DNA from: Anaerolineae bacterium UTCFX1
GTDB lineage: Bacteria; Chloroflexota; Anaerolineae; Anaerolineales; Villigracilaceae
NCBI GenBank assembly: GCA_002050275.1
Contig: MWTB01000002.1
Location: forward strand, 41,176 to 105,175
DNA length: 64,000 nt
Direction of reading: 5' to 3'
Positions 1-64,000 of this stretch are shown piece after piece. The position numbers and the translations under genes are program-made. The notes under the pieces are model-generated. The model searched no databases and had not been told where the DNA came from. It saw nothing but the letters and a program-made list of their open reading frames with translations. Position 1 is the first letter of the stretch. Every line of letters begins with the position of its first letter.

Positions 1-105
1 GAGGACATTGTGCAACCGTCTATGAGCCGCGAGGAGTTTTTGAAAAACGCGCCGCTGTCCGAACGCGGATATGTCAAGGTGTTGACAGTTTTGGGAGAGG
101 GATAA
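1..105 (+). CDS. gatC: GatC C-terminus (partial)
   Basis: The open frame enters from the left edge and stops at TAA 103-105. The visible 34 residues have the shape of a GatC tail: a REEFLKNAP segment, then a Gly-Tyr-Val-Lys-Val strand ending near the C-terminus. In known GatC proteins this part is a KNAP..R.GYF.VP.V. pattern. GatC is the small scaffold subunit that wraps around GatA in the tRNA-dependent amidotransferase GatCAB. Finding gatA 62 bases downstream supports the call. Only about a third of the protein is visible, so family assignment rests on the tail pattern and the neighbours. Confidence 0.75.
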   Translation, partial: EDIVQPSMSREEFLKNAPLSERGYVKVLTVLGEG

Positions 106-167
106 ATAAGGAAGTGGTAGAAAAACCATTCCTCATTCACTATCCCCTTCATTAATTCATCTAACTT

Positions 168-1628
168 ATGGAACTCACAAACCTCGCCATCCGAGAAGCC
201 CACGAACTTCTCAAAACAAAAAAAATCTCCAGCGTGGAGTTGACTCAAGCGACTCTCAACCGCATCCGCGACACGGACTCGAAAATTAAATCATATATCA
301 CCGTTACGGATGAATTGGCGTTGGAGCAAGCGCGTCGCGCCGACGAACGCCTCGCCAAAGGCGAAAACATCACGCCACTAACGGGCGTTCCCTATTCGCT
401 GAAAGACAGCCTTTCCACGCGCAGCGTACGCACAACTTGCGCTTCCAAAATTTTGGAAGATTATGTTCCGCAATATAACGCCACAGTCGTGGATAAACTC
501 AACGACGCGGGCGCTATCTTGCTCGGCAAAACGAACATGGATGAATTCGGCATGGGTTCGTCTTGCGAAAACTCCGCTTTCTTCAACACGCATAATCCGT
601 GGAATTTGAATCACGTGGCAGGCGGATCGAGCGGCGGCGCGGCGGCAGCGGTTGCGGCTGGGATGGGCTTATTTTCCATCGGCGAAGACACGGGCGGCTC
701 GGTGCGTATGCCCGCCGCCTTTTGCGGAGTAACGGGACTCAAGCCGACGTACGGACGCGTCTCGCGTTACGGCGTAATTTCTCTCGCCTCTTCTTTCGAT
801 TGCGTCGGACCGCTAGCGCGCAATGCTTACGATTGCGCCCTCGTTCTCGAAGCCATCGCAGGTCACGACTCGCATGACAGCACGACCTATCAAGCAAAAG
901 TTCCGCAGTACGCCGCAAACCTTAACAAATCTATTGAGAAGATGCGGATTGGAATCCCAAAAGAATATTTCGTTGCAGGCATGGACGCGGGCGTTGAATC
1001 CGCTTTGCAGGAAGCGATTCGCCAACTGGAAAAACTCGGCGCGGAAATACGCGAAGTCTCGCTGCCGCACACGCAATACGGCTTGCCCGTTTACTATCTT
1101 TTGCAAGTCGCCGAAGCCAGCTCTAATCTCGCGCGCTTCGACGGGATGCGCTTCGGCTTATCCGTTTCTGAAAACGCGCAAGACTCGCTCGACGTTTATC
1201 TGCAAACGCGGCGCGACGGATTCGGCGACGAGGTCAAGCGCAGGATTATGCTGGGCGCGTACGCTTTATCCGCTGGCTATTACGACGCGTATTATTTGAA
1301 GGCGCAAAAAACGCGCACGCTTCTGCGTCGGGACTTTGAAACTGCTTTTGCTTCCTGCGACATTCTGCTCGCCCCAACCAGCCCGATGCCCGCTTTCAAA
1401 CTCGGCGAGAAAACTAGCGATCCGTTAGCGATGTACCTCTCGGATGTTTGCACCGTCTCGACCAACCCTGCGGGCGTGCCAGCGCTGACCGTCCCATGCG
1501 GATTCTCGAACAATTTGCCCGTCGGGATGCAACTCATCGGCAAGCATTTAGACGAGCAGACTCTCTTCCAAGTCGCGCATGCTTATCAACAAGAGACGAC
1601 GTGGCATGAGAGGCTTCCACCTCTTTGA
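168..1628 (+). CDS. gatA: Glutamyl-tRNA(Gln) amidotransferase subunit A
   Basis: Amidase-signature enzyme of 486 residues, the usual GatA length. It hydrolyses glutamine and passes ammonia to GatB, which amidates Glu-tRNA(Gln) and, in some bacteria, Asp-tRNA(Asn). The Ser-cisSer-Lys triad is visible: Lys79 in SLKDS, Ser154 in the GGSSGG loop and Ser178 in DTGGS, the same numbers as in characterised bacterial GatA. The last strand motif [16 protein letters not shown] follows. The ATG at 168 has no obvious Shine-Dalgarno sequence. The gene lies between gatC and gatB, but an HNH gene separates it from gatB. A small imperfect hairpin (110-132) sits between gatC and gatA and has no T tract. Confidence 0.97.
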
Positions 1629-1649
1629 TATTGACAAGGGATAATTAAA

Positions 1650-2468
1650 ATGAATGAAAATATAAACATAAGTACAGAATTGTGGGTAGAAATTTTACAA
1701 GATAGGGAAATTTCTACTATGCCAGTAATTCAAATCTTATCCTTTCTATTTAATTCAGATGGATGTGCCTCTTCTGGTGGAGAACTCGCCTTCGCGCTTA
1801 ACTATAAACATCATGCTCCGCTCAATAGAATTATCCCCGATTTCTCAAAGCGTATCATAAGGAAATATCCATTCATAGATCCACCATATCGAAGGAATGG
1901 AACGATTCGATATTGGCATATCCCTTTTTTAGGGACTGATAGCAAAGAGGGCTTTGTTTGGATTTTGCGCCCAGAATTAGCAGAGGCATTACCACAGGTT
2001 TTTGAGAATATCGGTAAGGAAAAAAAACTTACAATTCTTCAAGAAATAGAAAAATTAAAGCATTCCTACGAAACGCTCCAAAAGACAACACGAGAATCTA
2101 TTATTCAAAGCCGTATAGGGCAAGGGCAATTTAGGATATCGCTTATTAGCTATTGGCAGGGTTGCTCAGTAAGTAGCTGTATACAATTTGAAATACTCAA
2201 AGCGTCACATATAAAACCGTGGCGGCTTTCGACAAACGACGAAAGATTGGATGTTTTCAACGGTTTATTGCTTCTTCCCAATTTAGACGCCTGTTTCGAT
2301 TCGGGATTTATCAGTTTTGAAGATAATGGGAACATCATCATTTCAAATAGATTAAGTAATACCTCACTTTTACAACTTAATATAAACCCGAAGGTGAAGT
2401 TAATAAGAGTGGAAGAAAAGCACAAAGATTATTTACGCTTTCATCGTGAGAAAGTCTTTCGCCCTTAA
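1650..2468 (+). CDS. HNH endonuclease-like protein inserted in the gat cluster
   Basis: 272 residues. The C-terminal half (about 150-235) matches the HNH_2 pattern of restriction-type nucleases: an RIGQGQFR opening, a pair of cysteines (C172, C176), ASHIKPW with His187, an N-G-L-L-L strand with Asn204, and NLDACFD with Asp213. The N-terminal 120 residues (ending in a YWHIPFLG/FVWILRPEL segment) are of a kind found fused to HNH domains, possibly for target recognition, but I cannot name the domain. The gene is clearly more AT-rich than gatA and gatB, with many AAA, AAT and ATA codons, which suggests recent transfer. No methylase partner is nearby, so it may be a modification-dependent or solitary nuclease. 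Start ATG 1650 follows GGGATAATTAAA, a weak ribosome site. Confidence 0.75.
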   Translation: MNENINISTELWVEILQDREISTMPVIQILSFLFNSDGCASSGGELAFALNYKHHAPLNRIIPDFSKRIIRKYPFIDPPYRRNGTIRYWHIPFLGTDSKEGFVWILRPELAEALPQVFENIGKEKKLTILQEIEKLKHSYETLQKTTRESIIQSRIGQGQFRISLISYWQGCSVSSCIQFEILKASHIKPWRLSTNDERLDVFNGLLLLPNLDACFDSGFISFEDNGNIIISNRLSNTSLLQLNINPKVKLIRVEEKHKDYLRFHREKVFRP

Positions 2469-2513
2469 CTCCAAGTATTAACTATCAAACCACAAACTAC
2501 GAGACTAAAAACT

Positions 2514-3953
2514 ATGAAATACGAACCCGTCATCGGACTTGAAATCCACGCCGAACTGCTGACTCGATCTAAGATGTTTTGTGGCTGCAGCGCCGACCAC
2601 GCCTCCGCGTCCGAGCCAAACGTCAACATCTGTCCTACTTGCGCGGGACTGCCTGGCGCTCTGCCTGTTGCCAATAAAAAAGCGGTCGAACTCGCCGCGC
2701 TGGTCGGGTTGGCGCTGAACTGCTCCATCAACAAGCGCAGCGCCTTTGCCCGAAAAAATTATTATTATCCCGATCTGCCGAAGGGTTATCAAATCTCGCA
2801 ATTTGATTTTCCGATTGCCGAAAAAGGCTGGTTAGAAGTCAATGCTGATGAAAAAAATCAGATCAAAGTTCGCGTGAGACGCGCCCACATCGAAGAAGAT
2901 ACCGCAAAATTAACTCACGAAAAAAATTACGCGCTGGTGGATTTCAATCGTTCGGGCGTGCCGTTGCTCGAAATCGTCTCCGAGCCTGATATGCGCACCG
3001 TTGAAGCCGCGCTGGATTATGCAACAAAAATTCGCGCCATCTTGCGTTATCTTGGCGTGAACTCTGGCGATATGGAAAAAGGCGTTTTGCGTTTTGAAGC
3101 CAATATTTCCGTGCGCCCCGTCGGCAGCGATGAATTGCGAAAAAGAACCGAAATCAAAAACTTGAATAGTTTTCGAGCGTTGACTCGCGCCTCGCAGTAT
3201 GAGATTGAACGTCAAATCAAAATTTACGAAAGCGGCGGAACGGTCGAGCAGGAGACGTTGGGCTGGGACGATGCGCGCGGCGTGACAATCAGCCAAAGGT
3301 CGAAAGAAGACGCGCATGACTATCGCTACTTTCCCGAACCCGATTTGCCGCCGCTCAACCTATCGGACGAATGGATTCAGTCTATTCGAGAGCAACTGCC
3401 CGAATTGCCTGAAGCAAAAACCGCGCGCTTCATCGCGGACTTTGAGTTGACTCCGTCCGAAGCGCGTTTGCTTACATCCGAGCTTTCGCTGGCTAATTAT
3501 TTTGAAGAAGTTGTTCGTCATGCCAAGAGCTCGCCGAAGTCCGTCAGCGCGTGGATCGCGGGCGAGTTCATGCGCAACCTGAACGAGTTAAACGTAGAAG
3601 TAGATTCTGTCCCTGTGAAAGCGCTGGCTCAACTAATTGACATGGTGACTGATAAAACTATCAGCGGTAACACAGGCAAAGCCGTGCTGACAGAATTGTT
3701 CAAAAACGGCGGCGACCCCGCGCAAATCGTCAAAGAAAAAGGGCTGGCGCAAATTTCAGACGAAGGTTTTATTCAAGAAATCATCGCGAAAATTTTGGAC
3801 GATAATCCGTCCGAAATTGAAAAATATCACGCGGGCAAAGAGACGTTGCTGCAGTGGTTTGTCGGTCAAGTTGCGCGCGCCACCAAAGGCAAAGCCGATC
3901 CCGTGCTGACAAAAGAGTTGACGCTGAAAGGCTTGGAGGAACGCAGGAAGTAA
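2514..3953 (+). CDS. gatB: Aspartyl/glutamyl-tRNA amidotransferase subunit B
   Basis: 479 residues, full length for GatB. It is the kinase and transamidase subunit that phosphorylates Glu-tRNA(Gln) (or Asp-tRNA(Asn)) and adds the ammonia released by GatA. The N-terminus shows the family signature VIGLEIHAELLT and the zinc cysteines C23, C25, C40 and C43 (CGC and CPTC). The cradle domain contains SRSGVPLLEIVSEPD-type sequence (here NRSGVPLLEIVSEPD). The C-terminal 120 residues are the helical YqeY-like tail that binds tRNA, ending in LKGLEERRK. No Shine-Dalgarno sequence precedes ATG 2514. It is probably cotranscribed with gatC and gatA despite the HNH insertion. Confidence 0.97.
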   Translation: MKYEPVIGLEIHAELLTRSKMFCGCSADHASASEPNVNICPTCAGLPGALPVANKKAVELAALVGLALNCSINKRSAFARKNYYYPDLPKGYQISQFDFPIAEKGWLEVNADEKNQIKVRVRRAHIEEDTAKLTHEKNYALVDFNRSGVPLLEIVSEPDMRTVEAALDYATKIRAILRYLGVNSGDMEKGVLRFEANISVRPVGSDELRKRTEIKNLNSFRALTRASQYEIERQIKIYESGGTVEQETLGWDDARGVTISQRSKEDAHDYRYFPEPDLPPLNLSDEWIQSIREQLPELPEAKTARFIADFELTPSEARLLTSELSLANYFEEVVRHAKSSPKSVSAWIAGEFMRNLNELNVEVDSVPVKALAQLIDMVTDKTISGNTGKAVLTELFKNGGDPAQIVKEKGLAQISDEGFIQEIIAKILDDNPSEIEKYHAGKETLLQWFVGQVARATKGKADPVLTKELTLKGLEERRK

Positions 3954-4267
3954 ATAGATTGCTGCGAAACGCTCTTTGATTTACGGCGAAGAATCTTTGC
4001 GCTTATCTCGGAGATCCTACGCTAGCGCTCATAGAATTGATCGTTGACTGCTATTTCTAAAATCAGAAAGCAAGATAAAGGCTATCTCGCTTTTTTGTTC
4101 GTCTTTTCTGTCGACTCTTGACGGTGATGTTCGTCGGTGGGCATTTTTTGTCTTATATGATCCGATGCGCATCGCGTTAAATCTGATGTCTCCCTGCTTT
4201 AAGGCGCGGCGGCGAAATGCGGAGTACAATAATACAGCATAATTCATTTTATCCACAGGAGGAGAGC
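3954..4267. other. Intergenic region gatB to FAD dehydrogenase
   Basis: 314 bases with no credible gene. It holds the terminator at 4069-4096 and a possible -10 box TACAAT at 4225-4230 upstream of the FAD dehydrogenase, without a convincing -35 at the right spacing. A ribosome site (AGGAGGAG, about 4257-4264) ends the region. No RNA gene was recognised. Confidence 0.5.
4069..4096 (+). terminator. Rho-independent terminator after gatB
   Basis: AGCAAGATA (4069-4077) pairs with TATCTCGCT (4083-4091) with one mismatch around a 5-base loop, followed by a run of six T (4091-4096). It lies about 115 bases past the gatB stop codon. Confidence 0.65.
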
Positions 4268-5956
4268 ATGGCGAATTGGGATCACACTGTTGAAGCGCTT
4301 GTCGTTGGGACGGGCGGCGGGGGAATGACTGCTGCGTTGGTTGCAAAGCAAGCAGGGCTGGACGTATTGTTAGTCGAGAAATCGGAATACTACGGCGGCT
4401 CTACCGCGCTCTCAGGCGGCGGACTATGGGTGCCGAATAACTATCTGTTACAGCGCGATGGCTTGGAAGACTCGCCCGAAAAAGCGCGCACCTATTTACA
4501 GCATACGGTTGGGAATCGCACTTCGCAAGCCTTACAAGATGCTTATATCGAAAACGCTCCTGAAATGGTTAAATACCTAGCCAGTAATTCGCGCGTGCGT
4601 TTTCATCGTTCAAAAGGATACGCCGACTACTACGCCGAACGTCCCGGCGGCATGGCAGACGGACGCGCTATCGAAGGCTCGCCGTTCAATGGCGCCAAAC
4701 TCGGCGAAGACTTCAAGCAAATGCGCCCGACAGGGCTTAAGATTCCAGCCGGCATGGCGTTCACTGCCAGCGAATATAACAAGATCGGCATGATCATACC
4801 CACTTGGGCGGGTAAATGGATGGCGCTCAAGATCGGCGTGCGCACCTTATTTAATATGCTTATGGGAATTAAATTGCTGGCGTTGGGTCAGGCGCTCGTT
4901 GCGCGCTTACGGCTCTCGCTCAAAGATGAAAACATCCCTATCTGGCTGAATACGCCGCTCATTGATGTCGTCATGGAAAATGATGTTTGCGTAGGCGTTG
5001 TCGTTGAAAAAGGCGGCGAACCGTTCCGGATTCGTGCGACGAAAGGCGTTGTGCTGGCGGCAGGTGGATTCGATCATAATCAAACGATGCGCGAGAAATA
5101 CCAAAAAGCGCCAGTTCATCATGAGTGGAGTTCGGGCAACCCCGCCAACACCGGCGACGCTATTCAATTGGGGATGAAGATCGGCGCGAAAACCGACCTG
5201 CTTGACGATGCCTGGTGGGGACCTTCGAGCATGACGCCCGACGGCTCGGTTATGTTCCATGTGGGCGAGCGCTCTCATCCGGGCGGCATTATCGTTAACG
5301 CGGCGGGCAAACGCTTTACGAATGAATCCGCTTCGTATGTTGACGTGGTGCATGCCATGTACGAAAAGCACAGCGCCGAGGTCCCACACGTTCCTGCGAC
5401 GTTCATCATGGATGACCGTTCTCGCAATACTTATATGTTCGGCTCGCTTTTCCCGATGCAGCCTATCCCCGAAGAGTATTTCACGAGCGGATATTTCAAA
5501 CGCGGCGACACGATTGAAGAGTTGGCGCAACAATGCGGTATAGACCCGAAGGCGCTCGTTGAAACGATAGCGCGCTTCAATCAGTTTGCGCGCAACGGCG
5601 TGGATGAGGATTTCCATCGCGGCGACGGCGCCTATGATCGCTATTACGGCGACCCAACCGTCAAACCGAATCCCTGTCTGGCTCCCCTTGAAACGCCGCC
5701 GTTCTATGCGGTAACGATGGTGGCGGGCGATCTGGGCACGAAAGGCGGGCTTGTGATGGATGAGCGTGCGCGCGTATTGCGCGAAGACGGTTCGTTCATT
5801 CCGGGTTTGTATGTGGCAGGCAACAGTTCTGCTTCGGTGATGGGTAATTCGTACCCCGGCGCGGGCAGCACCATCGGTCCGGCGATGACGTTCGGTTATA
5901 TCGCCGCGAAAGATATCGCCGGCGGCAAGATTCGTCCGGTTGGTAAATTGCCGTAG
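4268..5956 (+). CDS. KstD-like FAD-dependent dehydrogenase
   Basis: 562 residues from ATG 4268, chosen because AGGAGGAG lies just upstream. An in-frame codon at 4217 would add 17 unlikely residues. FAD-binding features: GTGGGGMTAA (residues 14-23), VEKSEYYGGSTALSGGG, and the C-terminal LYVAGNSSASVMGNSYPGAG with the following TIGPAMTFGYIAA. This layout is that of the fumarate reductase/3-ketosteroid delta-1-dehydrogenase group. The YPGAG motif corresponds to the Tyr and Gly that bind the 3-keto group in KstD, and the NAAGKRFTNESASY segment matches the region of another KstD tyrosine. The true substrate is unknown; a ketosteroid, another cyclic enone or an alkene acceptor is possible. A Crp/Fnr regulator follows after 12 bases, suggesting redox control. 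Confidence 0.8.
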   Translation: MANWDHTVEALVVGTGGGGMTAALVAKQAGLDVLLVEKSEYYGGSTALSGGGLWVPNNYLLQRDGLEDSPEKARTYLQHTVGNRTSQALQDAYIENAPEMVKYLASNSRVRFHRSKGYADYYAERPGGMADGRAIEGSPFNGAKLGEDFKQMRPTGLKIPAGMAFTASEYNKIGMIIPTWAGKWMALKIGVRTLFNMLMGIKLLALGQALVARLRLSLKDENIPIWLNTPLIDVVMENDVCVGVVVEKGGEPFRIRATKGVVLAAGGFDHNQTMREKYQKAPVHHEWSSGNPANTGDAIQLGMKIGAKTDLLDDAWWGPSSMTPDGSVMFHVGERSHPGGIIVNAAGKRFTNESASYVDVVHAMYEKHSAEVPHVPATFIMDDRSRNTYMFGSLFPMQPIPEEYFTSGYFKRGDTIEELAQQCGIDPKALVETIARFNQFARNGVDEDFHRGDGAYDRYYGDPTVKPNPCLAPLETPPFYAVTMVAGDLGTKGGLVMDERARVLREDGSFIPGLYVAGNSSASVMGNSYPGAGSTIGPAMTFGYIAAKDIAGGKIRPVGKLP

Positions 5957-5968
5957 GGCGCGCCGGTT

Positions 5969-6724
5969 GTGACGCGGCCAAAATCTCCCTTGCGGATGGA
6001 TTGGGTAGACCCCGCTGTCTGCTCGCTCGACTATCGTTTGCGCATCATCGGCAGGCTGCCGTTCTTCAAGCATTTATCCGCTGATGTCATCGCTCAGATT
6101 AATGATCTGTTCTACGATTTTGACGCGGCGGCAGGTGAGCGCATTTACTTTGAAGGCGATGAGGCAGAATATTTTTATCTCGTCGCAATGGGCAAGGTCA
6201 GGCTCTCGTGCGAGGCGGGGCAGGGGCGCGAGGCGTTGCTGGATATTTTGCGCAACGGCGAATACTTCGGTTCGTTCGCGACCTTCGGCGGGCGCGTGTA
6301 CACCGAAGACGCCGTTGCGCATACCGATTGTTGCATTCTGCGTATCTCTACGGCGGATTTTGAGCGCATCCTCGTCGAACATCCTGATGTGACGCGCAAA
6401 GTATTGGACACGGTCAGCCAACGCTTGGCGAAGTCGCAAGAGATTGTCGTGCAGTTGAGCGCGTTCAGCGCTGAGCGGCGCATTGCGTCTGCATTGTTGC
6501 GGCTGGCGTCGAAGTTGGGCGAAGCGCGTGGAGAAGGAGTCTTAATCCAACTGCCGTTTTCGCGCCAAGATCTGGCGGCAATGACCGGTTCCACTCCCGA
6601 GACCGTCAGCCGCGTGATGAGTCGTTTTGCGGAAGAGGGTTTGATCGAGTCGGGCAGGAAGTGGGTGACGATTGCAAATCCTGAGAAATTGGAACGTTTA
6701 GCGGATCGAGGCGCAGTTAATTGA
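5969..6724 (+). CDS. Crp/Fnr-family transcriptional regulator
   Basis: 251 residues from GTG 5969; ATG 5996 (Met10) is an equally possible start and neither has a clear ribosome site. Residues about 25-140 form a cyclic-nucleotide-binding-type beta-roll (FKHLSADVIAQI, then the YFEGDEAEYFYLVAMGKVRL segment). A long dimer helix follows (about 141-170). The C-terminus is a winged helix, with recognition helix GSTPETVSRVMSRFAEEGLI. There is no N-terminal cysteine cluster for an Fe-S centre, so it is not a classic Fnr. It resembles the Dnr/Crp-like group that may sense NO, CO or a nucleotide, but the ligand cannot be told from sequence. It lies 12 bases after the FAD dehydrogenase and just upstream of a hemerythrin-like gene, both plausible targets. 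Confidence 0.88.
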   Translation: MTRPKSPLRMDWVDPAVCSLDYRLRIIGRLPFFKHLSADVIAQINDLFYDFDAAAGERIYFEGDEAEYFYLVAMGKVRLSCEAGQGREALLDILRNGEYFGSFATFGGRVYTEDAVAHTDCCILRISTADFERILVEHPDVTRKVLDTVSQRLAKSQEIVVQLSAFSAERRIASALLRLASKLGEARGEGVLIQLPFSRQDLAAMTGSTPETVSRVMSRFAEEGLIESGRKWVTIANPEKLERLADRGAVN

Positions 6725-6726
6725 CT

Positions 6727-6737
6727 TACATCATGTA
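6727..6737. promoter_or_regulatory. Palindrome TACATcATGTA, possible operator
   Basis: A perfect 11-base palindrome with a central C lies between the Crp/Fnr gene and the hemerythrin-like gene. Its position fits an operator for the adjacent regulator, but it is not the canonical TTGAT-N4-ATCAA Fnr site, so the assignment is speculative. Confidence 0.25.
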
Positions 6738-6795
6738 GTCTGCCGCAATTGAGGCTATAGTTAAGACATTATCATTTCATGAAGGAGATAAACTG

Positions 6796-7308
6796 ATGTC
6801 TTTACCTACTCAACCTTTGCGCGACGAACATGCAGGATTGTTCCCTCACGTAGAGGAGATTCGAAAAACGGCGGAGAAAATCGGTTCCGCGCCGCTGTCT
6901 GAAATTACACTCGGCGTGGATGAAGCCTACGATTTCCTAGCGCATCATTTAAAGATTCACGCCGAGGCGGAAGAAGCCGCGTTGTACCCCGTCGTTCAGA
7001 AGTTGCTCGGCAGTCCCGACGTAACCAAGACGATGAGCCGCGATCACGTGGAGATTATCGCGCATATTGAAGAACTTGCCGCTCTTAAGAAAGACCTGAA
7101 AAGCGATCCTTTGCCGTCCGCTCAAGCCGAAGCCCTGCGACGCGTGCTGTATGGCGCGTATGCGCTTGTCAAAGTGCATTTCGCTAAAGAAGAAGAGATC
7201 TATTTGAACATCCTCGATGAGAAAATGAGCGCCGAAGCTGTTTTGGAAATGTACACCAAGATGGAAGCCGCCGCGCATGCGGCAATGGAAGCGGCGCGCG
7301 CCGCTTGA
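6796..7308 (+). CDS. Hemerythrin-like HHE-domain protein
   Basis: 170 residues, almost entirely helical. Candidate diiron ligands appear in the family order: LRDEHAGLFPHVEEI (start), AHHLKIHAEAEEAALYP (about 50-65), MSRDHVEIIAHIEEL (about 80-95) and KVHFAKEEEIYL (about 122-133), i.e. paired His/Glu on four helices. Such proteins bind O2 or NO or handle iron in the cytoplasm. Start ATG 6796 has an excellent ribosome site, GAAGGAGATAAACTG. A strong terminator follows at 7341. The neighbouring Crp/Fnr gene suggests regulation by redox or nitrosative signals. The alanine-rich C-terminus is not conserved in the family. Confidence 0.85.
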   Translation: MSLPTQPLRDEHAGLFPHVEEIRKTAEKIGSAPLSEITLGVDEAYDFLAHHLKIHAEAEEAALYPVVQKLLGSPDVTKTMSRDHVEIIAHIEELAALKKDLKSDPLPSAQAEALRRVLYGAYALVKVHFAKEEEIYLNILDEKMSAEAVLEMYTKMEAAAHAAMEAARAA

Positions 7309-7340
7309 TTGCGTCTACGAGAAGAGAGACGCCCTTAGTG

Positions 7341-7377
7341 AAAACCCCCGTAATGAAAACTTCGGGGGTTTTTATTT
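7341..7377 (+). terminator. Rho-independent terminator after hemerythrin gene
   Basis: AAAACCCCCG (7341-7350) pairs with CGGGGGTTTT (7363-7372) around a 12-base loop, running into a T-rich tract. It also rules out the longer upstream start of the following asnS frame. Confidence 0.9.
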
Positions 7378-7396
7378 TAAGCGACAAGCCGCTCTC

Positions 7397-7405
7397 TGCT
7401 ATAAT
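7397..7405 (+). promoter_or_regulatory. Extended -10 promoter for asnS
   Basis: TGCTATAAT is an extended -10 element (TGn plus a perfect TATAAT). No good -35 is seen, as is common for extended -10 promoters. The predicted start of transcription is about 25 bases before the asnS ATG. Confidence 0.6.
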
Positions 7406-7436
7406 GGAACAATCATCATATTTAAAGGATTCTTTT

Positions 7437-8780
7437 ATGGCTGAGCATATCAGCGTTTCGAACATTTCAAAATACGTCGGTCAAAACGTAACGCTCAAAG
7501 GCTGGGTATACAATCGTACGGATAAAGGGAAACTGTGCTTTCTACTTGTGCGCGACGGTTCAGGCTTCGCGCAATGCGTAGCGTTCAAAGGAGACCTGGA
7601 ACCTGAGGTCTTTGACAAAGCAATGCGCCTGCCGCAGGAGTCGGCTGTTATTGTCAGCGGGCTGGTGCGCGAGGATCAACGCGCGCCCGGCATTCCCGGC
7701 GGCTACGAACTGGGTATAAAACAAATTGAGATCGTGCAAGAGGCTGAGTTAGACTATCCCATGTCGTTAAAAGATCATGGCGTAGATTTCGCGCTCGACC
7801 ATCGGCATCTGTGGATTCGCATGCAAAGCCAATGGGCGATCCTGCGCGTGCGCGCCGCAGTAATGGGCGCCACCCGCGAGTTGCTCAACAATAACGGCTT
7901 TTTGGAAATGAGCACGCCGATCCTTACGCCCGCCGCCGCTGAAGGTACGACTACGCTTTTTGAAACGGAATACTTCGACGAAGGCAAAGCGTATCTCGCG
8001 CAAACGGGCCAATTGTATAACGAAGCGAATATTTTTGCGTTCGGAAAAGTGTACTGCTTCGGACCTACCTTTCGCGCTGAAAAATCGAAAACACGCCGTC
8101 ATTTGACTGAATTCTGGATGCTGGAACCTGAAATCGCATTCTGCGATCTAGATCAATTGATGGAAATCGAAGAGAACATGATCGCGCATATCGCGCAGAC
8201 GGTTCTGAAAGAATGCGCCGCCGAACTGAAATTCCTTGGGCGCGATGCTTCCAAGCTAGAGCGCGTCTTTGCGCCATTTCCGCGTATGTCGTACGACGAC
8301 GCGGCAAAATATTTGATTGACCTGTATGAGAAGGAGACGGACCCTGAGCGTAAGGCGCTGCTCAAGTTTGAGTGGGGTATGGATTTCGGCGCGCCGCACG
8401 AAACCGAGTTGACCAAACTATACGATCAGCCGCTGTTTGTGTACGGTTATCCCAGCGCGGTCAAAGCCTTTTATATGGAACCGTGGCCCGATCGTCCCGA
8501 AGTATGCAAAAGCGTGGATCTGCTCGCGCCTGAAGGTTATGGCGAGATCTGCGGCGGCTCAGAGCGCATATCGAATCACGACGCGTTGCTGGCGCGCATC
8601 CATAAGGAGGGACTGCCGGAAGAGGCTTTCAAATGGTATCTTGAACTTCGTAAATATGGCTCAGTCCCGCATTCGGGGTTTGGCATGGGCGTTGAGCGTG
8701 TTGTGGCATGGTTATGCGGCATTGAGCATATCCGCGAGGCGATTCCTTTTCCGCGCACAATTAAGCGGGTGTATCCATAA
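7437..8780 (+). CDS. asnS: Asparaginyl-tRNA synthetase
   Basis: 447 residues from ATG 7437. The open frame extends to 7305, but the terminator (7341-7377) and promoter (7397-7405) lie inside that extension, and AAAGGA stands before 7437. Class IIb synthetase: an OB-fold anticodon domain (residues about 1-110, TLKGWVYNRTDKGKLCF), motif 2 near FGPTFRAEKSKTRRHLTEFW, and motif 3 GFGMGVERVVAWLCG near the C-terminus, which ends in KRVYP. The CGGSERISNHD segment and the VYP end favour AsnRS over AspRS. It charges tRNA(Asn) directly, so GatCAB would be needed mainly for Gln-tRNA(Gln). Confidence 0.95.
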   Translation: MAEHISVSNISKYVGQNVTLKGWVYNRTDKGKLCFLLVRDGSGFAQCVAFKGDLEPEVFDKAMRLPQESAVIVSGLVREDQRAPGIPGGYELGIKQIEIVQEAELDYPMSLKDHGVDFALDHRHLWIRMQSQWAILRVRAAVMGATRELLNNNGFLEMSTPILTPAAAEGTTTLFETEYFDEGKAYLAQTGQLYNEANIFAFGKVYCFGPTFRAEKSKTRRHLTEFWMLEPEIAFCDLDQLMEIEENMIAHIAQTVLKECAAELKFLGRDASKLERVFAPFPRMSYDDAAKYLIDLYEKETDPERKALLKFEWGMDFGAPHETELTKLYDQPLFVYGYPSAVKAFYMEPWPDRPEVCKSVDLLAPEGYGEICGGSERISNHDALLARIHKEGLPEEAFKWYLELRKYGSVPHSGFGMGVERVVAWLCGIEHIREAIPFPRTIKRVYP

Positions 8781-8784
8781 TTTG

Positions 8785-8824
8785 GCTTGCGGTTCGAAAC
8801 GCTGGCACGCTAAGCGTTGCAAGC
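8785..8824. repeat. Interrupted inverted repeat between asnS and phosphoesterase
   Basis: GCTTGC (8785-8790) and AACGCT (8798-8803) are complementary to AGCGTT (8813-8818) and GCAAGC (8819-8824), with a 7-base bulge on the left arm and a 9-base loop. No T tract follows, so it is not a standard terminator. It may be a weak 5' structure of the next gene. Confidence 0.4.
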
Positions 8825-8850
8825 CTGCATATCATGCGGAGAGTGCGACA

Positions 8851-9792
8851 TTGACTAAACTGTTTTTTGCGACAGATATTCATGGCTCGGATATTTGTTG
8901 GAATAAATTCTTGAACGCGGGAAAATTCTACGAGGCGGATGTATTAATTCTAGGCGGCGATATCACCGGCAAGGCGGTTGTGCCGTTTATTCATCAAGGC
9001 GGGGAACGGTACATAGGCGCATTGCTGGAGCAAGAGTTCCTGCTGACTACCGCGGAGGAGCTTGCGGATATGAAAAAGCGCGTGCGCAGTCGCGGTTATT
9101 ATCCGTATCTGACCAATCCCGATGAAATCGCCGAATTGGAAAAAGACCCGCGTCGCGTAACGGAAATCTTCAACGCCGAAGTGTTGAAGATTGTTCAGCA
9201 ATGGATGGAGATCGCCGAGAAGAAATTGAGCGGCACAGATATGAAAGTCTATTGTTCGCCCGGCAACGACGACATGGACGCTGTGGACGATATTATCCGC
9301 GCATCGAAGCGGGTCATTTTAGTTGAAGGGTTGGTCACACAGCTAGACGACCATCATGAAATGATCGCTTCCGGCTGGAGTAATCGAACGCCTTGGAATA
9401 CGCATCGCGAAGAGGACGAAGAGCGGCTCAAGATCCGCTATGAGACGATGATCTCTCAATTAAAGAATCGGGAGAATGCGATCTTTAATGTCCATGTGCC
9501 GCCGTATAAATCTGGTTTGGATGAAGCGCCTGAACTGGATAAGAATTTGCGCCCGGTATTAGCGGGGCAGGCGCTTAAACCGGTTGGCTCGACGGCGTTG
9601 CGCGAGACGATTGAACGCTATCAGCCATTGCTGGGTTTGCACGGACATATTCACGAAGGGCGCGGAGCGACGCGAATCGGAAAGACGCTGTGCCTTAATC
9701 CGGGTTCCATGTACGAGCAAGGCGTACTGTTGGGGACAATTGTAAAACTTGGAAAGAATAAGATCGAAAATTACGTATTAACTTCAGGATAA
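8851..9792 (+). CDS. Calcineurin-like metallophosphoesterase
   Basis: 313 residues from TTG 8851, chosen because GGAGAG lies 8 bases upstream and homology-like sequence starts directly (TKLFFATDIHGSD). The upstream part of the same open frame only overlaps asnS out of frame. Metal-binding motifs in family order: D-x-H (ATDIHG), GGDITG, a GNDD box in place of the usual GNHD/E, a lone His in NVHVPPYKSG, and GHIHEG near the C-terminus. It probably hydrolyses a phosphoester or cyclic nucleotide in the cytoplasm; the substrate is unknown. The GND box variant keeps Asn and is seen in part of the superfamily. Confidence 0.85.
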   Translation: MTKLFFATDIHGSDICWNKFLNAGKFYEADVLILGGDITGKAVVPFIHQGGERYIGALLEQEFLLTTAEELADMKKRVRSRGYYPYLTNPDEIAELEKDPRRVTEIFNAEVLKIVQQWMEIAEKKLSGTDMKVYCSPGNDDMDAVDDIIRASKRVILVEGLVTQLDDHHEMIASGWSNRTPWNTHREEDEERLKIRYETMISQLKNRENAIFNVHVPPYKSGLDEAPELDKNLRPVLAGQALKPVGSTALRETIERYQPLLGLHGHIHEGRGATRIGKTLCLNPGSMYEQGVLLGTIVKLGKNKIENYVLTSG

Positions 9793-9878
9793 CTTTACGA
9801 ATGTTTATGGGTTGTAATGAGCGTCGCTGATATAACGCGGCGATGTTTGTTTATTTTCAATGTTGAGGAGATGGCGTA

Positions 9879-11504
9879 ATGAGCAGTTTGTTTGTCCGTA
9901 AGGCAACCGGCATGGTGCGTTCGTGGTCGGTCTTTGACGCGTTCGTCTATGCGTTTTTTTCGATCAATCTGATAACTCTGGGGCTGTATAGTTTTAGTCA
10001 GATGTATTATTTTGAAGGAGGCATGGTCAATGCGTTGATCGTCAGCGCAGTGTTCATCTTTTTCGAAGTGATTGTATACGCCAGCATGATCGCTATTATG
10101 CCGCGTTCGGGCGGAGATTATGTTTGGCAGAGTCGTATCCTCGGCGGCGCGGTGGGTTTCATCCTTGCGGTGACCGGCTGGTGGTTTATTCTGTGGCTGT
10201 GGGTCCCGTTGTACGGTGATATGTTCCGACATATCGTACTTGTGCCGATCTTAGGAATCTTGGGCGCGCAGAACCTAGCGCTGTGGTTTGCAGAAACGCA
10301 AAACGGCGTCTTTGCGTCGGCGTTGATCACGCTGGCGATCGTGAGTGGATTCATCACGCTTGGCATGAAGACGTATGCGCGCATTCAAAAATTCTCGTTC
10401 TACGGCGGAATGATCGGTTTGGCGCTGGTGATAATCCTGTTCCTGACCGGCTCTCATGAAGCGTTCAAAGCGGGGCTAGACGCTAACGCGACGGCGTTAT
10501 TCGGCGCGGCGCCCGGCGTGTATGACGCTACTATTGAAATTGGCGCGGCGAGCGCGACCACTCCGTTGGTAGGAGGCGGTATCGGTTTAGGCGTATTTCT
10601 CGTCCTTCCATATTTGGTTTTCTTTAATTTATGGCCCAATTGGGGCGCTACCTTATATGGCGAAGTGCGCGGCGCGACGGATTTCAAGCGCAACGTGGCT
10701 GGCATGGGCTGGGCGTTGGGCGTGACGACCCTGCTCGGAATTGGATTGTTGTTCGCGATCGCTAAAACCGTCGGTTGGGATTTTTATGTACAATCTGGCG
10801 CGGCGTGGTGGAATTACGCATGGGGCTATACCGATGTCGCGCCGGCTTTGCCTGTTTGGCCCTATCCTGCGCTGCTTGCGGCTTTCCTGGTCCCCAACCG
10901 ACTTATTCAATTAATCGTCGTGGGCTTGATGAGTCTGTGGTGGTTCGGTTGGTGCGGAACAGTGTTCCTCTCCTCTACGCGCGTGATCTTTGCCGCCGCG
11001 TTTGACCGTTTGCTTCCGGAGAAGGTGGCGGAAGTCAATGAGAAAACAGGCACGCCGGTCTACGCACTCTTGCTGATGGTCGTCCCTTCGGTCGTGGTCG
11101 CGTATCTCTTCTCATATAATATTGCGAACTTTGCATCGCTGACTCTGTGCTCGACGCTGGTGATCGCAGTAACATTCCTCGGCACGACAATCTCGGCGAC
11201 CATCCTTCCGTACACAAAGCCGGATCTGTACAACGCTTCGCCGGTCGCTAAATACAAGGTCTTGGGCGTGCCGTTGATCACAGTGGCGGGCGTAATCTTT
11301 GGCGGTTTCCTCGTCTTCCTGTTGTATCAATGGATCATTGACCCGAACGGACTCTATGGCATTGGTCTTCAGAATACGAGCTCGATCGTCTATATGCTGT
11401 CTATGTACGCACTGGCAGCGGTAGTTTATTTCGGCTTCAAGATTGCACGCAGAAAACAAGGCATTGATCTCGATAAAGTTCATGCGGAGATTCCTGTAGA
11501 GTAG
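9879..11504 (+). CDS. APC-superfamily amino acid permease-like transporter
   Basis: 541 residues with about 12-13 hydrophobic helices. The N-terminus (WSVFDAFVYAFFSINLITLG) and the MPRSGGDYVWQSR segment after TM2 are typical of amino acid-polyamine-organocation permeases, in which a PRSGGxY motif follows the second helix. The C-terminal 40 residues are cytoplasmic and charged. An unusually long loop rich in small residues sits around residues 200-235. Start ATG 9879 has GAGGAGATGG upstream. The substrate cannot be named. It appears to be a single-gene unit between the phosphoesterase and the nucleotidyltransferase-like gene. Confidence 0.85.
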   Translation: MSSLFVRKATGMVRSWSVFDAFVYAFFSINLITLGLYSFSQMYYFEGGMVNALIVSAVFIFFEVIVYASMIAIMPRSGGDYVWQSRILGGAVGFILAVTGWWFILWLWVPLYGDMFRHIVLVPILGILGAQNLALWFAETQNGVFASALITLAIVSGFITLGMKTYARIQKFSFYGGMIGLALVIILFLTGSHEAFKAGLDANATALFGAAPGVYDATIEIGAASATTPLVGGGIGLGVFLVLPYLVFFNLWPNWGATLYGEVRGATDFKRNVAGMGWALGVTTLLGIGLLFAIAKTVGWDFYVQSGAAWWNYAWGYTDVAPALPVWPYPALLAAFLVPNRLIQLIVVGLMSLWWFGWCGTVFLSSTRVIFAAAFDRLLPEKVAEVNEKTGTPVYALLLMVVPSVVVAYLFSYNIANFASLTLCSTLVIAVTFLGTTISATILPYTKPDLYNASPVAKYKVLGVPLITVAGVIFGGFLVFLLYQWIIDPNGLYGIGLQNTSSIVYMLSMYALAAVVYFGFKIARRKQGIDLDKVHAEIPVE

Positions 11505-11540
11505 CGCGTTTACGCCTCTGAAAACGAAAGAAGCGGTAAA

Positions 11541-11580
11541 ATAGGCGGTCGGCGGAAGCAACATACAACCGGCCGCCTAT
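11541..11580. repeat. Inverted repeat directly before a start codon
   Basis: ATAGGCGGTCGG (11541-11552) is complementary, with one wobble, to CCGGCCGCCTAT (11569-11580) around a 16-base loop. It ends one base before the ATG at 11582. It may end transcription of the permease gene or sequester the start of the next gene. No T run follows. Confidence 0.6.
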
Positions 11581-11581
11581 T

Positions 11582-12337
11582 ATGACATCAATGCAAACAA
11601 ACATTTTCGATGAAATGAAGCGCTTGGTTGCCGCCGCGAACGAACGCGCCTTGTTGTTGCGCGCGCTTGGCGGGCTGGCGGTGCGAGTGCATCTTACATC
11701 GGACCACCCGGTCTTTGTGCGCGAATACGGCGATCTCGACTTTGCGATCGGCGCCGAACAGCGTCGCAACTTGGAAGAGTTTATGCCCTCTATGGGATAT
11801 TCTGCGTACAAGCAATTTAATCTGCTCAACGGCGCGACGCGGCAAATCTACAGCCACGATCAAATGGAAATCAAAGTGGATATTTTTGTGGGAGCATTCG
11901 AGATGTGTCACAAAATTCCATTAGAGGGGCGGCTGCACTTGCATCCGGTCACGATTCCGCTGGCGGAGTTGTTGCTGACGAAGGCGCAGATCGCCGAACT
12001 TAACCGCAAAGACGCGCTTGATATTGCCTCGTTGTTATTATGCGTAGAGACCGGTTTGGACGATCGTGAAAAGATTAATATTCTGCGCATCGCCCAATTG
12101 TGCGGGCAGGATTGGGGGTTGTACAAAACGACTTCCATCAACTTGAAACGCGTAGCGGAGGTTGCCAGCGAAGAGTCGTTGCCGCTCACTGAAGCGGAGC
12201 GTAGTTTGGTACAGAAGCGCATCGCTGAAATTCAACGCGCGTTCGAAACCATGCCCAAATCTGTTCAATGGAAATTACGCGATAAGGTTGGCACGCGCGT
12301 TCGCTGGTACGCCGAAGTGGAAGAAGTAGCTCGTTAG
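11582..12337 (+). CDS. AbiEii/MNT-like nucleotidyltransferase-fold protein
   Basis: 251 residues. The N-terminal 110 residues fit a minimal nucleotidyltransferase: a GG segment (RALGGLAVRVH), the paired acids of YGDLDFAIG, and a third acidic strand (MEIKVDIFVG). The middle has the KAQIAELNRKDALDIASLL helix typical of the AbiEii/AbiGii-type group, in which Lys-Asp pairs contact substrate. The C-terminus is helical and charged. Toxins of this group usually sit beside an antitoxin gene, but none is seen here, so it may be a housekeeping or orphan member. ATG 11582 or 11591 (Met4) could be the start. Both lack a ribosome site because a hairpin occupies 11541-11580. Confidence 0.65.
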   Translation: MTSMQTNIFDEMKRLVAAANERALLLRALGGLAVRVHLTSDHPVFVREYGDLDFAIGAEQRRNLEEFMPSMGYSAYKQFNLLNGATRQIYSHDQMEIKVDIFVGAFEMCHKIPLEGRLHLHPVTIPLAELLLTKAQIAELNRKDALDIASLLLCVETGLDDREKINILRIAQLCGQDWGLYKTTSINLKRVAEVASEESLPLTEAERSLVQKRIAEIQRAFETMPKSVQWKLRDKVGTRVRWYAEVEEVAR

Positions 12338-12347
12338 GAATACCCGT

Positions 12348-13631
12348 ATGTCGCTTGATGCCGCCCATTGGCCCTATCTGCAAACTCTCACTCGCTTATC
12401 GTTGGCGTTAGCCATCGGACTCTTCATCGGAATTGAGCGCGAACGGCGGGGGAAAGACGCCGGGTTGAGGACCTTTAGCTTTGCCGCTTTGATTGGCGGA
12501 CTGGGCGGCTTGCTCGGCGAGAAATATGCGTTGCTGAGCATTATCATGTTGGGCGTGCTGGTCGTCTTTTTGAATATCCACGCCTTCTATCTGGAGCATG
12601 GATCGGAATTGACTACCTCAGCCGCGCTGCTGATCACCGGTTTCATTGGAATTTTATGCGGTCAAGGACATACGCTTACGCCCGCCGCCGTAGGTATCTT
12701 AACCGCCGCACTCTTGGCGTGGAAGGGACCGCTGGTGATCTTCAGCGATAAATTGAGCGAGATGGAATTGCGTTCGGCGATCTTGCTCGCCATCATCGGT
12801 TTCGTGATCTATCCATTGCTGCCCAACGAATATGTGGACCGCTGGAATTTGTTTAACCCTAGCGATGCGTGGATCAGCATTATCGCAATCGCGGGTATCG
12901 GCTTCTTAAACTATATTTTCCTGCGCATCTTCAGCTCGCAAGGGTTGTATCTCGGCGCCGTGTTTGGCGGATTGGTTAACAGCACGGCGACGATCGCTGA
13001 AATGTCTTCGCGCGTGAACGAAGCCGGGACGCCGTCTCGAATTACTACGCTGTCAAGCCTTATTAATGTTTCGATGTTCACGCGGAACATGGTTCTTGCT
13101 GCTATCTTTGCGCCCATGTCGTTGACGGCGACCTTGCTTCCGTTGCTTGCCATGTCGTGCATGGCGGGAGTTTGGATGTGGCACGATCACCGAGCCGAAA
13201 AGCGTTATGGCGAAACGGAAACTCCCATCCAATTGACCTCGCCGTTGGAGATTAAGAAAATCCTATCTTTCGGCTTGTTGTTTATCGTTATTCAGGTGAG
13301 CGGCGGTTTGTTCACGCGTCTCTTCGGGAATGCAGGCATGCTTATTACCAGCTTTATAGGCGGTTTAATTAGCAGCGCAAGCACCACCGCCGCCGCCGCG
13401 ACGATGGCAATGCATGGACAGATCACCCCGGCGTTGGCTGGCAACGCAGCCATCATCTCTTCGATGGCGAGCGCAATGATTGACTTTCCCTTTATTTGGA
13501 GAAATATAAAAGAAAAATCTCTCATCCGCTCAGTGACGTGGAAATTAGCGACCGTTCTGCTTGCGGGAGTGATCGCAGTGCTTCTTAATCACTTCCTTCA
13601 CGTCTCTGAACGGATCGTTGCGCTGTTTTGA
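12348..13631 (+). CDS. MgtC/SapB-DUF4010 family membrane protein
   Basis: 427 residues with about 11-12 hydrophobic helices. The N-terminal 130 residues match the MgtC/SapB core, including ALAIGLFIGIERERRG and GLRTFSFAALIGGLGG. The C-terminal 230 residues match the DUF4010 pattern (GLYLGAVFGGLVNSTATIAEM, then a second GLISSASTTAAAATM half). The twofold repeat of the G-G-x-x-S-S/T-A-T-T motif is visible. The role is unknown; MgtC domains are linked to magnesium stress and membrane regulation. It follows the nucleotidyltransferase-like gene after 10 bases and probably shares its transcript. Confidence 0.85.
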   Translation: MSLDAAHWPYLQTLTRLSLALAIGLFIGIERERRGKDAGLRTFSFAALIGGLGGLLGEKYALLSIIMLGVLVVFLNIHAFYLEHGSELTTSAALLITGFIGILCGQGHTLTPAAVGILTAALLAWKGPLVIFSDKLSEMELRSAILLAIIGFVIYPLLPNEYVDRWNLFNPSDAWISIIAIAGIGFLNYIFLRIFSSQGLYLGAVFGGLVNSTATIAEMSSRVNEAGTPSRITTLSSLINVSMFTRNMVLAAIFAPMSLTATLLPLLAMSCMAGVWMWHDHRAEKRYGETETPIQLTSPLEIKKILSFGLLFIVIQVSGGLFTRLFGNAGMLITSFIGGLISSASTTAAAATMAMHGQITPALAGNAAIISSMASAMIDFPFIWRNIKEKSLIRSVTWKLATVLLAGVIAVLLNHFLHVSERIVALF

Positions 13632-13656
13632 ATCGCGCGCTGAGAAAGACGGCGCT

Positions 13657-14310
13657 ATGTTGCGACGAGTCCGAACTATAGCCGGCGTTGTGCTGCTCGC
13701 TGTTTCTGTAAGTTTGTTAATCGGGGGCTTCGCTCCCGCGCGTCGAGAGATTCAGACTCAACGCGTTTCGTTGGCAACCTTTGACTTCCCGCCCCCATTT
13801 ACCGCCGCCCGTTCTGCGTTGCCCGAAGGCTGGACGCTCACGCTTGAGGAGCCTCGTCGCTTACGCGCCGGCGAATCCAGCGTCATCTATTTGATGTTTG
13901 CGCCCGATTCTCAAGGCAACGCCGTATCGCTGGAGGAGCGGGGCATTGTTGTCGAAACTCGATTGGATTTAGCTGGCGCGCAAGTTTCACCGCCGGGCTT
14001 GGTCAGCCAACCATTCGCGCAAGGGAAGCCGGCTTCGTTCTTTTGGAATCTTCATCTGGATACAGTCGGCGTCTATCATGGAACGATCTGGCTGTATTTG
14101 CGCTTTATAGATCGCGCCAGCGGAACGGAAAGCCAGATGGCGCTGTCCGCTCACCCGGTCAAAGTTGAGGCGATAAATTTCTTTGGCTTACCGGGAGATT
14201 TGGCGCGCGCGTTTGGCATTATCGGAACTATCGCGGGAACTCTTCTTAATTTTCCGTTGGCGGGCGATATTTTGCGCCGTTTGATTCGACGCGAGGTGCG
14301 CAGTAAATAG
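13657..14310 (+). CDS. Two-TM extracytoplasmic protein of unknown function
   Basis: 217 residues from ATG 13657; the open frame also allows TTG 13618, which would overlap the previous gene. One N-terminal membrane helix (about residues 8-26, IAGVVLLAVSVSLLIGGF) is followed by about 150 residues that look like an extracytoplasmic beta-sandwich. This domain has LRAGESSVIYLMF and a WNLHLDTVGVYHGTIWLYL strand pair. A second helix near 183-205 returns to a basic C-terminal tail (RRLIRREVRSK). I do not recognise the family. It is transcribed with the preceding membrane gene and lies just upstream of the nuo promoter. Confidence 0.6.
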   Translation: MLRRVRTIAGVVLLAVSVSLLIGGFAPARREIQTQRVSLATFDFPPPFTAARSALPEGWTLTLEEPRRLRAGESSVIYLMFAPDSQGNAVSLEERGIVVETRLDLAGAQVSPPGLVSQPFAQGKPASFFWNLHLDTVGVYHGTIWLYLRFIDRASGTESQMALSAHPVKVEAINFFGLPGDLARAFGIIGTIAGTLLNFPLAGDILRRLIRREVRSK

Positions 14311-14344
14311 GACGAAAATCACTTCTATATACTCTCTTCGTCAT

Positions 14345-14373
14345 TTAGACGCGGCAATTCTTTATGGTACAAT
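14345..14373 (+). promoter_or_regulatory. Promoter of the nuo operon
   Basis: TTAGAC (14345-14350), a 17-base spacer and TACAAT (14368-14373), with TG at the extended -10 position (TGGTACAAT). It stands about 35 bases before the nuoA start codon. Confidence 0.75.
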
Positions 14374-14407
14374 TTTGCCGCTCGTAAAACCTTTTTCAGG
14401 AGATTTC

Positions 14408-14761
14408 ATGAGTTCGTGGGTGTATGTTGGGCTATTTTTTCTTGTCGGCTTAATCATTCCCGCCGGCGCAATTAGCGCGGCGTGGTTATTGCGACCGAGA
14501 AAACCTAACCCGATCAAACAAATGACCTACGAATGCGGCATCGAAACGGTGGGCGATTCCTGGGTGCAGTTCAAAGTTCAGTATTACATCTTTGCGCTAG
14601 TTTTCCTCGTCTTTGATGTGGAGACGGTGTTTCTCTTTCCTTGGGCGGTAAAGTTGGGCTCGCTCGGAATGTTCGCTGTGATCGAAGGGATTATCTTTAT
14701 TCTCATTCTCATCGCCGGGTTGGCGTACGCTTGGCGTAAAGGGATGTTGGAATGGGTGTGA
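14408..14761 (+). CDS. nuoA: NADH-quinone oxidoreductase subunit A
   Basis: 117 residues from ATG 14408, which has AGGAGA upstream; the open frame extends 11 residues further without support. Three membrane helices. The family markers are visible: a TYECG motif in the first loop (residues 47-51) and FDVETVFLFPWA (about 76-87), whose acidic residues line the quinone/E-channel region. NuoA is a membrane-arm subunit of complex I next to NuoH and NuoJ. It is the first gene of the cluster and is separated from nuoH by a strong hairpin. nuoB, nuoC, nuoD and nuoI, which usually follow, are absent here. Confidence 0.95.
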   Translation: MSSWVYVGLFFLVGLIIPAGAISAAWLLRPRKPNPIKQMTYECGIETVGDSWVQFKVQYYIFALVFLVFDVETVFLFPWAVKLGSLGMFAVIEGIIFILILIAGLAYAWRKGMLEWV

Positions 14762-14778
14762 ATTTCATGATGTTACAG

Positions 14779-14824
14779 GTAAAGGCTGAATTGGGCGACC
14801 TATTCAGCCTTTACTTTGTCTCTT
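14779..14824 (+). terminator. Perfect hairpin between nuoA and nuoH
   Basis: GTAAAGGCTGAAT (14779-14791) pairs perfectly with ATTCAGCCTTTAC (14802-14814) around a 10-base loop, then TTTGTCTCTT. The 13-base-pair stem is strong but the T tract is broken. It may act as a partial terminator or an mRNA-stabilising processing site inside the operon. Confidence 0.6.
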
Positions 14825-14869
14825 GAAGTTGCGTGTCTGTCGTGAGATCGCGAAAAAGATTTTGGAGCA

Positions 14870-16063
14870 ATGATGGATTTTCTTAAAGACCCTCTGCAAA
14901 TTGCGGCAAATTGGTTGTTTGGAATTCTTGCCGGCTGGGGCGTTGCTGATCTCTGGGCGCAAGTCTTGATCGGATTCCTCGGTATTTTCCTGCTGATTGC
15001 GCTGCTTATGGTAGTGGATATTTTGCTGGTATGGGTTGAGCGTAAGGTAGTCTCGCGCTTTCAATCTCGCATTGGCCCGAATCGCGTCGGGCCGTTCGGG
15101 CTAATTCAGCCGTTTGCCGATATTATCAAGCTCCTGATTAAAGAAGATACCACGCCCGAAGGAGCGGATAGAGCGTTGTACAACCTCGCGCCCGTGCTTT
15201 CGATGATGTCTGTGCTGATCTTGTGGGCGGTGGTGCCGCTCGCTCCTACGATCCTCGGCGTAGATTTGAATATCGGCGTGTTGTATATCATTGGGGCGGG
15301 CGCGATCGGTACGCTTTCGATCATTATGGCGGGATGGTCGTCGAACAATAAGTACTCGCTCTTGGGCGCGTTCCGTGAAGTGGCGGTAATGCTTTCGTTC
15401 GAGATCCCGATGTTGACCATGATGCTGATCCCGACGATCTTCGCTGGCTCGATGGGCATCGCCGCGATCACGCAGGCGCAAGATGTTTGGTTTTTCTTTC
15501 TCGCGCCTTTAGCGGTGATCATCTTCCTGATTGCCGCAATCGCTGAACTCGGACGCGCGCCGTTTGATATGGGCGAAGCCGAATCGGAATTGATCTCTGG
15601 GTATAACATCGAGTATTCAGGGATGAAATTTGGCATGTTCTATGCGGGCGAACTCTTGCATGCGTTCACGTTCGGCAGTTTTTGGGCGATTCTGTTTTTC
15701 GGCGGATACCGCTTCTTTGGTTTGGAGAAAGTGAGCGCGTTTTTGGCGATCGCTGTTTTGCTCTTCAAGGCGTTCATTGGTTACTGGATCATCATGTGGG
15801 TGAAGTACACGTTGCTTCGTATACGCATTGACCATATGTTGATTTTCAACTGGAAGTTCCTTACGCCCGTCGCTTTTACGTTGCTTATGGTAACCGCCTT
15901 TATGAATGCGTTGCTTGCCGCGTCTCCGACCTGGCTCTATGTTGGCGGCATGTTCCTTTCGAACGTCCTTGTTGCGTGGATTTCGTTGGAGCTGGCGCGT
16001 TTCGCGGCGCATAAAGAACGCGAAAAAACAGAAAACACGCTGACGGCGGATGCGCGCCGCTAA
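14870..16063 (+). CDS. nuoH: NADH-quinone oxidoreductase subunit H
   Basis: 397 residues, somewhat longer than E. coli NuoH, with eight or nine membrane helices. Both family signatures are present: WVERKVVSRFQSRIGPNRVG with GPFGLIQPFADIIKLL after it, and RAPFDMGEAESELISGYNIE followed by YSGMKFGMF. Their charged residues form the quinone chamber and E-channel at the junction with the peripheral arm. NuoH needs NuoB, NuoD and NuoI to make a quinone site, so those genes must be elsewhere in the genome if the complex is functional. ATG 14870 and ATG 14873 are adjacent starts after TTGGAGCA. Confidence 0.96.
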   Translation: MMDFLKDPLQIAANWLFGILAGWGVADLWAQVLIGFLGIFLLIALLMVVDILLVWVERKVVSRFQSRIGPNRVGPFGLIQPFADIIKLLIKEDTTPEGADRALYNLAPVLSMMSVLILWAVVPLAPTILGVDLNIGVLYIIGAGAIGTLSIIMAGWSSNNKYSLLGAFREVAVMLSFEIPMLTMMLIPTIFAGSMGIAAITQAQDVWFFFLAPLAVIIFLIAAIAELGRAPFDMGEAESELISGYNIEYSGMKFGMFYAGELLHAFTFGSFWAILFFGGYRFFGLEKVSAFLAIAVLLFKAFIGYWIIMWVKYTLLRIRIDHMLIFNWKFLTPVAFTLLMVTAFMNALLAASPTWLYVGGMFLSNVLVAWISLELARFAAHKEREKTENTLTADARR

Positions 16064-16094
16064 CTCTCCGAATCTTTGCAGGGAGAATGCTTTT

Positions 16095-16604
16095 ATGACT
16101 GTTGATCAAATTATCTTTCTCATCGCCGCCGCTAGTACGCTTTTTGCGGCGTTTAGCGTAGTGACGACAGGGAATCTTATCCGCGCCGCATTTTGGCTGA
16201 TTGGCGCGTTGTTTGGCGTTGCGGTAATCTTTGCGATCCTCCATGCCAGTTTTCTGGCTGTTGTGCAGGTAGTGGTATACGTGGGCGCTATTGCCATTCT
16301 GTTTATCTTTGCGGTGATGTTGACGCGCAAAGATATGCGCGATCAAGGCGCGCAGTTAAATCGAAATTGGAAGTTTGGCGCATTTTTGTCGGCGCTTGTG
16401 TTTGCAGGGCTGTTCTTCCTTCTGCGGGGATGGGGCGGCGTCTCGAAAACTGCGGCAGCCTTCCCGTCGGATTTTGATGCGGTGGCGGAATTGGGGGGGG
16501 CGCTTGTCTCGCCCGACGCTTACGTCCTGCCGTTTGAAGTCGCATCCGTATTATTAGTCGCCGCGTTGGTTGGCGCTGTGTATGTTGCGTATAACCACAA
16601 ATAG
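16095..16604 (+). CDS. nuoJ: NADH-quinone oxidoreductase subunit J
   Basis: 169 residues from ATG 16095, supported by AGGGAG upstream; the open frame starts earlier inside nuoH. Five hydrophobic helices. TM3 carries the VVYVGAIAILFIFAVML segment typical of NuoJ, with the Tyr-Val-Gly pi-bulge region important for proton transfer. The loop before the last helix contains a run of eight G (16493-16500) that encodes Leu-Gly-Gly-Ala. The gene ends 8 bases before nuoK. Confidence 0.95.
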   Translation: MTVDQIIFLIAAASTLFAAFSVVTTGNLIRAAFWLIGALFGVAVIFAILHASFLAVVQVVVYVGAIAILFIFAVMLTRKDMRDQGAQLNRNWKFGAFLSALVFAGLFFLLRGWGGVSKTAAAFPSDFDAVAELGGALVSPDAYVLPFEVASVLLVAALVGAVYVAYNHK

Positions 16605-16612
16605 GAGATGCG

Positions 16613-16921
16613 ATGATTCCTTTGTCATGGTATTTGATTTTTTCGGCGGCATTATTTAGCATCGGTTTGTTTGGCGTGTTGACGCGGCGAAACCTGATTG
16701 CTATTTTGCTCGGCGTAGAGTTGATGTTGAACGCGGTGAATGTCAATTTGGTTGCATTTTGGCGCTACGGTGATGTTCATAACATCGCTGGGCAGGCGTT
16801 TGCGATCATTGTCTTTGCCGTCGCCGCCGCGGAAGTGTCGGTAGGGTTGGCGTTAGTGATCTCGGTCTATCGCAAACGCAATACGGTTATTGCGGATGAA
16901 ATTGATATATTGAAGTGGTGA
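16613..16921 (+). CDS. nuoK: NADH-quinone oxidoreductase subunit K
   Basis: 102 residues, three membrane helices, normal NuoK length. The two functional membrane glutamates are visible: GVELMLNAVNVN (TM2, equivalent to E. coli Glu36) and AAAEVSVGLALV (TM3, equivalent to Glu72). It is Mrp antiporter MrpC-like and links NuoJ to NuoN in the membrane arm. Start ATG 16613 follows AGGAGATGCG. Only one nuoK is present, although nuoM is doubled. Confidence 0.96.
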   Translation: MIPLSWYLIFSAALFSIGLFGVLTRRNLIAILLGVELMLNAVNVNLVAFWRYGDVHNIAGQAFAIIVFAVAAAEVSVGLALVISVYRKRNTVIADEIDILKW

Positions 16922-16953
16922 GGCGCGACACATAACCCGCTACAAGGATCTTT

Positions 16954-19089
16954 ATGGTTACTGAAACTCTTATCTGGCTTATCCCTCTTCCTCCCGCGCT
17001 GGCGTTCTTTTTGATCGTGTTGTTTACGAATCGAGATAAAGCCTTGAGTCACACCATCGCGATCGGCGCCGCGGCGCTTTCGTGGCTGGGCGGCATGGTC
17101 GTTTTTGCGCGTGCGCTTCGTGTGGACGATCTGGGCGCGCGCCCGTTTGCTTCGTCTATTAATTGGCTGGCGACGGGCGATACATGGTTTCGTATCGGTG
17201 TGCTGGTAGACCCGCTCACAGCGGTGACGCTGTTCTTCGTTGCCTGGACGGTTTTGATGATCTTCATCTACAGCGTTGGATATCACAACTATGGTCAACC
17301 GCAAGGCGATCATGATCTCAAGGGGCTGCCTCCGCATGGGGCGACGGTTGAAGAGAACAGGCAGAAGCGCGTCGTCCCATCGGTTGAGCCGATGTATTCG
17401 CGCTTCTTCGCGTTTATCGGCTTATTCGCCTTTGGGATGTTCACGCTTGTAGTCTCGGATAATCTGCTTACGCTATTTATCGGTTGGGAGATCATGGGCT
17501 TATGTTCGTATCTGCTGATCGGATTCTGGTATGGGAAGAAATCTGCGCGCGACGCGGCGGTTAAAGCGTTTATGACCACGCGCATCGGCGACGTGTTTAT
17601 GCTGTTGGGCATTGCGTATTTATATTCAGCGACCGGCACGCTGACCTTCCGAGAGATTTTCACCGAGTCGACGCTGCGAACGTTGGCGCTGATTCCCAGC
17701 GGCGCGCTGGGGCTTTCCGCCGCCGGCTTGATCGGCTTGTTGCTTTTCATCGGCACGATCGGCAAATCGGCGCAGTTCCCGTTGCACATCTGGTTGCCCG
17801 ATGCGATGGAAGGACCGACGCCCGTCAGCGCGATGATTCACGCCGCCACGATGGTTTCAGCGGGCGTCTATACAGCCATCCGTATGTTCCCGCTGTTGAG
17901 CCTCGATGCGCGAACGATGTCTTTCGTCGCATGTATTGGCGCATTCACTGCGTTATTCGCCGCTACGATCGCGCTCGCGCAAAATGATATTAAGCGCGTG
18001 CTGGCGTATTCGACGATTTCGCAGCTGGGTTTTATGATCGCTGCGCTGGGTATTGGCGCATATATTGCGGCTGTTTTCCACCTCATCACACACGCATTTT
18101 TCAAAGCGTTGCTATTCCTTGGTTCCGGCTCCGTTATTCACGGCATGGAACACGGTGTTTTTCATACGGGCAATCACAAAGTTGACCCGCAAGATATGTT
18201 CAACATGGGCGGTTTAAAAAGTAGGATGCCGATCACGTTTTGGACGTTCTTCATCGGCGGTTTTGCGCTATCAGGTTTTCCGATCGTGACCGCCGGTTTC
18301 TGGTCGAAAGATGAAATTTTGGCGGATGCGTTTGCGCACAACCTACCGATCTTCTTCACGTTAGCGGTCGCCGCTTTCTTGACGGCGTTTTACACGATGC
18401 GCCAGATCACGTTAACCTTCCTCGGCAAGCCGCGCACGGAAGAGGCGGCGCACGCGCACGAAACGCCGTGGACGATGACGCTTCCGCTTGTCGTCCTCTC
18501 GGCGCTGGCGATCGGATACGGTTGGGTGGGCATTCCCGAGCACTTCCCCCTCATCGGCGGATTCATCCCAAACTGGTTCCATGAATTCGTCGGCGGGACC
18601 CTTGCCGAACACCCTGCCGCTTTGGAGTTCAACGCCGTTCCCTTGTTGACCTCGCTCCTTGTCGCGCTCGGCGGTCTCGGGCTCGGCTACTTTGCCTATC
18701 GCAACGTCAACTCGCCCGCGGAAGATAAATTGCAACTTGGCTTCCTCAAGAACAAATATTATATTGATGAGATCTATGATGCGGTCTTTATCAAACCCGT
18801 GATTTGGTTCGCCGATAAGATCGTCTATCAAGCCGTTGATAAGAGCTTGATCGACGGCTTCTTGCATCTGTTTGGACCCGGCACGCAACGCATCGGCGAT
18901 ATCGTGCGCAATTACTTCGACATACCGGTGATCAACCGCTTCTTCGGCGACGGTTCCGCGAACGTTACCTATAGATCGGGAGAAAAACTAAAACTGATGC
19001 AGACCGGGCGCATTCAGCAATATCTTATTCTTGCGCTGACGCTCTTCCTGCTTATCGGCGCGTTCCTGTACTTCTTTATGCTGGCGTAG
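16954..19089 (+). CDS. nuoL: NADH-quinone oxidoreductase subunit L
   Basis: 711 residues, about 100 more than E. coli NuoL. It is the distal antiporter-like subunit with the long lateral helix. Key residues are intact: Glu in FIGWEIMGLCSY (TM5), Lys in GTIGKSAQFPLHIWLPDAM (TM7), His in SAMIHAATMVSAG (TM8) and Lys in TAGFWSKDEIL (TM12). Part of the extra length lies in a hydrophilic loop near residues 115-145. Another part is the C-terminal amphipathic region (about 590-690) between the last helices. The start has AAGGATCTTT upstream; nuoM follows after 8 bases. Confidence 0.96.
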   Translation: MVTETLIWLIPLPPALAFFLIVLFTNRDKALSHTIAIGAAALSWLGGMVVFARALRVDDLGARPFASSINWLATGDTWFRIGVLVDPLTAVTLFFVAWTVLMIFIYSVGYHNYGQPQGDHDLKGLPPHGATVEENRQKRVVPSVEPMYSRFFAFIGLFAFGMFTLVVSDNLLTLFIGWEIMGLCSYLLIGFWYGKKSARDAAVKAFMTTRIGDVFMLLGIAYLYSATGTLTFREIFTESTLRTLALIPSGALGLSAAGLIGLLLFIGTIGKSAQFPLHIWLPDAMEGPTPVSAMIHAATMVSAGVYTAIRMFPLLSLDARTMSFVACIGAFTALFAATIALAQNDIKRVLAYSTISQLGFMIAALGIGAYIAAVFHLITHAFFKALLFLGSGSVIHGMEHGVFHTGNHKVDPQDMFNMGGLKSRMPITFWTFFIGGFALSGFPIVTAGFWSKDEILADAFAHNLPIFFTLAVAAFLTAFYTMRQITLTFLGKPRTEEAAHAHETPWTMTLPLVVLSALAIGYGWVGIPEHFPLIGGFIPNWFHEFVGGTLAEHPAALEFNAVPLLTSLLVALGGLGLGYFAYRNVNSPAEDKLQLGFLKNKYYIDEIYDAVFIKPVIWFADKIVYQAVDKSLIDGFLHLFGPGTQRIGDIVRNYFDIPVINRFFGDGSANVTYRSGEKLKLMQTGRIQQYLILALTLFLLIGAFLYFFMLA

Positions 19090-19097
19090 GAGCGACT

Positions 19098-20621
19098 ATG
19101 GACTTCATTGCAAATCACTTCCTCACGCTCATTCTGCTCCTCCCTGCGGCGGCGGCGCTGATCATGCTCTTCCTGCCTAAAGACGAGGTGAAACTATTGC
19201 GCTGGTTCGCGTTCGGCGCGAGTCTGCTCCCGCTGGCTTTATCTATTGGCGTTTGGCTTCAATTTAAATCGTTCCAGCCCGGCTTTCAATTCCGCGAGCG
19301 CTACGAATGGTATGAAGCGATTGGCTCCTCATTCTACCTCGGCGTAGATGGACTCTCGCTTACGATGGTCTTGTTGACGACGCTTCTCACGCCGCTTGCC
19401 ATCCTCGCCTCGTTCAATATCTCCGAACGCGTCAAAGCATACATGATTCTCTTCTTGTTCTTAGAGACGGGTATGCTGGGCGTTTTTCTATCGCTAGACT
19501 TGCTCGTCTTCTTCGTCTTTTGGGAGGTGGGTCTCATCCCGATGTACTTCCTGATCAATCAATGGGGGAGCGCCAACCGCAACTACGCCTCGATGAAATT
19601 CCTGATCTACACAATGGGCGGATCGGTGGGCCTCCTGCTCGGTATCCAGTTGCTCGGCGTTCTCTTCGGGACCTTCGATCTGCTCGTCCTTACTCAGCGT
19701 TGGACGTCGTTAGACCCCGACGCGACTCTTCTCGGCATGTCAGTCTCCACGGTGAAAACGGTCGCATTTTGGGCGTTCGTCGTCGCGTTCTCCGTCAAAG
19801 TTCCGATCTGGCCCTTCCACACTTGGCTGCCCGATGCGCATACCGAAGCGCCGACCGCCGGTTCAATGTTGTTGGCGGGCGTTTTACTCAAACTTGGCGC
19901 GTACGGGTTTTTGCGCCTCATTCTCCCGCTGTATCCTGTCGAAGCGAGATATTTTGCGGGCGCGCTGGCGTTTCTCGCTACTGCTGCGATTGTCTTTGGC
20001 GCGCTCTCTTCCTTCGCTCAAACCGATTTCAAACGATTGGTCGCGTATTCGTCCGTGAATCATATGGGGTTTGTCGTCCTCGGAATTGCCGCCGCCGCTT
20101 TAGCGTCTGGCACGCCCGATGCCGTTATCGCAATGAACGGCGCAGTTTTGCAAATGTTCAATCACGGGTTGTCCGCCGCTGGTATGTTTTTCCTTGTCGG
20201 CGTTATTTATGAAAGAACGCACACGCGCAATCTTGAGGAATATGGCGGCTTGTTTACGCTGATTCCCGTGTATGGCGCTATGTTGATCTTTACCGGCATG
20301 TCGTCGCTGGGACTGCCGGGATTGAACGGATTTATCTCCGAGTTCCTCGTCGTGCGTGGAACATGGCCCATCTTTACGGGATATGTGGCGATCTCAATGG
20401 CGGGTTTGTTCTTTACCGGCGCATATATTTTGAAAGCGCTTAAGAAAGTGCTGCATGGACCGTTGAACGAGCGCTGGGCGCATGGCGAACATGTTCTGAC
20501 CGAAGTCAACGCGCGCGAGATTTTGGTAATGGCGCCGTTGATGATCTTGATGTTATGGATCGGCGTTTACCCTGCTTGGATTCTTGACATGATCAACAAA
20601 GCGGTTGGGTTCTTATTCTAA
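19098..20621 (+). CDS. nuoM: NADH-quinone oxidoreductase subunit M, first copy
   Basis: 507 residues with 14 expected membrane helices. All core antiporter residues are present: Glu143 in VFFVFWEVGLIPMY, Lys234 in AFSVKVPIWPFHTWLPDAH, Lys265 in AGVLLKLGAYG and Glu in NGFISEFLVVRG. It is the conventional NuoM, and the APTAGSMLLAG segment is also canonical. Ribosome site GTAGGAGCGACT precedes ATG 19098. The next gene starts 10 bases downstream and is a second, diverged NuoM. Confidence 0.95.
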   Translation: MDFIANHFLTLILLLPAAAALIMLFLPKDEVKLLRWFAFGASLLPLALSIGVWLQFKSFQPGFQFRERYEWYEAIGSSFYLGVDGLSLTMVLLTTLLTPLAILASFNISERVKAYMILFLFLETGMLGVFLSLDLLVFFVFWEVGLIPMYFLINQWGSANRNYASMKFLIYTMGGSVGLLLGIQLLGVLFGTFDLLVLTQRWTSLDPDATLLGMSVSTVKTVAFWAFVVAFSVKVPIWPFHTWLPDAHTEAPTAGSMLLAGVLLKLGAYGFLRLILPLYPVEARYFAGALAFLATAAIVFGALSSFAQTDFKRLVAYSSVNHMGFVVLGIAAAALASGTPDAVIAMNGAVLQMFNHGLSAAGMFFLVGVIYERTHTRNLEEYGGLFTLIPVYGAMLIFTGMSSLGLPGLNGFISEFLVVRGTWPIFTGYVAISMAGLFFTGAYILKALKKVLHGPLNERWAHGEHVLTEVNAREILVMAPLMILMLWIGVYPAWILDMINKAVGFLF

Positions 20622-20631
20622 GAGGCTGGCG

Positions 20632-22143
20632 ATGAATTTTCCTGTATTGAGCGTAATTACTTTTACCCCTCTGGTTGCCGCGTTGATTCTATTGATGATA
20701 CCGGCTGATCGCAAAAATGAGACGCGCGCGGTCGCAGCGGCTTCCGCCGCATTCACTTTGGTTCTTTCCCTGTGGGTCTATTTCACATACGACCAAATGT
20801 TGGGCGGCTATCAACTTGTCGAACGTTATGATTGGTTGCCTGCATTGGGCATTAGCCTCAGCCTCGGCGTGGACGGCATCAGCGCGCCGCTGGTGTTGCT
20901 GACAGGCGTGGTCATGTTTACAGGCGTATTAATCTCATGGGGCGATGATCGCCCGCATGTCATGGCTGGGATTCAAGACCGTCCGCGCGAATTTTTCGCC
21001 TTTTTGTTCGTCCTTGCCTGGGGCGTGTTTGGCGTGTTCGTTTCCCTCGACCTCTTCATGCTGTTCTTCTTTTACGAGATCGCCGTCTTTCCGATGTACT
21101 TGCTCATCGTTATTTGGGGTTGGAACGTTACGCGCGAATACGCCGCGATGAAGTTGACGCTCTATCTGCTCTTAGGATCGGTGATCGCTCTGGTTGGCGC
21201 GCTGGCGATGCTCATCGTGCAGTATCAAAACACAGGCGTATTAACCTTCGACATGCTGGCAATGGAAAGCGCCGGCTTTTCACAGCAGTTTCAAGTTATT
21301 TGGTTCTTGCCGGTTTTCTTAGGGTTTGCGATATTAGGCGGTCTTTGGCCCTTTCACAACTGGTCGCCAGATGGACACGTCGCCGCGCCAACCGCCGTTT
21401 CCATGTTCCACGCCGGCGTGTTGATGAAGTTGGGAGCCTTTGCTGCATTACGCGTAGGCATTATGTTGTTGCCTGAAGGCGCGAAGCACTGGTCGTGGCT
21501 TATCATGTTATTCGCTGGGGTGGCGGTTGTGTATGGCGCATACATCGCTTTTGTGCAGACCGACTTTAAATACATGGTCGGCTTTTCATCTGTGTCGCAT
21601 ATGGGTTTGGTTATGCTCGGCTTCTCCACGCTCAACCGCGACGGGTTGCTGGGTTCGGGAATGCAGATGTTTTCGCACGGCGCGATGACCGCGCTCTTTT
21701 TTGCCGTCGTCGGCATGATCTACGACCGGGCGCACACGCGTCAAATTCCTGAATTAGGCGGCATGAGCAAGATCATGCCGTTTGCAGCAGTGGGCTTTAT
21801 TATCGGCGGCTTGGTCTCAATGGGTATGCCGCTCTTTTCCGGCTTTGTCGCTGAATTTCCGATCTTCATGGGCGTGTGGCAGGTCAATTGGCTGGTCGCC
21901 GTGATTTGCAGTATTTCCATTATTATCACCGCCGCTTACATTATGCGCATTGTGCGACAGGTCTTCTTTGGCGATGTTCCCGAACGGTTTGAAGGACATC
22001 TGACCGACATTACAATTTTAGATAAAACCGCGCTTGTAACGCTGTGCTTCTTTATGGTCATTATCGGTTTGTATCCCAAATTTATGGCGCCAATCGTGCA
22101 GACGGGCGTTGATAATATTCTGCGTTTGTTGGGAGGCTCTTAA
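20632..22143 (+). CDS. NuoM-like subunit, second copy lacking TM7 lysine
   Basis: 503 residues from ATG 20632 (AGAGG upstream; the open frame begins 27 bases earlier inside nuoM). Clearly a NuoM homologue: Glu149 in LFFFYEIAVFPMYLL, Lys266 in AGVLMKLGAF, and Glu in SGFVAEFPIFMG. At TM7, where the first copy has AFSVKVPIWPFHTW, this one has GFAILGGLWPFHNW. The essential TM7 lysine is replaced by Leu235 (codon TTA, 21334-21336) and the neighbouring Val-Pro by two Gly. The AHTEAPTAGS segment is changed to GHVAAPTAVS. It may be an extra, modified pump module of complex I. It ends in TAATG, overlapping nuoN by one base. Confidence 0.9.
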   Translation: MNFPVLSVITFTPLVAALILLMIPADRKNETRAVAAASAAFTLVLSLWVYFTYDQMLGGYQLVERYDWLPALGISLSLGVDGISAPLVLLTGVVMFTGVLISWGDDRPHVMAGIQDRPREFFAFLFVLAWGVFGVFVSLDLFMLFFFYEIAVFPMYLLIVIWGWNVTREYAAMKLTLYLLLGSVIALVGALAMLIVQYQNTGVLTFDMLAMESAGFSQQFQVIWFLPVFLGFAILGGLWPFHNWSPDGHVAAPTAVSMFHAGVLMKLGAFAALRVGIMLLPEGAKHWSWLIMLFAGVAVVYGAYIAFVQTDFKYMVGFSSVSHMGLVMLGFSTLNRDGLLGSGMQMFSHGAMTALFFAVVGMIYDRAHTRQIPELGGMSKIMPFAAVGFIIGGLVSMGMPLFSGFVAEFPIFMGVWQVNWLVAVICSISIIITAAYIMRIVRQVFFGDVPERFEGHLTDITILDKTALVTLCFFMVIIGLYPKFMAPIVQTGVDNILRLLGGS

Positions 22144-23597
22144 TGTTTACCCCGCTCGCGTTTGCATCCATCCTCCCCGAAATATTGATCCTGATTGTAG
22201 GAATGCTGATTCTCATCATTGAACCGTTCTGGAAAGAGGAGAAACGTCGCAATGTAGGTTGGCTCGCCGCTGGCGGGTTGTTTGCGGCGATGATCGTCAG
22301 CCTGATCGTGGGACGCCCCGGCGAGCCGTTGCCCACTTTTGGCGGTATGATCCGCTTCGATTGGCTGGGATTCTTCTTGAAAATGCTCTTTATGTTTGCC
22401 GCCGCCGCAACCGCTCTGCTAATGATGGATCACGAGCGGCTCGCTGCGCGCGGAGAGGCATATCTCCTGTTGCTCGCTTCATTAATCGGCATGAATTTAA
22501 TGGCGGCATCCGCCGACCTGATCATGCTATTCCTCGCCATAGAGACTGCTTCGATCCCGTTATATGTATTGGCGGGATTTATGTTGGGCGACAACCGTTC
22601 TACGGAAGCGGGATTCAAATATTTCCTCTTCGGAATTCTGGCTACAACGATCATGCTGTACGGCTTCAGCCTCGTGTTCGGATTCTCCGGCACGACGGAC
22701 ATCTATCGGTTAGCCGAAATGTTCAAAGTAGGAGAAATCGCTCCGCTGACCGCGTTGGGCGTTCTCGCACTGATTTTTGTGGGCATCGGCTTCAAGGTCA
22801 CTTTTACGCCTTTCCATTTTTGGGCGCCGGACGTATATGAAGGCTCGCCTACTCCGGTGGCTGGATTCTTATCCACAGCTTCGAAAGCCGCCGGATACGC
22901 CGTCCTTTTGCGATTGTTCTTTGTGGCGTTCCCCGGCTCGAATCTTTCCGCGGCGTGGATGACGGCTCTCGTCATATTCGCCGCCGCTTCGATGCTGGTA
23001 GGGAACTTGCTTGCATTGCCGCAAATGAACATTAAACGCTTGTTGGCTTATTCTTCCATCGCGCACACTGGCTACACTTTGATCGGCGTGGCGGCGTTTA
23101 CGCAGTTCGGCGCGGCGAGTGTAGTGTTTTATTTGGCGGCGTATATCCTCACGAACCTGCTCGCGTTTGGCGTAGCGATGGCGTTTAGTAAAGTAACTGG
23201 GCTGGAAGATCTTCGTGATTATGCGGGAATGAGCCGCCGTTCGCCCTGGCTGGGATTGATGATGTTGACGGCGTTCCTGTCGCTGGCGGGCATCCCTCCG
23301 TTTGGCGGGTTTATCGCAAAAGTTATCGTCTTTGCGGCGGGCATTCAGGCCGGCTACGTCTGGCTGGTTGTCTTTGCCGTAGTGATGTCGGTGGTCGGCG
23401 CTTACTATTACTTAAACGCCCTCAAATTTGTATATTTGTATCGTATGCCCAATCAAGATGAAGAGAATCATCCGATCCCGCTTTCGCGCCCGTATGCGAT
23501 TGCGCTGATCGCACTGACGATCGGCGTGATTCTGATCGGCACAGTATTTGCGCCTTGGTTCCAGTGGTCGAATGCGGGTGCGCTCAACCTATTTTAA
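22143..23597 (+). CDS. nuoN: NADH-quinone oxidoreductase subunit N
   Basis: 484 residues, normal NuoN length, 14 membrane helices. Functional residues: Glu in FLAIETASIPLYVLAGF (TM5), Lys in GIGFKVTFTPFHFWAPDVY (TM7), Lys in LSTASKAAGYAVL (TM8) and Lys in GGFIAKVIVFAAG (TM12). It is the antiporter-like subunit closest to NuoK and NuoJ. It is translationally coupled to the second nuoM through TAATG. No terminator follows; the ATPase promoter begins 16 bases after its stop. Confidence 0.96.
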   Translation: MFTPLAFASILPEILILIVGMLILIIEPFWKEEKRRNVGWLAAGGLFAAMIVSLIVGRPGEPLPTFGGMIRFDWLGFFLKMLFMFAAAATALLMMDHERLAARGEAYLLLLASLIGMNLMAASADLIMLFLAIETASIPLYVLAGFMLGDNRSTEAGFKYFLFGILATTIMLYGFSLVFGFSGTTDIYRLAEMFKVGEIAPLTALGVLALIFVGIGFKVTFTPFHFWAPDVYEGSPTPVAGFLSTASKAAGYAVLLRLFFVAFPGSNLSAAWMTALVIFAAASMLVGNLLALPQMNIKRLLAYSSIAHTGYTLIGVAAFTQFGAASVVFYLAAYILTNLLAFGVAMAFSKVTGLEDLRDYAGMSRRSPWLGLMMLTAFLSLAGIPPFGGFIAKVIVFAAGIQAGYVWLVVFAVVMSVVGAYYYLNALKFVYLYRMPNQDEENHPIPLSRPYAIALIALTIGVILIGTVFAPWFQWSNAGALNLF

Positions 23598-23612
23598 AAT
23601 CGCTGGCATCAA

Positions 23613-23642
23613 TTGACAATTTGCGAAGCGTTGGGGTATAAT
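23613..23642 (+). promoter_or_regulatory. Promoter P1 of the V/A-ATPase operon
   Basis: Perfect TTGACA (23613-23618) and perfect TATAAT (23637-23642) separated by 18 bases. It is the closest match to the sigma-70 consensus seen in the window. The transcript would carry a leader of about 110 bases with the hairpin at 23661-23710. Confidence 0.9.
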
Positions 23643-23660
23643 TTGTGCATTATTACACAA

Positions 23661-23710
23661 AAAGCCCAAATCATCCGATTCTTTCGACAAGCCTTGATGA
23701 TGAGGGCTTT
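23661..23710 (+). promoter_or_regulatory. Hairpin in the ATPase operon leader
   Basis: AAAGCCC (23661-23667) and ATCATC (23670-23675) pair with GATGAT (23696-23701) and GGGCTTT (23704-23710), with a 2-by-2 internal loop and a 20-base loop. It lies just after the P1 start and overlaps the -35 of P2. It could be an attenuator or stabiliser; the T run after it is short. Confidence 0.55.
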
Positions 23711-23722
23711 ATACTTTACAAT
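23694..23722 (+). promoter_or_regulatory. Candidate promoter P2 of the V/A-ATPase operon
   Basis: TTGATG (23694-23699), a 17-base spacer and TACAAT (23717-23722). It would give a short leader of about 33 bases before the first gene and overlaps the right arm of the leader hairpin. Confidence 0.55.
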
Positions 23723-23761
23723 AGCGTTTCTAGGTACGAATTTTAGCGAGGTGATAACCTG

Positions 23762-24073
23762 ATGAACGAGAAGAACATTCGGAAAGTCCTTGAGATCGAA
23801 AAACAAGCGCAGGAGCTTCAGGATAAGGCGAAGCGTAACGCGCAGGAAATTCCAGTGAGGGCAGAGCAAGAAGCGCAAGCGATGCTGGCGCGCGCGCGTT
23901 CAGAAGCCCAGGAAGAGGCGCGCCGAGTCGTTGCGGCTGTACAGTCGGAGGATCGCTCGAAAGAAGTGCTGGCGAACGTCAGTGCGAAATCAGACGAATT
24001 TGACGCGCTCGCCAAAAAGAATTTCGACAAAGCTGTCGCCTACGTGTTGGACCGCGTCCTCGGTAAGGCGTAA
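23762..24073 (+). CDS. V/A-type ATPase peripheral stalk subunit G/H
   Basis: 103 residues. An almost unbroken charged coiled coil (about 5-80) with right-handed-type heptad/hendecad spacing and many Ala, Glu, Gln and Arg ends in a short KAVAYVLDRVLG helix. This is the shape of the small stalk subunit (AtpH, NtpF or subunit G) that pairs with subunit E to hold the catalytic head. Its position as first gene of the ATPase operon supports the call; sequence alone would not. Ribosome site GAGGTGATAACC lies before ATG 23762. The next gene starts 2 bases after the stop. Confidence 0.8.
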   Translation: MNEKNIRKVLEIEKQAQELQDKAKRNAQEIPVRAEQEAQAMLARARSEAQEEARRVVAAVQSEDRSKEVLANVSAKSDEFDALAKKNFDKAVAYVLDRVLGKA

Positions 24074-24075
24074 TT

Positions 24076-25164
24076 ATGGCTGGAGGCGTTTCAGGGTACG
24101 CGGCAATCAGCGCCAAAGTGCGGGCGATGTACTCTAATCTACTTACCCCGCAAGATATTTCTCGGTTAAGCGAATCTCCCGATTTTTCATCGTTAATTAG
24201 CGCGCTCAAGCACACGCAATACGGTCCATATCTTTCCGCGTTGAAAGACAATGAATTGACGCCGCGTCGCGCTGTGCAACAAATTAAACGACGGCTGGCA
24301 GACACCTATGCGAGCGTCGTGCAAATGTCGCCCACCCAGGCGCGCCCGTTGATTCGGCAGCTATACCGTTCTTTCGAATTGGGCAACTTAAAGGCTGTGC
24401 TTCGCAGCATCGTTACCGTCTCTTCTTCATGGAATGCAGATGAAGCCCCGTGGGATCGCGTGCGCGAAGTGTTGTTTCCGTTCGGTTCATTCTCCACTTT
24501 ACCGGCGCAGGCGATGGTCGAGTCGGGCAGCGTCGCTTCAGCGGTAGAACTGCTGAAAGGCACGCCGTACGAATCGGCGATTTCATTCGCTTTACGGCGT
24601 TTTTCGGCTGAGCAGAATTTATTTCCTATTGAAGTTGCGTTGGATTTGGATTATTGGCGCCGCCTATGGACAGAGGCGCGGAAACTCAAGGGGCTAGATC
24701 GCGAAGCCGCCACGAAGATCATTGGTTCGTTGCTGGATATGAATAACCTGATGTGGACGGCGCGCTATAAGATTTATCATAAACTTTCAGAAGAAGAATT
24801 GATCAACTACACGCTTCCGTTTGGCTTTCGCGCGCACGATGACGACATCCGCGCGATTGCGGCGGGCGCAGATGCGGCAGCGGTTATTTCGCGCATTTTC
24901 CCGACGATCCCAGACGTGGCGGCGCTGCTGGAAAAACCGCATACCGGTTTGCCCAAGCTGGAAGTTCAGATTAAACGTCAGGTGATTCAGCAATGCGCCG
25001 CGGCGTTTATCGGCAATCCGTTTCATGTTGGTCTTCCCTTGGCGTTCCTCATTCTGAGCGACCTTGAAATTCAAGACTTAATCGCGCTGATCGAAGCGAA
25101 ATCGTCCGATATTTCCGACGAAGAACTTCATTCGACGCTGTTGAAAACTGCATTACAGAATTAA
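24076..25164 (+). CDS. V/A-type ATPase subunit C (d/AC39)
   Basis: 362 residues, helical and soluble. It matches the AC39/subunit C funnel that sits on the proteolipid ring and receives the central shaft. The repeat pattern of the family is visible: a GYAAISAKVRAMYSNLL opening and repeated segments of the YxxFELGNLKAVLR type (RSFELGNLKAVLRSI) alternating with LDLDYWRRLW-type segments. Subunit C is poorly conserved, so the operon position weighs heavily. It is followed by subunit I after 10 bases. Confidence 0.85.
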   Translation: MAGGVSGYAAISAKVRAMYSNLLTPQDISRLSESPDFSSLISALKHTQYGPYLSALKDNELTPRRAVQQIKRRLADTYASVVQMSPTQARPLIRQLYRSFELGNLKAVLRSIVTVSSSWNADEAPWDRVREVLFPFGSFSTLPAQAMVESGSVASAVELLKGTPYESAISFALRRFSAEQNLFPIEVALDLDYWRRLWTEARKLKGLDREAATKIIGSLLDMNNLMWTARYKIYHKLSEEELINYTLPFGFRAHDDDIRAIAAGADAAAVISRIFPTIPDVAALLEKPHTGLPKLEVQIKRQVIQQCAAAFIGNPFHVGLPLAFLILSDLEIQDLIALIEAKSSDISDEELHSTLLKTALQN

Positions 25165-25174
25165 TGGAGATAAA

Positions 25175-27166
25175 ATGTTTTTTCCAAGAGAGATGACCGA
25201 AGTAGAGCTGATTATCCCGTCCAAAGATCTTGTAACGGTGACAAAGACGTTAAGCGGGCGCGGAGTTTTCCATCAGGTGGATAGCGCTTACCTCGGAATC
25301 GAAAGCCTGGGACCGAACGCTTGGCAGGAGAAGGCGGCGAACTATTCCGCGCTTGAACGCCGCATTCAAACGACGATGCACACGCTAGGGCTTGAAGAAC
25401 AACAGCGAAGCGCATCAGACTTTGACACGATCATTGACCTCGGCGCCGCTCACGCGGATATAGATCGCATTGAGGGAGAGGTGAAAGAAGTTGGCGAGCG
25501 ATTGCTTGCTGAGAAGAAGCGGATGGAATTGCTTGAGAGCCAGTTGCGGCAGATCGAGCCGATTTCAGACGTTAATGTTGAAGTGGGCGCGTTGAGCAAG
25601 TCGGAGCATTTATATTCTATTTTGGGTGTGATGCCTGCCGCGCAGATGAGCCGTCTTGAAACGAGCCTTGCGCGTGTGCCGCATGTCTTCTTCACGTTAA
25701 AGGAAGATTCGCAAAAGCCGGTAGTCTGGCTGCTTGGTCCGCGCAGCGCGTACGACGTTCTCGACCGCGCGGCGAAAAGCGCTTACCTTAACCCGCTTAC
25801 TCTGCCGGAAGAATTTATCGGAACACCGGAAGAGATCGCGGCAAAGACGCGCAAGGCTATCGAAACTTCGAAGCAAGCGATTTTTGGGCTAGAAGCGCAG
25901 TTGAAAAAATTAGGCGACGCGCATAACGCCGAATTGCAGAAGTTGTGGTGGGATGTCCACGTCAGCCGTTTGATGGCAGACGCGATCGCCCGCTTCGGGC
26001 AGTTGCGCCACACATATGTAGTCGTAGGCTGGGTTCCGACCGCGGAATTGCAAGCGTTGACCGAACGGCTTAAAGCCGCTTCAAAAGAAATTCTAATCGA
26101 GACCATGCCGACAGAGCGCACCGCGCACAGCGCGAACGTTCCGGTCGCGCTGACGAATAATAAATGGCTGAAGCCTATTCAAGAATTGATCACGACGTAT
26201 GGGCGCCCGGGCTACGGCGAACTCGATCCGACCTTTATGGTAATGTTGACTTTCCCGATCCTGTATGGCGCGATGTTTGGCGATTTGGGGCAAGGGCTTT
26301 TGATGATGCTCGTAGGCGCGCTGGCGCACAAGCGCATCTTTATGAAAGGTTTGCAAAGTATCGGCTTACTGCTCGTCTACTGCGGTTTCTTCGCTTCGGT
26401 GTTTGGCACGCTGTATGGCAGCATCTTCGGGTTTGAAGGTCATCATATTCAAGAATATTTAGGCTTCCATTTTGAACCTCTTTGGATCAGCCCGGTCAAC
26501 GATATTCTGACGATCTTGGGGCTTGCGATTGACGCTGGCATTGTTATTCTGCTGTTTAGTTACCTGTTGAGCCTATTCAATGCGGCGCGCGCGAAAGATT
26601 GGGCGCACTTCTGGTTTGGTCATACCGGCGTTGTCGCGATTGGCTTCTACTTGTGTTTCCTGACCATCCTCAACAGTCTGCTCGGCTCCACGCCTATCGC
26701 GCCGAAACTTGCCGCAGCCATCAGCCGGCTTCCGCTTCCATTCGGCATTCTCACACCCATCTTCGCCGTCGGCGTGATGCTTAACGGTCTATTTCGCAAT
26801 ATCGTGGAAGGGCATCGTCCTTTGTTGGATGGCGGCGCGATGTTCTTCGTTCAGGCGTTCATGGATCTATTTGAAGGCGCGATTAGCATGCTTTCCAACA
26901 CGCTGTCTTTTGTGCGTGTTGGCGCGTTCGCGGTGGCGCACGGCGGCTTGAGTTTGGCGATCTTCTCGTTGGCTGGCACAGAGCCGACGATCGGGTTCTG
27001 GATCACCATTATTATTGGAAATATTTTCATTACCGGCTTTGAGGGCTTGATCGTATACATCCAGACGATGCGTTTGCACTACTACGAAATTTTGGGCAAG
27101 TTCTTCCATGGCGGAGGCATGCGCTTCGAGCCATTGCGGCTGAACCCCTCTCAAGAGGAGGCGTGA
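25175..27166 (+). CDS. V/A-type ATPase subunit I (a)
   Basis: 663 residues, usual length for subunit I. The N-terminal 310 residues are a soluble coiled-coil domain that contacts the stalks (long helices around 85-125 and 205-255). The C-terminal half has seven or eight membrane helices. The half begins with PTFMVMLTFPILYGAMFGDLGQG, in which FPxxYGMMFGDxGxG is the family signature. The conserved arginine segment near the ring is in SNTLSFVRVGAFAVAHGG (about 565-582). It forms the ion half-channels. ATG 25175 follows AATGGAGATAAA. Confidence 0.95.
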   Translation: MFFPREMTEVELIIPSKDLVTVTKTLSGRGVFHQVDSAYLGIESLGPNAWQEKAANYSALERRIQTTMHTLGLEEQQRSASDFDTIIDLGAAHADIDRIEGEVKEVGERLLAEKKRMELLESQLRQIEPISDVNVEVGALSKSEHLYSILGVMPAAQMSRLETSLARVPHVFFTLKEDSQKPVVWLLGPRSAYDVLDRAAKSAYLNPLTLPEEFIGTPEEIAAKTRKAIETSKQAIFGLEAQLKKLGDAHNAELQKLWWDVHVSRLMADAIARFGQLRHTYVVVGWVPTAELQALTERLKAASKEILIETMPTERTAHSANVPVALTNNKWLKPIQELITTYGRPGYGELDPTFMVMLTFPILYGAMFGDLGQGLLMMLVGALAHKRIFMKGLQSIGLLLVYCGFFASVFGTLYGSIFGFEGHHIQEYLGFHFEPLWISPVNDILTILGLAIDAGIVILLFSYLLSLFNAARAKDWAHFWFGHTGVVAIGFYLCFLTILNSLLGSTPIAPKLAAAISRLPLPFGILTPIFAVGVMLNGLFRNIVEGHRPLLDGGAMFFVQAFMDLFEGAISMLSNTLSFVRVGAFAVAHGGLSLAIFSLAGTEPTIGFWITIIIGNIFITGFEGLIVYIQTMRLHYYEILGKFFHGGGMRFEPLRLNPSQEEA

Positions 27167-27249
27167 GCCGGAGAGAAGCAATTACAACATTATAGAGAAC
27201 GCGCACGAAGATTGAATACTATAAAAATGTTATATTCATAAGGAGATAA

Positions 27250-27684
<435 letters not shown>

Positions 27685-27702
27685 GGCGTTAAGGAAATTT
27701 GC

Positions 27703-28008
27703 ATGAAGGTTCTGGTAATCGGCCATCCTGACGCGGTGCTGGGATTCTCGCTAGCGGGCGTTGGCGGCAGAGTCGCTGCGACCGCCGACGAAGTGAATCA
27801 AGCCCTGGACGAGGCGCAATCCGCCAAAGATGTGGGCATCGTTCTTGTGACGCAAGATGTGGCTGAGTTGATCCCGGCGCGTATGGAACACCTTAAACTG
27901 CGCAGCACGATTCCGCTGGTAGTGGAGATTCCCTCGCGCGGCGGCGTTCCAGAGGGCCAGGCTTCGCTTGGTGACATCGTGCTTCGTGCAATTGGCATCA
28001 AGTTATGA
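27703..28008 (+). CDS. V/A-type ATPase subunit F
   Basis: 101 residues, the usual length. Rossmann-like fold of subunit F: it opens with KVLVIGHPDAVLGFSLAGV, in which the IGDxxTVxGFRLAGV pattern is the family hallmark. The VGIVLVTQDVAELI strand-helix and a PLVVEIPSRGG segment follow. It is part of the central rotor with subunit D. An 82-base gap before subunit E shows no feature beyond GC-rich sequence. Confidence 0.92.
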   Translation: MKVLVIGHPDAVLGFSLAGVGGRVAATADEVNQALDEAQSAKDVGIVLVTQDVAELIPARMEHLKLRSTIPLVVEIPSRGGVPEGQASLGDIVLRAIGIKL

Positions 28009-28090
28009 CCTCGCGCTCCGTCAACGCCGCGACGCTTTCGAGGGGGCGCGGCTGAACGGCGAGCGATACTAGAGATTGGATTGTCAAGAT

Positions 28091-28711
28091 ATGAAATCTG
28101 AAGCGGAAAATATTGAAATGCTTGAGAGGGCGATCCTTACGGAAGCCCGCGAAGACGCTGAGCAGTTGCAAGTAGAAGCCAAGGAAAAAGCTGAAACCGT
28201 CTATAAACGCGCGCAAGCACAGGCGGCTGAAGAGCGTAAGACGATTCTAGAACGCGCTCAACAGGACGCTGAACGGCTTCGCAGCCAGGCAATGGCAACG
28301 GCGCAATTGAAGGCGCGTTCTTCGCAGTTGGAACATCGCGAGAAACTGCTGGATGGCGTTTTTGAAGAAGCGAAGAAACAACTTAGCAACGTTGTAAAAC
28401 GAGCCGACTACGAGAAAATTGCGGCTTTATTGGCGCGAGAAGCGCTGTCGCAATTGCGCGTAGAGAAGGCTGAAATTCGAGCCGATGCCGCGACGCAGGC
28501 GGCGCTCAAAAAAGGCGCATTAGACGAGATTGCGAAAGACTTGAAAGGCGAATTTACGATCGCTGGCGGATTGACGGAAGGCTCTGGCGTGGTCGTAGAA
28601 GCCGCAAACGGCAAACTCCACTATGACAACACGCTTGAGACGCGCTTACATCGCTTGCAAGGCGCGCTTCGCTCCTCGGTCTATAAAGTGTTGATGGGAG
28701 AATCGGCATGA
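28091..28711 (+). CDS. V/A-type ATPase subunit E
   Basis: 206 residues from ATG 28091; TTG 28076 is possible but has no better ribosome site. The N-terminal 100 residues are a long coiled coil rich in Ala, Glu, Gln and Lys. The C-terminal 100 residues form a small alpha/beta domain ending in the typical VEAANGKLHYDNTLETRLHR and LQGALRSSVYKVL stretch. The NGKLxYDNTLExRL pattern is characteristic of subunit E. It is the partner of the first operon gene in the peripheral stalk. It overlaps the start of subunit A by 4 bases. Confidence 0.92.
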   Translation: MKSEAENIEMLERAILTEAREDAEQLQVEAKEKAETVYKRAQAQAAEERKTILERAQQDAERLRSQAMATAQLKARSSQLEHREKLLDGVFEEAKKQLSNVVKRADYEKIAALLAREALSQLRVEKAEIRADAATQAALKKGALDEIAKDLKGEFTIAGGLTEGSGVVVEAANGKLHYDNTLETRLHRLQGALRSSVYKVLMGESA

Positions 28712-30474
28712 GTAATGAAGTAGGAAAAATTATCTGGATCAGCGGACCCGTTGTCCGCGCCCGCGGTTCGCGCAATGTCGGCATGTTGGAACTTGTCGAA
28801 GTGGGCGCCGAACGGCTTGTGGGCGAGGTCATCGGTCTCAATGGCGACCAGATGACCGTGCAAGTTTATGAAGAGACAGCGGGCATGCAGCCCGGCGCGC
28901 CGATCTATGGCACCGGCTTGCCGCTCTCTGTTGAATTGGGACCGGGCTTGCTCCAATCTATTTACGATGGCGTACAGCGTCCGTTGCCTTTAATCGAGCA
29001 AGCGGAAGGTTCGTTTATCACTCGTGGCGCGCGGTTTGATTCGATTAGCCGCGAGAAGAAATGGTCCTTTACGCCGAAAGCCAACGTGGGCGACGCCGTG
29101 AAAGGCGGAGCCGTTCTCGGCGTCGTTATGGAGACGGACACCTTTGAGCATCGCGTCATGGTTCACCCTGACGATGCCGGCACGCTGACTTGGATCGCTT
29201 CGTCGGGCGAGTATACGATCAACGATATAGTCGCCAAAATCAAGATAGGCAAAGAAGAAAAACCCGTCACCATGCTGCAGCGTTGGCCCGTTCGCCGGGC
29301 GCGCCCGTTTGTGGGTCGTCGCGGCGCGAACGTTCCGTTGATTACCGGCCAACGTATTTTAGACACTTTTTTCCCGGTGGCAAAAGGCGGCGCGGCGGGC
29401 ATCCCTGGTCCCTTTGGTTCCGGCAAAACCGTCACCCAGCATAGTATTGCTAAGTGGGCGGACGCCGATATTATCGTATATATCGGATGCGGCGAACGCG
29501 GCAACGAAATGACCGAAGTGTTGCAAGAGTTTCCGCACCTTGTAGACCCGCGCTCGAATCGCCCTTTGATGGAGCGCACTGTGCTGATTGCGAACACTTC
29601 GAACATGCCGGTGGCGGCGCGCGAAGCGAGCATTTACACCGGCATCACGATCGCCGAATACTATCGCGATATGGGTTACCATGTCGCACTCATGGCGGAT
29701 TCAACCTCTCGCTGGGCGGAAGCGTTGCGCGAAGTTTCGGGCCGCCTCGAAGAAATGCCCGCCGAGGAAGGTTACCCCGCTTACCTCGCCGGTCGCCTTG
29801 CGGAGTTTTACGAGCGCGCCGGCTTCGTGGACAATTTGAACGGCACGCAAGGATCGGTCTCCATTGTAGGCGCGGTTTCGCCTCCGGGCGGCGACTTCTC
29901 CGAACCGGTTACGCAGCATACTAAACGTTATATTCGTTGCTTCTGGGCGCTGGATAAATCGCTTGCCTCGGCGCGTCACTTCCCTGCCATTAACTGGTTA
30001 GATTCGTACAGCGAATATATCGAAGACGTTAGCGGCTGGTGGCGCGAGAAGGTCGGCAAAGACTGGCTGGAAATGCGCAACAAAGCGATGGAATTGTTAA
30101 GTGAAGAAGCGCGTCTTTCGCAGATCGTCAAACTGGTCGGACCGGACGCCTTGCCCTATACGGAACGCATGATCTTGGAGACAAGCCGTCTGATTCGCGA
30201 AGGCATTTTGCAACAGAACGCCACCGACGCAGTAGACGCCTACTCTTCCATCGAAAAACAAATTCGCCTTTTGGAAATGGTGCTGTACTTCCATGAGCGC
30301 GGCATGGCTGTCGTGCGCCGCGGCGCACCGATCAACCTCATCCACGACCTGCCGGTCGTAGATACGATCATCCGCGCGAAATCATCTGTGACCAATGAAG
30401 AAATTCATAAACTCGATGACATCCAGAAAGCGATTGACGAGCAGATGAGTCAATTAGATGCGGAGTATAGATAA
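28708..30474 (+). CDS. V/A-type ATPase catalytic subunit A
   Basis: 588 residues, the usual length. The nucleotide site is intact: P-loop [12 protein letters not shown] with Lys240, the catalytic Glu in [12 protein letters not shown], and the Walker B/arginine-sensing region in [20 protein letters not shown]. The long non-homologous insertion (about 115-200) that distinguishes V/A-type A subunits from F-type beta is present. Arrangement EAB is translationally coupled: it starts inside the end of subunit E, and its stop overlaps the start of B (TAATG). Confidence 0.98.
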
Positions 30475-31901
30475 TGAGCGATGTAACAGTTTTAGGCGGC
30501 CAAGAAGTCGTCGGCGTTGGACGCATCGAAGGACCGATCATGGTTGTCGAAGGCGCGTCAAATGTTAGTTACGACGAAGTAGTGGAAATCGAAGATTCGC
30601 GCGGCGATCTCCGTCGCGGACGCGTGCTTGAGGTGGGCGAGGGCTTTGCCGTCGTGCAGGTATTTGCTGGCTCTACGGGTCTTTCGATTGACGGCACGCG
30701 TGTGCGTTTCCTTGGCAACACGCTTCATATGCCCGTTGCCGAAGAAATGCTCGGACGCATCTTCGACGGTTTGGGCAACCCGATTGACGGCGGCCCTGAG
30801 CCATTGACGGACGTCTACCGCGACGTAAACGGACAGCCGATCAATCCGACGGCGCGCATCTATCCGCGCGACTACATCCAGACCGGTATTTCCACGATTG
30901 ACGGCGTGAACACGCTGTTGCGTGGACAGAAACTGCCGTTATTTTCTGGAGCGGGTATGCCGCACGATCAACTCGCGGCGCAGATCGTGCGGCAGGCGAC
31001 GCTTGGCAAAGTCGCTGGCGCGCCACATACCGAGGGCGAAGAATTCGCGATCGTGTTCGCCGCTATGGGCGTCAAAAACGACGTAGCGGATTATTTCCGA
31101 CGCTCGTTCACCGAAAGCGGAGCGTTGACCCGCGTGGCAATGTTCTTGAATCTGGCGGACGATCCTCCAGTCGAGCGTATCGTCACCCCGCGCGCGGCGC
31201 TGACTTTGGCTGAGTACCTTGCGTACGACCTTGGAAAGCATGTGCTTGTGGTGCTGACCGATATGACCAACTACGGTGAAGCCCTGCGCCAAATCTCGAA
31301 CGTGCGCGGCGAAGTGCCCAGTCGCAAAGGCTATCCTGGATATTTGTATTCCGATCTCGCGTCGCTGTACGAACGCACTGGGCGCATCCGCACCAGCCAG
31401 GGTTCAATTACGCAGATTCCTATCCTCACCATGCCGAACGACGATATGACCCATCCGATGCCGGACCTCACGGGTTACATCACCGAAGGTCAGATCGTTC
31501 TAGGGCGCGAGCTGTATTACGCGGGCATCTATCCGCCGGTAACCGTACTGCCCAGCCTTTCGCGCTTGATGAAAGACGGGATCGGCAAAGGGCGCACACG
31601 CGACGATCATCCGCGTTGGGGCGCGCAATTGTATGCGGGCTACGCCAAAACGCAAGATATCCGCGCGCTGGCATCCGTGATCGGCGAGGAAGAGCTTTCA
31701 GAAGTAGATCAGCAATACTTGAAGTTTGGGCGCGCTTTTGAGCGCGAGTTCGTCAACCAAGCATTCACTGAGAACCGAACGATCGAACGTACGTTAGAGA
31801 TCGGCTGGAAACTCCTTTCTATGCTGCCCAAGGGCGAACTCACCCGCGTTACGCTGGACGAGATCTCGCAATACTATAAGGGCGACGATGCCACAAGTTA
31901 G
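30474..31901 (+). CDS. V/A-type ATPase subunit B
   Basis: 475 residues, the usual length. It is the non-catalytic partner of subunit A and lacks a P-loop: the corresponding place reads [18 protein letters not shown], the B-subunit signature. The [20 protein letters not shown] segment near residue 365 is also typical. It alternates with A in the hexameric head and supplies the arginine finger. It overlaps A by one base and D by 14 bases. Confidence 0.98.
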
Positions 31902-32523
31902 CATTGCTCCAACTCGTACGAATCTGATTCGTCTGAAGAAGGAATTGCGCTTCGCGAAGGAAGGTTATGAAATCCTCGATCGCAAGCGCGAGGCTCTGAC
32001 GGGCGAACTCGTCCGCGTGGCGAAAGAAGCGGACACGCTCCAAAAGGAAGTGTGGGCGTTGTTGCGAACGGCGTACGATGCGATGGAGAAGGCGCGCCTT
32101 GTGATGGGCTCCGATCATGTGGAGTGGGCGTCGCTCGCCGTCAATAAAACTGTGGACGTGCATTTGCGGTTGCGCGGTATCATGGGCGTAGCGATCCCGC
32201 AGATCGAATCGCGCGGCGAGCCGCCGAAGTTGCTCTATAGCCCCGCCGATACCGCTGCTTCGCTGGACGAAGCCAGCGAAGCGTTCCGCGAAGTGCTGAT
32301 GAGAATCCCGCAACTTTCAATGCTTACCGCCGCGGTGTGGCGGCTTGCCAATGAATTGAAGAAGACGCAACGCCGCGTGAATGCGCTCCAGCATATCTTT
32401 ATTCCGCAATACCAACATCAAATTGACTTTATTGTCAGCTCGTTGGAGGAGCGTGAACGCGAAGAGACCTTCCGCCTAAAATGGTTAAAAACCAAGATGA
32501 CGAAACAGGCACAGGCGGCGTGA
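31888..32523 (+). CDS. V/A-type ATPase subunit D
   Basis: 211 residues, the usual length. Antiparallel coiled coil that forms the central rotor shaft: an N-terminal helix with [20 protein letters not shown], then [12 protein letters not shown], and a C-terminal helix with [20 protein letters not shown]. These are family signatures (PTRxxLxxLKxxLxxAxxGxxLLKxKRdxL and RVNALExxxIPxxxxTI). It overlaps the end of subunit B and is the last gene of the operon; a strong terminator follows. Confidence 0.96.
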
Positions 32524-32579
32524 ATAACAACCTCAATTAGAAAACGCTGCTCTGCGCTAACGCCAGACTGCAGAAAATG

Positions 32580-32620
32580 GGTTCTGACGGTATACTCGTC
32601 GGAGCCTATTTTTTTATTTT
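32580..32620 (+). terminator. Strong terminator ending the ATPase operon
   Basis: GGTTCTGACG (32580-32589) pairs with CGTCGGAGCC (32597-32606) through two G-U pairs around a 7-base loop, followed by TATTTTTTTATTTT (32607-32620). It runs directly into the murE start codon at 32621. Confidence 0.85.
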
Positions 32621-34240
32621 ATGAATATAAACACTTCGCTTCGTGATATTTTTGCAGAAATTCCGAAACCGTTTCAACGGCTTGATGCGCCTGACGCGCA
32701 ACTCGCAGGGATTTCGATTGACAGCCGCACGGTAAAGCCCGGCGATTTGTTCGTCGCTATGCAAGGCGGAACAACGGACGGACATCGGTATATCCGGAGC
32801 GCGATCGCCCACGGCGCGGTTGCCGTTGTCGGAGAGAAAGATGTTGCGGAGCAAGTTGGCGACCTCCCTTACATCCGGCTTGCGGATGCGCGCGCGGCGC
32901 TGACGTGGATTGCTGCCGCATTTTACCGGCAGCCGGCGCGACGCCTGAACGTGATCGGCGTGACCGGCACGGATGGCAAGACGACGACTGGCAATCTAAT
33001 TTATAAAATTCTGTTGGCGGCACGGCATAACGCTGGAATAATTTCAACGGTCAACGCTGTTATTGGGGGGGAGGCGCTCGACACCGGCTTTCACGTTACC
33101 ACGCCCGACGCGCATGACGTCCAATTGTATCTGGCGCAAATGGTTGAGCGTGGCGTAACGCACGTTGTCCTTGAAACCACTTCCCACGCGTGGGGGCAAC
33201 ATCGTGTGGATGCGTGCGAGTTCGATATCGGCGTCGTTACGAATATTACGCACGAACATCTCGATCAGCACGGTTCGTATGAAAATTATCGCGCCGCCAA
33301 AGCAAGATTGTTTAAATCGTTGGCGCGTACGCCTGAGAAAACGCATGGCAACCCGCGATTGGCAGTCCTCAATTACGACGATTCATCTTTCGAGTTTTTA
33401 TCGCAGATCTCGAAAACGAGGCAAATTAGCTATGGGTTCGGCGTTGAAGCGCAAGTTCGCGCGGCAGAGGTAAGATATTCGGCGGCGGGAATACGATTTA
33501 CGGCGCAGGATGCGGATTTCTCAATTCCGATTGTTTGTAGCCTTGTCGGCGCATATAATGTCTCTAATTGTCTCGCGGCTCTGACTGCAGCGACCTATGG
33601 CTTGGGAATCGCGCCTGAAATTGCCGCACAAGGAATCGCCTTACTGAAAGGAATTCCGGGTCGGATGGAACGGATTGATATGGGGCAAGACTTCTTTGCT
33701 ATTGTGGATTTCGCCCATACGCCCAATGCGTTGAAGTCTGCGCTTGAAGCGGGACGAAATATGCTGGCGGAAACTGCAATAGCGCGCAAGCAAAAAGGGC
33801 GTTTAATCGCAGTTTTCGGCTCGGCAGGGTTGCGCGATAAAGCCAAACGGAAGATGATGGCGGAGATTGGCGCAGAATTGGCGGACATGTGTATCCTCAC
33901 TGCGGAAGATCCGCGCACTGAGTCGCTGGATGAAATCCTCGCGGAGATGGCGGCGGGCGCGGAATCTAAAGGCGGACGCGAGAACGAAAGTTTTTGGCGC
34001 ATCCCCGACCGGGGCGAAGCGATCCGCTTTGCAATGCAATTAGCGCGTGCGGGCGATGTTGTTATCGCCTGTGGTAAAGGACACGAGCAGTCGCTATGTT
34101 TTGGAGCGAAGGAATTTGCATGGGATGAACGCGTCGCTGTTCGAGCGGCGTTAAGTGAACGATTGGGCATTGTTGAGACGGAGATGCCTTATTTACCTAC
34201 ACAAGATAAAAGCGAGGCAGAATGGCTGACCTTGATATAA
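32621..34240 (+). CDS. murE: UDP-MurNAc-tripeptide synthetase (MurE-type)
   Basis: 539 residues, slightly longer than most MurE. It adds the third amino acid of the peptidoglycan stem peptide to UDP-MurNAc-L-Ala-D-Glu in the cytoplasm. Seen: N-terminal uridine-binding domain with DSRTVKPGDLFVAMQGG, ATP loop GVTGTDGKTTTG with Lys120, SSHA-type motif as TTSHAWGQHR, HLDQHGSYENYRAAK, and the C-terminal domain. The substrate-selecting motif is EDPR (429-432) in place of DNPR of diaminopimelate enzymes, so the third residue is uncertain; ornithine, lysine or diaminopimelate are possible. There is no ribosome site before ATG 32621. A TATACT at 32591 within the terminator could be a -10 giving a very short leader. 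Confidence 0.9.
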   Translation: MNINTSLRDIFAEIPKPFQRLDAPDAQLAGISIDSRTVKPGDLFVAMQGGTTDGHRYIRSAIAHGAVAVVGEKDVAEQVGDLPYIRLADARAALTWIAAAFYRQPARRLNVIGVTGTDGKTTTGNLIYKILLAARHNAGIISTVNAVIGGEALDTGFHVTTPDAHDVQLYLAQMVERGVTHVVLETTSHAWGQHRVDACEFDIGVVTNITHEHLDQHGSYENYRAAKARLFKSLARTPEKTHGNPRLAVLNYDDSSFEFLSQISKTRQISYGFGVEAQVRAAEVRYSAAGIRFTAQDADFSIPIVCSLVGAYNVSNCLAALTAATYGLGIAPEIAAQGIALLKGIPGRMERIDMGQDFFAIVDFAHTPNALKSALEAGRNMLAETAIARKQKGRLIAVFGSAGLRDKAKRKMMAEIGAELADMCILTAEDPRTESLDEILAEMAAGAESKGGRENESFWRIPDRGEAIRFAMQLARAGDVVIACGKGHEQSLCFGAKEFAWDERVAVRAALSERLGIVETEMPYLPTQDKSEAEWLTLI

Positions 34241-34830
34241 AGCCGGTCACATTGATTGGCAAGTATGCGCGCTTGGAACCGTTAACGCTGGAACATACCG
34301 AGGCGTTGGCGCAGATCGGCATTGGCTGTGATTTCTGGGATTTTATGGTATACGGGAAGATGGAAAGCGTTGAAGATATGCGTAATTGGGTAAAGAGCAT
34401 ATTGGCACGCGCCGAGCGCGGAACCGACCTGCCGTTTGTCGCGATCCAGCTTTCATCGGGGCGCGTAGCTGGGGCGACGCGTTACCTGAATATCATGGCG
34501 CATGATCGCGGGCTGGAAGTGGGCGGCACATGGTATGGACTCGAATTTCAGCGGACGGCGCTCAATACGGAATGTAAATATCTGTTATTGCAGCACGCCT
34601 TTGAAACGCTTGGCGCGGTGCGCGTACAGTTGAAGACCGATTTGCGCAACATACGTTCACAACACGCTATCGAACGGATTGGCGCGCAGAAGGAAGGCGT
34701 GTTGCGCAATCACATGATCCTGCCGAATGGCTACATCCGCGATTCGGTGTTTTATTCGATCCTCGATTCGGAGTGGTTGGACGTGAAGAGGCGGCTGGAA
34801 GAAATGATGGCACAACATGTGGACAAGTGA
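34222..34830 (+). CDS. RimJ/RimL-type GNAT acetyltransferase
   Basis: 202 residues. GNAT fold of the RimJ/RimL group: LIGKYARLEPLTLEHTEAL opening, a GATRYLNIMAHDRGLEVGGTW beta-strand pair in the middle, a weakly conserved acetyl-CoA loop, and the C-terminal NIRSQHAIERIGAQKEGVLR segment, in which N-xxS-xxxxE-xxG-F/AxxEG is the group's hallmark. It would acetylate an N-terminus or small amine; the substrate is unknown. It overlaps murE by 19 bases, so it is probably translated from the same message. Convergent zwf ends 15 bases away. Confidence 0.88.
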   Translation: MADLDIKPVTLIGKYARLEPLTLEHTEALAQIGIGCDFWDFMVYGKMESVEDMRNWVKSILARAERGTDLPFVAIQLSSGRVAGATRYLNIMAHDRGLEVGGTWYGLEFQRTALNTECKYLLLQHAFETLGAVRVQLKTDLRNIRSQHAIERIGAQKEGVLRNHMILPNGYIRDSVFYSILDSEWLDVKRRLEEMMAQHVDK

Positions 34831-34845
34831 AGACGGTCGTTCGCG

Positions 34846-36312
34846 CTATTTTTTATCTGTATGCGCGTTCCACATGGTCCATATTCTTCCGTCGCGCGCC
34901 AGCAGCGCATCCGCTTTGGCGGGACCCCACGAGCCGATCTCGTACGTATCGAGCGTTTGATGCGACGCGTTCCATGCTTCAAGGATGGGATCGATCAACC
35001 CCCAGGCGACTTCTACCTCGTCGGCGCGCGTGAAGAGCGAAGCGTCGCCGGAGATCGTATCCAGCAACAGGCGTTCGTAGGCTTCAGGCAGCGCCGTCTT
35101 GGTGAATGAATCAGCGTAGTGAAATTCCATATCTACCGAACGCGTCTCTGAGATCGTATCGGGAACTTTTGCCTCAAAGCGCCAATGAACGCCTTCGTCG
35201 GGCTGTAAGTAAAGAATGAGCGCGTTGGGATTAGGTTCGCCGCTCGCCCCATTGAAGAGTAAGTGCGGCGGCTCTTTGAACTGAATGACAATCTGACTTA
35301 ACTTCTCTTTCAATGCTTTGCCAGACCGCAAATAGAACGGGACGCCCTGCCAGCGCCAATTGTCCACGTATAGTTTGAGCGCGGCGAACGTGGGCGTCTT
35401 CGATTCGGGATTCACGCCGTCTTCTTGCAAATAGCCTCGATATTGCGCGCGGACTGTGTTTTTAGACGCCGCCCCCATATTCATTGGACGGATCGAGGCT
35501 AAGACTTTGACCTTTTCATTCCGCAATGCGTTCGCTTCGAACGCCGACGGCGGTTCCATTGCCACTAACGACAGCAATTGCAACAGATGATTTTGAAACA
35601 TATCGCGCATGACGCCCACGCTATCGTAAAAACGCGCGCGATGTTCCACGCCGACCTTTTCTGCGACGGTGATCTCCACATGGTCAATGTAGTTGCGATT
35701 CCACAACGGCTCGAAGATCGTATTGGCGAACCGCGCTACCAGAATATTTTGCACGGTTTCCTTGCCGAGGTAATGATCAATGCGATAGATTTGATTCTCG
35801 CTCAGCGCCTTATGAATTTGCCGATTCAAACTTTGCGCTGAAGCGAGGTCGGCGCCGAACGGTTTTTCGATCACCACACGTCGCCAGCCGCCGCGTTCGT
35901 TAAGCTGCCTGGTCGCCCCCAGCAAGTCAATAATATTAGGGTACGCGGAAGGCGGCGTCGCCATATAGTAAATGCGATTGTCCGCGCCGTTTTCCAATTT
36001 GCTTATTTCCGCGTCGAGCGTTTCAAAATCGGCGAGCTGATCGTATTTGCCCTGCAGGTAGAAAATAGTTTCGGCAAAAGTCGCCCATTGTTCAGGTTGA
36101 AACTCGAAAGCAGCGAACTGCCGAATGCCCTGCTCTAAATGCGCGCGAAAGGCTTCATGGGTATAAGCGGTTCCGCCATAGCCGAGGATGCGAACTTGTT
36201 TGGGCGCGCGTCCCTTGCGGCATAAATTGAACAGCGAAGGGATGAGTTTACGCCGAGTAAGATCGCCCGATGCTCCGAAGATAATGATGGAAGTAGGAAG
36301 CCCGTTGCCCAT
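34846..36312 (-). CDS. zwf: Glucose-6-phosphate dehydrogenase
   Basis: 488 residues, normal length. First enzyme of the oxidative pentose phosphate branch, giving 6-phosphogluconolactone and reduced nicotinamide. Seen: dinucleotide fold IIIFGASGDLTRRKL (10-24), EKPFG (149-153) and the active-site signature RIDHYLGKE with His180 and Lys184. AGAGAAGG precedes ATG 36312. It is the last gene of a minus-strand operon: acyltransferase, pgl, gnd, zwf. Confidence 0.97.
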   Translation of the reverse strand: MGNGLPTSIIIFGASGDLTRRKLIPSLFNLCRKGRAPKQVRILGYGGTAYTHEAFRAHLEQGIRQFAAFEFQPEQWATFAETIFYLQGKYDQLADFETLDAEISKLENGADNRIYYMATPPSAYPNIIDLLGATRQLNERGGWRRVVIEKPFGADLASAQSLNRQIHKALSENQIYRIDHYLGKETVQNILVARFANTIFEPLWNRNYIDHVEITVAEKVGVEHRARFYDSVGVMRDMFQNHLLQLLSLVAMEPPSAFEANALRNEKVKVLASIRPMNMGAASKNTVRAQYRGYLQEDGVNPESKTPTFAALKLYVDNWRWQGVPFYLRSGKALKEKLSQIVIQFKEPPHLLFNGASGEPNPNALILYLQPDEGVHWRFEAKVPDTISETRSVDMEFHYADSFTKTALPEAYERLLLDTISGDASLFTRADEVEVAWGLIDPILEAWNASHQTLDTYEIGSWGPAKADALLARDGRIWTMWNAHTDKK

Positions 36313-36323
36313 ACCTTCTCTTG

Positions 36324-37232
36324 TTATTCTTCTTTCTTCACCGCATGACCGCCAAACTGATTGCGCAATGCCGATAACATACGCGCCGTGAAATTTTCTT
36401 CGTCGCGGCTGGCAAGGCGCATTTGCAATGCCAGCGTCAGCACGGGCGCGGGCACGTTGAGATCAATTGATTCGAAGACCGTCCACCTGCCTTCGCCTGA
36501 ATCCGCTACCCAAGGTTTAATATTAGACAGATCGGAATCGTTATCCAACGCGCGCGCGGCAAGGTCGAGCAGCCACGAACGCACCACGCTGCCGTATTGC
36601 CAAATATGCGAAATCTGCGCAAGGTCCAGCCCAAACTCTTCCTTTGCTTTGATCACGCTAAATCCTTCCGCATAGGCTTGCATCATGCCATATTCAATGC
36701 CGTTGTGAACCATTTTGACGAAATGCCCCGCGCCGTATGGACCGACGCGCCCCCAACCTTTATCTGCGGCGGGAGCCAACGTCTCGAAAATCGAACGCGT
36801 CTTTTCCACGACTTCGGGTTTGCCTCCAACCATCAGACTATAGCCTTCTTGCAAGCCCCATACCCCGCCGCTTGTGCCGCAATCTATAAATTCGATTTCC
36901 TTTTCTGCGAGCATTGCGGCGTGGCGAATGGAGTCTTTGTAATTTGAATTGCCCCCGTCAATGACAATATCGCCCCGCGATAGCGTCTCAGATAGCGTGC
37001 GTATCGTATCGTTTGTTGGCTGCCCTGCGGGGATCATCGTCCATACTATGCGCGGCGCATTCAGCTTTCCGATCGCTTCCGCTAGCGAGTTCGCGCCTTC
37101 CGCGCCGATTCTAATCGCCTCGTTCACGTTGGCGGCAGCGCGGTCGTATCCTATTACGCGATGACCGCCGCGCAATAAGCGCGCGGTCATATTCAAGCCC
37201 ATCTTCCCCAATCCGATCATTACAAGTTCCAT
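36324..37232 (-). CDS. gnd: 6-phosphogluconate dehydrogenase, short form
   Basis: 302 residues, matching the short 6-phosphogluconate dehydrogenases rather than the 470-residue NADP form. Seen: Rossmann motif MIGLGKMGLNM, DGGNSNYKDS, GTSGGVWGLQEGYSLMVGG and GAGHFVKMVHNGIEYGMMQA with the catalytic lysine and asparagine. The second beta strand ends in GYDRA; an Asp here usually favours NAD over NADP, so this enzyme may make NADH. It produces ribulose 5-phosphate and CO2. AAGGAAACACC precedes ATG 37232. Confidence 0.94.
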   Translation of the reverse strand: MELVMIGLGKMGLNMTARLLRGGHRVIGYDRAAANVNEAIRIGAEGANSLAEAIGKLNAPRIVWTMIPAGQPTNDTIRTLSETLSRGDIVIDGGNSNYKDSIRHAAMLAEKEIEFIDCGTSGGVWGLQEGYSLMVGGKPEVVEKTRSIFETLAPAADKGWGRVGPYGAGHFVKMVHNGIEYGMMQAYAEGFSVIKAKEEFGLDLAQISHIWQYGSVVRSWLLDLAARALDNDSDLSNIKPWVADSGEGRWTVFESIDLNVPAPVLTLALQMRLASRDEENFTARMLSALRNQFGGHAVKKEE

Positions 37233-37297
37233 GGTGTTTCCTTTCAGTGCATGTTCTGTTTATCAGAAGGATAGAGCGGCTTTATCTTACTGAGATG

Positions 37298-38062
37298 TTA
37301 TCCTTCGCAGAAATTTAACCCCTTGAGATTTCTTGGCAACTGACTCGCCGCCGCTCCGTCTATCAACCAAATGAACTGACCATTTTGCGGGTCAATGCGT
37401 TGTGCGGGATAAATCTCTGGGTCGTATCTGCCGCTCAAAATCTTCGCCAAAATATCCGCCTTCTTCTCGCCTGTCGCCATGAAAACGACCGCCCGCGCTT
37501 GGTTGAAGACCATTTGCGTTAAAGTGACTCGATTGGCGGGACGATCTTGATAGTTCGCAGTTACGGCGATCACCGGTTCGCGCGCTTGCACAGGCGAGCG
37601 TGGGAATAAGGAGGCGGTGTGACCGTCTTCGCCCACGCCGAGGTAGACGAGATCTAATGCGGGGAAATTTAAGCCTGGGGAGGCGAATGTTTTCAGCAGC
37701 CCTGCATACTCTTGAGCCGCCGAACTCGGATCAAGTTCGCCTTTGATGCGGTGTGCATTTTCTTTAGGGATGGCGACTTTGGAGAGCAATGCCTCGTCTG
37801 CCTGACGATAGTTGCTGCCCGGTTCAGTCGGTGAGACGCAACGTTCATCGCCCCAGAAGAGATGAATTTGATTCCAGTGGATTTCTTTGCGGTAATCCGA
37901 CGCCAGCAACTGAAAGAGACGCTCCGGTGTGCCGCCTCCGCTTAACGCAATAAGGCAACGACCTCGTTCGTGAATCGCCTGATCGGACTTTTCTTTGAAT
38001 AATGTCGCCGCGCGGCGGTTTAAATTCTCGGGTTCTTTGAAGATAAAAATATCAGGCTTCAT
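37298..38062 (-). CDS. pgl: 6-phosphogluconolactonase (DevB/SOL type)
   Basis: 254 residues from ATG at 38062. The open frame extends 20 residues further upstream inside the acyltransferase gene, but the family start MKPDIFIFKEPENL fits here. Seen: ALSGGGTPERLFQLLAS, WNQIHLFWGDERCVSPTEPGSNYR and VYLGVGEDGHTASLFP, the three signatures of the family. It hydrolyses the lactone between Zwf and Gnd. It overlaps the end of the upstream acyltransferase by 11 bases, so the two are coupled. Confidence 0.95.
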   Translation of the reverse strand: MKPDIFIFKEPENLNRRAATLFKEKSDQAIHERGRCLIALSGGGTPERLFQLLASDYRKEIHWNQIHLFWGDERCVSPTEPGSNYRQADEALLSKVAIPKENAHRIKGELDPSSAAQEYAGLLKTFASPGLNFPALDLVYLGVGEDGHTASLFPRSPVQAREPVIAVTANYQDRPANRVTLTQMVFNQARAVVFMATGEKKADILAKILSGRYDPEIYPAQRIDPQNGQFIWLIDGAAASQLPRNLKGLNFCEG

Positions 38063-38942
38063 CGGCTTGCCATTCCAAATGCTGCGCAAGGACGCGCTGT
38101 GCAGCATGTTCGATATCGGCAAGCATATCAGCGTGGTCTACCCCTTGAACGATTTCGCCGAATGTCGCTCGCGGCGCAAGATCATACAATTGTTTGCCGC
38201 GCAAAATTTGACGAGTCACTTGATAAATGAACGCCAGCCGTTGACGGTTTGCCCGCGATTTTCGAAATCGTGTGAACGGGTTCTTCATCGCTGAAGGCGC
38301 GATCACTCCGCTAACGATAGTGATGACGACCTTCAGGTCGGGTACGCGCTTGAGGAAAACTTCCAAGCTGCGCGACCAGCGGTGAAATTCGCTATCCGCG
38401 TGCGGCATAAATTCGGGATCAGGTTCGATGTCGCCAAGCGGAAAAAGGATCATTCCGCCGCCGCTTTGTAAGTGACGCAAGCTCTCGCGAACGATCCACA
38501 TCCTGCCGGAAGCGTCGCTTTTTGGAGGCGCGAAAAGAAATTGCTTGCGCGCATTCGGCATATGCCGAAGGAAGTCAACGTCTCCGATAATGAACTTGAT
38601 GTCGTCGCGCGTGGAGTGAGCAGCGATGACGACTGCGTCGATTGAGCCGGGGTGATTGGCGGCGATGATGAATGGACCGCTGGCGGGGATGTATTCGGCG
38701 CCGCGTACGCTATGCGATTTGGTGAAATACGGCAATAGCCAGCGCGCCCCGGCGGCGAGTCCTTCTGCGCCGATAGCGCGATCCAGCCCTAGAATAATTT
38801 GCGCGCCGTAACGAATGGCTTTCCCAAAAACAAATTCGAAGAGTCGGCGGGAATAAGGAGTCAGTTTGAGGGCGAACGTCTTGCTTATTCCCAGAAGCAG
38901 CGTTTCGTGAAGAAGTTCAGCGTCTGATGCGGTTTGAGTCAT
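38052..38942 (-). CDS. PlsC-like acyltransferase
   Basis: 296 residues. Glycerolipid acyltransferase fold: block I ANHPGSIDAVVIAA with His and Asp in the H-x4-D arrangement, a block II-like stretch, and block III ILFPLGDIEPD in place of the usual FPEGTRS. It would transfer an acyl group to a lysophospholipid or similar acceptor at the membrane. The altered block III means the acceptor may be unusual. It is the first gene of the minus-strand operon and overlaps pgl. The region before ATG 38942 is pyrimidine-rich without a clear ribosome site. Confidence 0.75.
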   Translation of the reverse strand: MTQTASDAELLHETLLLGISKTFALKLTPYSRRLFEFVFGKAIRYGAQIILGLDRAIGAEGLAAGARWLLPYFTKSHSVRGAEYIPASGPFIIAANHPGSIDAVVIAAHSTRDDIKFIIGDVDFLRHMPNARKQFLFAPPKSDASGRMWIVRESLRHLQSGGGMILFPLGDIEPDPEFMPHADSEFHRWSRSLEVFLKRVPDLKVVITIVSGVIAPSAMKNPFTRFRKSRANRQRLAFIYQVTRQILRGKQLYDLAPRATFGEIVQGVDHADMLADIEHAAQRVLAQHLEWQADEA

Positions 38943-39042
38943 AGCGAAGAAGGGGGAAAGTGGAAGGGGATAAAAAATATGTCGCGATCAAGATAATTGA
39001 GCGGCTCGGTAGAGAAAGCGTGGAAGTTTTCGCCTTGTTGCT

Positions 39043-39071
39043 TTGACAATTCATCTGAGTTTGTTTACAAT
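39043..39071 (+). promoter_or_regulatory. Promoter of the EF-G-like gene
   Basis: Perfect TTGACA (39043-39048), 17-base spacer, TACAAT (39066-39071). It lies about 40 bases before the start codon at 39115, in the divergent region with the pentose phosphate operon. Confidence 0.85.
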
Positions 39072-39114
39072 GATGCGGCGTTTCATATCCCAACTGCATA
39101 GGAAGGGCTTTTCG

Positions 39115-41196
39115 ATGAAAGAGTATACCACCGAGTTTCTTCGCAATGTTGCGCTGGTATCGCATGGGGGAGCGGGAAAGACTATGTTGGCAGAATCGTT
39201 TTTGCGCGCATCGGGGGCGACTACGCGGCTTGGCAAAGTAGAAGACGGAACGACAATTTCAGATTATGACGAAGAAGAACAGCGTCGCAAAATCTCGATC
39301 TACTCCAGCGTTGTTCCAATTGAATATCGCGATCACAAAATTAATGTAATTGACGCGCCGGGCTATGCTGACTTTGTCGGTGAGATCGTCTCCGCGCTTG
39401 GCGTTGTAGACGGCGCGATCATCTTAGTAGACGCGGTATCCGGCATCGAGGTCGGCGCCGAGATCGCATGGCAATACTGCGAAGAGTTTAACCTGCCGCG
39501 CGCATTCGTCATTAATAAGATGGATCGCGATAACGCTGATTTCCAGAAGACGTACGCCGCCATCAAGGAATTCGTGGAAGCGCAGGGCAAGCGTGTATTT
39601 CAAGCGCACCTCCCAATCGGCGAGAAGCAAGATTTCAAGGGCGTTGTTGATGCTGTAAATATGAAAGCCTATGTAGGCGACGATAAAACTACAAGGGAAA
39701 TTCCCGCCGAGTTGAAAGCAGCCGCGCATGCGATGCGGCTTGAGGCGATGGAAGACGCCGCTGAAGGCGAAGATGAATTAATGGAGAAGTATCTTGACAG
39801 TGGCTCTCTTTCGGACGAAGAGATGATGCGCGGCTTAAGGAACGTTATCTCTTCTGGAGATTTCGCTCCTATCTTCTGCGCCGCCGGCGGGCGCGAGACC
39901 GGTGTGATCGCATTGCTGGACGCCATCGTTGACTTAATGCCGTCTCCTGTCAACAGCCCGAAGCGCGTCGCGCAAGGGAAAGATGGAGAAGAAGCGCTGC
40001 AATTTGTTGACAGCGAACCGCTCGTTGCGTATGTGTGGAAGACCACCGCCGATCCGTTCGTCGGGAAGATGACTTACTTCCGCGTCTTGCAAGGCGCGAT
40101 TCAGGCGGATATGCATGTGTGGAATCAAAATAAAGGCGCAGATGAACGTATGTCTGGCTTGCATTTCCAGCGCGGCAAAGAGGTTATCCCTGCCAAAGTG
40201 GCGCATGCTGGCGATATTGCAGTCGTTTCGAAATTGAGCGTAACGACGACAGGCGACACGTTCTGCGATAAGGGACATCCGCTGACCGTTGAAAAACCTA
40301 AATTTCCCGCTGCCTTGTATCGCGTAGCAATTACTCCCAAGACTCAAGCCGACGCTGCGAAAATCTCGCCGACGTTGACCAAACTATGCGAGGAAGATTT
40401 GACGTTGACCTGGCAGAACGACATGATCACGCATGAGACCGTTTTACAAGGCATGGGCGACCAGCACGTGGAGGTGGCGCTTAACCGCGCGCAGACGAAA
40501 TTTCAGGTGGGGTTGGCGGCTCACCAACCGAAGATTCCTTACCGCGAAGGAATTACGCGCAAAGCCTCCGCCCAGTATCGTCATAAGAAGCAAACTGGCG
40601 GCGCGGGTCAGTTTGGCGAGGTGCACCTTCGTATTGAGCCGTTGCCAGGCGCCGATTTTGAATTCAGCGATGAATTGGTGGGAATGAATCTCTCGCGATC
40701 TTATTTGCCTCCCATTGAAAAGAGCATTAAGGCTACGATGGAGCATGGCGCTTTCGCGGGTTATCCAATGAACAACGTCAAAGTGATCGTATATGACGGT
40801 AAGGAGCATGAGGTTGATTCCAAGCCGGTCGCTTTTGAGATCGCTGGACGCGAAGCGTTCAAATTGGCGGTGCAAGATGCGGGTCCCGTGTTGTTTGAGC
40901 CGATCATGACCGTGCGAATTACGATTCCAGATGCGAACATGGGCGATGTTATGAGCGATCTTAGCGTGCGGCGCGGCCGCGTGCAGGGAACGGAATCGGA
41001 GCATGGGCGCACGGTCATAGTCGCACAGGCGCCGATGGCGGAGATGGCGCGCTATACAACCCAGCTGCGTTCGTTAACGGGCGGTCGCGGTTACTTTACG
41101 ATGGAACTTGATCGGTATGATGTTGTGCCTGCGCACATTGCCAGCCCGATTGTGGAAGCTCATAAGAAGGAAGCGGAAGGCAAGAAAGAAGAATAG
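39115..41196 (+). CDS. Elongation factor G-like GTPase (EF-G2 type)
   Basis: 693 residues from ATG 39115, supported by AGGAAGGG upstream; the promoter occupies the rest of the longer open frame. Five EF-G domains can be followed. G1 is SHGGAGKT (16-23), G3 is DAPGYADF with Tyr84 at the position of the catalytic His of DTPGH, and G4 is INKMD. Domain IV ends in SRSYLPPIEKSIKATMEHG, and domain V has TVRITIPDANMGDVMSDLSVRRG. It belongs to the EF-G-like/EF-G2 group, not to the str-operon EF-G. The altered switch II residue suggests slow GTP hydrolysis or a special role. No ribosomal protein genes are near. Confidence 0.9.
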   Translation: MKEYTTEFLRNVALVSHGGAGKTMLAESFLRASGATTRLGKVEDGTTISDYDEEEQRRKISIYSSVVPIEYRDHKINVIDAPGYADFVGEIVSALGVVDGAIILVDAVSGIEVGAEIAWQYCEEFNLPRAFVINKMDRDNADFQKTYAAIKEFVEAQGKRVFQAHLPIGEKQDFKGVVDAVNMKAYVGDDKTTREIPAELKAAAHAMRLEAMEDAAEGEDELMEKYLDSGSLSDEEMMRGLRNVISSGDFAPIFCAAGGRETGVIALLDAIVDLMPSPVNSPKRVAQGKDGEEALQFVDSEPLVAYVWKTTADPFVGKMTYFRVLQGAIQADMHVWNQNKGADERMSGLHFQRGKEVIPAKVAHAGDIAVVSKLSVTTTGDTFCDKGHPLTVEKPKFPAALYRVAITPKTQADAAKISPTLTKLCEEDLTLTWQNDMITHETVLQGMGDQHVEVALNRAQTKFQVGLAAHQPKIPYREGITRKASAQYRHKKQTGGAGQFGEVHLRIEPLPGADFEFSDELVGMNLSRSYLPPIEKSIKATMEHGAFAGYPMNNVKVIVYDGKEHEVDSKPVAFEIAGREAFKLAVQDAGPVLFEPIMTVRITIPDANMGDVMSDLSVRRGRVQGTESEHGRTVIVAQAPMAEMARYTTQLRSLTGGRGYFTMELDRYDVVPAHIASPIVEAHKKEAEGKKEE

Positions 41197-41206
41197 CGAG
41201 TGCAAG

Positions 41207-41258
41207 TAATTGACAAGAAGCTCCCCGAAAGGAAGCCTCTTGTCAATTAAATCTTTTC
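41207..41258 (+). terminator. Terminator after the EF-G-like gene
   Basis: TAATTGACAAGA (41207-41218) pairs perfectly with TCTTGTCAATTA (41238-41249) around a 19-base region that can itself pair partly (AGC with GCC). AATCTTTTCC follows. The stem is AT-rich but long. Confidence 0.7.
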
Positions 41259-41326
41259 CTGACTCTCCGCGAGAAAATCGTATTTATAAGCGCGAGCATT
41301 ATGTTATCCCGAAGCGAAAATCTAAC

Positions 41327-41354
41327 TTGACAATCTCGATAAGAACTGTAAAAT
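41327..41354 (+). promoter_or_regulatory. Promoter of the sulfur/cysteine block
   Basis: Perfect TTGACA (41327-41332), 16-base spacer, TAAAAT (41349-41354). The predicted transcript starts near 41361, only about 7 bases before the ATG of a 14-residue upstream ORF. Confidence 0.8.
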
Positions 41355-41360
41355 AGCGTT

Positions 41361-41515
41361 TCAAACTATGAAAACTCTTAATCATTGCTTGTGTATCGGG
41401 CGGGGCTCGTAACCGCCGCCTGAGAGACAGATTGCAGTCAATAGACCTCTAAGACGGCTGGACGACCTCCGCACGCAAAATACGCGACGTGTGGCGCTTG
41501 TTCGCCGTCTTTTTG
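41361..41515 (+). ncRNA. Structured leader RNA with terminator
   Basis: About 155 bases from the promoter to a T run. Pairings seen: GGCGG (41399-41403) with CCGCC (41413-41417) around the uORF stop codon, CCGCAC (41469-41474) with GTGTGG (41489-41494), AGACGGC (41452-41458) with GCCGTCT (41504-41510), and the compact terminator stem GGCG (41493-41496) with CGCC (41503-41506), then TTTTT. It does not fit riboswitch classes I know. It could be an attenuator for the downstream sulfur genes or a free small RNA. Confidence 0.5.
41368..41412 (+). CDS. Candidate 14-residue leader peptide with CLC
   Basis: ATG 41368 to TAA 41410-41412 encodes MKTLNHCLCIGRGS. Two of 14 residues are cysteine, at codons 7 and 9. 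The ATG lies about 7 bases after the predicted transcription start and has no ribosome site, as in near-leaderless messages. The stop codon lies in the loop of the first leader hairpin (41399-41417), so a ribosome stalled at the Cys codons would change that pairing. Downstream genes concern sulfur transfer and cysteine synthesis. Cysteine-responsive upstream ORFs are known from mycobacteria. Expression is unproven. Confidence 0.35.
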   Translation: MKTLNHCLCIGRGS

Positions 41516-41579
41516 TTTGTCTGTTGGTTGCTCTTGTTTAATTTAGGAGTTATGCAGTTGTGGATAGGATGTAGGAAAG

Positions 41580-41899
41580 ATGTTTGAGGTAAGCGCAGAT
41601 AGTCCGGCGAATAATGATTTATTTGGCTTCGAACCAAGAGGCGTCAGTTTTCAAGTTTTGCAGGCGGTTCCGTCAAAGATAGACCCGCACTCAACATCAT
41701 TCAGATTGCAGCCTTATTTGGAACTTTGCTCAACAAGCCGGCAATTGTATGCTTCACTGCGCTGGATTGCGCGCCGTGTAAAACGATGCGGCGCCCTGCT
41801 CTAGATCAACCAGCAAATTTACTTGGAGAACGATTGCGTGTTGTTAAAATTAACGCGGTTGAACGTCCATGCTTGTTTGAGAAATTAGGAGATTTTAAT
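41580..41899 (+). pseudogene. Decayed cysteine synthase/thioredoxin mosaic
   Basis: Two recognisable fragments, neither a whole gene. Codons 41663-41701 read GGSVKDRPALNII, the PLP-lysine motif of O-acetylserine sulfhydrylases (Lys codon 41675-41677). The sequence before it is out of frame and has several stops in this frame up to 41617. In the same frame, 41726-41899 reads like the start of a thioredoxin-type protein: NKPAIVCFTALDCAPCK with a CAPC centre at 41768-41779, then RVVKINAVERP and GDFN, where the match ends. That frame runs on without a stop into the MoaD-like gene. A TTG at 41726 could in theory start a thioredoxin-MoaD fusion of 144 residues, but the strong ribosome site at 41887 argues for a separate start at 41900. 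I read the stretch as remnants of lost genes of the same pathway. Confidence 0.5.
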
Positions 41900-42160
41900 A
41901 TGCCCATTTTACGAATTCCAACTCCGTTGCACGCTTATGTGAGCGGACAGGCTGAAGTTAATGTGAGCGGTACGGGCGTTTTCGAGGCGTTGAGCGATCT
42001 CACGACTCAACATCCCGCTATATTTAATGAAAACGCTGTCTTGCGCCCATTTGTCAATCTCTTTATCGGTCAAGATAATATCGAAGATTTACAAGGGACT
42101 GCGACATCGCTTAAAGATGGAGAAAAGATCGCGTTCGTTCCATCCATTGCGAGAGGTTAA
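41900..42160 (+). CDS. MoaD/CysO-like sulfur carrier protein
   Basis: 86 residues from ATG 41900, which has AGGAG (41887-41891) at ideal distance. Ubiquitin-like beta-grasp of the MoaD/CysO group: RIPTPLHAYVSGQAEVNV, then an LRPFVNLFIGQDNIEDL strand-turn and LKDGEKIAFVPSIA, as in CysO-type carriers. Carriers of this kind are adenylated and thiocarboxylated on a C-terminal Gly-Gly, then give sulfur to cysteine or molybdopterin synthesis. Here the end is Ala-Arg-Gly, so the penultimate glycine is Arg85. The activating enzyme gene begins one base after its stop codon, which supports a working pair despite the unusual tail. Confidence 0.8.
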   Translation: MPILRIPTPLHAYVSGQAEVNVSGTGVFEALSDLTTQHPAIFNENAVLRPFVNLFIGQDNIEDLQGTATSLKDGEKIAFVPSIARG

Positions 42161-42161
42161 G

Positions 42162-43313
42162 ATGTTGCCAGAATTATCACACGAAGAAATCTTACGTTAT
42201 TCCCGGCATCTCTTGATTCCCGAAGTGGGCTTGGAAGGTCAACGTAAATTAAAGAATTCGTCGGCATTGATCGTTGGCGTCGGCGGGCTCGGCTCGCCTG
42301 TGGCATTGTATCTCGCGGCGGCAGGCGTTGGGCGGCTCGGCATTGTAGACCACGACGCGGTCGATTCGTCGAACTTGCAACGGCAGGTAATTTTCGGAAC
42401 TTCCTCTATTGGCAGGTTGAAAGTGGAGAGCGCGCGGAGTAGACTGCTTGATCTCAACCCCGACATTCAAGTGGACGCGTTCAATGAACCATTCACTTCA
42501 GGGAACGCGCTGCGCATTGCGCGAGATTTCGATTTGATCCTCGATGGCACCGACAACTTTCCTACGCGTTATCTCACTAACGATACGGCGGTCTTCCTCG
42601 GTAAGCCGAATGTCTATGCTTCGATTTACCGCTTTGATGGGCAAGTCAGCGTTTTCTACGCTAAGATGGGACCGTGCTATCGCTGCCTCTTCCCTGAACC
42701 GCCTCCGCCCGGACTCGTCCCTTCATGCGCGGAAGGCGGCGTTTTAGGCGTGTTGCCGGGAACGATCGGTATGCTTCAAGCCACTGAAGCGTTGAAACTT
42801 TTACTTGGCGTCGGCGAACCGTTAATCGGAAAACTCTTGTTGTATAACGCGCTTGACATGTCGTTTGACTTTGTGAGATTGAAGAAGAATCCAAACTGTC
42901 GCGTATGCGGACCGAACGCCGACGTCAAAGAATTGATTGACTACGAAGAATTCTGCGGTGCGCCGAGTCACGACCATGAGGAAGCCTCCGCTGACGCTCG
43001 TGTAGATATTACCGCTTCCGAACTTGCCGAGCGGATGAAGATGAATCATATTAAATTGCTCGATGTTCGTGAACCGCATGAATTGGAGATTTCCAAATTG
43101 CCGAATGCGATCAATATTCCGCTGGGGCAATTGGCGGGTAGGCTCGTCGAGTTGGATAGCGCTGACGACATAGCGGTCTTTTGTAAGAGCGGAACGCGTT
43201 CCATGCGCGCGTTAGAATTGTTGTCTAGCGCGGGATTCAAGAAGGTGAGAAACCTTAAAGGCGGCATTAACGCCTGGGCGAAGGAAGTAGACGCGAGTTT
43301 GCCGATTTATTAA
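42162..43313 (+). CDS. MoeZ-type adenylyltransferase/sulfurtransferase
   Basis: 383 residues from ATG 42162 (GAGAGG upstream; one base after the carrier gene). Domain 1 (about 1-250) is a ThiF/MoeB/UBA enzyme: HLLIPEVGLEGQ, the ATP loop GVGGLGSP, DSSNLQRQ, DGTDNFPTRY, and zinc cysteine pairs CYRC and CRVC. Domain 2 (about 285-383) is a rhodanese with LLDVREPHELEISKL and the active loop FCKSGTRSM. It would adenylate the C-terminus of the MoaD/CysO-like carrier and transfer persulfide sulfur to it. The same architecture as MoeZ of actinobacteria and eukaryotic MOCS3/Uba4. A terminator follows. Confidence 0.92.
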   Translation: MLPELSHEEILRYSRHLLIPEVGLEGQRKLKNSSALIVGVGGLGSPVALYLAAAGVGRLGIVDHDAVDSSNLQRQVIFGTSSIGRLKVESARSRLLDLNPDIQVDAFNEPFTSGNALRIARDFDLILDGTDNFPTRYLTNDTAVFLGKPNVYASIYRFDGQVSVFYAKMGPCYRCLFPEPPPPGLVPSCAEGGVLGVLPGTIGMLQATEALKLLLGVGEPLIGKLLLYNALDMSFDFVRLKKNPNCRVCGPNADVKELIDYEEFCGAPSHDHEEASADARVDITASELAERMKMNHIKLLDVREPHELEISKLPNAINIPLGQLAGRLVELDSADDIAVFCKSGTRSMRALELLSSAGFKKVRNLKGGINAWAKEVDASLPIY

Positions 43314-43315
43314 CG

Positions 43316-43352
43316 AGAACTCCGAAGCGTCAAAAATATGGGAGTTCTTTTT
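43316..43352 (+). terminator. Terminator after the MoeZ-type gene
   Basis: AGAACTCC (43316-43323) pairs perfectly with GGAGTTCT (43341-43348), followed by a run of five T (43348-43352). A TACAAT at 43360-43365 just beyond it may be the -10 of a promoter for the next gene, without a clear -35. Confidence 0.75.
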
Positions 43353-43392
43353 GATGGAGTACAATACTCCTATCCAAACCAAAGGAGCGAGA

Positions 43393-44802
43393 ATGGCTTT
43401 ACTGGCATCTGAGGAAAAACGAGTCTACGACAATATTTTGGGCGCGATGGGCAATACGCCGCTTGTGCGACTGGGAAAGATCGCCAAAGATTTGCCTGTC
43501 CCGTTGTATGCGAAATTGGAGTGGATGAATCCGGGCGGATCGGTAAAAGACCGGGTGGGGGCGTTTATTGTTGAGCAGGCAGAGAAACGCGGAGAGCTTA
43601 AACCGGGCGGAACAATTGTTGAAGCGACATCGGGGAATACGGGAGTAGGACTGGCAATTGCGGCGGCTCTGAAAGGCTATAAAACCATCTTTGTTATGCC
43701 CGATAAAATGAGCAACGAGAAGATTTTACTGTTGCGCGCGTACGGCGCCAGGGTGGTGATTACGCCTACTGCGGTCGCTCCTGAGGATCCTCAGTCGTAC
43801 TATGAGGTGGCGAAACGTTTCGCGCGCGAAACGCCGAATGCGATCCTTGCGAATCAATACCATAATCCCGATAATCCGAAGACGCATGAGCGAACGACCG
43901 GCCCTGAAATTTGGGAGCAGACTGCAGGGCGCGTGACCGATGTTATTATCGGTATGGGGACCGGGGGGACGATCTCTGGCGTAGGACGCTTCCTCAAGTC
44001 TAAGAATCCGAACATTCAGATCGTGGGCGTGGATATTGAGGGTTCAATCCTGACGGAAATTTGGCAGAACAAGGGGGCGATTCCCGCTGGTGCGTATCCG
44101 AAAACGTATAAGGTAGAGGGGATCGGCGAAGATTTTTTGCCGACTACGCTCGACCTGTCCGTTGTGGATGCGATCGAACGCGCAGGCGACCGTGAATCAT
44201 TCTTGTGGGCGCGTCAACTTGTGCGACAAGAAGGTATCTTTGCCGGCGGTTCGTCCGGGTCGGCGCTGGCGGGCGCGATTAAATATTGCCGTAAGTTAAA
44301 AGGTGAGCGTTTGCCTGTGGTGATCTTCCCCGATTCGGGTTCGCGTTATCTTTCTAAATTTTATGACGATAAATGGATGCGCGAATTTGGTTTTCTTTCC
44401 ATGGAATTTGGCGAGACTTCGCTTGGCGATTTGTTAATCGCTAAGCCCGATAAGATTTTATACTCGGCTGCTCTAGGCGATTCGATGCGTAAGGTTATCG
44501 CCATTATGCACCAGCATGGAATTTCGCAAATGCCTGTCGTTGGCGCCGGTGGCGCGCTGGTCGGTCTGATCGAAGAAGTGGACTTGCTGAATCATATGCT
44601 CGAGAGGCACGATCATAGCCATGAAGAAACAATTGATGCGCTTGTGCAGAACGCCGGAGCAGTCTTCCCGCAGGTGACTTCGCTGGAGGAAGCGATGCCG
44701 GCGCTGAAGAGTGGGTTGGCTTTGCTGATCGTAGAGAACAGCCGTCCAGTTGGGATTTTGACCAAAATTGACGTATTGGACTATGTGGCGGGGAAAATCT
44801 GA
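43393..44802 (+). CDS. PLP cysteine/cystathionine synthase with CBS domains
   Basis: 469 residues from ATG 43393, with AAAGGAG upstream. Residues 1-325 are a fold-type II PLP enzyme: NPGGSVKDR with Lys52, the asparagine loop EATSGNTGVGLA, and the phosphate cup GTGGTISGVG. Residues about 345-469 are a CBS domain pair (KVIAIMHQHGISQMPVV and VGILTKIDVLDYV). This layout is shared by cystathionine beta-synthases and some bacterial cysteine synthases; sequence alone does not decide between serine plus homocysteine and O-acetyl or O-phosphoserine plus sulfide or thiocarboxylate. The carrier and activating genes upstream favour cysteine synthesis from protein-bound sulfur. The CBS pair suggests allosteric control by an adenosyl ligand. 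Confidence 0.88.
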   Translation: MALLASEEKRVYDNILGAMGNTPLVRLGKIAKDLPVPLYAKLEWMNPGGSVKDRVGAFIVEQAEKRGELKPGGTIVEATSGNTGVGLAIAAALKGYKTIFVMPDKMSNEKILLLRAYGARVVITPTAVAPEDPQSYYEVAKRFARETPNAILANQYHNPDNPKTHERTTGPEIWEQTAGRVTDVIIGMGTGGTISGVGRFLKSKNPNIQIVGVDIEGSILTEIWQNKGAIPAGAYPKTYKVEGIGEDFLPTTLDLSVVDAIERAGDRESFLWARQLVRQEGIFAGGSSGSALAGAIKYCRKLKGERLPVVIFPDSGSRYLSKFYDDKWMREFGFLSMEFGETSLGDLLIAKPDKILYSAALGDSMRKVIAIMHQHGISQMPVVGAGGALVGLIEEVDLLNHMLERHDHSHEETIDALVQNAGAVFPQVTSLEEAMPALKSGLALLIVENSRPVGILTKIDVLDYVAGKI

Positions 44803-44827
44803 CGGCGATTTAAATTTGTGCTACAAT
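44798..44827 (+). promoter_or_regulatory. Promoter of the RRM protein gene
   Basis: TCTGAC (44798-44803), 18-base spacer and TACAAT (44822-44827), with TG at the extended -10 position. Transcription would start near 44834, giving a leader of about 158 bases. Confidence 0.6.
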
Positions 44828-44938
44828 CGTAGCGTGTTGCATGAAGGTCGGCGGTCCGACAATCAGAGGGAATACACATTCGCTTCCTGGCGCCTGGGTG
44901 TCTGCGATCTCAAGAGTCATGCACGGTCAACTCGTTTT

Positions 44939-44966
44939 GCTTTAGCGGCTGCTTCATCGCTAAAGC
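44939..44966 (+). promoter_or_regulatory. Hairpin in the RRM gene leader
   Basis: GCTTTAGCG (44939-44947) pairs perfectly with CGCTAAAGC (44958-44966) around a 10-base loop, about 8 bases before the ribosome site AGGAGAAGAG. A second small stem, GTCGG with CCGAC, lies near the 5' end. The leader could respond to temperature or bind the product; this is inference. Confidence 0.5.
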
Positions 44967-44991
44967 CCACACTCAGGAGAAGAGAACCCCT

Positions 44992-45300
44992 ATGGAAGCG
45001 AAACTCTATGTTGGCAACCTGCCGTTCAACGTTAATGACGTTGATTTGCAGGGGCTGTTCGCGCAAGCCGGCGCGGTGAAGTCTGCGCAAGTGATCAAAG
45101 ACCGAGCCAGCGGTCGCTCGAAAGGCTTTGGCTTTGTCGAGATGGAATCGTCGGAAGATGCGCAGAGCGCGATTACGATGTTTCACGGTAAAGACTACAA
45201 TGGGCGCGCGCTCACCGTGAATATCGCTCGTCCGCGCGAGGAACGTTCCGGCGGTTTTCGCGGCGGAGACCACAACCGCGAACGAAGACGCGACTATTAA
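44992..45300 (+). CDS. RRM-domain RNA-binding protein
   Basis: 102 residues. One RNA recognition motif fills residues 3-80: RNP2 is KLYVGNLPF and RNP1 is SKGFGFVEM, with the aromatic residues needed for RNA stacking. The C-terminal 20 residues are Arg/Gly-rich (ERSGGFRGGDHNRERRRDY). This is the form of the small Rbp proteins of cyanobacteria and other bacteria, often cold-induced. It has its own promoter, long leader and strong terminator, so it is a single-gene unit. Confidence 0.95.
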   Translation: MEAKLYVGNLPFNVNDVDLQGLFAQAGAVKSAQVIKDRASGRSKGFGFVEMESSEDAQSAITMFHGKDYNGRALTVNIARPREERSGGFRGGDHNRERRRDY

Positions 45301-45321
45301 GCCATTGAGATCGTTCTAGCG

Positions 45322-45365
45322 TTGAGCCAAATGGGCGGTGCCAGCCATTTGGCTCAATTTATTTG
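45322..45365 (+). terminator. Strong terminator after the RRM gene
   Basis: TTGAGCCAAATGG (45322-45334) pairs perfectly with CCATTTGGCTCAA (45345-45357) around a 10-base loop, followed by TTTATTTG. Confidence 0.9.
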
Positions 45366-45416
45366 TCGAATAGCCGCGCTCAAACATGAGAATAAATCGC
45401 AGGTTGTCATTATTTT

Positions 45417-46517
45417 ATGCGTCCTACGTTTCTTGAAGTTAATCTGACCCAGCTTGAAAAGAATATTTCCGCGATCCGCGCGCATGCAGCGCCTGCGAAA
45501 GTAATGGCGATGGTAAAAGCCAATGCGTACGGTCATGGCGTGGATGGCGTTGCGCCCTTTCTAGAAGCGAGCGTGGATTATTTCGGCGTGGCGATCGTTG
45601 AAGAAGGAATCCATTTACGCGAGTTAGGCGTTCGCAAGCCAATTCTGGTTTCAGGCGGCATTTTGCCTGAGCAAGTTTCCTCTTTAGCCGAATATGATTT
45701 AACGTTGAGCGGCGCGTCGATTGAACTATTGGAAGCGGCGGAAGAGACGTCGCGGCGCGCAGGTAAGCGCATCAAAATTCATTTGAAATTCGATACCGGC
45801 ATGGAGCGCATCGGCGTTCATGAATATGAAGCCGCTCCGCTGATCGAACAGTCGTTGCGTTTGAAGCACGCCGAAGTCGAAGGAATATTTACGCACTTTG
45901 CCAATTCGGAAAGCGCCGATCGCGAATATTCCAGCCGTCAGATAGAGCGTTTTTACGAAATTTTACGTATTTACGAAAAATTAAATGAACCCTATCCGGC
46001 ATTGAGACATATCAATAATTCGGGCGGAATCTTGAATTTGCCCGAAGCAAATTTTGACATGGTCCGTTCGGGCGTGTTGACCTATGGCGTATATCCGGGC
46101 GATGAAACGCCACGAATCGTTGACGTAAAACCTGCGTTGTTGTGGCGGTCGTCTGTGACGTATTCAAAAATTACCAAGCCCGGTCGCCCGGTGAGTTATG
46201 GATCGTTGTGGCAGTCTGAAAAAGAAACGCATGTCGTTACCGTTCCATGCGGCTATGCAGACGGCTACTTTCGCCGCATGTCGAATCGCGCGCGCGTTAT
46301 GATCGGTGGGAAGACGTATCCGCAAGTAGGACGCATCTGCATGGATCAATTTATGGTGGACGTTGGCGGCGACGACGTGAAGGTCGGCGAGGACGTGATC
46401 TTGCTCGGCGGCGGGATTGCGGCGGAAGATCTCGCCGAGTGGGCTGGCACCAATGCATATGAAGCGATGACAAATATTGGCGCGCGCGTACCGCGTGTGT
46501 TTGTGCGGGAGCGATGA
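45417..46517 (+). CDS. alr: Alanine racemase
   Basis: 366 residues, normal length. PLP enzyme that makes D-alanine for peptidoglycan. Seen: PLP lysine Lys34 in AMVKANAYGHG, the barrel segments HLKFDTGMERIG and NNSGGILNLPEANFDMVRSG, the catalytic Tyr280 in CGYADGYFR, and MDQFMVDVGG in the C-terminal beta domain. No ribosome site precedes ATG 45417 (TTATTTTATG). It heads a run with lspA, a pseudouridine synthase and threonine aldolase with short gaps or overlaps. Confidence 0.97.
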   Translation: MRPTFLEVNLTQLEKNISAIRAHAAPAKVMAMVKANAYGHGVDGVAPFLEASVDYFGVAIVEEGIHLRELGVRKPILVSGGILPEQVSSLAEYDLTLSGASIELLEAAEETSRRAGKRIKIHLKFDTGMERIGVHEYEAAPLIEQSLRLKHAEVEGIFTHFANSESADREYSSRQIERFYEILRIYEKLNEPYPALRHINNSGGILNLPEANFDMVRSGVLTYGVYPGDETPRIVDVKPALLWRSSVTYSKITKPGRPVSYGSLWQSEKETHVVTVPCGYADGYFRRMSNRARVMIGGKTYPQVGRICMDQFMVDVGGDDVKVGEDVILLGGGIAAEDLAEWAGTNAYEAMTNIGARVPRVFVRER

Positions 46518-46550
46518 TAAAATAATGGAATAGTTGGCTTAAGGAGCATT

Positions 46551-47090
46551 GTGAAGCGAATATACGAAAATTATGGATTGCTTGTTATTGTAGCCAGTGC
46601 GGTCGTGGCGCTCGACCAGTGGACGAAGTGGATTGTGCGCGACAACTTGCCGTTTAGTGCGTCGTGGCTGCCCTCGGCGCTTGACTGGTTGCGCCCTTAC
46701 GCGCGCATTGTTCATTGGCAGAACTCGGGCGCGGCGTTTGGAATGTTCCAAAATGGAAGCATGGTCTTTACCGCGCTGGCGTTCTTTGTGATCGGCGCGA
46801 TCATCTACTACTTTCCACAGACCGATAAGCGCGATTGGACGCTGCGCCTTGCGATGAGCATGCAATTGGGCGGAGCGAGCGGCAATCTGCTTGATCGCAT
46901 CTTGCGCGATGGGCGCGTGACAGACTTTATTTCAGTCGGCGCTTTCCCCGTCTTTAATTTTGCAGACGCTTCGATTACTGTCGGCACAATGATTCTATTA
47001 TTAGGCGTTTATATGCAAGAGCGCGCCCTGAAGAAAGAAGCGGCTGGCATAGGCGCGATTCAGCAGCCCGGCGAAGCGAAACGTGAGTGA
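46551..47090 (+). CDS. lspA: Lipoprotein signal peptidase II
   Basis: 179 residues from GTG 46551, which has AAGGAGC upstream. Four membrane helices. The conserved boxes are LDQWTKW, NSGAAFGMFQN, GASGNLLDR with Asp115, GRVTDFI with catalytic Asp125, and FNFADASITVG with catalytic Asp139. It cleaves the signal peptide of prolipoproteins after Lgt has added the lipid; lgt lies at 58748. The basic C-terminal tail is longer than in most LspA. It overlaps the next gene by 8 bases. Confidence 0.96.
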   Translation: MKRIYENYGLLVIVASAVVALDQWTKWIVRDNLPFSASWLPSALDWLRPYARIVHWQNSGAAFGMFQNGSMVFTALAFFVIGAIIYYFPQTDKRDWTLRLAMSMQLGGASGNLLDRILRDGRVTDFISVGAFPVFNFADASITVGTMILLLGVYMQERALKKEAAGIGAIQQPGEAKRE

Positions 47091-48009
47091 GCGTATCCTG
47101 CATTTTCGATTCGAACGAGAAACGAACGAGCGGCTGGATAAATTCCTAGTCGAATCTCTGCCCGAATTTTCGCGTTCGCGAATTCAGGGCTTGATTGCGG
47201 CTGGGCATGTGGGCGTGAACGGTCGCGCCGCGCGGAAGGCTGGTCAGTTGTTGGAGGCTGGAACTGCGCTTGAAGTTCGCATCCCGCCTCCTGCGCAGAC
47301 CGAAATCATTGCTGAGCAAATTCCGCTTGACGTAATTTTTGAAAACGGCGACTTGCTTGTTGTGAACAAGCCTGCTGGGATGGTTGTGCACCCCGCTGTT
47401 GGCCATTCTTCAGGCACGCTCGTCAACGCTGTGTTGGGTTATGATGCGGAGATCGAGGGCATCGGCGGCGAGGAGAGACCGGGAGTTGTGCATCGGTTGG
47501 ATAAAGATACCTCCGGTTTAATTTTGCTCGCTAAGAACGAGCGCGCTCATCGCTGGCTGCAAGACCAATTTCGCTTGCGAAGAGTGGAGAAAACCTACCT
47601 TGCGCTGGTGGATGGGAAACCGCCTACGCCATCGGGTCGCGTGGAGACGTATATTGGGCGCGATCCTAAAAATAGGAAGCGCATGGCAAATGTCTCCGCG
47701 AGCAAAGGGCGCGAAGCGATCTCGGAATACAAAACGCTTGAAAGTTTCAAGCGTCACGCGTTGCTTGAATTTCATCCGTTCACCGGGCGCACGCACCAGA
47801 TTCGTTTGCATTGCGCCTTCTTGAAATGTCCTATCGTGGGCGATGAGGTGTACGGGAGGAAATCGTCAACGATTCTGCTCTCGCGTCATTTTTTGCACGC
47901 GGCTGAACTCAAAATTATTTTGCCTGGCGAAACAGCCGAGCGAACGTTTGAGGCGGCTTTGCCTGACGACTTAAGAGAGACATTGGGGCAATTAAGAAAG
48001 GGAAATTAA
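47083..48009 (+). CDS. RluA/RluD-family pseudouridine synthase
   Basis: 308 residues from GTG 47083. An N-terminal S4 RNA-binding domain (about 15-75, [20 protein letters not shown]) is followed by the catalytic domain. The active-site block [16 protein letters not shown] carries the catalytic Asp, followed by [10 protein letters not shown] and the [11 protein letters not shown] motif. It most resembles RluD, which modifies helix 69 of 23S rRNA. lspA-rluD is a common pairing in bacteria. It overlaps lspA by 8 bases. Confidence 0.94.
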
Positions 48010-48010
48010 A

Positions 48011-49048
48011 ATGGAATATATTGACCTTCGTTCCGATACGGTGACTAAACCCACGCCCGAAATGCGCGAGGCAATGGCAGAAGCCGAAGTGGGCGATGAT
48101 GTATATGGCGACGATCCGACGGTCAACCGTTTAGAGGAGTTAGCCGCGCAAAAACTTGGAAAAGAATCTGCTATGTTCGTTCCTTCCGGCACGATGGGAA
48201 ATCTAATCGCTATATTGACTCACTGCCAGCGCGGCGATGAAGCGATTATGGGAGATCGCTCTCATATTTATTTGAACGAAGCGGGCGGGATGTCGGCTCT
48301 GGGAGGCGTGCAACCCAACCCCGCACCAAATCAGAAAGATGGCACACTGGCGTTAGAGGATATTCGTGCGCGGATTCGAACTGTGGATATTCATCATCCG
48401 ACGACGCGTTTAATCTGCATCGAAAACACGCAGAATTTTTGCGGCGGCGTTGCGTTGACCGCTGAATATACCCGTCAAGTGGGGGAACTTGCGCGGGAGA
48501 ATAGCCTGCGCCTTCATCTCGATGGCGCGCGTATCTTTAACGCTGTCGCTGCGCAACAAGTGGACGTTAAGGAGTTGACCGCCCCGGCAGATTCTGTAAT
48601 GTTCTGTTTAAGCAAGGGATTGGCCGCGCCAGTTGGCTCGATGCTTGTAGGCGCGGCAGAATTTATTGCGCGTGCACGACGTTTTCGTAAGATGCTTGGT
48701 GGAGGTATGCGCCAAGCGGGCGTGCTTGCCGCCGCTGGCATTCTCTCGTTGGAAACGATGACATTGCGTGTAGTGGAAGATCATTGTCGCGCGAAAATGT
48801 TTGCGGACGGGCTTCGCGGCGTTCAAGGCATTGTCTTAGACGAAGACGCGCCTCAGACCAATATGATCTATTTTAATCTCGCTCCACATGTGACGTTGAG
48901 CGCGGAAGAGATTTCTCAAAGGATGGCGGAGTGCGGCATTCTACTGAGTTGGATTGACGCGCGTCGCAGTCGTTTGGTTACACACTACGGAATTGACGAT
49001 GTTGCGGTAGCTAGAGCAGTGGAGGCGTTTAAAGGAATTCTGGGGTAG
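48011..49048 (+). CDS. ltaE: Low-specificity L-threonine aldolase
   Basis: 345 residues. PLP fold-type I aldolase: [19 protein letters not shown] opening with [14 protein letters not shown], the [13 protein letters not shown] loop, [10 protein letters not shown] with the cofactor Asp, and Lys202 in [14 protein letters not shown] as Schiff-base lysine. It splits threonine or allo-threonine to glycine and acetaldehyde. It begins one base after the rluD-like stop and ends overlapping the converging HD-GYP gene by 20 bases. Confidence 0.95.
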
Positions 49049-51626
49049 GCTGGTAAGCTTCGTTTTGCTCGCTGTCTTCTGCGGCGAGCCGACGATTAAG
49101 AACATGCGTTAATGCGACGACGATGTCGGGGTCGAATAAGATGCCGCTGTGTTGTTGCATATATTGCAGGGCTTCCTCGTCGGGCAGTCGTTCACGATAT
49201 TTGCGGCTGCTGGTGAGCGCGTCAAACACGTCGGCAACGGTGAAAATGCGCGCTTCTATGGGGATTTCTTCGGCGCGCAGCCCCAACGGATATCCGCTTC
49301 CGTTCCAGCGTTCGTGATGATGGCGGATGACCAAAATGGTTTCTTGTAAAAATGGAATGTCTTTTACGATACGGGCGCCGATGTCGGGGTGAGCGCGCAT
49401 GATCTTCCATTCATCGTCAGTGAGTTTATCCGGCTTATGAAGTATCGCGTCGCTAATGCCGATCTTGCCGATGTCGTGAAGCAGGGCGCCTCGTTCAAGC
49501 GCCTTGATTTGTTTTTCAGTCCAGCCGATTTCTACGGCGAGCGCGCAGGTAAGGCGGCTAACGCGAACACTGTGACCTTCTGTTTCCCGGTCTCTAGCGT
49601 CCAGCGCCGACATTAACGATTTGAGCGTGCGGTCGTATGTGATCTCTAGCTCAGCGTACGCTTTTTGGAGCTCTGTCGCCTGCCGCCGCGATTCAGCCAG
49701 CAAGATGGCGCGGTCAAGCGCGATGGCGGCTTGGTTTGCCAGCGTTTGGAGGCTGGCAAAGTTTTGTCCGCGGTTATCTGGAATTTTTATCCATAGCGCG
49801 CCTTTTGTTTCGCTGCTTCTTAACAAGGGATAACATACTAGCGTCCCGTTATCGTTTGAAATAATGATGCTTTGACCGGTCTGAATTGCCTGATCAATCG
49901 TTTCTTGCGGACGTTCGTGGCGCGAGTGGAAACCGTTTGCGTCCATTTCAACTTCTACTTCGACAGTTCCTTGTTTTGAGAGAAGCATAACGCCGGTCTC
50001 TGTTGAATTGGCGAGTTTGTGCGCGGCTTGGCTGATCAGTTTTGCGGCGTCGCTTATTTCTTCTGCCTGAATAACGTTTACGCTAAGTTGGTAGAGCATA
50101 GCGGTAGTGTTCAACGTATTGCGCAATTCCTGATACAACCACGAGCTTTCGATTGCTGCCGCTGCTTGAGACGATAATAAGTCAGCAAGCGATTCGTCGT
50201 CTTCTGAGAAAGATGCGCCGTCCTGCTTTCCAAATGCGAGAATCGCGCCGATGCTCAAACGATGTAAACGGATCGGGATCGCGATCGCGCTTCTCAAAGT
50301 TGGACGGTCAATTTCAAGAGAGTCTGCACGGATATATTTTCGCGCATCTCGAACGCGAAACGGATATTTCGCGTTTAATGCCGCCGTTAACAGCGTCTCA
50401 TTGTGAGCGGCGTTTTGCAGTCCCTCGAGTAACTTAGGAGCGTCGCCGGCAGAAGCGGTGCGCGAGAAGCTTCCCTGTTGGTCGAGCAGAGAGATAAAGA
50501 CGAAGTGCGCTTTGAGCGTTTTGCGCACGATTGTCGCGATCTCTTGCACGGCGGCTTGCGCGTCTAGCAGGGTAGCAAGCGAGATGCCCGCTCGAATCAG
50601 TTCTTTCAAGCGCTGATGATAACTTGCGCGTTCCCATGCCCGCGTTAGTTCGCCGGCAATGTCTTCAGCGATGGCAATATCTTCGCGAGTGAACGCGTAG
50701 GGCGCATCGGAACAAATCTCGATTATGCTTCTAATTTTGTTGTGCTGCATGATGGGAATGCTGATCAGTGAGATCACGCTGCGCCCCGGCAACGCTACAA
50801 AGTCGGGATCAAGGCGAGCGTCGTTGACGATTTGCGATTTCTTTAGCCGCGTTACGCGTCCCAACACGCCTATTGTTGAGTCTTGCTGGTAGCCTGATGG
50901 AATATGGGTTGTGTCTTTGCCGGCATACGTTATAGCGACATAGCTTTGTTCTTCCGGCTTGTGCCACATCAGCGAGACCAGCGAGCAATTGATAGCTCGC
51001 TCAATGGCGTTGACCGCTAGTTGTGCGGCGACTTCCAGTTCCAGTTCGGCTTCGAGTTGTTTACTTAATTCATTGAGATAAGTCAACTGCGTTGTCCGTT
51101 GTTTTTCCGTGTTCAATTGCTGGGTGAGGAGTTCGACCTGTCCGTTCAACCGCTTAACAGTCGTTTCTGCTTGATTTATGTCGGCGGCGGCTGTTGGCAG
51201 AGGCGCGTAGTTCATTTGGAGGACGGCGAATATGCCGAGGTTTGTCAGCAAAGTAACGATGCCGCTGAAAGCATATCCTATTTCTTGCGCCCGCGAGCCG
51301 TTTCCGTAAGTTAGTGAAATTGCTCCCATGATGGTGGTTAGTTGAATGCCGAGAAAGAGCCACAGGAGCGCGGTCTTGTGAGTTGATCTTTGTACGGCGC
51401 TGACGTAAAGGAAAAAAGATAGACAAAGAACGACGATCGCCGGCAATGCGGCGCCTAACGTCGAAAGAGGTTTGAGAATCGGATTGAGAATACGCGGCGC
51501 GAGAAGGAATCCCTGCCCGAGCAAGGATGTTGTTACGGCGCAAAGAAGCAGAATCCTTCTTAATGCGAGAGAGGGAGCGGTTCTTATGTCGCGCATGGCG
51601 GAAGACATTTTGTTATTGTACTTCAT
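49029..51626 (-). CDS. Membrane GAF/HD-GYP signalling protein
   Basis: 865 residues. The N-terminal part (about 20-145) has four or five membrane helices, then a short coiled coil (about 150-190). Two to three GAF-type sensor domains follow (about 190-340, 350-490 and 500-640). The C-terminus is HD-GYP (about 660-840): [35 protein letters not shown] and [12 protein letters not shown], with the metal-binding residues and the GYP box intact. It probably degrades cyclic di-GMP in response to a signal sensed by the GAF domains. No GGDEF domain is seen. It is the only minus-strand gene of this region, and its end overlaps the threonine aldolase gene. Confidence 0.93.
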
Positions 51627-51638
51627 GCTCGTCTAATC

Positions 51639-51647
51639 TGATATAAT
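51639..51647 (+). promoter_or_regulatory. Extended -10 promoter for punA
   Basis: TGATATAAT is an extended -10 element (TGn plus perfect TATAAT), about 57 bases before the purine nucleoside phosphorylase start. It lies in the divergent gap with the HD-GYP gene. No good -35 was found. Confidence 0.6.
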
Positions 51648-51703
51648 TTTAAACATTACAGCAACTTGAGCCAAAAATTTACTTAACAGAGAAGATAATT
51701 ACT

Positions 51704-52540
51704 ATGTCTACGTTTGTGACTCTTGAACAAATTGATCAAGCGGCCGATTTTATTCGCTCGCGCACGTCGCATCGCCCTCGCGTTGGGTTGATCCTTGGAT
51801 CGGGGCTGAACAGTTTGGCGGATTCTATCGAAAACGCCGATTATATTCCTTTTAGCGAGATTCCAAATTGGCCCCTCTCATCGGTGCAAGGGCATGCCGG
51901 CAGGCTGGTGATTGGCGAGTTGGAAGGGCAGACCGTGTTGACAATGCAAGGGCGCGTTCATTTTTATGAAGGCTATAGCATGTCGCAGATTACGTTGCCG
52001 GTGCGCGTGATGATTCGATTGAATATCGAGATCATGATCGTTACTAACGCGGCGGGCGGCGTGAATCCCGAGTTTACGCCCGGCGACGTGATGTTGATCA
52101 CTGACAACTTAAATATGGTGGGAATGGCGGGTGCGAATCCATTAATTGGTCCGAATATTGATGAATTTGGTCCGCGTTTCCCAGATATGAGCCAAGCCTA
52201 CGATCCTGCTTTGATGACGCTGGCGCGTAAAGTCGCTTTGGAACGCCGAATAACGCTTCGCGAAGGCGTATATTGCGGACTGAGCGGACCGTCGTTTGAA
52301 AGCCCGGCGGACCTGCGCTTTTTGAAACTTATCGGTTCAGACGCGGTGGGAATGTCTACTGTTCCAGAAGTGATCGTAGCGCGACACGGCGGTTTGCGAG
52401 CGCTGGGCTTTTCAGGCATTAGCAATAAAGCTAACCTCGACGGTTCTACGGTGACGACGCATGAAGAAGTGATCGAGGCTGGAAAAGTAATCACGCCGAA
52501 GATCGAGGCGATTGTACGCGGCGTATTGCACGCGCTTTAA
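51704..52540 (+). CDS. punA: Purine nucleoside phosphorylase (trimeric type)
   Basis: 278 residues, the length of the trimeric PNP. Seen: phosphate-binding GLILGSGLNSLA and QGRVHFYEGYSM, then TNAAGGVNPEFTPGDVMLITD, the ring segment GVYCGLSGPSFESPADL and GMSTVPEVIVARH, with base-binding Asn in GISNKANLDG. It cleaves purine nucleosides with phosphate for salvage. It leads a run of + strand genes to ftsK, with small gaps. Confidence 0.95.
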   Translation: MSTFVTLEQIDQAADFIRSRTSHRPRVGLILGSGLNSLADSIENADYIPFSEIPNWPLSSVQGHAGRLVIGELEGQTVLTMQGRVHFYEGYSMSQITLPVRVMIRLNIEIMIVTNAAGGVNPEFTPGDVMLITDNLNMVGMAGANPLIGPNIDEFGPRFPDMSQAYDPALMTLARKVALERRITLREGVYCGLSGPSFESPADLRFLKLIGSDAVGMSTVPEVIVARHGGLRALGFSGISNKANLDGSTVTTHEEVIEAGKVITPKIEAIVRGVLHAL

Positions 52541-52550
52541 TTTCGATTGC

Positions 52551-53240
52551 ATGAATTCTTTTTATCGTTTACTCGCCGCGTATGAGCCGTTAATCTACAT
52601 TACGCTGGTGATTTGGGGGGCGTTCGTCGTCCGCGCCATGATACGAGCGTGGATTGAATGGCGAAATGCTGTTTATGGACTCGAACGCGAGTTTGCCTTG
52701 CAGCGGCTAGCGCGCTCGGTGATTTTCAGCGTATTGGCGCTTGCTTTGATCTTCGCAGAGTTTTTCATCGCGACGTTTCTCGTCCCTTCGCTTCCCGCCT
52801 CGGATGTTTTGCCGACCGCCACGCTTGATCTTCGCGGCGTTCCGACCAACACATTGGCTCCCGAAGCGGCTACACAAGCCACGCTGAATCCAATCGAGGC
52901 TGCGGCGGCGGAAGTTCCCAGCGGCATGAGCGGCTGCGACCCGAAACGGATCATGCTTACCGCGCCGAAGCCGGGCGCTTCAGTGCAAGGAATTGTCGCA
53001 TTGACCGGCACGGCGGATATTCCTAACTTTGGTTTTTACAAATACGAGATCTCTGCTATGGGGACGAACATTTGGGCGACGATCTCTGCGGGCAACCAGC
53101 CGATCGTAGAGGGCGATCTGGGCGCTTGGGATACGACCACGCTCTCTAACGGCGACTATTTCCTGCAATTGGTATTGATTGATAACGCCGGTAAAACGCT
53201 CGAACCCTGCGTTATTGCCGTGCGCATAGAAAACCCGTGA
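52551..53240 (+). CDS. Membrane-anchored Ig-like domain protein
   Basis: 229 residues from ATG 52551; the open frame reaches back into punA without support. Two membrane helices (about 12-32 and 55-78) are followed by a Thr/Ala/Pro-rich linker (about 85-125) and an extracytoplasmic beta domain (about 130-229). That domain has LTAPKPGASVQGIVALTGTA, GFYKYEI and WDTTTLSNGDYFLQLVLID, the pattern of Ig-like modules that occur on penicillin-binding and surface proteins. I do not know its function. It follows punA by 10 bases. Confidence 0.65.
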   Translation: MNSFYRLLAAYEPLIYITLVIWGAFVVRAMIRAWIEWRNAVYGLEREFALQRLARSVIFSVLALALIFAEFFIATFLVPSLPASDVLPTATLDLRGVPTNTLAPEAATQATLNPIEAAAAEVPSGMSGCDPKRIMLTAPKPGASVQGIVALTGTADIPNFGFYKYEISAMGTNIWATISAGNQPIVEGDLGAWDTTTLSNGDYFLQLVLIDNAGKTLEPCVIAVRIENP

Positions 53241-53258
53241 TATAGAAGAGGAGCAAAT

Positions 53259-53798
53259 GTGTTCGATATTCGTCTGGCTGTCGCAACTGATATTCCGCGC
53301 TTGACGGCGCTTGACCACGCCTCTCAGAGCGATTATGTCTGGCAGTTGAATCTTATCCATAATGGCGGTCAAATTGACGCTAGTTTCCGTGAAGTGCGCC
53401 TGCCTCGTGCGATAGACGTGGCGTATCCGCGTGACCCAGCTTCGCTCGCGGACGATTGGACGCGGCGTGATTTAAATCTTATTCTCTTGGAGGCAGGCGC
53501 GCCAATCGGCTACCTCTCTGCAAAAGAAGATAGAGTCTCCGCGACGGCGTGGGTGACTGATCTGGTTGTTGGCGTTCCGTCGAGACGGAGGGGCGGCGCG
53601 TCTGAACTGCTGGCGGCGGCGCAAGGATGGGCAATTGAGCGCGGCGTACGCCGCCTTATACTTGAGATGCAATCGAAGAATCAAAACGGCATTCGCTTGG
53701 CGCGAAAATTCGGGTATGATTTCTGCGGGTATAATGACCGCTATTACGCCACGCAAGATGTGGCTTTATTTTTTGCAAAGACGATTAAATCAGGTTGA
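53259..53798 (+). CDS. GNAT acetyltransferase
   Basis: 179 residues from GTG 53259, with GAGGAG upstream. GNAT fold: FDIRLAVATDIPRLTALD opening, a WVTDLVVGVPSRRRGGASELL segment that is the acetyl-CoA loop (R-x-x-G-G/A), and NQNGIRLARKFGYDFCGYNDRYY near the end. An Asn-x-x-A/G-x-x-L/F pattern marks the C-terminal wedge. The substrate is unknown. The next gene begins 6 bases after its stop. Confidence 0.88.
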   Translation: MFDIRLAVATDIPRLTALDHASQSDYVWQLNLIHNGGQIDASFREVRLPRAIDVAYPRDPASLADDWTRRDLNLILLEAGAPIGYLSAKEDRVSATAWVTDLVVGVPSRRRGGASELLAAAQGWAIERGVRRLILEMQSKNQNGIRLARKFGYDFCGYNDRYYATQDVALFFAKTIKSG

Positions 53799-53804
53799 CC
53801 TATA

Positions 53805-55724
53805 GTGAACGGCTGGCAGGATTGGCTACTAACAGCGCTTCAAACGCTGAACGATATTTTGACGGCGGGCATCGCAATCACTGCGTTCTCGCTGTTTCTA
53901 TACGCGTTATCTTTCAATCTGCGCAATCGCGTTGCGCGCTCGTTTGCGGTGATTCTGTTGTGTGTGGTGGCAATTTTTACTTCAGAGGCGCTACAGAACG
54001 ACAGCCTGTCGAAACAAGGAATTGAATTACTGTTAAGAGCTCAGTGGATCGGGGTGATATTTTTGCCGCCGGCATATTTGCACCTTTCAGATGCGTTGTT
54101 GGCGACGGCGGGACATCCCTCGCGCGGCAGGCGAAGGGTTGTGTTGCGTCTGACGTACGCGTTGGCGCTCGGCTTTATTATTCTGCTGGCGGCAGGGATG
54201 CTCGTCGGTTCGCTTGCCTCAAGCGAACTTCCTGCGCCGCATTTAAGCCGAACAGTTTGGACGCAGGCGTTCACCGCTTTCTATTTTACGATCATCGCTT
54301 GGGCAGGCTACAACTTCATTCGCGCTTATTCGTTGATGTTGACCGGGCTGGGAAAGCGTAGAATGATCTACTTGATCGCGGGCGCGACCGCTCCGGCGCT
54401 CGGCTCGTACCCCTACCTTTTGTTAGGCTCCAATTTTGCCGCGCAGCATGTGCTTCTGTTTTGGAGCGTCGCCTTTATTAATAACTTGCTGGTCGCTGCG
54501 TTGCTGATTGTTATGGCGTACGCAGTCGCATTCTTCGGAGTGACATGGCCCGATCGAGTGGTGAAAAGTCGGCTGTTCAAATGGCTCTTGCGCGGGCCGA
54601 TCACCGCGTCGTTGGCGCTGACGGCGATGACCTTGGTGCGGCGCACAGGGCAATTTCTTGGCGGTGAACCATATTCAGGATTCGTGCCTCTGGCGGTCGT
54701 AGTGACGGTCTTGCTATTTGAACATGCGGTCACGCTGTTTTCACCGCTGTGGGAACGTCTGCTTTTCTATGGACGCGACCGTCAGGAGATTCAACTTCTT
54801 CAAAATATTGAGGAACGTTTGCTCACGCGCGGAGACTTGCATCAATTTCTCGAAACGGCGCTTGCCGCCGTGCGCGATCACTTGCAATCGCCATGCGCGT
54901 TTGTCGCTGCATTGGACGGAAATGAGTTAACGCTGAGTCTGACGGCAGGGAATCAATTCTTGCTTGAAGAAGAGAATCTTGATGAAGCCCTACAGATCGT
55001 CCATTCGAACGGAATGGGGCGCCGCGCCGAATATATATGGGGAAACTTCTGGATTCTTCCGCTTCGTAAGCGAAAGGAAATCGGCGATAGAGATGAAATT
55101 CCGCCGTTGCTAGGGCTGCTTGGAGTTGCGCGAAGACCGGAGAGAATACAGCTGGATAAAGATCAGCGCGACGCGCTCTGGCTGCTTGCTGAACGTATCG
55201 CGCTGGCTTTAGAAGACCGCCTCTTGCAACAACGCGTTTTCCTGTCGCTTGAAAGTTTAAAACCGCAGATCGAATTCCTGCAACAAATACGCGCTGCTGG
55301 ACGCTACGACACGCGCGCTGCATTGTTGCGTGAGCCCTTACCGGACGAGTCGGAATTTGCAGATTGGGTGAAGGATGCGCTTACGCATTATTGGGGCGGA
55401 CCGAAACTTACCAACAGCCCGCTGATGAAATTGCATGTTGTGAAAACGCTGGTTGAGGATCACGATGGCAACGCGCAAAACGCTTTGCGCGCGTTGCTCC
55501 GTAGAGCGGTGGATCAGGTGAAACCTGAAGGCGATCGCCGCTTCACAAGCGAGTGGATTCTTTATAATATCCTTGAAATGAAATTTATCGAAGGCAGGAA
55601 AGTGCGCGAAGTAGCGGGCAGGCTTGCCATGTCGGAAGCCGACTTGTATCGCAAACAGCGCGTCGCGGTCGAGGCTGTGGCGCGTGCCATTCTCGATATG
55701 GAATACGCGAAAGGAGTTGGGTAA
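53805..55724 (+). CDS. 7TM-GAF protein with unassigned C-terminal domain
   Basis: 639 residues from GTG 53805. The first 230 residues have seven membrane helices in the spacing of the histidine-kinase N-terminal 7TM region, and another two or three helices follow to about 310. Residues about 335-480 look like a GAF domain (LLQNIEERLLTRGDLHQFLE as lead helix). No histidine kinase, GGDEF or HD domain follows. The last 120 residues contain HYWGGPKLTNSPLMKL, then EWILYNILEMKFIEGRKV, and end in REVAGRLAMSEADLYRKQ, which resembles a helix-turn-helix with a following recognition helix. I do not recognise this domain. It may be a membrane-bound transcription regulator or a scaffold. It lies 10 bases before ftsK. 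Confidence 0.7.
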   Translation: MNGWQDWLLTALQTLNDILTAGIAITAFSLFLYALSFNLRNRVARSFAVILLCVVAIFTSEALQNDSLSKQGIELLLRAQWIGVIFLPPAYLHLSDALLATAGHPSRGRRRVVLRLTYALALGFIILLAAGMLVGSLASSELPAPHLSRTVWTQAFTAFYFTIIAWAGYNFIRAYSLMLTGLGKRRMIYLIAGATAPALGSYPYLLLGSNFAAQHVLLFWSVAFINNLLVAALLIVMAYAVAFFGVTWPDRVVKSRLFKWLLRGPITASLALTAMTLVRRTGQFLGGEPYSGFVPLAVVVTVLLFEHAVTLFSPLWERLLFYGRDRQEIQLLQNIEERLLTRGDLHQFLETALAAVRDHLQSPCAFVAALDGNELTLSLTAGNQFLLEEENLDEALQIVHSNGMGRRAEYIWGNFWILPLRKRKEIGDRDEIPPLLGLLGVARRPERIQLDKDQRDALWLLAERIALALEDRLLQQRVFLSLESLKPQIEFLQQIRAAGRYDTRAALLREPLPDESEFADWVKDALTHYWGGPKLTNSPLMKLHVVKTLVEDHDGNAQNALRALLRRAVDQVKPEGDRRFTSEWILYNILEMKFIEGRKVREVAGRLAMSEADLYRKQRVAVEAVARAILDMEYAKGVG

Positions 55725-55734
55725 AACCCGCGTA

Positions 55735-57921
55735 ATGTCGCAGCGTTCTCCTCTGCCGCCTGAATCGGAATCGCGAAGCGATTGGCTGGATCGCGTTGTG
55801 CGTTTTGACGCGCGTTTTGGAAAATATGCGCGTGAATCGTTCGGCGTTTTTATGCTCGCTGTCGCGCTGACGACTCTCCTCGCGCTCGGCAAATTTACAG
55901 AAGGCTGGGTCCTCACGCCATGGGCAGATCTGCTTTCGCTGTGGCTGGGCTGGGGCGCGTATTTTGCCGTCGTTGCGTTTGGATATATCGGATTTATTGC
56001 GCTATATCGCGACGCGCCTCGATTGGGCTGGGGCAGGCTTTTCGCGCTTGAACTCGCCTCGCTTCTGACTCTGGGTTTGCTCGCCGCCATCGGAGGCGGA
56101 TCGCTTATGCGAGCCGAAGCCGGCGCGGACGGCGGACGAATCGGATGGGGGCTTGTTACGTTGTTTTGGCGCATTGATCGCTTGGGGGGTACGCTGATCT
56201 TGTTAATCTTGTGGTTGCTTTCATTGATGGCAGGCTTCGGAATTTGGGCGTTGGCTGAACGCTGGCTTTTAAAAGTGGCTGGAGAAGAAGCGCCGGTTGA
56301 AGTTGCGGCGACTCAGCTTGAATTGGCGAAAGAAGCGGAAGCTGAAATGCCAGCGCGCCAATCGCGCAAGAAGTTATCTCCTGCGCTGCCTCCCGAATTT
56401 AGAAAATCTTTGCGCGTCGCTGAACAAGGCGACAAGAAACCGTCCGCGCCGCGCAACCGCGATGAACGCCTGCCCTCATTGAATATTTTGCTGGCAGATC
56501 AAAATACGCGACCCGATGAACGCACGATTAATCAAACCGCTGGCATGGTCGAGAAGACGCTCGCTGAGTTTGGCATTGCCGCTACGGTGATCGGTTTTCG
56601 CGTAGGACCGACAGTGACGCAGTTTGCGGTTCAGCCTGGTTTTATGAAGAAGCCGGGCGCGACGGAAGAGGAAGCGCAACAGATGAAGGTGCGCGTGGCG
56701 CAAATCGCATCGCTGCAAAAAGATTTGGCGTTGGCGCTATCCGCCGAACGTTTGCGCATTGAAGCGCCGGTGCCAGGCAAGGCGTACGTCGGCATTGAAG
56801 TCCCGAATGCGCATTCGTCGGTAGTCAGGATGCGCTCTATTTTGGAAACCGACGCGTTCTACCGAGTCGGCGCGCCGCTGGCGATGGCGTTGGGGCGCGA
56901 CGTGTCCGGTCAGCCGTTGGTTGCCGATTTGGCGCGGATGCCGCATTTACTGATTGCCGGTGCGACAGGTTCCGGAAAGTCTGTGTGTATTACATCGCTG
57001 GCGGCGTGCCTTGCCATGAATAATGCGCCTGAAGATTTGCGGATGGTGATGATCGACTCGAAGATGGTCGAATTGCTGCGCTTCAACGGTCTGCCTCATT
57101 TGTACGGCAAGGTGGAGACCAATGTCGAGCGTATTCTCGGCGTGTTGCGGTGGGTGGTCGTTGAGATGGAACATCGCTATCGTCTGTTGGAGGGCGCGCA
57201 CGCGCGCGACCTTGATACATATAATCGTAAACTTGCGCGTAAAAAAGAAGGCGCGCCGCTTCCGCGTATCGTTGTGTTGATAGACGAACTTGCTGACTTG
57301 ATGATGTCAGCGCCCGATCAGACTGAGCACAACCTTGTCCGCCTTGCTCAGATGGCGCGCGCTACTGGAATCCATCTAATCGTCGCTACGCAACGTCCAT
57401 CTACCGACGTAGTGACCGGCTTGATTAAAGCGAACTTCCCTTCGCGGCTGGCGTTCTCCGTCGCTTCGGGCGTGGATAGCCGCGTCATCCTCGATACGAC
57501 CGGCGCAGAGACGTTGCTCGGTCGCGGCGATATGCTGTTCTTAAATCCTGAAGTCGGCTCGCCGATTCGAGCGCAAGGCGTGATGATCACCGATATGGAG
57601 ATCGAACGTCTTATTGCGCATTGGAAGAAAACGACAGAAGAATCGAGGGACGCTCCGCCTTGGGAGAAGTTGCTCTCTGAGCCGCAAGGAAATGAGGATG
57701 AGAGTCTAATTGAAAAAGCTGTTGTCATTGTGCGTCAAAGTCAACGCGCTTCGGCTTCGCTGTTGCAAAGACGGCTGAGAATCGGGTATCCGCGCGCGGC
57801 GCGTTTGCTCGATCAACTCGAGGAGATGGGCGTTGTTGGACCTTCGCAAGGCGGCGGCAGAGAGCGCGACGTGCTGGTTGAGCCGTTAGATGGAGATGAA
57901 ATGAATGAGCATGGCGCGTAA
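55735..57921 (+). CDS. ftsK: FtsK/SpoIIIE-type DNA translocase
   Basis: 728 residues from ATG 55735; the open frame extends back into the previous gene, but the family start fits here. The N-terminus has four membrane helices (about 25-175), then a charged linker (about 190-250). The motor carries GATGSGKSVCI with Lys415, VVLIDELADLMM as Walker B, and TQRPSTDVVTGLIKANFPSR. The C-terminal gamma winged helix has SASLLQRRLRIGYPRAARLLD, the usual signature for KOPS-type recognition. It pumps DNA at the septum or during chromosome segregation. The linker is short compared with E. coli FtsK, as in SpoIIIE. Confidence 0.95.
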   Translation: MSQRSPLPPESESRSDWLDRVVRFDARFGKYARESFGVFMLAVALTTLLALGKFTEGWVLTPWADLLSLWLGWGAYFAVVAFGYIGFIALYRDAPRLGWGRLFALELASLLTLGLLAAIGGGSLMRAEAGADGGRIGWGLVTLFWRIDRLGGTLILLILWLLSLMAGFGIWALAERWLLKVAGEEAPVEVAATQLELAKEAEAEMPARQSRKKLSPALPPEFRKSLRVAEQGDKKPSAPRNRDERLPSLNILLADQNTRPDERTINQTAGMVEKTLAEFGIAATVIGFRVGPTVTQFAVQPGFMKKPGATEEEAQQMKVRVAQIASLQKDLALALSAERLRIEAPVPGKAYVGIEVPNAHSSVVRMRSILETDAFYRVGAPLAMALGRDVSGQPLVADLARMPHLLIAGATGSGKSVCITSLAACLAMNNAPEDLRMVMIDSKMVELLRFNGLPHLYGKVETNVERILGVLRWVVVEMEHRYRLLEGAHARDLDTYNRKLARKKEGAPLPRIVVLIDELADLMMSAPDQTEHNLVRLAQMARATGIHLIVATQRPSTDVVTGLIKANFPSRLAFSVASGVDSRVILDTTGAETLLGRGDMLFLNPEVGSPIRAQGVMITDMEIERLIAHWKKTTEESRDAPPWEKLLSEPQGNEDESLIEKAVVIVRQSQRASASLLQRRLRIGYPRAARLLDQLEEMGVVGPSQGGGRERDVLVEPLDGDEMNEHGA

Positions 57922-57999
57922 GTCGATTGATTTAAGACCTACACAAAATCCCAAGACCAAGCCGCAAATACTTTGACGGGCTCAGCGTAAATTTTGCTG

Positions 58000-58045
58000 C
58001 TTCTCGCGAATTGTTTTAAGAATTAGGGATAATTCGCGGCAGAAG
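58000..58045. repeat. Inverted repeat between ftsK and the phosphatidyltransferase
   Basis: CTTCTCGCGAATT (58000-58012) is complementary to AATTCGCG (58031-58038) and AGAAG (58041-58045), with a 2-base bulge and an 18-base loop. There is no T run after it. The rest of the 179-base gap shows a possible -10 TATGAT at 58066-58071 and no gene. Confidence 0.5.
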
Positions 58046-58100
58046 ATTCTGACTTGTGTAAACTGTATGATTGAAAAACGAATCGCACTAAAGGATTAAC

Positions 58101-58748
58101 ATGGAGAAATCCGCCGCCGGACTGCCGGCTCGAAAAACGTTTACTGATTATCTGCGCCTGTGGTTCAAGTGGGTGCTGGATCCGTTGGGGAATTTCTTCA
58201 ACCGCCTCGGTCTTACGCCGAACATGATGACGGTCATCGGCATGATCGGAAACTGCATCGGCGCGTATTATCTCGCGCGAGGCGATATGTTTACCGGCGG
58301 ACTTTGGGTGCTGATCATGACTCCCGTTGACGCGCTGGATGGAACGATGGCGCGTTTGCGCGGCGAGCCGGGCGACTTCGGCGCATTCGTTGATTCGGTC
58401 AGCGACCGCTATTCTGAATTAATTATCTACGGCGGGCTGTTGTATCACTTCCTGTCCATCGGCGAACCGCTGGGAGGCATGTTGACCTTTATCGCCGCGG
58501 CTGGCTCGGTCCTCGTCTCGTATGTGAAAGCGCGCGCGGAAGGACTTGGCTATGGCGCAAAAGTTGGTTTGCTGACTCGCGTGGAAAGATATTTAGTTCT
58601 AGCCCCCTCGCTTGTGTTTGGAAAACTGTATATCGGCTTGGGCATCATTGCGGTTTTTGCGAACATCACGGCGTTTCAACGCATCTGGTTTGTCCGAGGT
58701 CAGGCGCATGCAAAGATGCAATTGGCGAAAAAGAAAGACTCTGCATAA
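58101..58748 (+). CDS. CDP-alcohol phosphatidyltransferase
   Basis: 215 residues, six membrane helices. The family catalytic motif is complete: DALDGTMARLRGEPGDFGAF followed by VDSVSD, i.e. D-x2-D-G-x2-A-R-x8-G-x3-D-x3-D. It joins a CDP-activated diacylglycerol to an alcohol such as glycerol phosphate or inositol phosphate at the membrane. The acceptor cannot be told from sequence; the form is close to bacterial phosphatidylinositol-phosphate synthases. Its stop overlaps the lgt start by one base (TAATG), so the two are translationally coupled. Confidence 0.9.
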   Translation: MEKSAAGLPARKTFTDYLRLWFKWVLDPLGNFFNRLGLTPNMMTVIGMIGNCIGAYYLARGDMFTGGLWVLIMTPVDALDGTMARLRGEPGDFGAFVDSVSDRYSELIIYGGLLYHFLSIGEPLGGMLTFIAAAGSVLVSYVKARAEGLGYGAKVGLLTRVERYLVLAPSLVFGKLYIGLGIIAVFANITAFQRIWFVRGQAHAKMQLAKKKDSA

Positions 58749-59602
58749 TGTCATTTTTTCAATTCGATGGAATGCACTTTTTTTTGTTCGGTGATGACCG
58801 AACCATCTATTGGTATGGCATCATCCTCATGCTCGGCGCGGTGGCTGGCGCGTGGCTTGCAACCAAATCGGCAAAACAACGCGGATACGATCCTGAGATA
58901 ATTTGGGATTTACTAAAATATCTTTTGATCGGAGGAATCGCCGGCGCGCGGCTGTGGCACATCTTCACGCCTTCGCCTTCCGTGATGGTTCTCGATCCTG
59001 CGACGGGCGAGTTGGTCAACCCGTATTTTGTCGGCGGCGCCGTTCAAATCTTGGACATCCTGTCCATTTGGAGGGGAGGCTTGGGGATTCCCGGCGCGGT
59101 CATCGGCGGCGCGATCGTTTTGTTTTTCTACACTCGCAAGCGCGGACTAAGTTTCGCGGAGTGGGCGGATATCGCCGCTCCGAGTCTTCCGCTGGGGCAG
59201 GCGATCGGGCGCTGGGGGAACTTTTTCAATCAGGAACTCTACGGCGCGCCGACGAATCTTCCGTGGGCGATCCACATTGATGCGGATTATCGCGTGGCGG
59301 GCTATGAGCAGTTTGAAACGTATCATCCGCTGTTCTTTTACGAATCGGTTTTGAATCTCGCTAACATGTTCTTCCTCCTTTGGCTCTCGCGCCGATACGC
59401 GGATAGATTGAAGAACGGAGATATTTTCCTCACTTATCTTATGACCTATCCACTGATCCGATTCTCTCTCGACTTTTTGCGGCTTGATGCTTCGTTGATA
59501 GCGGGCATCAACGTCAATCAAGCCTTTATGGCGCTTATCGCCTTATGCGCTGGAGCGGCGTTGTTCCTGCGTCATCGCAACGACTTCTCTATGGTGCAAT
59601 AG
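58748..59602 (+). CDS. lgt: Prolipoprotein diacylglyceryl transferase
   Basis: 284 residues, seven membrane helices. The Lgt signature is clear: GRWGNFFNQELYG (about residues 156-168). The IYWYGIILMLGAVAG and LSIWRGGLGIPGAVIGG segments, with their conserved Tyr, His/Arg and Gly residues, also match. It adds diacylglycerol to the lipobox cysteine, the step before LspA (46551). A candidate substrate lipoprotein begins at 63468. It is coupled to the phosphatidyltransferase through TAATG. Confidence 0.96.
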   Translation: MSFFQFDGMHFFLFGDDRTIYWYGIILMLGAVAGAWLATKSAKQRGYDPEIIWDLLKYLLIGGIAGARLWHIFTPSPSVMVLDPATGELVNPYFVGGAVQILDILSIWRGGLGIPGAVIGGAIVLFFYTRKRGLSFAEWADIAAPSLPLGQAIGRWGNFFNQELYGAPTNLPWAIHIDADYRVAGYEQFETYHPLFFYESVLNLANMFFLLWLSRRYADRLKNGDIFLTYLMTYPLIRFSLDFLRLDASLIAGINVNQAFMALIALCAGAALFLRHRNDFSMVQ

Positions 59603-59704
59603 AGCGAACGCGCTTATCAAATTTGCAGGGGGACTGTTGTCTTATTGACTGTAAAATTAGCTCTGGCTATGCTTGATATCGAAAACAGAAAGAAAAGGCT
59701 TTGA

Positions 59705-60643
59705 ATGATTGAGGCATATGATTTAAGCAAGGAATTTAACGGTAATTTTTGGGCGGTGGAAGGCGTTTCGTTGAATGTGCAAGCGGGCCAAATACTCGCG
59801 TTGTTGGGGCAAAATGGCGCGGGAAAGACAACCACCGTCCGTATGCTGAACGCACTGCTGACTCCGACGCGGGGTTGGGCGCGCGTGGCTGGCTATGATG
59901 TGATTAAGAATCCGCAGGAGGTGCGATCGAATGTAGGCGTGTTGACAGAGCAGCATGGTTTGTATGTGCGCATGACTGGCGATGAATACCTTGATTACTT
60001 TGGCAGGGTGTATAAATTGAGCGCGGAAAAGAGAAAAGCGCGCGCCGTGTATTTATTAGATTATTTCGGACTTACCGAGGCAGCGAAACGACGCACGGGC
60101 GAATACTCTAAAGGGATGAAGCAGAAATTGGCGATGGCGCGCGCGTTGATCCACGATCCTGCCGTGTTGCTGTTGGACGAACCCACCTCGGCAATGGACC
60201 CGGAGGCGTCGCGTTTGGCGCGCGATGAGATCGCGCGCTTGAAGTCGTCGCAGCGAACGATAGTTATCTGCACTCATAATCTTGTCGAAGCAGAGGCGTT
60301 GGCGGATCATGTTGCGATTATTTATCGCGGCAAGATCTTGTTGAGCGGCGCGCTGGACGAGTTGAAACGTCAGGTATTGGGAGCGGCGGAGTATGAAGCG
60401 GAGTTTGCCGAATCGTATAATGCGGAGGCGTTGGATTTACCCGCCGGCGTGGAAATCGTTGCTCGGAACGCGACCCGCTTAAGATTTCGCATCGAGTCGC
60501 CGCAGACGACGAATCCGAATTTGGTGGATGCGTTAACATCTCGCGGCGCGCGAGTGATTTCGTTCTATGAGGTCCCGAGGACATTGGAACAAGTTTATTT
60601 GAGAACGATGGAGCGCGCACAGGAGACAACCTATGCGGAATAA
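59705..60643 (+). CDS. ABC transporter ATP-binding protein
   Basis: 312 residues. Walker A LGQNGAGKTTTVRML (about 36-50), signature EYSKGMKQKLAMARAL, Walker B VLLLDEPTSAMDP, and the H-loop in VICTHNLVEAEALAD. The C-terminal 90 residues form an accessory domain common in ABC-2 exporter subunits of the DrrA/NatA/CcmA type. It powers the permease encoded next, overlapping it by 11 bases. The pair probably exports a lipid, an antibiotic-like compound or sodium; the substrate is unknown. The 102-base gap to lgt shows TAAAAT at 59652-59657 as a weak -10. Confidence 0.95.
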   Translation: MIEAYDLSKEFNGNFWAVEGVSLNVQAGQILALLGQNGAGKTTTVRMLNALLTPTRGWARVAGYDVIKNPQEVRSNVGVLTEQHGLYVRMTGDEYLDYFGRVYKLSAEKRKARAVYLLDYFGLTEAAKRRTGEYSKGMKQKLAMARALIHDPAVLLLDEPTSAMDPEASRLARDEIARLKSSQRTIVICTHNLVEAEALADHVAIIYRGKILLSGALDELKRQVLGAAEYEAEFAESYNAEALDLPAGVEIVARNATRLRFRIESPQTTNPNLVDALTSRGARVISFYEVPRTLEQVYLRTMERAQETTYAE

Positions 60644-62066
60644 CTGGGATGGCATCTGGCTCGTGGCGCGGCGCGAGTTTGTAGATCAGTTCCGCGATTG
60701 GCGCATTATTGCGCCTATGATCATTATGATCGGTCTGTTTCCGTTCATTGCCGATGCGAACACTCGCGAAGCGATTAATTTTATGAATCGATACGGGGGC
60801 GATTTGATCTTAGAACGGTTGGTCCCGTTTGTGGTGCTGGTAATCGGCTTCTTTCCGTTAGCGTTCACCTTGGGCGTCGCATTGGAGGCGTTTGTCGGCG
60901 AGAAGGAGCGCGGTACGATCGAGCCTTTGCTAAACTCGCCTCTGACGGATAGTCAGATTTATCTGGGTAAGCTGTTAGTCGGCATTGTAACGCCGCTGAT
61001 CGCCAGCTATTTGTCGACCGGGCTTTACCTCGCGTTGCTTTTGCGGCGTGCAGTGGCGTTTCCCAGCGCGTATATCCTCTTATTAATATTGCTGCTGACT
61101 TTTGCCCATGCGGTGTTGATGGTGAGTTCAGCGATTATTATTTCGGTGCAGGCTACGTCGATCCGCGCCGCGAATCTGCTGGCTTCGTTTGTGGTTATGC
61201 CGGTAGCGTTCATCTTGCAAGGTGAAACTACCCTGATCTTTTGGGGCGACGAGGAAGTGTTATGGTACGCCATTGTCGCGGTAACGTTGCTTTCAGGATT
61301 GCTCGTGCGGCTTGGGTTGGCGCATTTCCGTCGCGAATATTTGCTGGGACGTGAAATTGACACGCTGAATCTTAAGCGGCTGGCACATTTATTCTCTGAT
61401 CGCTTTACGGGCAAGGCGAAAGGCGTATTCAATTGGTATCGAGAAGAATTGCCGCTAACGCTGGCTCAGTTAAGAACGCCCTTGCTGATCGTAATTACGA
61501 TCGGCGTCGTCGCTGTCTTTGCGAGTTACGGATGGACGATTGTCCAAATTCCCGCTTATATTACGATTACTCCCGAGCGCGCGGAAGAACTTCGCGCCTA
61601 TGCCCTAAGCAACGCGTCTTCGCTTGAGATGATCAGCAGCCAATTGCCGGCGCCGGTTTTGTTCTATCATAATGCGCGGGCGATATTAGCTATTTTCCTG
61701 CTTGGCATTGCATCCTTTGGCGTTCTTGGATTGGGGCTTTTCCTAGTCAATGTGGGTTTGGTTGGCGGAGTGCTGGGCGCCGCAAAATTGATCGGTTTTT
61801 CGCCGCTATTGACATTCTTTGCAGGGGTGGCGCCGCACGGCGTTTTCGAATTGACCGCTTTCTTTCTTGCAACTGCTGCGATGGTGAAAGCCGGCGCCCA
61901 ACTGGTAACTCCGCAAACAGAGAGGAGCATGGGAGAGACTTTGATTGTTTCTATCGTGGACTGGTGTCGCGTTTTTGTAGGAATTGTCCTGCCTCTGTTG
62001 GCGGTTGCGGCGGTGATTGAGATTTACGCGACTCCATATATATTGAAGGCGGCGTTTGGGCTATAA
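60633..62066 (+). CDS. ABC-2 type transporter permease
   Basis: 477 residues. About six to eight membrane helices in two groups (about 25-215 and 270-470), with an amphipathic first segment WLVARREFVDQFRDWRI that is typical of ABC-2 permeases such as NatB. The EAFVGEKERGTIEPLLNSPL segment, E-x-x-x-G-T-x-E-x-L-L-x-S-P, is the ABC-2 signature. A loop around 310-345 between the groups is extracytoplasmic. It begins inside the end of the ATPase gene. Confidence 0.9.
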   Translation: MRNNWDGIWLVARREFVDQFRDWRIIAPMIIMIGLFPFIADANTREAINFMNRYGGDLILERLVPFVVLVIGFFPLAFTLGVALEAFVGEKERGTIEPLLNSPLTDSQIYLGKLLVGIVTPLIASYLSTGLYLALLLRRAVAFPSAYILLLILLLTFAHAVLMVSSAIIISVQATSIRAANLLASFVVMPVAFILQGETTLIFWGDEEVLWYAIVAVTLLSGLLVRLGLAHFRREYLLGREIDTLNLKRLAHLFSDRFTGKAKGVFNWYREELPLTLAQLRTPLLIVITIGVVAVFASYGWTIVQIPAYITITPERAEELRAYALSNASSLEMISSQLPAPVLFYHNARAILAIFLLGIASFGVLGLGLFLVNVGLVGGVLGAAKLIGFSPLLTFFAGVAPHGVFELTAFFLATAAMVKAGAQLVTPQTERSMGETLIVSIVDWCRVFVGIVLPLLAVAAVIEIYATPYILKAAFGL

Positions 62067-62078
62067 CGCGAGATAATA

Positions 62079-62834
62079 ATGGCTAGAGTGATTATTTTAG
62101 GGTCGTCGAACGCTATTCCGAGCAAAGGTCATGAGAACACCCATTTTATTATTGTGGGCGAAGAGCGTACGATTCTTGTAGATTGTTCGGGTACGCCGAC
62201 GGTCCGTCTGGAACAGGCGGGCGTAGAGCTTCACTCATTGACCGACGTTATCGTTACCCATTTTCATCCCGATCATGCGGCGGGTTTGCCGCTTTTGCTC
62301 ATGGATATGTGGCTGTTGGGGCGCGTTGCCCCGCTAAATATTTATGGTTTGCGCGGCGTTATGAGCAAGTTGAAAAAATTAATGGACTTCTATCACTGGG
62401 GCGAATGGCCCGCGCTTTTCCCGGTCAGTTTTTATCCTCTGCCCAAAGCGACGCTGACACCTGTTTTAGAATGCGCTGAAATGAGCATTAAAGCCTCGCC
62501 GGTGCAACATATCGTCCCGACGATTGGTTTGCGGATTGAATGCCGCGCGACTGGGCGAATTCTCGCCTATTCTTGCGACACGGAGCCGTGCGAACAAACT
62601 GTAGAACTTGCCGCTGGAGCGGATATATTAATTCACGAAGCGACGGGCGCCGCCTATGGTCACTCGTCCGCTGAGCAAGCGGGGGAAATCGCCGCGAAAG
62701 CGGGCGTGAAAAAACTATATCTCATTCACTATCCGACGGGACGTTTTGCTCAAGGTGATCTTATCTCAAGAGCGCGGCAAGCGTTTGACGGTGAAATTGA
62801 ACTGGCGATTGACTTTCTGACGATTGACTTTTAA
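62079..62834 (+). CDS. MBL-fold metallohydrolase (RNase Z-like)
   Basis: 251 residues. Metallo-beta-lactamase fold: LVDCSGTPTVRL, the metal motif THFHPDHAAGLPLLL (H-x-H-x-D-H), then LAYSCDTEP with the bridging Asp and a terminal His in LIHYPTG. The layout with ILGSSNAIPSKGHENTHF at the N-terminus resembles RNase Z/arylsulfatase-like members, but the exosite arm of true RNase Z is missing. Its substrate is unknown. It follows the permease by 12 bases and may be cotranscribed. Confidence 0.85.
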   Translation: MARVIILGSSNAIPSKGHENTHFIIVGEERTILVDCSGTPTVRLEQAGVELHSLTDVIVTHFHPDHAAGLPLLLMDMWLLGRVAPLNIYGLRGVMSKLKKLMDFYHWGEWPALFPVSFYPLPKATLTPVLECAEMSIKASPVQHIVPTIGLRIECRATGRILAYSCDTEPCEQTVELAAGADILIHEATGAAYGHSSAEQAGEIAAKAGVKKLYLIHYPTGRFAQGDLISRARQAFDGEIELAIDFLTIDF

Positions 62835-62849
62835 CCGTTGGGGCGCCGT

Positions 62850-63353
62850 TTACCAACCTTGAATAAAAGGCTCCCATTCGTGATACTCAACCAAGTGCCT
62901 GCCAAAAATATAAGCGGCGTTGGCGGGAGGTTCTCTCGGTGGAAAAGGAAGGCGCATGTGGGCTTCTTCCACTTTTCTGCCGCCTTTGCGATGATTGCAA
63001 GACGGGCAAGCGGCGACTACGTTCGTCCATATGTGCGCTCCGCCGAGGTGGCGCGGAATTACATGATCAACGGTCAGTCCGCCTTCACGCCTGCCGCAAT
63101 ACTGGCAGGTATAATTGTCGCGTCGGAAAATCTCGCGCCGCGTCAACTTGACATGCGGGCGCGGGCGATTGATCTGATATTCGAGACGAATAACGGATGG
63201 GCGCGGTATTAAGGCTTCTACGGTCCGGACGTATCCGCGTCCATTGATGATCATATCGGCTTTGCCTGTCAGCAGCAAACCTAACGCCCGCCGCAACGCG
63301 CAAACGTGGATCGGTTCAAAGTTGGCGTTTAACACCAGTACAGGATCGTACAT
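62850..63353 (-). CDS. HNH endonuclease-family protein
   Basis: 167 residues. Zinc-type HNH: CQYCGRREGGLTVDHVIPRH with the Cys pair and the catalytic His, then LGGAHIWTNVVAACPSCNHR with Asn and a second Cys pair (CPSC). The N-terminus, VLVLNANFEPIHVCALRRAL, is common to this widespread bacterial family of stand-alone HNH proteins of unknown target. Base composition is like its neighbours, unlike the HNH gene at 1650. GGAG precedes ATG 63353. It converges with the MBL gene, 15 bases apart. Confidence 0.92.
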   Translation of the reverse strand: MYDPVLVLNANFEPIHVCALRRALGLLLTGKADMIINGRGYVRTVEALIPRPSVIRLEYQINRPRPHVKLTRREIFRRDNYTCQYCGRREGGLTVDHVIPRHLGGAHIWTNVVAACPSCNHRKGGRKVEEAHMRLPFPPREPPANAAYIFGRHLVEYHEWEPFIQGW

Positions 63354-63376
63354 CGAGTCTCCGTATGCTGGGCGTG

Positions 63377-63382
63377 ATTATA
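63377..63382 (-). promoter_or_regulatory. Candidate -10 box of the HNH gene
   Basis: On the minus strand, TATAAT lies about 24 bases before the start codon at 63353. The -35 region is weak (TTCTAC-like at variable spacing). Confidence 0.45.
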
Positions 63383-63413
63383 CTGCCAATTTTTTAATTT
63401 GTAGAATATACGC

Positions 63414-63441
63414 GCTGTCGTCGCGCAATGACGGCGACAGC
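63414..63441. repeat. Inverted repeat upstream of the lipoprotein gene
   Basis: GCTGTCGTCG (63414-63423) is complementary, with one G-U wobble, to CGGCGACAGC (63432-63441) around an 8-base loop. It would lie in the leader of the lipoprotein gene or between two divergent promoters. Confidence 0.55.
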
Positions 63442-63467
63442 ATATAAGCTTTAATAAAGGAATATTG

Positions 63468-64000
63468 ATGAAACGATTATTGTTAGCGTTAGGTTTCCTT
63501 ATTTCGGCTTGTTCTTCGGCTAACGCGCCGCAGGGATTTGCCCAGTCTCTTCCGACTGCGCTTATTGATCCGTCGTACCCGACGGTTCAAGCCGCGCCGG
63601 TTGCGCCAGCCCAATCGTCTGACGGGTTGAATGTGAGCGCGGCGCGCGCGTGGCGCGACGGTAAAGACGTGAATGTCGAGATCTGTTTCACTCTGGTAGA
63701 TTCTTCCGATTGGTCTATTTGGAGCGCAAGCCTCCAGTATGGTGAGACAGCCGTTTTTGACTTTGCCTCAGCTATGCTCAGCCTGCAAGAGCCTAGGGAG
63801 GGGCAGTTGGGGTTGCGTTGCGATACCTTGTCGTTCTTCAACATTCCGCCGGATGCAGATTTGTCCAATGCGATCATCACGGTGGATGCGATTGCGGCTG
63901 TTCCGCGTCCCGAAGATTATTGCACGATCTACGCGCCGAAAATTCAACAGACGCTCGATGCGCGCGACGCAGGCATTGTCTTAATCTGTACAGATGCGGA
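63468..64000 (+). CDS. Lipoprotein of unknown function (partial)
   Basis: The frame is open from ATG 63468 to the right edge, about 177 residues visible. AAAGGAATATTG precedes the start. The signal peptide is MKRLLLALGFLISAC, with basic n-region, hydrophobic core and lipobox I-S-A-C, so the lipid would be added at Cys15 by Lgt and the peptide cut by LspA. The mature part begins with a Ser/Ala/Pro-rich linker (about 16-60). A beta-rich region with paired cysteines (Cys81, Cys130, Cys159 and Cys174 by approximate count) follows. No known domain was recognised. Confidence 0.8.
   Translation, partial: MKRLLLALGFLISACSSANAPQGFAQSLPTALIDPSYPTVQAAPVAPAQSSDGLNVSAARAWRDGKDVNVEICFTLVDSSDWSIWSASLQYGETAVFDFASAMLSLQEPREGQLGLRCDTLSFFNIPPDADLSNAIITVDAIAAVPRPEDYCTIYAPKIQQTLDARDAGIVLICTDA

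Follow-up and report, generated by a model that had tools for sequence, protein, structure and literature searches.

A predicted cysteine-responsive transcription attenuator ahead of cysteine and sulfur genes in the Anaerolineae

Described attenuators and sulfur leaders

The attenuators of the trp, his, leu, thr and phe type (Rfam Trp_leader, His_leader, Leu_leader, Thr_leader and Phe_leader) contain a small ORF whose codons include those for the amino acid that the operon makes. They further have an anti-antiterminator, an antiterminator and an intrinsic terminator, with the biosynthetic genes behind. The leader described here, which was found in a 64 kb window (the whole stretch of Anaerolineae DNA that was analysed), appears to share all of these parts. 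It differs from them in being specific for cysteine, with only two control codons in a fixed C-x-C arrangement, and in the antiterminator strand, which lies inside the end of the upstream ORF (uORF) and over its stop codon. Further differences are a probable second, outer terminator that nests the first one, and the host, which belongs to the Chloroflexota.

In Firmicutes, cysteine and methionine genes can be preceded by T-box and S-box (SAM) leaders, which recognize tRNA or SAM directly and without a uORF. The Anaerolineae leader resembles them as an RNA leader predicted to end transcription early before sulfur genes, and is unlike them in having a uORF and no Rfam match.

Cys leader peptides were predicted by Seliverstov and co-workers before the cys operons of Mycobacterium and P. 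acnes and before cbs of Bifidobacterium; these peptides have runs of Cys codons near the stop codon and no terminators (PMC1262725). In 2015 ribosome profiling of mycobacteria located ribosomes on Cys uORFs, which were regarded as a candidate for the first bacterial cysteine-directed attenuation (PMC4633059), and later work on M. smegmatis (Canestrari et al. 2020) is cited as translation attenuation in two further papers (PMC13236596; PMC9031893). The actinobacterial Cys uORFs are sometimes leaderless, and a response to cysteine was proposed or shown for them. With the leaders of Mycobacterium, Propionibacterium acnes and Bifidobacterium the Anaerolineae leader shares a short Cys uORF before cys or cbs genes. 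The likeness to cysteine uORFs of mycobacteria, which had been drawn in a preliminary description of the locus, does not extend to the build. The mycobacterial polycysteine uORFs have no conserved terminator (PMC1262725), whereas the Anaerolineae leader combines a terminator with an antiterminator, and instead of a contiguous Cys run at the stop codon all sites have C-x-C followed by five codons. Cysteine-directed attenuation was thus proposed in actinobacteria without a terminator (PMC1262725, PMC4633059), while in the Anaerolineae the whole device is visible. A literature search for attenuators or leader peptides of Chloroflexi or Anaerolineae returned none of this kind; most subscription papers were outside its scope, and it counts as weak evidence of novelty.

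The leader in the window and its relatives

All features of the window leader lie on the plus strand. The promoter TTGACA-16-TAAAAT (41327-41354) matches the consensus at 11 of 12 positions; its -35 and -10 elements are kept in relatives, where a strong promoter stands at a similar place ahead of the uORF. The uORF, MKTLNHCLCIGRGS followed by a stop codon, comprises 14 codons (41368-41412, with the ATG at 41368 and the stop at 41410-41412) and contains the Cys codons TGC (41386-41388) and TGT (41392-41394). Its predicted 5' UTR is about 7 nt long, compared to 0 to about 40 nt in most relatives, and an SD-like sequence precedes the uORF at 11 of 86 sites. The stop codon is flanked by GGCGG (41399-41403) and CCGCC (41416-41420), which delimit a stop-codon hairpin (41399-41420). 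Promoter, Cys uORF and the enclosure of the stop codon in a hairpin had all been read from the window before and were found again as described. The terminator hairpin with its U tract occupies 41451-41514 (stem at about 41451-41510, TTTTT at 41510-41514) and was recognized by scan, by folding and in relatives. A terminator had been placed here before the sulfur genes in the earlier reading too, but the structure continues to about 41544 with an outer stem.

The fold of 41361-41516 reaches a z score of -3.0 and is better than 200 of 200 shuffles; extension to 41544, which includes the outer stem, gives -4.0. Promoter and terminator scans alone found 2 in the window against 1.2 and 2.1 expected, which is not above chance, and they were not used as proof. 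The degree to which relatives keep the leader, by contrast, exceeds chance by far. The pattern CxCxxRxx-stop occurs only once in the window. In keeping with the preliminary description, which matched the leader to no riboswitch class, the comparison with Rfam returned nothing at the gathering score, and matches below threshold (e.g. mir-2232) were discarded as chance.

A blastn-type search with the leader against 152 genomes of the same family gave about 60 matches with E below 1e-10, which mostly lie 2 to 3 kb ahead of a moeZ homologue. In the best 30 matches promoter, ORF, hairpin and terminator align over their full length, and every ORF follows the pattern M-x(4 or 5)-[YHD]-C-L-C-[IL]-x-R-G-[SAV]-stop. 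The weaker matches are leader copies ahead of other operons. A covariance model of the leader core (R1) detected the leader in 48 of 396 genomes from the class, distributed over several families and orders; this figure includes two matches (L146 and L147) which were later set aside. When R1 was applied to 400 genomes from the phylum, 33 of 34 matches fell into the class and the remaining one was spurious. The collection comprises 86 sites, all within the class Anaerolineae. Most of them were found by mutual similarity, and since the sequences are related by descent, site counts are not independent. A match in genome G658 was rejected as a false positive, as was L147, which lies inside an ABC transporter permease gene. 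L146 (G372:C306:5164), a degenerate relative (MHNVKPFMRHLIHCICIGRRQPTPPLR) in which the end of the uORF has not been kept, was excluded as doubtful; it stands ahead of a sulfite/nitrite reductase-like gene.

Every uORF of the collection ends with C-x-C-x-x-R-(G)-x-stop. The conserved small ORF and Cys codons that the preliminary description had proposed to look for in relatives are present at 86 of 86 sites, together with covarying stems. Cys1 is TGC at 83 sites and TGT at three, and Cys2 is TGT throughout. The two codons keep a fixed distance, with C-x-C strict and CC or CCC never found, and the following arginine is equally invariant (86/86). The codon between them is occupied by 10 different codons for 8 residues (CLC, CSC, CIC, CMC and CFC in the copies ahead of other operons), and the N-terminus varies as well. 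In other families of the class C-x-C-x-x-R is kept, and the last residue and the stop codons differ. An in-frame ATG that is open to the Cys codons within 26 codons exists at all 86 sites, compared to 2 and 9 of 86 for the other two frames and at most 25 for shuffled upstream sequence. Predicted uORF length ranges from 11 to 26 codons without the frame ever being lost, and for the longer leader peptides NCBIfam holds no family. Because the collected sites stem from similarity searches, a second model (R2) was restricted to the RNA behind the Cys codons and is blind to them. All of its 32 matches in the class coincide in register with sites where both Cys codons are present. The order TGC-then-TGT (41386-41394) is kept at 83 of 86 sites although TGC is preferred over TGT in the ORFs of the window (82 to 32), to which these codon usage figures refer.

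Competing pairings and the proposed switch

The end of the uORF and the 3' arm of the stop hairpin form region 2 (41400-41420 in the window), with the consensus GCGGGGYUCGUARCCACCG. Its partner, region 3 (41454-41472), reads CGGU(U)GGACGA(C)CCCCGC and makes up the base of the terminator together with its 5' arm. At 86 of 86 sites the best duplex falls on these two regions, with a mean of -29.0 kcal/mol for the own partner versus -25.1 (sd 0.2) when partners are swapped between sites. Outside the GCGGGG motif the values are -13.2 for own and -10.6 for swapped partners, and none of 200 permutations was as good. Compensatory changes are found in CUCCU with AGGA (L092), GCGUUAGC/GCUAACGC, GCGUUAGCCGCCG with CGGCGGCUAACGC (L141), ACUGU/ACAGU (L131), CCGCU/AGCG (L133), GCGAGG/CCUCGC (L152, L154) and GCGGAG/CUCCGC (L101). 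The 2:3 pairing, which was missing from the preliminary description, is on this comparative evidence the antiterminator. For the stop hairpin (1:2, the anti-antiterminator) the covariation score was reached by none of 500 shuffles. A count of covariation in fixed columns of alignment A2 turned out weak because MAFFT had misaligned region 3, and was replaced by the swapped-partner tests.

Antiterminator and terminator share region 3 and are mutually exclusive, and an intrinsic terminator precedes the first gene, although at a few divergent sites the outer terminator is the only one with a U tract. The outer stem is a third helix around the terminator hairpin, formed in most relatives by GCAGUCAACGG and CCGUUGACUGC; a U-rich tract usually comes after it. 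The stem differs in sequence from group to group, and its arms match each other (-20.4 kcal/mol own, -14.7 with sd 0.4 permuted). In the window the arms lie at 41434-41446 and 41519-41531; all 13 pairs are kept, and the U-rich tract that ends at 41544 is poor. In the cysK-cysE group a good U tract seems to be kept only at the outer stem. Probably, outer stem and U tract act as a second, nested terminator, which is the simplest reading of this element. Four leaders of family f47 (L141, L143, L145, L155), located ahead of rhodanese genes with cysO-like genes behind, have a near perfect antiterminator of 15 to 19 bp and much larger terminators (-68 to -81 kcal/mol).

The comparison of sites shows the uORF with its Cys codons, the gene context and the three pairings. 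We infer from this arrangement that the uORF is translated, that ribosomes stall on it, in which order the RNA folds and that the switch responds to cysteine. The leader is, with a probability that we put at about 0.92, a cysteine-specific, ribosome-mediated transcription attenuator with the anatomy of the trp and his type. This is in line with the translation-coupled cysteine attenuation suggested in the preliminary description, which gains support from the invariant Cys codons, the covarying stems and the absence of an Rfam family. Transcription would begin a few bases ahead of the uORF, with a ribosome following the RNA polymerase. When Cys-tRNA is plentiful the ribosome would reach the stop codon and cover region 2, so that region 3 could join region 4 to a terminator and transcription would stop before the sulfur and cysteine genes. 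When Cys-tRNA is short the ribosome would wait at TGC or TGT, upstream of region 2, which would be free to pair with region 3; no terminator would form and the operon would be transcribed. If no ribosome is present the stop hairpin could hide region 2 and the terminator would be favoured.

A ribosome masks about 12 nt past the first base of its A site. The leaders of 85 sites were folded with the RNA upstream of the leading edge of the ribosome treated as masked. With the ribosome at Cys1 the 2:3 pairing forms in 85 of 85 sites and at Cys2 in 83, whereas with the ribosome at the stop codon 2:3 cannot form and the terminator (3:4) does so at 81 sites. The sequence of steps matches that in trp and his attenuation. 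At equilibrium the complete leader often favours the terminator, even when a ribosome is stalled. Antitermination must therefore depend on which pairing folds first, as it does in other attenuators, and the decision would be taken before region 4 is made. In untranslated RNA 2:3 is also favoured before region 4 exists, which means that the stop hairpin has to form first if there is to be repression in the absence of a ribosome.

The strict C-x-C spacing and the invariant arginine would also suit an arrest or sensor peptide. In that case the nascent CxC, through its thiols or through a metal bound to it, or else the R-G-S end would act in the ribosome tunnel and cause a stall at the stop codon, and the switch would sense redox state or metal in place of Cys-tRNA. 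However, the last residue varies (F, L, R, A, V, C) with region 3 changing alongside. As the compensatory changes in 2:3 alter the last residues of the peptide, the R-G-S end is held by RNA pairing and not by the peptide. The N-terminus is moreover free in length and sequence, and cysteine genes follow throughout, which makes such a peptide improbable. We give little credence as well to a role of the C-x-C pair in tuning the pausing of the ribosome, by which the switch would read thiol, redox or metal state, either alongside charged Cys-tRNA or in its place.

The high conservation of the core at the nucleotide level, including the Cys codons themselves, would also suit direct binding of a metabolite or tRNA by an RNA of the riboswitch or T-box type, with the uORF as a by-product. 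Start codon and frame are, however, kept at all sites while the length of the uORF varies, no compact conserved aptamer exists besides the switching strands, and Rfam contains no matching family; we regard this reading as very improbable. Just as hard to sustain is the view of the element as an independent small RNA that has a promoter and a terminator of its own. It draws on the window copy, whose two terminators lie about 355 nt ahead of cysO and are separated from it by a gene remnant, but in relatives the copies stand directly ahead of cysteine and sulfur operons of different kinds, often at a short distance, and their antiterminator covaries. We therefore retain the cysteine attenuator, by which Anaerolineae very probably turn the genes behind the leader on when their ribosomes are short of cysteine, as the conserved Cys mini-gene and the competing hairpins ahead of cysteine and sulfur genes suggest.

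Genes behind the leaders and the state of the window copy

The operons behind the leaders include cysM-mec-tusA-cysO-moeZ, cysK-cysE (cysK with a serine acetyltransferase gene), DUF4395-trx-cysK, rhodanese-sufE, and a CBS gene followed by a gene of the gamma-lyase family. In relatives the leader is often only a few tens of bases away from the first start codon. Gene identities were assigned by Pfam domains for representatives and by sequence inspection for the rest, and nearly all legible genes are related to cysteine or sulfur. Two Cys codons in every uORF go together with cysteine genes downstream. What the sequences predict is a cysteine attenuator regulon that extends across the class, has all parts of the switch and is larger than previously stated. 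The device seems to be reused ahead of at least five kinds of cysteine or sulfur operon in a class that is known mostly from metagenomes, so that a putative cysteine regulon can be read from sequence there. It would tie orphan genes (DUF4395, rhodanese-SufE pairs) to the supply of cysteine, and the leader makes a simple reporter test in a laboratory host possible. One Anaerolineae contig has a SAM riboswitch (L154:1809-1931, RF00162, 76.9 bits) about 1.2 kb downstream of a Cys attenuator, and two kinds of sulfur leader therefore coexist there.

In the window Pfam domains identify a CysO-like sulfur carrier of the ThiS family (41900-42160), a MoeZ-like ThiF-rhodanese protein (42162-43313) and a cysteine synthase/cystathionine beta-synthase-like protein (PALP + CBS, 43351-44802). 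The sulfur-carrier and cysteine synthase genes that had been named as following the leader are thus present, but cysO is about 385 nt away from the leader, and a thioredoxin-like remnant (41726-41899, by Pfam), in frame with cysO, lies between. In genome G017 the leader is followed by cysM, Mec (JAB), tusA, a DsrE-like gene, cysO and moeZ, with a CBS-type synthase farther down. The first four of these genes are missing from the genome of the window and from its sister G015, which explains the gap in the window. The region 41726-42160 is one ORF which joins the thioredoxin-like remnant to the CysO/ThiS domain; it is probably a decaying gene left by the loss of cysM-mec-tusA-dsrE, and G015 lacks most of the thioredoxin part.

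R1 found one convincing leader copy in the genome of the window. Five weak extra matches (E 0.04 to 0.9) were dismissed, as the expected core is absent from their DNA. Between the window and G015 the leader shows about 8 changes in 160 nt, counted by eye, two of which lie in the uORF and are both synonymous. The upstream neighbour of the leader is a fusA-like gene that ends at 41196 and has a terminator of its own. The hairpin of this terminator (41205-41250) also carries compensatory changes, with TAATTGACAAGA/TCTTGTCAATTA in the window versus TAATTGATCAGA/TCTGATCAATTA in G015.
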